Shown: positions 1 to 6,934 of the stretch, piece by piece
Layout: every line of letters begins with the position of its first letter
Position numbering within the stretch: the first letter of the stretch is position 1
NCBI GenBank assembly: GCA_021846145.1
Contig: JAJZCJ010000174.1
Span: 1-6,934 of the forward strand
DNA length: 6,934 nt
Source: Bacillota bacterium
GTDB taxonomy: Bacteria; Bacillota; Bacilli; Alicyclobacillales; SLC66
Reading direction: 5' to 3'
Notes under the pieces: model-generated
The model's database searches: none
Told to the model about the DNA's origin: nothing
The model's input: only the letters and a program-made list of their open reading frames with translations
Position numbers and translations under genes: made by a program

Positions 1-120
1 CTGAGGGCGAGCTAAAGCCGATTGAAGCCCACCAATATCGCGGACACCGTGTAGGCCGCCGAAGCGATCAATGACCTGAAAATGAATGTATAGAACCTCT
101 CCAACGGTCAATAACCTCAT
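1..120 (-). CDS. doc: Doc (death-on-curing) family toxin, N-terminal 40 codons only
   Basis: The reading frame starts at ATG 120 and is open to the window edge, so only the first 40 residues are visible. The product begins MRLLTVGEVLYIHFQVIDRF and continues with a GVRDIGGLQSALARPQ segment, the typical N-terminus of Doc proteins of the Fic fold. In the family, Doc phosphorylates translation factor EF-Tu and stops translation. The catalytic HxFxxGNKR motif would lie beyond the edge, so activity cannot be judged. The start codon overlaps the antitoxin stop by four bases (ATGA), which implies translational coupling and supports a true toxin-antitoxin operon. The family call is fairly sure; whether the gene is intact is unknown. 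Confidence 0.85.
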   Translation of the reverse strand, partial: MRLLTVGEVLYIHFQVIDRFGGLHGVRDIGGLQSALARPQ

Positions 121-356
121 CGGTGAGCCAAGCTTTTGAGGATATCGCCATATTCAGCCACGAATCGGTCTACAGAATCATAGAACTCGGGAGTGATGTC
201 AGAACTTGATTCCGGGATGGGGCGAACCACGATCTCACCCTTTTCATTTCGCGTGACTTGAACGGGTTGATCTTCAAGGTGCATTTCGCGAACCCAATCC
301 GCAGGAATGGACACAGCGAAACTGTTTCCAGCCTTAAATACCTTTCGGACTTCCAT
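117..356 (-). CDS. AbrB/MazE-type antitoxin of a Doc module
   Basis: A 79-residue protein. Residues 1-48 (MEVRKVFKAGNSFAVSIPADW and onward) form a SpoVT/AbrB swapped-hairpin DNA-binding domain with the signature K-x-G-N-S-x-x-V-x-I-P. The acidic C-terminal tail (about 50-79, with PEFYDSVDRFVAEYGDIL) is the usual toxin-binding part. I chose ATG 356 rather than the longer frame beginning at 416 because an AAGGAGG site lies 10 nt upstream of it and the AbrB fold starts there. The role inferred from the family is to neutralise Doc and repress the shared promoter. The gene is first in the operon and overlaps doc by four bases. It looks intact. Confidence 0.88.
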   Translation of the reverse strand: MEVRKVFKAGNSFAVSIPADWVREMHLEDQPVQVTRNEKGEIVVRPIPESSSDITPEFYDSVDRFVAEYGDILKSLAHR

Positions 357-381
357 TGTTATGGATCCTCCTTCACGCAAT

Positions 382-393
382 TTGTTACAACAA
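382..393. promoter_or_regulatory. Short inverted repeat, possible antitoxin operator
   Basis: TTGTT-AC-AACAA has 5-bp arms around a 2-bp centre. It lies between the -10 element (393-401) and the Shine-Dalgarno site (367-373), at about the expected transcription start. AbrB-type antitoxins usually repress their own promoters, so this is a reasonable operator position. Arms this short can arise by chance. Confidence 0.35.
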
Positions 394-401
394 TTATAAC
401 A
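393..401 (-). promoter_or_regulatory. Extended -10 promoter of the antitoxin-doc operon
   Basis: The minus strand reads TGTTATAAT, a perfect TATAAT with the TGn extension. No good -35 hexamer is visible 16-18 nt upstream, which extended -10 promoters tolerate. The predicted start leaves a leader of about 30 nt before ATG 356. Confidence 0.6.
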
Positions 402-494
402 CAAGAGCCGATTCACTATTCATGATCCTTTGAGGGTGATGATTCTTTGATCGTGTACCAACTGTGTAGAATTAGGGATTTAATCAGTAAGTAA

Positions 495-740
495 AATGGA
501 TTTTACTGCGGTCAATCCCAGTATGGAACCTATGGATTATCCAAAGTAAGTCATCCTGCCTGGCTGGCGGTAAGCCCGATATCTGGAAATACGCCCAAAT
601 ATACCGGCGGAAACATCATGGGGTACTGTGCGTATTTTGCGTCTTGCCCTGCTTCATCTGATGTAAGTACGGTTTCATCATGGGGAGCTAAGTACAACAC
701 TATCCCGTTTAGTGATAGTGTTGTCGATTGTGCTCCTTAA
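495..740 (+). pseudogene. 5'-truncated gene remnant, probable glycoside hydrolase-like (DUF1906/GH25-type) C-terminus
   Basis: This is an open plus-strand frame of 81 codons ending at TAA 738-740. It has no usable start: an in-frame TAA sits at 492-494, and the first in-frame ATG falls at about codon 42, in the middle of the conserved-looking part. The peptide includes FYCGQSQYGTYGLSKVSHPA, then WLAVSPISGNTPKYTGG, and ends WGAKYNTIPFSDSVVDCAP. The pattern of strand, WLA, then a closing W..YNT..FSDSVVD resembles the last strands of the TIM barrels in secreted cell-wall glycoside hydrolase-like proteins. That assignment comes from pattern memory and is uncertain. The lack of a 5' end and of any Shine-Dalgarno site points to a deletion remnant rather than a small gene. 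Confidence 0.45.
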
Positions 741-748
741 CTATGGCA

Positions 749-787
749 AGTTTAAGGGGCCCAGTATCAGACTAGGCCCCTTAAACT
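749..787. terminator. Strong hairpin between convergent genes
   Basis: Perfect 13-bp arms (AGTTTAAGGGGCC and GGCCCCTTAAACT) enclose a 13-nt loop. The hairpin lies between the end of the plus-strand remnant (740) and the stop of the minus-strand lipoprotein gene (798), so it could end transcription from either side. Neither flank carries a clear U-tract, so intrinsic termination is probable but not certain. Confidence 0.6.
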
Positions 788-797
788 GAATAAAATA

Positions 798-1322
798 TTA
801 CTTAAACACAAAGTTGAGACCAAAACCTCCCCCAATGCCTGTTTGAACCGTGGTAGGTGGATTTGAACTAAATGTGACTGTAAGTATAAGATTTTGGCCA
901 CTTTTCGTAAAATGGTACGACTTCCCATTTGTTGCAGTGGTCGTATACGTTTTAAATAGTGAGAAATTATGGGCCAAATTTGCATTGATCAGAGTCACGG
1001 TAAAGACTCCATTTGTGATTTTGGGATTCTGATATGCTGTTTGCATCGTCCCGTGAGTCATATAGAGGGTTAAACTGTTTTCAGTTGCCTGAATTGATTC
1101 CACTGTAATATGTGGCGAACTAACCTGGGACTTCTGTTTCGGTTGGCTTATGCTGGTGCTATATACTGGGGTTTTAGTTCCACCTTTAGGCGTTTTATTT
1201 GTCTTAGGTGTTGAATTCGTATGGGATGGAGGATTGCCACTCGATACATTGTTACTGCAACCAGCTAAACCTAAAATCGAAGTAAGTAAAGTTACGCTTA
1301 AGAGTATTGCTTTATTCTTCAT
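798..1322 (-). CDS. Small secreted lipoprotein of unknown function
   Basis: A 174-residue protein with a lipoprotein signal peptide: basic MKNK, a hydrophobic stretch at 5-18, and lipobox L-A-G-C with the lipidated Cys at 22. A low-complexity linker rich in Ser, Thr, Pro, Asn and Lys follows (about 23-70), as is common in proteins that span the Gram-positive wall. The remaining 100 residues (HITVESIQATENSLTLYM to GGGFGLNFVFK) alternate hydrophobic and polar residues and look like an all-beta domain. The layout faintly recalls AMIN domains, but I would not assign it. An AAGGTGG site lies 13 nt upstream of ATG 1322, which is rather far. No in-frame alternative start is nearer. The gene is monocistronic and appears intact. 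Confidence 0.8.
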   Translation of the reverse strand: MKNKAILLSVTLLTSILGLAGCSNNVSSGNPPSHTNSTPKTNKTPKGGTKTPVYSTSISQPKQKSQVSSPHITVESIQATENSLTLYMTHGTMQTAYQNPKITNGVFTVTLINANLAHNFSLFKTYTTTATNGKSYHFTKSGQNLILTVTFSSNPPTTVQTGIGGGFGLNFVFK

Positions 1323-1437
1323 AATGAAAACACAACCACCTTATTTTACCACTGTTTCATCAAGTCATTTTTAATTTTTAATCATTAATTGTCCTTTTTC
1401 TTCCTGACTTATGTACTAAAAAGACCAACGCTGTATT

Positions 1438-1470
1438 CCCTCACCGTGTCATGGTGATGCTCTCCCGATT
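1438..1470 (-). pseudogene. tRNA-like fragment: D-arm 3' half plus anticodon arm with GAC anticodon
   Basis: On the minus strand, TCGGGAGAGCATCACC matches the D-loop and D-stem 3' half, position 26 and the anticodon 5' stem of a bacterial tRNA. It continues as a 7-nt loop ATGACAC (T33, anticodon GAC) and closes with GGTGA, giving a perfect 5-bp stem. No matching D-stem 5' strand, T-arm or acceptor stem is present, so this is not a working tRNA. Its 20 bases at 1438-1457 match 3096-3115 of the tRNA-Val fragment at 17 positions in the same orientation. It may be the trace of another insertion or rearrangement involving a tRNA-Val gene. Confidence 0.5.
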
Positions 1471-1557
1471 TGCGACTTCATTTTTAGGGAGTCTTATTAC
1501 GCACTACTCTCGTTAGTCCCCTACCGAATTGAAATGCTTGTCATACTAAACTATACC

Positions 1558-1602
1558 CCTATCTGACGTCAGAGCTATACACAAATATGCTGTCAGGTTA
1601 GG
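1558..1602. repeat. Palindrome CTGACGTCAG within a larger imperfect inverted repeat
   Basis: CTGACGTCAG (1563-1572) is a perfect 10-bp palindrome. CCTATCTGAC (1558-1567) can also pair imperfectly with GTCAGGTTAGG (1592-1602). Either could be a regulator site or an RNA hairpin. No adjoining promoter makes the case firm. Confidence 0.3.
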
Positions 1603-1682
1603 ATGCATTTAGGATAGTAATTGGCGTATTCTGTAGCAGTTCACGCTGTTGTCGGTGATTCGTTCACCGTCGTTGAATGGAT

Positions 1683-2840
1683 TCAGTTTTTCATCGAAGA
1701 AGCGATCACCAAAGCGTTGTAGATGCCTTGGGAAGAAACACTATATAAATCGGAACCCTCAACAAAACTGACAGATACCTGCCTACCCATAACACCTCCA
1801 TACGATCCCCCAATATCTTGAATCCATACGAGTCCGTTTGTGGGAGGCAAATATACTGAATTCAAAATGTTGACAACATTTTTGGCCTGCTCCGGATCCA
1901 GCATTGTATCCGGTCCGCAAACACCCAAAGTCCAATCCCCTTCATGCCAGAGAATCGTTTCATTTTGTGTCCCTTGATACGTAATTCCAGTCAAACCACT
2001 ACCAAGATTGACGGTGCTTGCAGGTAATTTTCCGCCTAAAACCTGCTGTACTCCGTACATCATCTGCTTTTGGGCGGCTTCGTTGGTTGAAAATTGGACT
2101 CCGCTAATCTGAGCAAGAAGGGGCACTGGATTCAAGTTCAATTTTGCCTGATTGATTCCGTAAGGGATTTTTGTCAAATAAATCGATTCATTATACGTAA
2201 AGGATTTTGCAGCGACGTATAATGAATAATATGGTTTTGAAATCATTCCAAAAGAAATGGTTTGCGGCAACCAAGTAGGTTCCAAAATGGGCAGTGTTGC
2301 CCCCATTTGCTTCGCCTGATTACGTGCTGCGGTTAGAGGTGTTGGCCAGTTTCCAGACTGCGGTAATACGCTGATTGTCCTCTGTACGCTTACAGTGCCG
2401 CCACTAGGATAGGAAGCGTAAAAAGTATATGTTTCCGGACCACCTCCGTTAAGAAGGAAATTTGTTTGAAATGAACCATCCGTACCAATCGCAACTGAAA
2501 TTTTTGAAACGGTGTAGCCGCTGGAAAGATCCATCCACAATGTTACCTTATTCGCTCCGACAGGATGTTGGACTCGTCCTGTGACGTGTACCGTGTTGAG
2601 AGCCCAAATTGTCGGCGCATCAAGAATGACTTGTGGAGTTGGGATGCTTTTTGATTTTTCTGAATCGGTGGTTGTCGTTCGACTCACATGAACTTGATTT
2701 GAGGATTCGCGATGAACGGGTAGAGAAGTGGGATTTTGTGATGCTTGAACCACGTCTGTAGAACCGCATCCTACAACGAGAGTAAGCATCATGGCAGAAC
2801 AACCAGCGACAACTAAAATTTTATAATGCTCTCTTTTCAA
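1683..2840 (-). CDS. Secreted lipoprotein with Ig-like region and WLP-type C-terminal domain
   Basis: A 385-residue protein. The start is TTG 2840, not the TTG at 2867, because GGAGGAG (2847-2853) ends 6 nt before it; the longer form would contain that site within its coding sequence. The signal peptide has KREHYK, a hydrophobic core at about 8-23, and lipobox V-V-G-C with the lipidated Cys at 25. A Ser/Thr-rich linker reaches about residue 70. Residues 73-158 look like an immunoglobulin-like beta domain with a TDGSFQ turn. After PILEPTWLP (about 184-192) comes an alpha/beta region with WHEGDWTLGVCG near 298-309 followed by a helix. This resembles extracytoplasmic DUF4367-type domains found near sigma/anti-sigma systems, which is an uncertain comparison. 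The substrate or partner is unknown. The gene is intact and stands alone. Confidence 0.82.
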   Translation of the reverse strand: MKREHYKILVVAGCSAMMLTLVVGCGSTDVVQASQNPTSLPVHRESSNQVHVSRTTTTDSEKSKSIPTPQVILDAPTIWALNTVHVTGRVQHPVGANKVTLWMDLSSGYTVSKISVAIGTDGSFQTNFLLNGGGPETYTFYASYPSGGTVSVQRTISVLPQSGNWPTPLTAARNQAKQMGATLPILEPTWLPQTISFGMISKPYYSLYVAAKSFTYNESIYLTKIPYGINQAKLNLNPVPLLAQISGVQFSTNEAAQKQMMYGVQQVLGGKLPASTVNLGSGLTGITYQGTQNETILWHEGDWTLGVCGPDTMLDPEQAKNVVNILNSVYLPPTNGLVWIQDIGGSYGGVMGRQVSVSFVEGSDLYSVSSQGIYNALVIASSMKN

Positions 2841-2846
2841 GTTTAA

Positions 2847-2853
2847 CTCCTCC
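2847..2853 (-). promoter_or_regulatory. Shine-Dalgarno site that fixes the TTG start of the large lipoprotein
   Basis: GGAGGAG is followed by six bases (TTAAAC) and then TTG 2840. Initiation at the upstream TTG (2867) would have no comparable site. Confidence 0.75.
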
Positions 2854-2894
2854 GTTTTTACATCCAATGAGTCGAAACAAGAGAATATGAGATT

Positions 2895-2924
2895 AACATA
2901 ACACTCTCATGATTTCGATGTCAT
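2895..2924 (-). promoter_or_regulatory. Possible sigma-A promoter of the large lipoprotein gene
   Basis: On the minus strand ATGACA (2924-2919, five of six matches to TTGACA) is followed after 18 bp by TATGTT (2900-2895, four of six matches), with a TGT extension just upstream of the -10. The distance to the Shine-Dalgarno site is about 40 nt. It is plausible but below consensus. Confidence 0.35.
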
Positions 2925-3010
2925 GTAGCAAATGTTGGTTTTTAAACCATCCACCACCAGAGTCATTTACAATTGGATCTATGTTAAGTAGTCAGTAATA
3001 TGTAGCAAAT

Positions 3011-3045
3011 AAAAAACTGCCTACCGGTTTCCCAAGTTGGCAGTT
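3011..3045 (-). terminator. Intrinsic terminator downstream of the tRNA-Val fragment
   Basis: Arms AACTGCC (3045-3039) and GGCAGTT (3021-3015) are followed on the minus strand by a T-rich run ending ATTTG. This is presumably the original terminator of the tRNA-Val gene. It marks the left side of the junction as native chromosome. Confidence 0.7.
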
Positions 3046-3065
3046 CTTTATTATGATTGTTATTT

Positions 3066-3115
3066 TGGTGCGGCAGATAGGAATTGAACCTATGACCCCC
3101 ACCGTGTCAAGGTGG
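3066..3115 (-). pseudogene. 3' part of tRNA-Val(GAC): attachment-site scar
   Basis: The minus strand reads, in order, anticodon stem CCACC (3115-3111), loop TTGACAC with anticodon GAC (3110-3104), stem GGTGG, 5-nt variable loop GGGTC, T-stem ATAGG, loop TTCAATT, T-stem CCTAT, acceptor 3' strand CTGCCGC, discriminator A and encoded CCA (3068-3066). All visible stems pair perfectly. The 26 bases upstream (3141-3116), where GCGGCAG and a D-arm should be, do not match. A clean 3' portion beside foreign sequence is what tyrosine-recombinase integration at a tRNA leaves on the side away from the rebuilt gene. The intact tRNA-Val copy is expected beyond the right edge. Confidence 0.85.
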
Positions 3116-3117
3116 AA

Positions 3118-3160
3118 AACGGGCAATCTCACTTTGTCCACGTTCCTCATTTAGCCCGTT
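3118..3160. repeat. Inverted repeat beside the attachment site
   Basis: AACGGGC (3118-3124) and GCCCGTT (3154-3160) are perfect 7-bp arms 29 nt apart, starting only three bases from the tRNA anticodon stem. The position suits recombinase or accessory-factor binding in an attachment site. The role is inferred. Confidence 0.45.
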
Positions 3161-3224
3161 AAATCAAGGTTTTTTGCCTTTTATCCTGTAACGTTTAGTC
3201 TGCATTATTCCCACTTATTCAACG

Positions 3225-3246
3225 TTTCGTGCCCATTTCGTGCCCA
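3225..3246. repeat. Tandem 11-bp repeat near att, possible integrase tail remnant
   Basis: TTTCGTGCCCA occurs twice in direct tandem (3225-3235, 3236-3246). Read on the minus strand from 3253 it encodes TFGHEMGTKR and then TGA. This resembles the C-terminal tails of some Bacillota phage integrases, whose genes commonly end right beside the tRNA att site. A TAA lies immediately upstream in that frame, so if it is an integrase trace only the last codons remain. It may instead be a pair of arm-type binding sites. Confidence 0.4.
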
Positions 3247-3272
3247 AATGTTTAGACATTAGATTGCGCTAA

Positions 3273-3890
3273 TTATTCATGATTCAAAACCTTACGAACT
3301 GAATCAACCATCTTCCCATCCGCACCCTTTACCACTAAATACCCATTTTTACCGATGTGATAAAGGTGTATATCATTATTTTGAATATTCCCTAAAGATC
3401 TATTTTTAGATGCTAAAAAGGCTACCCCGATCTCTGCATTTTCGAATTTGCCTCCATGAGCTATCGCAGGCGCATACCATCTTGGTGCACGTTGTTTTGT
3501 TTTAGGAATCCGATGCCCCATTTTGCAGCTAGCTTGATCCTTCCTTTTCCTGCCATCTTTGGATTTTTCCTGAACCTGTATATGGTATGCCGCGATCAAA
3601 GTTTTGTCTGAACCATCGTTTTGATTTGAACATGAGTTAGATGGTTTTCCCTTTCGTAACTTAATAATACGTTTTTCCCATTGTTCAGGAGTCCATCTGG
3701 CATCCATGAACTTTTTAACGGTAATCGCTATGTCTCGCGACGAATCGTACATTCCAATCATTTGTATCGCTTTTTTATACGGCAGTACTTTCCTTTTGGC
3801 TTCTTCTTGTGAACATTTTTGGAGGTTGGCGAATTCATCAATAATTGCATCAAAATAAAGATCAAATATGTTTTCGCTATTCGTTTTCAT
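3273..3890 (-). CDS. Unrecognised protein, partner of the DUF3990 gene
   Basis: A 205-residue protein starting MKTNSENIF at ATG 3890. AAGGAGG (3900-3906) lies 9 nt upstream, so the longer frame from 3917 is unlikely. It overlaps the DUF3990 gene by 14 nt, which indicates co-translation. Residues 5-70 (IFDLYFDAIIDEFANL, then KAIQMIGMYDSSRDIAITVK) look helical and faintly recall DUF3791, a small family often beside DUF3990; this is weak pattern evidence. The middle (about 80-125) is basic, with Lys/Arg clusters and Cys residues. The C-terminus (RWYAPAIAHGGKF to VLNHE) looks alpha/beta and I do not recognise it. A function as antitoxin, immunity protein or substrate adaptor is possible from position only. 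It is the last gene before the att scar. Confidence 0.78.
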   Translation of the reverse strand: MKTNSENIFDLYFDAIIDEFANLQKCSQEEAKRKVLPYKKAIQMIGMYDSSRDIAITVKKFMDARWTPEQWEKRIIKLRKGKPSNSCSNQNDGSDKTLIAAYHIQVQEKSKDGRKRKDQASCKMGHRIPKTKQRAPRWYAPAIAHGGKFENAEIGVAFLASKNRSLGNIQNNDIHLYHIGKNGYLVVKGADGKMVDSVRKVLNHE

Positions 3891-4506
3891 GATGCCATTC
3901 CTCCTTATTTTCATCATACACCCAGTACGAGTGAAGGTGCAAAAATTTTTGCGCTAATGTTTCGTCGCAGTAGACAATCTGATTACCTAGACCCAAACCC
4001 TGACGAGCGTCGCCGTTCGCAGACATCCTAATGTTCTGGTAGAACCAATCTCGATCATGGAAATTAGCTTTATACTTGTCAATAAGTCCCCCAGTATTAT
4101 TGTCAGCCATAGGGCCAATTACAACATCAAAATGTTCCCAACCTTCATTATTGCACGGATCGGTCTTTTCATCCGGTTCTGAAAGCCGATGAATCAAAAT
4201 ATAGTCTGACCACTGTCTACTTTCGCCCAGAAAAATATGTTGTCTAACCCTGGTCAAATCATACGACAGATCACATCTAATTTGTAATACACATGCCTGT
4301 TCATTTGGATCTTGTTCGGCTCTTTTAAGAGCCCATTCTTGGGCTTGGGCAAGATCAATCGTTGTATAGAATCCTCTTCCGAAATCTTTGTTCATTTTCC
4401 AATAATTAATATCAATTAGGTTAATCCCGAAACCCGATAAACTGCGTGATGGAGTTCCATGATATACATATTCAGGATGATTGATTTTTATAAATTGGCT
4501 TTCCAC
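3877..4506 (-). CDS. DUF3990 protein, ADP-ribosyltransferase-like
   Basis: A 209-residue protein. GTG 4506 is chosen because GGAGG (4514-4518) lies 7 nt upstream; the ATG at 4536 has no such site. Family signatures in order are YHGTP (15-19), DFGRGFYTT (41-49) then an AQ-x-WA helix, QWSDYILIHR (98-107), FDVVIGPMADN (126-136) and NQIVYCDE (175-182). I recall DUF3990 as related to the ADP-ribosyltransferase fold. The His in YHGT, the Tyr in GFYTT and the final Q/E cluster fit an H-Y-E style NAD site, but catalysis is inferred. Everything the family needs seems present, so the gene looks intact, unlike the replication gene of the same element. It is first in a two-gene operon and a plausible toxin or effector. 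Confidence 0.85.
   Translation of the reverse strand: MESQFIKINHPEYVYHGTPSRSLSGFGINLIDINYWKMNKDFGRGFYTTIDLAQAQEWALKRAEQDPNEQACVLQIRCDLSYDLTRVRQHIFLGESRQWSDYILIHRLSEPDEKTDPCNNEGWEHFDVVIGPMADNNTGGLIDKYKANFHDRDWFYQNIRMSANGDARQGLGLGNQIVYCDETLAQKFLHLHSYWVYDENKEEWHHENE
3900..3906 (-). promoter_or_regulatory. Shine-Dalgarno site inside the end of the DUF3990 gene
   Basis: AAGGAGG with 9-nt spacing to ATG 3890 lies within the last codons of the upstream gene. It decides the start of the downstream protein and shows that the two are read as a coupled pair. Confidence 0.75.
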
Positions 4507-4513
4507 CCATTTA

Positions 4514-4518
4514 CCTCC
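4514..4518 (-). promoter_or_regulatory. Shine-Dalgarno site that fixes the GTG start of the DUF3990 gene
   Basis: GGAGG followed by TAAATGG and GTG 4506 is a good site with 7-nt spacing. It would lie inside the coding sequence if the ATG at 4536 were used. Confidence 0.7.
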
Positions 4519-4561
4519 AAAGCTTATAATCACCATATATCACAACCAAAAATGAAAGTAT

Positions 4562-4819
4562 TTAAGATTGATTAAGATCACATACCCTATAATACACATT
4601 ATAGAGAACATAGAAAAAAAAGCGAAGCGCCCGCGAGCTCCGCCCCTTACTGTTGTTGACTAGCGAGCCGCGCTTCCCTTTCTTCTCTTCCTCCATGCCA
4701 CGTAGCAACAACCTTCGTAATTCCGAGCTTGTCCTCCGCTGTGGCACACGTGCTAAAAACTCACTAATTTTCGGATCGCACTCGTCATCGTAATACAACA
4801 CCACACGTTTACTGTTCAT
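4562..4819 (-). CDS. Small ParR/ribbon-helix-helix-like protein with probable aberrant C-terminal tail
   Basis: An 85-residue frame. ATG 4819 is chosen over the GTG at 4828 because AAGGGAG (4828-4834) lies 8 nt upstream. Residues 1-45 run from strand MNSKRVVLYYDDE through a helix (DPKISEFLARV) to TSSELRRLLLRGM, a beta-helix-helix layout seen in plasmid partition ParR-type and CopG-like DNA-binding proteins. The family call is tentative. The rest is suspicious: from about residue 52 the codons coincide with a terminator stem, its T-tract (giving FFF) and the next promoter. The functional protein therefore probably ends earlier, or an indel removed the original stop; a TAG lies in another frame at 4662-4660. 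It follows the replication gene, as partition or copy-control genes often do. Confidence 0.6.
   Translation of the reverse strand: MNSKRVVLYYDDECDPKISEFLARVPQRRTSSELRRLLLRGMEEEKKGKRGSLVNNSKGRSSRALRFFFYVLYNVYYRVCDLNQS
4587..4604 (-). promoter_or_regulatory. Promoter -10 inside a perfect palindrome upstream of the DUF3990 operon
   Basis: CTATAAT-N4-ATTATAG has perfect 7-bp arms. On the minus strand its first arm contains TATAAT (4603-4598), a consensus -10. The hexamer 17 bp upstream (TTCGCT) is a poor -35. The predicted start leaves a leader of about 80-85 nt before GTG 4506. A dyad covering the -10 is a classic repressor layout, suggesting autoregulation by an operon product or by the RHH protein encoded next door. 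Confidence 0.5.
4614..4676 (-). terminator. Terminator-like hairpin with 8-base T-tract inside the RHH reading frame
   Basis: On the minus strand GAAGCGC (4676-4670) and GCGCTTC (4630-4624) are perfect 7-bp arms. They are followed two bases later by eight T residues (4621-4614). The 39-nt loop is long, but it can form an inner GCTC/GAGC stem. The structure separates the replication/partition genes from the DUF3990 promoter. Confidence 0.55.
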
Positions 4820-4850
4820 CCCAACCACTCCCTTTTATACTGATACCACA

Positions 4851-4876
4851 ATTTTAGCGCGTTTTACGCTTGTCAA
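4851..4876 (-). promoter_or_regulatory. Probable promoter of the RHH-like gene, with imperfect spacing
   Basis: A perfect TTGACA (4876-4871) lies on the minus strand. The best -10, TAAAAT (4856-4851), is only 14 bp away, which is short; at 17 bp the hexamer is a poor AATTGT. The dyad GCG-TTTTA-CGC (4858-4868) lies in the spacer and could bind a repressor. Regulation is inferred. Confidence 0.45.
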
Positions 4877-4899
4877 CCCCCTAATTTCGTTCACTTTGC

Positions 4900-4997
4900 G
4901 TGCATCAGTGTGCATATTGCACCACTCTATGTATGTACATGCGGAACCAGATGCACGTCAATCATCCTCAAGCGGAATGAATCCCACTGACGTGCAT
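4900..4997. repeat. Cluster of GTGCAT/ATGCAC motifs, possible iterons or centromere-like site
   Basis: GTGCAT occurs at 4900-4905, 4910-4915 and 4992-4997, and its complement ATGCAC at 4951-4956. GTGCA-TAT-TGCAC (4910-4922) is itself a dyad. The cluster lies between the replication gene and the RHH gene, where replication iterons or a ParR-type site would be expected. Part of it overlaps the last codons of the replication gene. Confidence 0.4.
4951..4997. repeat. Perfect 10-bp inverted repeat spanning the stop codon of the replication gene
   Basis: ATGCACGTCA (4951-4960) and TGACGTGCAT (4988-4997) are perfect complements 27 nt apart. The TGA stop (4960-4958) lies in one arm. It can form a hairpin at the transcript end, but there is no T-tract, so it is either a protein-binding dyad or an unusual 3' structure. 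Confidence 0.55.
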
Positions 4998-5404
4998 GTG
5001 AATCCTCTTTCCTCGTTTGGTTTCCGCTTCACGTACATGTCAAGCAGAAACAATCGTTCGGCAGTGATAAAATGTTGAGCCATCAACCGCGCCAGCGTGG
5101 GATCCACACCGCTGGCATCTGCTTCATCCGCCATGCTTTGCAAAGAGCGAACCCAATACTCAATCCGATCGGATAACTGATTGGATTTTTCGTCAGTGAG
5201 CAATCTTTGTTGGATGTGTGCTACCCAGCCCCTCCCAAAGCTGCCTCGGTTGTCTTCCATAATTTTTATTAGTGGGATGAGGAATTCTGATATATCCTTT
5301 TTGCTAAGCTGGTCAAATACCGGATCGGTCACGACAAGACTTCTGCGGAGGAATCCCTGGAATTGCGCTTTCTCTCTGATGTCTGCTTCTGCTGATGCGA
5401 TCAT
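4958..5404 (-). CDS. Replication gene, C-terminal segment
   Basis: The frame can be read from about 5434 (TRETAEFQTIMIASAEADI); the ATG at 5404 is internal and has no Shine-Dalgarno site. AEFQTIMIASAEADIREKAQFQGFLRRSLVV fits the DUF927 end, where an 'LStGE' strand is followed by a G-x-x-x-R segment. The rest (about 110 residues) is mainly helical, with DPVFDQLSKKDISEFL and IEYWVRSLQSMADEADASG. It looks like the winged or helical C-terminal region of such helicases, ending GFIPLEDD. The stop codon lies in an arm of the 10-bp inverted repeat. Confidence 0.65.
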   Translation of the reverse strand: MIASAEADIREKAQFQGFLRRSLVVTDPVFDQLSKKDISEFLIPLIKIMEDNRGSFGRGWVAHIQQRLLTDEKSNQLSDRIEYWVRSLQSMADEADASGVDPTLARLMAQHFITAERLFLLDMYVKRKPNEERGFTCTSVGFIPLEDD

Positions 5405-5958
5405 GATCGTTTGGAATTCGGCTGTTTCCCGAGTCCTCCCTCTTTGGCACCGCGTTCTCGTCCCTGTTGGTTAAAAATTTTGTACACCAGTTGGTTGACT
5501 TGGTGGTCAGTGGCATTCTGCAGATCCTCGTAAAAGGCAGGCATGTGCGTGCGCAGGGCTAGCGCTTGTTCCATTCCGACTGATGTCGCGTCCCAACTGC
5601 GTACCAATGCTTCATGTTTTCCGTATGCGAATGCACCGATCTTCTGTATCATCGATTTGCCACTACCACGATCACCACATACGGCAACGGTGTGGCTTTG
5701 CCCTGATGAACCTAGTGCAGGTAATAATGGCGGAGTGAGCGCGGCAACGAGCAAAAACATAGCAGTAGGGAATTCGTCTAACAAATGAAAGATCATCAAC
5801 CAATCCTTGATCGCTGGACATGTTAAATGATGAATTTCCCAGTGCTTTGTGCAGTGACCTACCATCACTGGAATCAGCCCGTGCGACTTGTACATGCTCC
5901 CAATCCCCCAATGCCGTTTGAAAAGCAAGCGTTCTGGTTGCGACTTCGCCGCGATCAT
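5401..5958 (-). CDS. Replication gene, middle segment with Walker A ATPase motif
   Basis: The meaningful part is about 5778-5437; the residues before DEFPTAMF are off-frame. It contains a hydrophobic helix (LLVAALTPPLLPAL), then strand VAVCGDRGSGKS with Walker A GDRGSGKS (5676-5653), the SWDAT element (5598-5584), and MPAFYEDLQNA. In DUF927 relatives the corresponding position usually reads like a Walker B lDE; here the acidic pair is ED. QLVYKIFNQQGRERG then matches the family's 'nG.gkgR' segment. After about 5437 the frame runs into unrelated residues and stops at 5401. A pipeline might call this a separate ATPase gene, but it lacks its own Shine-Dalgarno site and reads as an internal fragment. 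Confidence 0.6.
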   Translation of the reverse strand: MIAAKSQPERLLFKRHWGIGSMYKSHGLIPVMVGHCTKHWEIHHLTCPAIKDWLMIFHLLDEFPTAMFLLVAALTPPLLPALGSSGQSHTVAVCGDRGSGKSMIQKIGAFAYGKHEALVRSWDATSVGMEQALALRTHMPAFYEDLQNATDHQVNQLVYKIFNQQGRERGAKEGGLGKQPNSKRS

Positions 5959-6934
5959 AATCGTGTCCCGTCTCTATAATGATGAGCATTTGCTCCGCCA
6001 CTAATTCGTTTTCCAATTCTCCGTTTTTGCCGTTCCGCTGCCCGTAAAGCTTTCCTTGTTTAACCATATAACCTGGAGGCAAAACCAACTCTTCGCGCCC
6101 AGGAGCGTTTCCAAAATAATCTTTGATTTTAGGTAAGTAAGCAGTAGTAGCATTCCGCTTTGGATGCACCAATTTCATTCGTTTCACAAATTCGTTGCGT
6201 TCTTGTTGCTTGGTCCAGCCACGACTGTCTGCAACTTGATTCAAAATATCCATTTTGTCGTTTTCATCAAGTCGTTGCCAACCCAGTGCAAACCGTCTGA
6301 ATTGGCTACTTGTATCGTTCTGTGTTGCAATTTCGTGGGTATATTGTTGCATGTCAGTGAGGCTCATCGGTGTGTCGGCGTAAACCGATGGATAATTGGC
6401 TACTACTTTGGCCATGCAGGTATCAAGTAACGAGCATACAAATCCATCTTCGCCTAGCTTTTTGCACCCTACCGGATAGTTGCCTTCTTGTAATGCGGCT
6501 GATGTGTGGTCAAATTTATAATCCGCTTCCTTCTCCGTGTATTTTTGATGACCCTCCGATAGTGCATGAAACAGAGTACGGCCATTTTCCGCAAATGGCG
6601 CGAGATTTGCAGCTAATGCATACCACAGATGCTCATGTAGGTCGGTGCGATGTTCATCGACAAACTTGATAAATTCGCATTGCTGAATGTCCACCAATTC
6701 TCCCAATTGCGACATGTCATAATTTCTGACCACTTGGCCAGTTCTACGCATCTCAATTAATTTAGCAGTTTTCCCTAACTTATTTGCATCGATATACGCG
6801 TCAATTTGGGATTCAGTTACGCGCTGCACTTTCAGAAGCTCGGCAAGCTGATCATCGTAGGGTGCCAACGTCATCGGGTGAATGAATAAGCTGTTGTTTT
6901 TACGCACTGCTTCGCCCCAGAAAGGCACCGCCAG
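5672..6934 (-). CDS. Replication gene, N-terminal segment (zinc-like motif and DUF927 start)
   Basis: The frame is open to the window edge, and the GTG at 6928 is internal rather than a start. The stretch WYALAANLAPF, HALSEGHQKYTEKEADYKFD, then C-x9-C-x5-C (6466-6414) follows the pattern seen downstream of the catalytic core in element-encoded primases and may bind zinc. A region rich in charged residues follows. From about 6073 (PPGYMVKQGKLYG) to 5783 (SDQGLVDDLSF) the protein matches the layout of the DUF927 N-terminus, including TLAFQTALGDWEHVQVARAD. Beyond about 5783 the frame yields Cys/Arg-rich sequence with no family resemblance until its stop at 5674-5672, so it is off-frame there. 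The primase catalytic domain would be outside the window. Confidence 0.7.
   Translation of the reverse strand: MAVPFWGEAVRKNNSLFIHPMTLAPYDDQLAELLKVQRVTESQIDAYIDANKLGKTAKLIEMRRTGQVVRNYDMSQLGELVDIQQCEFIKFVDEHRTDLHEHLWYALAANLAPFAENGRTLFHALSEGHQKYTEKEADYKFDHTSAALQEGNYPVGCKKLGEDGFVCSLLDTCMAKVVANYPSVYADTPMSLTDMQQYTHEIATQNDTSSQFRRFALGWQRLDENDKMDILNQVADSRGWTKQQERNEFVKRMKLVHPKRNATTAYLPKIKDYFGNAPGREELVLPPGYMVKQGKLYGQRNGKNGELENELVAEQMLIIIETGHDYDRGEVATRTLAFQTALGDWEHVQVARADSSDGRSLHKALGNSSFNMSSDQGLVDDLSFVRRIPYCYVFARCRAHSAIITCTRFIRAKPHRCRMW

What the first reader, a model, noticed from the sequence alone, without database searches (positions are those of the whole stretch)
3273..4506. DUF3990 (ART-like) gene coupled to an unrecognised 205-residue partner
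The DUF3990 gene has every family motif I can recall and its own operator-like promoter. It overlaps the next gene by 14 nt, with a Shine-Dalgarno site inside it. The element's replication gene is broken, yet this pair is intact next to the att scar, as expected for selected cargo. In other Bacillota, DUF3990 is often paired with small DUF3791 proteins; here the partner is much longer, with a basic middle and an unfamiliar C-terminal domain. The pair could be a new toxin-antitoxin or defence type.
Basis: partly seen in the sequence, partly recalled or inferred. Interest (0 to 1): 0.7.

Follow-up and report, generated by a model that had tools for sequence, protein, structure and literature searches.

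The report
Toxin-like gene with unrecorded helical partner
Two overlapping bacterial genes look like a toxin built on the ADP-ribosyltransferase (NAD-using) fold and its small helical antidote; the antidote belongs to a recurring family without a name in the libraries searched, which makes the function of a widespread unknown toxin family testable.

Summary
In detail: a DUF3990 gene (3877-4506, minus; 72 bits, cutoff 32.2) overlaps a 205-codon gene (3273-3890) by 14 nt, with a ribosome site inside. The partner matches nothing in Pfam, NCBIfam or PADLOC, but is no orphan. All 20 nearest DUF3990 loci kept from a genome scan carry an overlapping downstream gene whose first ~85 residues are homologous to the window partner (profile built without it: E 3.5e-8; best of 5,000 shuffles 0.15). 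A family search finds 138 proteins. The window's basic linker and C-terminal part are an added tail. AlphaFold predicts an ART-like fold for DUF3990 and a four-helix domain for the partner. The likely active site is H-Y-Q, without conserved Glu, the Gln recalling TNT-type NADases. A relative with a partner-like domain fused on (L118) and a solo partner beside a DUF3990 fossil (L129) fit toxin plus antitoxin. The kind is known (ART toxin pairs; untested PADLOC candidate PDC-M13); the partner family and two-gene form are a new variant. Toxicity, neutralisation and chemistry are untested.

The parts
3877..4506 (-). DUF3990 (PF13151) gene, 209 aa, ART-like fold, putative toxin; H16, Y47, Q176 as likely active-site residues
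3273..3890 (-). partner gene, 205 aa, putative antitoxin with C-terminal tail
   Evidence: ORF; no Pfam/NCBIfam/PADLOC match; single-sequence search finds only itself
3639..3890 (-). conserved partner domain (residues 1-84), four helices
   Evidence: profile without the window scores it at E 3.5e-8 against 0.15 for the best of 5,000 shuffles; block means of pLDDT 90-98 for residues 11-80
3276..3638 (-). tail of the partner (residues 85-205): basic, mostly low-confidence linker, then three strands (within 175-199) at pLDDT about 60
   Evidence: pLDDT <50 for 86-98 and 100-168; net charge +13, pI 10.0 for the last 127 residues; none of 20,000 mononucleotide shuffles stays open
3877..3890 (-). 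14-nt overlap of the two genes
   Evidence: overlaps of 11-56 nt in L001-L020 and L081 with the starts chosen
3900..3906 (-). Shine-Dalgarno AAGGAGG of the partner, inside the DUF3990 gene
   Evidence: sequence printed
4617..4648 (-). terminator-like stem-loop with T run, upstream of the pair
   Evidence: 12 pairs; the region has 4 terminator-like matches, 3 of them overlapping at this place, against 1.1 (sd 1.1) expected
3066..3133 (-). 3' part of a tRNA, likely attachment-site copy at the element edge
   Evidence: RF00005 22.1 bits at 3075-3133, below cutoff; ARAGORN finds no whole tRNA; extension to 3066 by eye
4958..6934 (-). broken primase/DUF927-helicase replication gene of the element (described only)
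   Evidence: PF06048 2.8e-22 in ORF 5401-5958, phrog_8841 split over two frames; that ORF 4958-5404 belongs to it is by eye

Best explanation
The two genes are a toxin-antitoxin pair. The DUF3990 protein is an NAD-consuming enzyme of the ADP-ribosyltransferase fold (either transferring ADP-ribose or splitting NAD) that harms the cell when free. The partner is made from the same mRNA through an overlapping start; its four-helix N-terminal domain binds DUF3990 and keeps it off. The variable, here basic, tail probably tunes release, stability or autoregulation. Shown: gene order, overlap, homology and recurrence of the partner domain, invariant H/Y/Q, purifying selection on both genes in relatives. 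Predicted: both folds. Inferred: toxicity, binding, neutralisation, trigger, and the role of the tail. In the window the pair sits at the edge of a decayed integrated element.
For: Recurrence: 20 of 20 nearest genome loci and viral contig L081 carry the overlapping partner; of 104 genomes of the family, 11 have the partner and 14 DUF3990, the 11 all being among the 14 and the places adjoining; the other three also have a small gene overlapping downstream. Fusion: L118 has DUF3990 and a partner-like domain in one 279-aa protein (tail 15.7 bits, 0 of 2,000 shuffles as good, best 9.2). Solo partner in L129 with the last 35 residues of a DUF3990 left upstream (tblastn 8.6e-6): toxin lost, antitoxin kept. 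Selection: Ka/Ks 0.040-0.074 for DUF3990 and 0.035-0.158 for the partner in the 7 of 10 pairs that could be computed (pairs share sequences). ART-like fold. DUF3990 is also the C-terminal domain of a Serratia Rhs effector that, like its kin, has a small gene directly downstream predicted to be its immunity gene (PMC4524185, passage read); L120 has a similar layout.
Against: No experiment. A partner without any DUF3990 found within 9.9 kb in L130 (330 aa) shows it can have another life. Ten of the 20 nearest loci keep two flanking marker genes, unusual for selfish modules. The other viral contig hit, L082, has no downstream partner. Structural similarity of the DUF3990 model is modest: one Foldseek match at E <= 0.001, TM-score 0.41, rmsd 10.2. 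No solved structure matches the partner significantly. The window's own pair has no close relative, so selection on it cannot be measured.
Confidence: 0.7

Rival explanations
1. The partner is not an antitoxin but a subunit or targeting/activating factor of the enzyme (a two-subunit enzyme); the tail binds nucleic acid or a target.
For: The fusion in L118 keeps both parts together for good, which fits a subunit as well as an inhibitor; basic tails in the window, L084, L107, L110, L085 and L109 (net +6 to +14); shared flanking genes in 10 of 20 loci.
Against: A solo partner beside a toxin fossil is easier to explain for an antitoxin; the tails of L081, L095, L019 and L086 are not basic, so a basic tail is no constant part.
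Confidence: 0.15
2. A phage-defence module in the strict sense, released by infection (overlaps with the best explanation).
For: PADLOC models named PDC-M13A/B/C match DUF3990, DUF3791 and a further small protein; a 2026 paper says PDCs come from a guilt-by-embedding search and that validation is pending for most of those in its core set (PMC12988326, passages read); 61 plasmid records hold a DUF3990 relative, 28 of them typed conjugative.
Against: No PADLOC model matches the window partner, and no DUF3791 was found in the window; a phage, Geobacillus virus E3, carries a DUF3990 gene with an overlapping small gene itself.
Confidence: 0.35
3. A chance or decaying reading frame: the partner is an overlapping ORF without function.
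For: Single-sequence search of 5.8 billion proteins finds only itself; the in-frame coding score of the tail (0.054) is no better than that of another frame (0.068).
Against: Homology of the N-terminal domain, purifying selection in relatives, 121 tail codons without a stop (0 of 20,000 shuffles).
Confidence: 0.04

Closest known systems
PADLOC candidate PDC-M13 (DUF3791 - DUF3990 - small protein), and PDC-M10
   Same: DUF3990 enzyme beside small proteins with overlapping or abutting starts; the window DUF3990 matches M13B 3.9e-17, M13A 3e-15, M10A 1.6e-10
   Different: Two genes, no DUF3791 found, partner not matched by any PADLOC model; profile link to the M13 downstream protein is weak (hhalign probability 32-38)
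Rhs effectors with a DUF3990 C-terminal domain (Serratia Rhs5; Enterobacter RhsA of E104107)
   Same: Same toxin domain; the Serratia one has a small gene directly downstream predicted to be the immunity gene (PMC4524185, passage; PMC10763514, passage, names the domain only)
   Different: Delivered between cells; the window protein is 209 aa and Pfam shows no other domain over its cutoff
CmdTAC (ART toxin, antitoxin, SecB-like chaperone)
   Same: ART toxin held inside the cell by an antitoxin (PMC11618068, abstract and passages read)
   Different: No SecB among the nine window proteins scanned with Pfam; relation of CmdT to DUF3990 not tested
DarTG
   Same: ART toxin with antitoxin (recalled)
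   Different: DarG has a macrodomain (recalled); the window partner has no Pfam match and a helical model
TNT-type NADases with immunity proteins
   Same: A strictly conserved active-site Gln (Gln822 of TNT; PMC10539506, passages read); DUF3990 has an invariant Q176 and no conserved Glu
   Different: TNT-type residues are Arg, Tyr/Phe and Gln, DUF3990 has His, Tyr, Gln; superposition of Q176 not measured

Membership tests
DUF3990 (PF13151) | score over Pfam's gathering cutoff | tested here: met
   72 bits against 32.2
ART superfamily | ART fold | tested here: met
ART superfamily | His and Tyr of the H-Y-E triad | tested here: met
   H16 in 107 of 108, Y47 in 109 of 109 aligned loci; placement by secondary structure, no superposition
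ART superfamily, H-Y-E transferases | catalytic Glu as third residue | tested here: not met
   no invariant or nearly invariant Glu in 45 sequences; Gln at 176 in 105 of 105 aligned, 6 loci with a gap there
TNT-type NADase | conserved Gln at the nicotinamide ribose | tested here: inconclusive
   Q176 invariant, at the start of strand 175-179; no superposition available
PADLOC PDC-M13 | DUF3791 gene present | tested here: not met
   DUF3791 profile against frames of 30 or more residues in all six frames of the window: best E 0.27
PADLOC PDC-M13 | small protein matching an M13 model | tested here: not met
   no PADLOC match for the partner up to E 1
Partner family of Paenibacillaceae (unnamed) | homologous N-terminal helical domain encoded just downstream of DUF3990 | tested here: met
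   E 3.5e-8 with a profile that excludes the window
Type II toxin-antitoxin | two adjacent genes likely translated together | tested here: met
   14-nt overlap and internal Shine-Dalgarno
Type II toxin-antitoxin | toxicity of one protein and neutralisation by binding of the other | not testable with these tools
   needs expression and binding assays

The most novel reading that the evidence does not exclude
DUF3990 is a large, uncharacterised class of ART-fold enzymes with an H-Y-Q site that destroy NAD rather than modify a target, and its small neighbours (the family found here, the PDC-M13 downstream protein, Rhs immunity proteins) are one antitoxin superfamily of a helical domain plus exchangeable tails that sense the trigger; the window's C-terminal part is one such sensor.
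Probability: 0.2. Interest if true: 0.7.

Novelty: new variant of a known kind. Interest (0 to 1): 0.5.

Why it matters
DUF3990 occurs in gut Bacteroidales, Bacillota, plasmids, phages and Rhs effectors, yet papers of 2023 and 2025 still treat it as a domain of unknown function (passages). A likely antidote family that recurs beside it gives a handle to express, crystallise and assay it. The H-Y-Q signature turns a vague label into a clear question: transferase or NADase.

Tried and rejected
DUF3791 as the same family as the window partner: not supported. The partner profile scores DUF3791 proteins above their shuffles, but a reversed (nonsense) profile scores them equally well (medians 2.8 and 2.8, p 0.99, 31 sequences); hhalign probability 20-25. 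For the M13 downstream protein the link is weak (p 0.002 against the reversed profile, 36 sequences; hhalign 32-38), for the mixed Bacilli group M moderate (hhalign 72, p 0.008, 9 sequences). Individual members L112, L125 and the tail of L124 score no better than their shuffles (304, 361 and 782 of 2,000 as good), so a fusion in L124 is not supported.

Host naming: not achieved; no whole genome is held for the window, and the larger replication piece finds nothing among plasmids.

Co-occurrence count: 90 of 111 DUF3990 loci have a downstream gene matching one of four partner-type profiles, but the profiles were built from many of the same loci, and L084 and L114 are one place counted twice. 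Of the 21 without, L102 and L139 end at a contig edge (L102's genome matches the partner at 6.6e-21), L118 and L124 carry C-terminal additions, and 17 have no match, some of them with an unmatched ORF there.

The partner count in the class sample is a lower bound: at most 14 candidates per genome were scored.

Full report
What is there. On the minus strand the window holds a DUF3990 gene (3877-4506, 209 aa, PF13151 5.4e-20) and a 205-codon gene (3273-3890) that begins inside it, 14 nt before its end, with AAGGAGG nine bases ahead of the ATG. To the right lies a broken primase/DUF927-helicase gene; to the left the 3' part of a tRNA (3075-3133 minus, 22.1 bits, below cutoff) and then two lipoprotein-like genes. 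A terminator-like hairpin at 4648-4617 separates the pair from the genes upstream. Neither a promoter match nor an inverted repeat was found at the claimed operator.

The partner is not an orphan. A search with the single sequence finds only itself among 5.8 billion proteins, and Pfam, NCBIfam and PADLOC show no match (one PHROG at E 0.024). But the surroundings of DUF3990 relatives show it. The 20 nearest (L001-L020: Paenibacillus, Cohnella, Bacillus) and viral contig L081 all have an overlapping downstream gene of 85-181 codons (overlap 11-56 nt with the starts I chose); the second viral contig, L082, a distant one, has none. A profile of the 19 short ones, without the window, scores the window partner at 32.3 bits, E 3.5e-8; the best of 5,000 shuffles of the same protein reaches E 0.15. 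Identity is only 15-23%, which explains why the single search missed it. With a family alignment (A3, window included) 138 proteins are found, of which 120 were listed; those with a source name are called hypothetical or uncharacterized, except one 'predicted transcriptional regulator'.

How tight is the pairing. In the 104 genomes searched for the family of L013's genome, 11 have the partner and 14 have DUF3990; the 11 are all within the 14 and the places adjoin. The other three (G371, G443, G418) also have a small overlapping gene downstream; two of them score as distant partners (1.1e-9, 0.0066), the third is of another type. In a sample of 348 genomes of the class, 4 have the partner (a lower bound) and 18 DUF3990; only 2 have both, so 16 of the 18 DUF3990 genomes have other neighbours, mostly other small genes, and two partner genomes (G236, G068) have no DUF3990 match. 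In G236 (L129) the last 35 residues of a DUF3990 remain just upstream of and overlapping the partner start (tblastn 8.6e-6); in G068 (L130) nothing was found within 9.9 kb.

Anatomy of the partner. AlphaFold gives four helices (5-24, 28-45, 51-63, 68-80) at high confidence, a low-confidence stretch to about 168 and three strands (within 175-199) at about 60. The conserved family covers the helices. The 19 short members end soon after them; ten longer ones that I compared have tails of 35 to 251 residues without detectable likeness, basic in the window, L084, L107, L110, L085 and L109, slightly or clearly acidic in L081, L095, L019 and L086. So the 'basic middle and unfamiliar C-terminal domain' looks like an exchangeable tail. 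That it is coding rests on 121 codons without a stop; codon usage is not decisive.

Evidence on function. Both genes are under purifying selection among Paenibacillus: Ka/Ks 0.040-0.074 and 0.035-0.158 in 7 pairs (three more pairs were saturated; pairs share sequences), with the partner's Ka higher in 9 of 10 pairs. One genome (L118) has DUF3990 and a partner-like domain fused. In L120 the DUF3990 domain ends a protein whose preceding part looks like an Rhs core (recalled motif; Pfam listed only DUF3990 and PARP), and the gene after it scores weakly as a partner (10.1 bits, 0 of 2,000 shuffles as good, best 9.9). A published Serratia Rhs effector with a DUF3990 end has a small gene directly downstream, predicted to be its immunity gene (PMC4524185, passage). 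These point to toxin and inhibitor. Against a purely selfish role, 10 of the 20 nearest loci hold the same two marker genes within about 5 kb on either side. Other homes are a 2.7-Mb plasmid of P. cellulosilyticus (L141), 61 plasmid records in all, 42 of Bacteroides, 28 typed conjugative, and Geobacillus virus E3, where an overlapping 71-codon gene follows.

What it is called. The 61 more distant DUF3990 loci (L021-L080, L082; mostly Bacteroidales and Clostridia) have DUF3791 upstream in 54 and another small protein downstream in 47. Examples from L022 match PADLOC models named PDC-M13, an untested candidate. The window pair is not that system: no DUF3791 found, no M13 match for the partner. 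Whether the small proteins are all one superfamily is undecided; a reversed-profile control removed the apparent link to DUF3791 and left weak to moderate links to the downstream ones.

Literature. Five papers in the library name DUF3990 or DUF3791; I read the passages in all five, not the whole papers; none of the passages gives a function. A further search for DUF3990 with toxin-antitoxin terms found only one of them, and of the ten papers listed only that one names DUF3990. Verdict: an ART-fold toxin-antitoxin-like pair, likely real, whose partner family is undescribed in the libraries searched.

Noticed in passing
window 1-359 (-): An AbrB/MazE-type antitoxin gene (117-359, PF04014 2.2e-10) is followed with a 4-nt overlap by the start of a Fic/Doc gene cut off by the window edge (PF02661 0.0021, below cutoff): probably a second, ordinary toxin-antitoxin pair.
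   Followed up: partly
window 4562-4819 (-): Small gene upstream of the pair with a weak PHROG match (phrog_38823, 0.0016); its last third runs through the terminator-like hairpin, so its end may be decayed.
   Followed up: no
window 3210-3245 (-): A short frame ending TFGHEMGTKR before a stop, near the tRNA fragment, reads like the tail of an integrase (likeness recalled, not tested).
   Followed up: no
L140 (Geobacillus virus E3) 1777-2587: A 141-kb phage carries its own DUF3990 gene (8.5e-30) with an overlapping 71-codon gene, two genes after an integrase-like gene.
   Followed up: partly
   Followed up: partly
L034, L041, L045, L054, L056, L063, L064, L068, L069: DUF3990 genes of 225-242 codons, each with a small ORF (76-88 codons) upstream (a piece of the L034 one matches DUF3791 at 4.4e-8) and no partner-type match downstream: a further layout.
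   Followed up: no
window 798-1322 and 1683-2867 (-): Two lipoprotein-like genes (by eye) without Pfam matches over the cutoff on the chromosomal side of the tRNA fragment.
   Followed up: no
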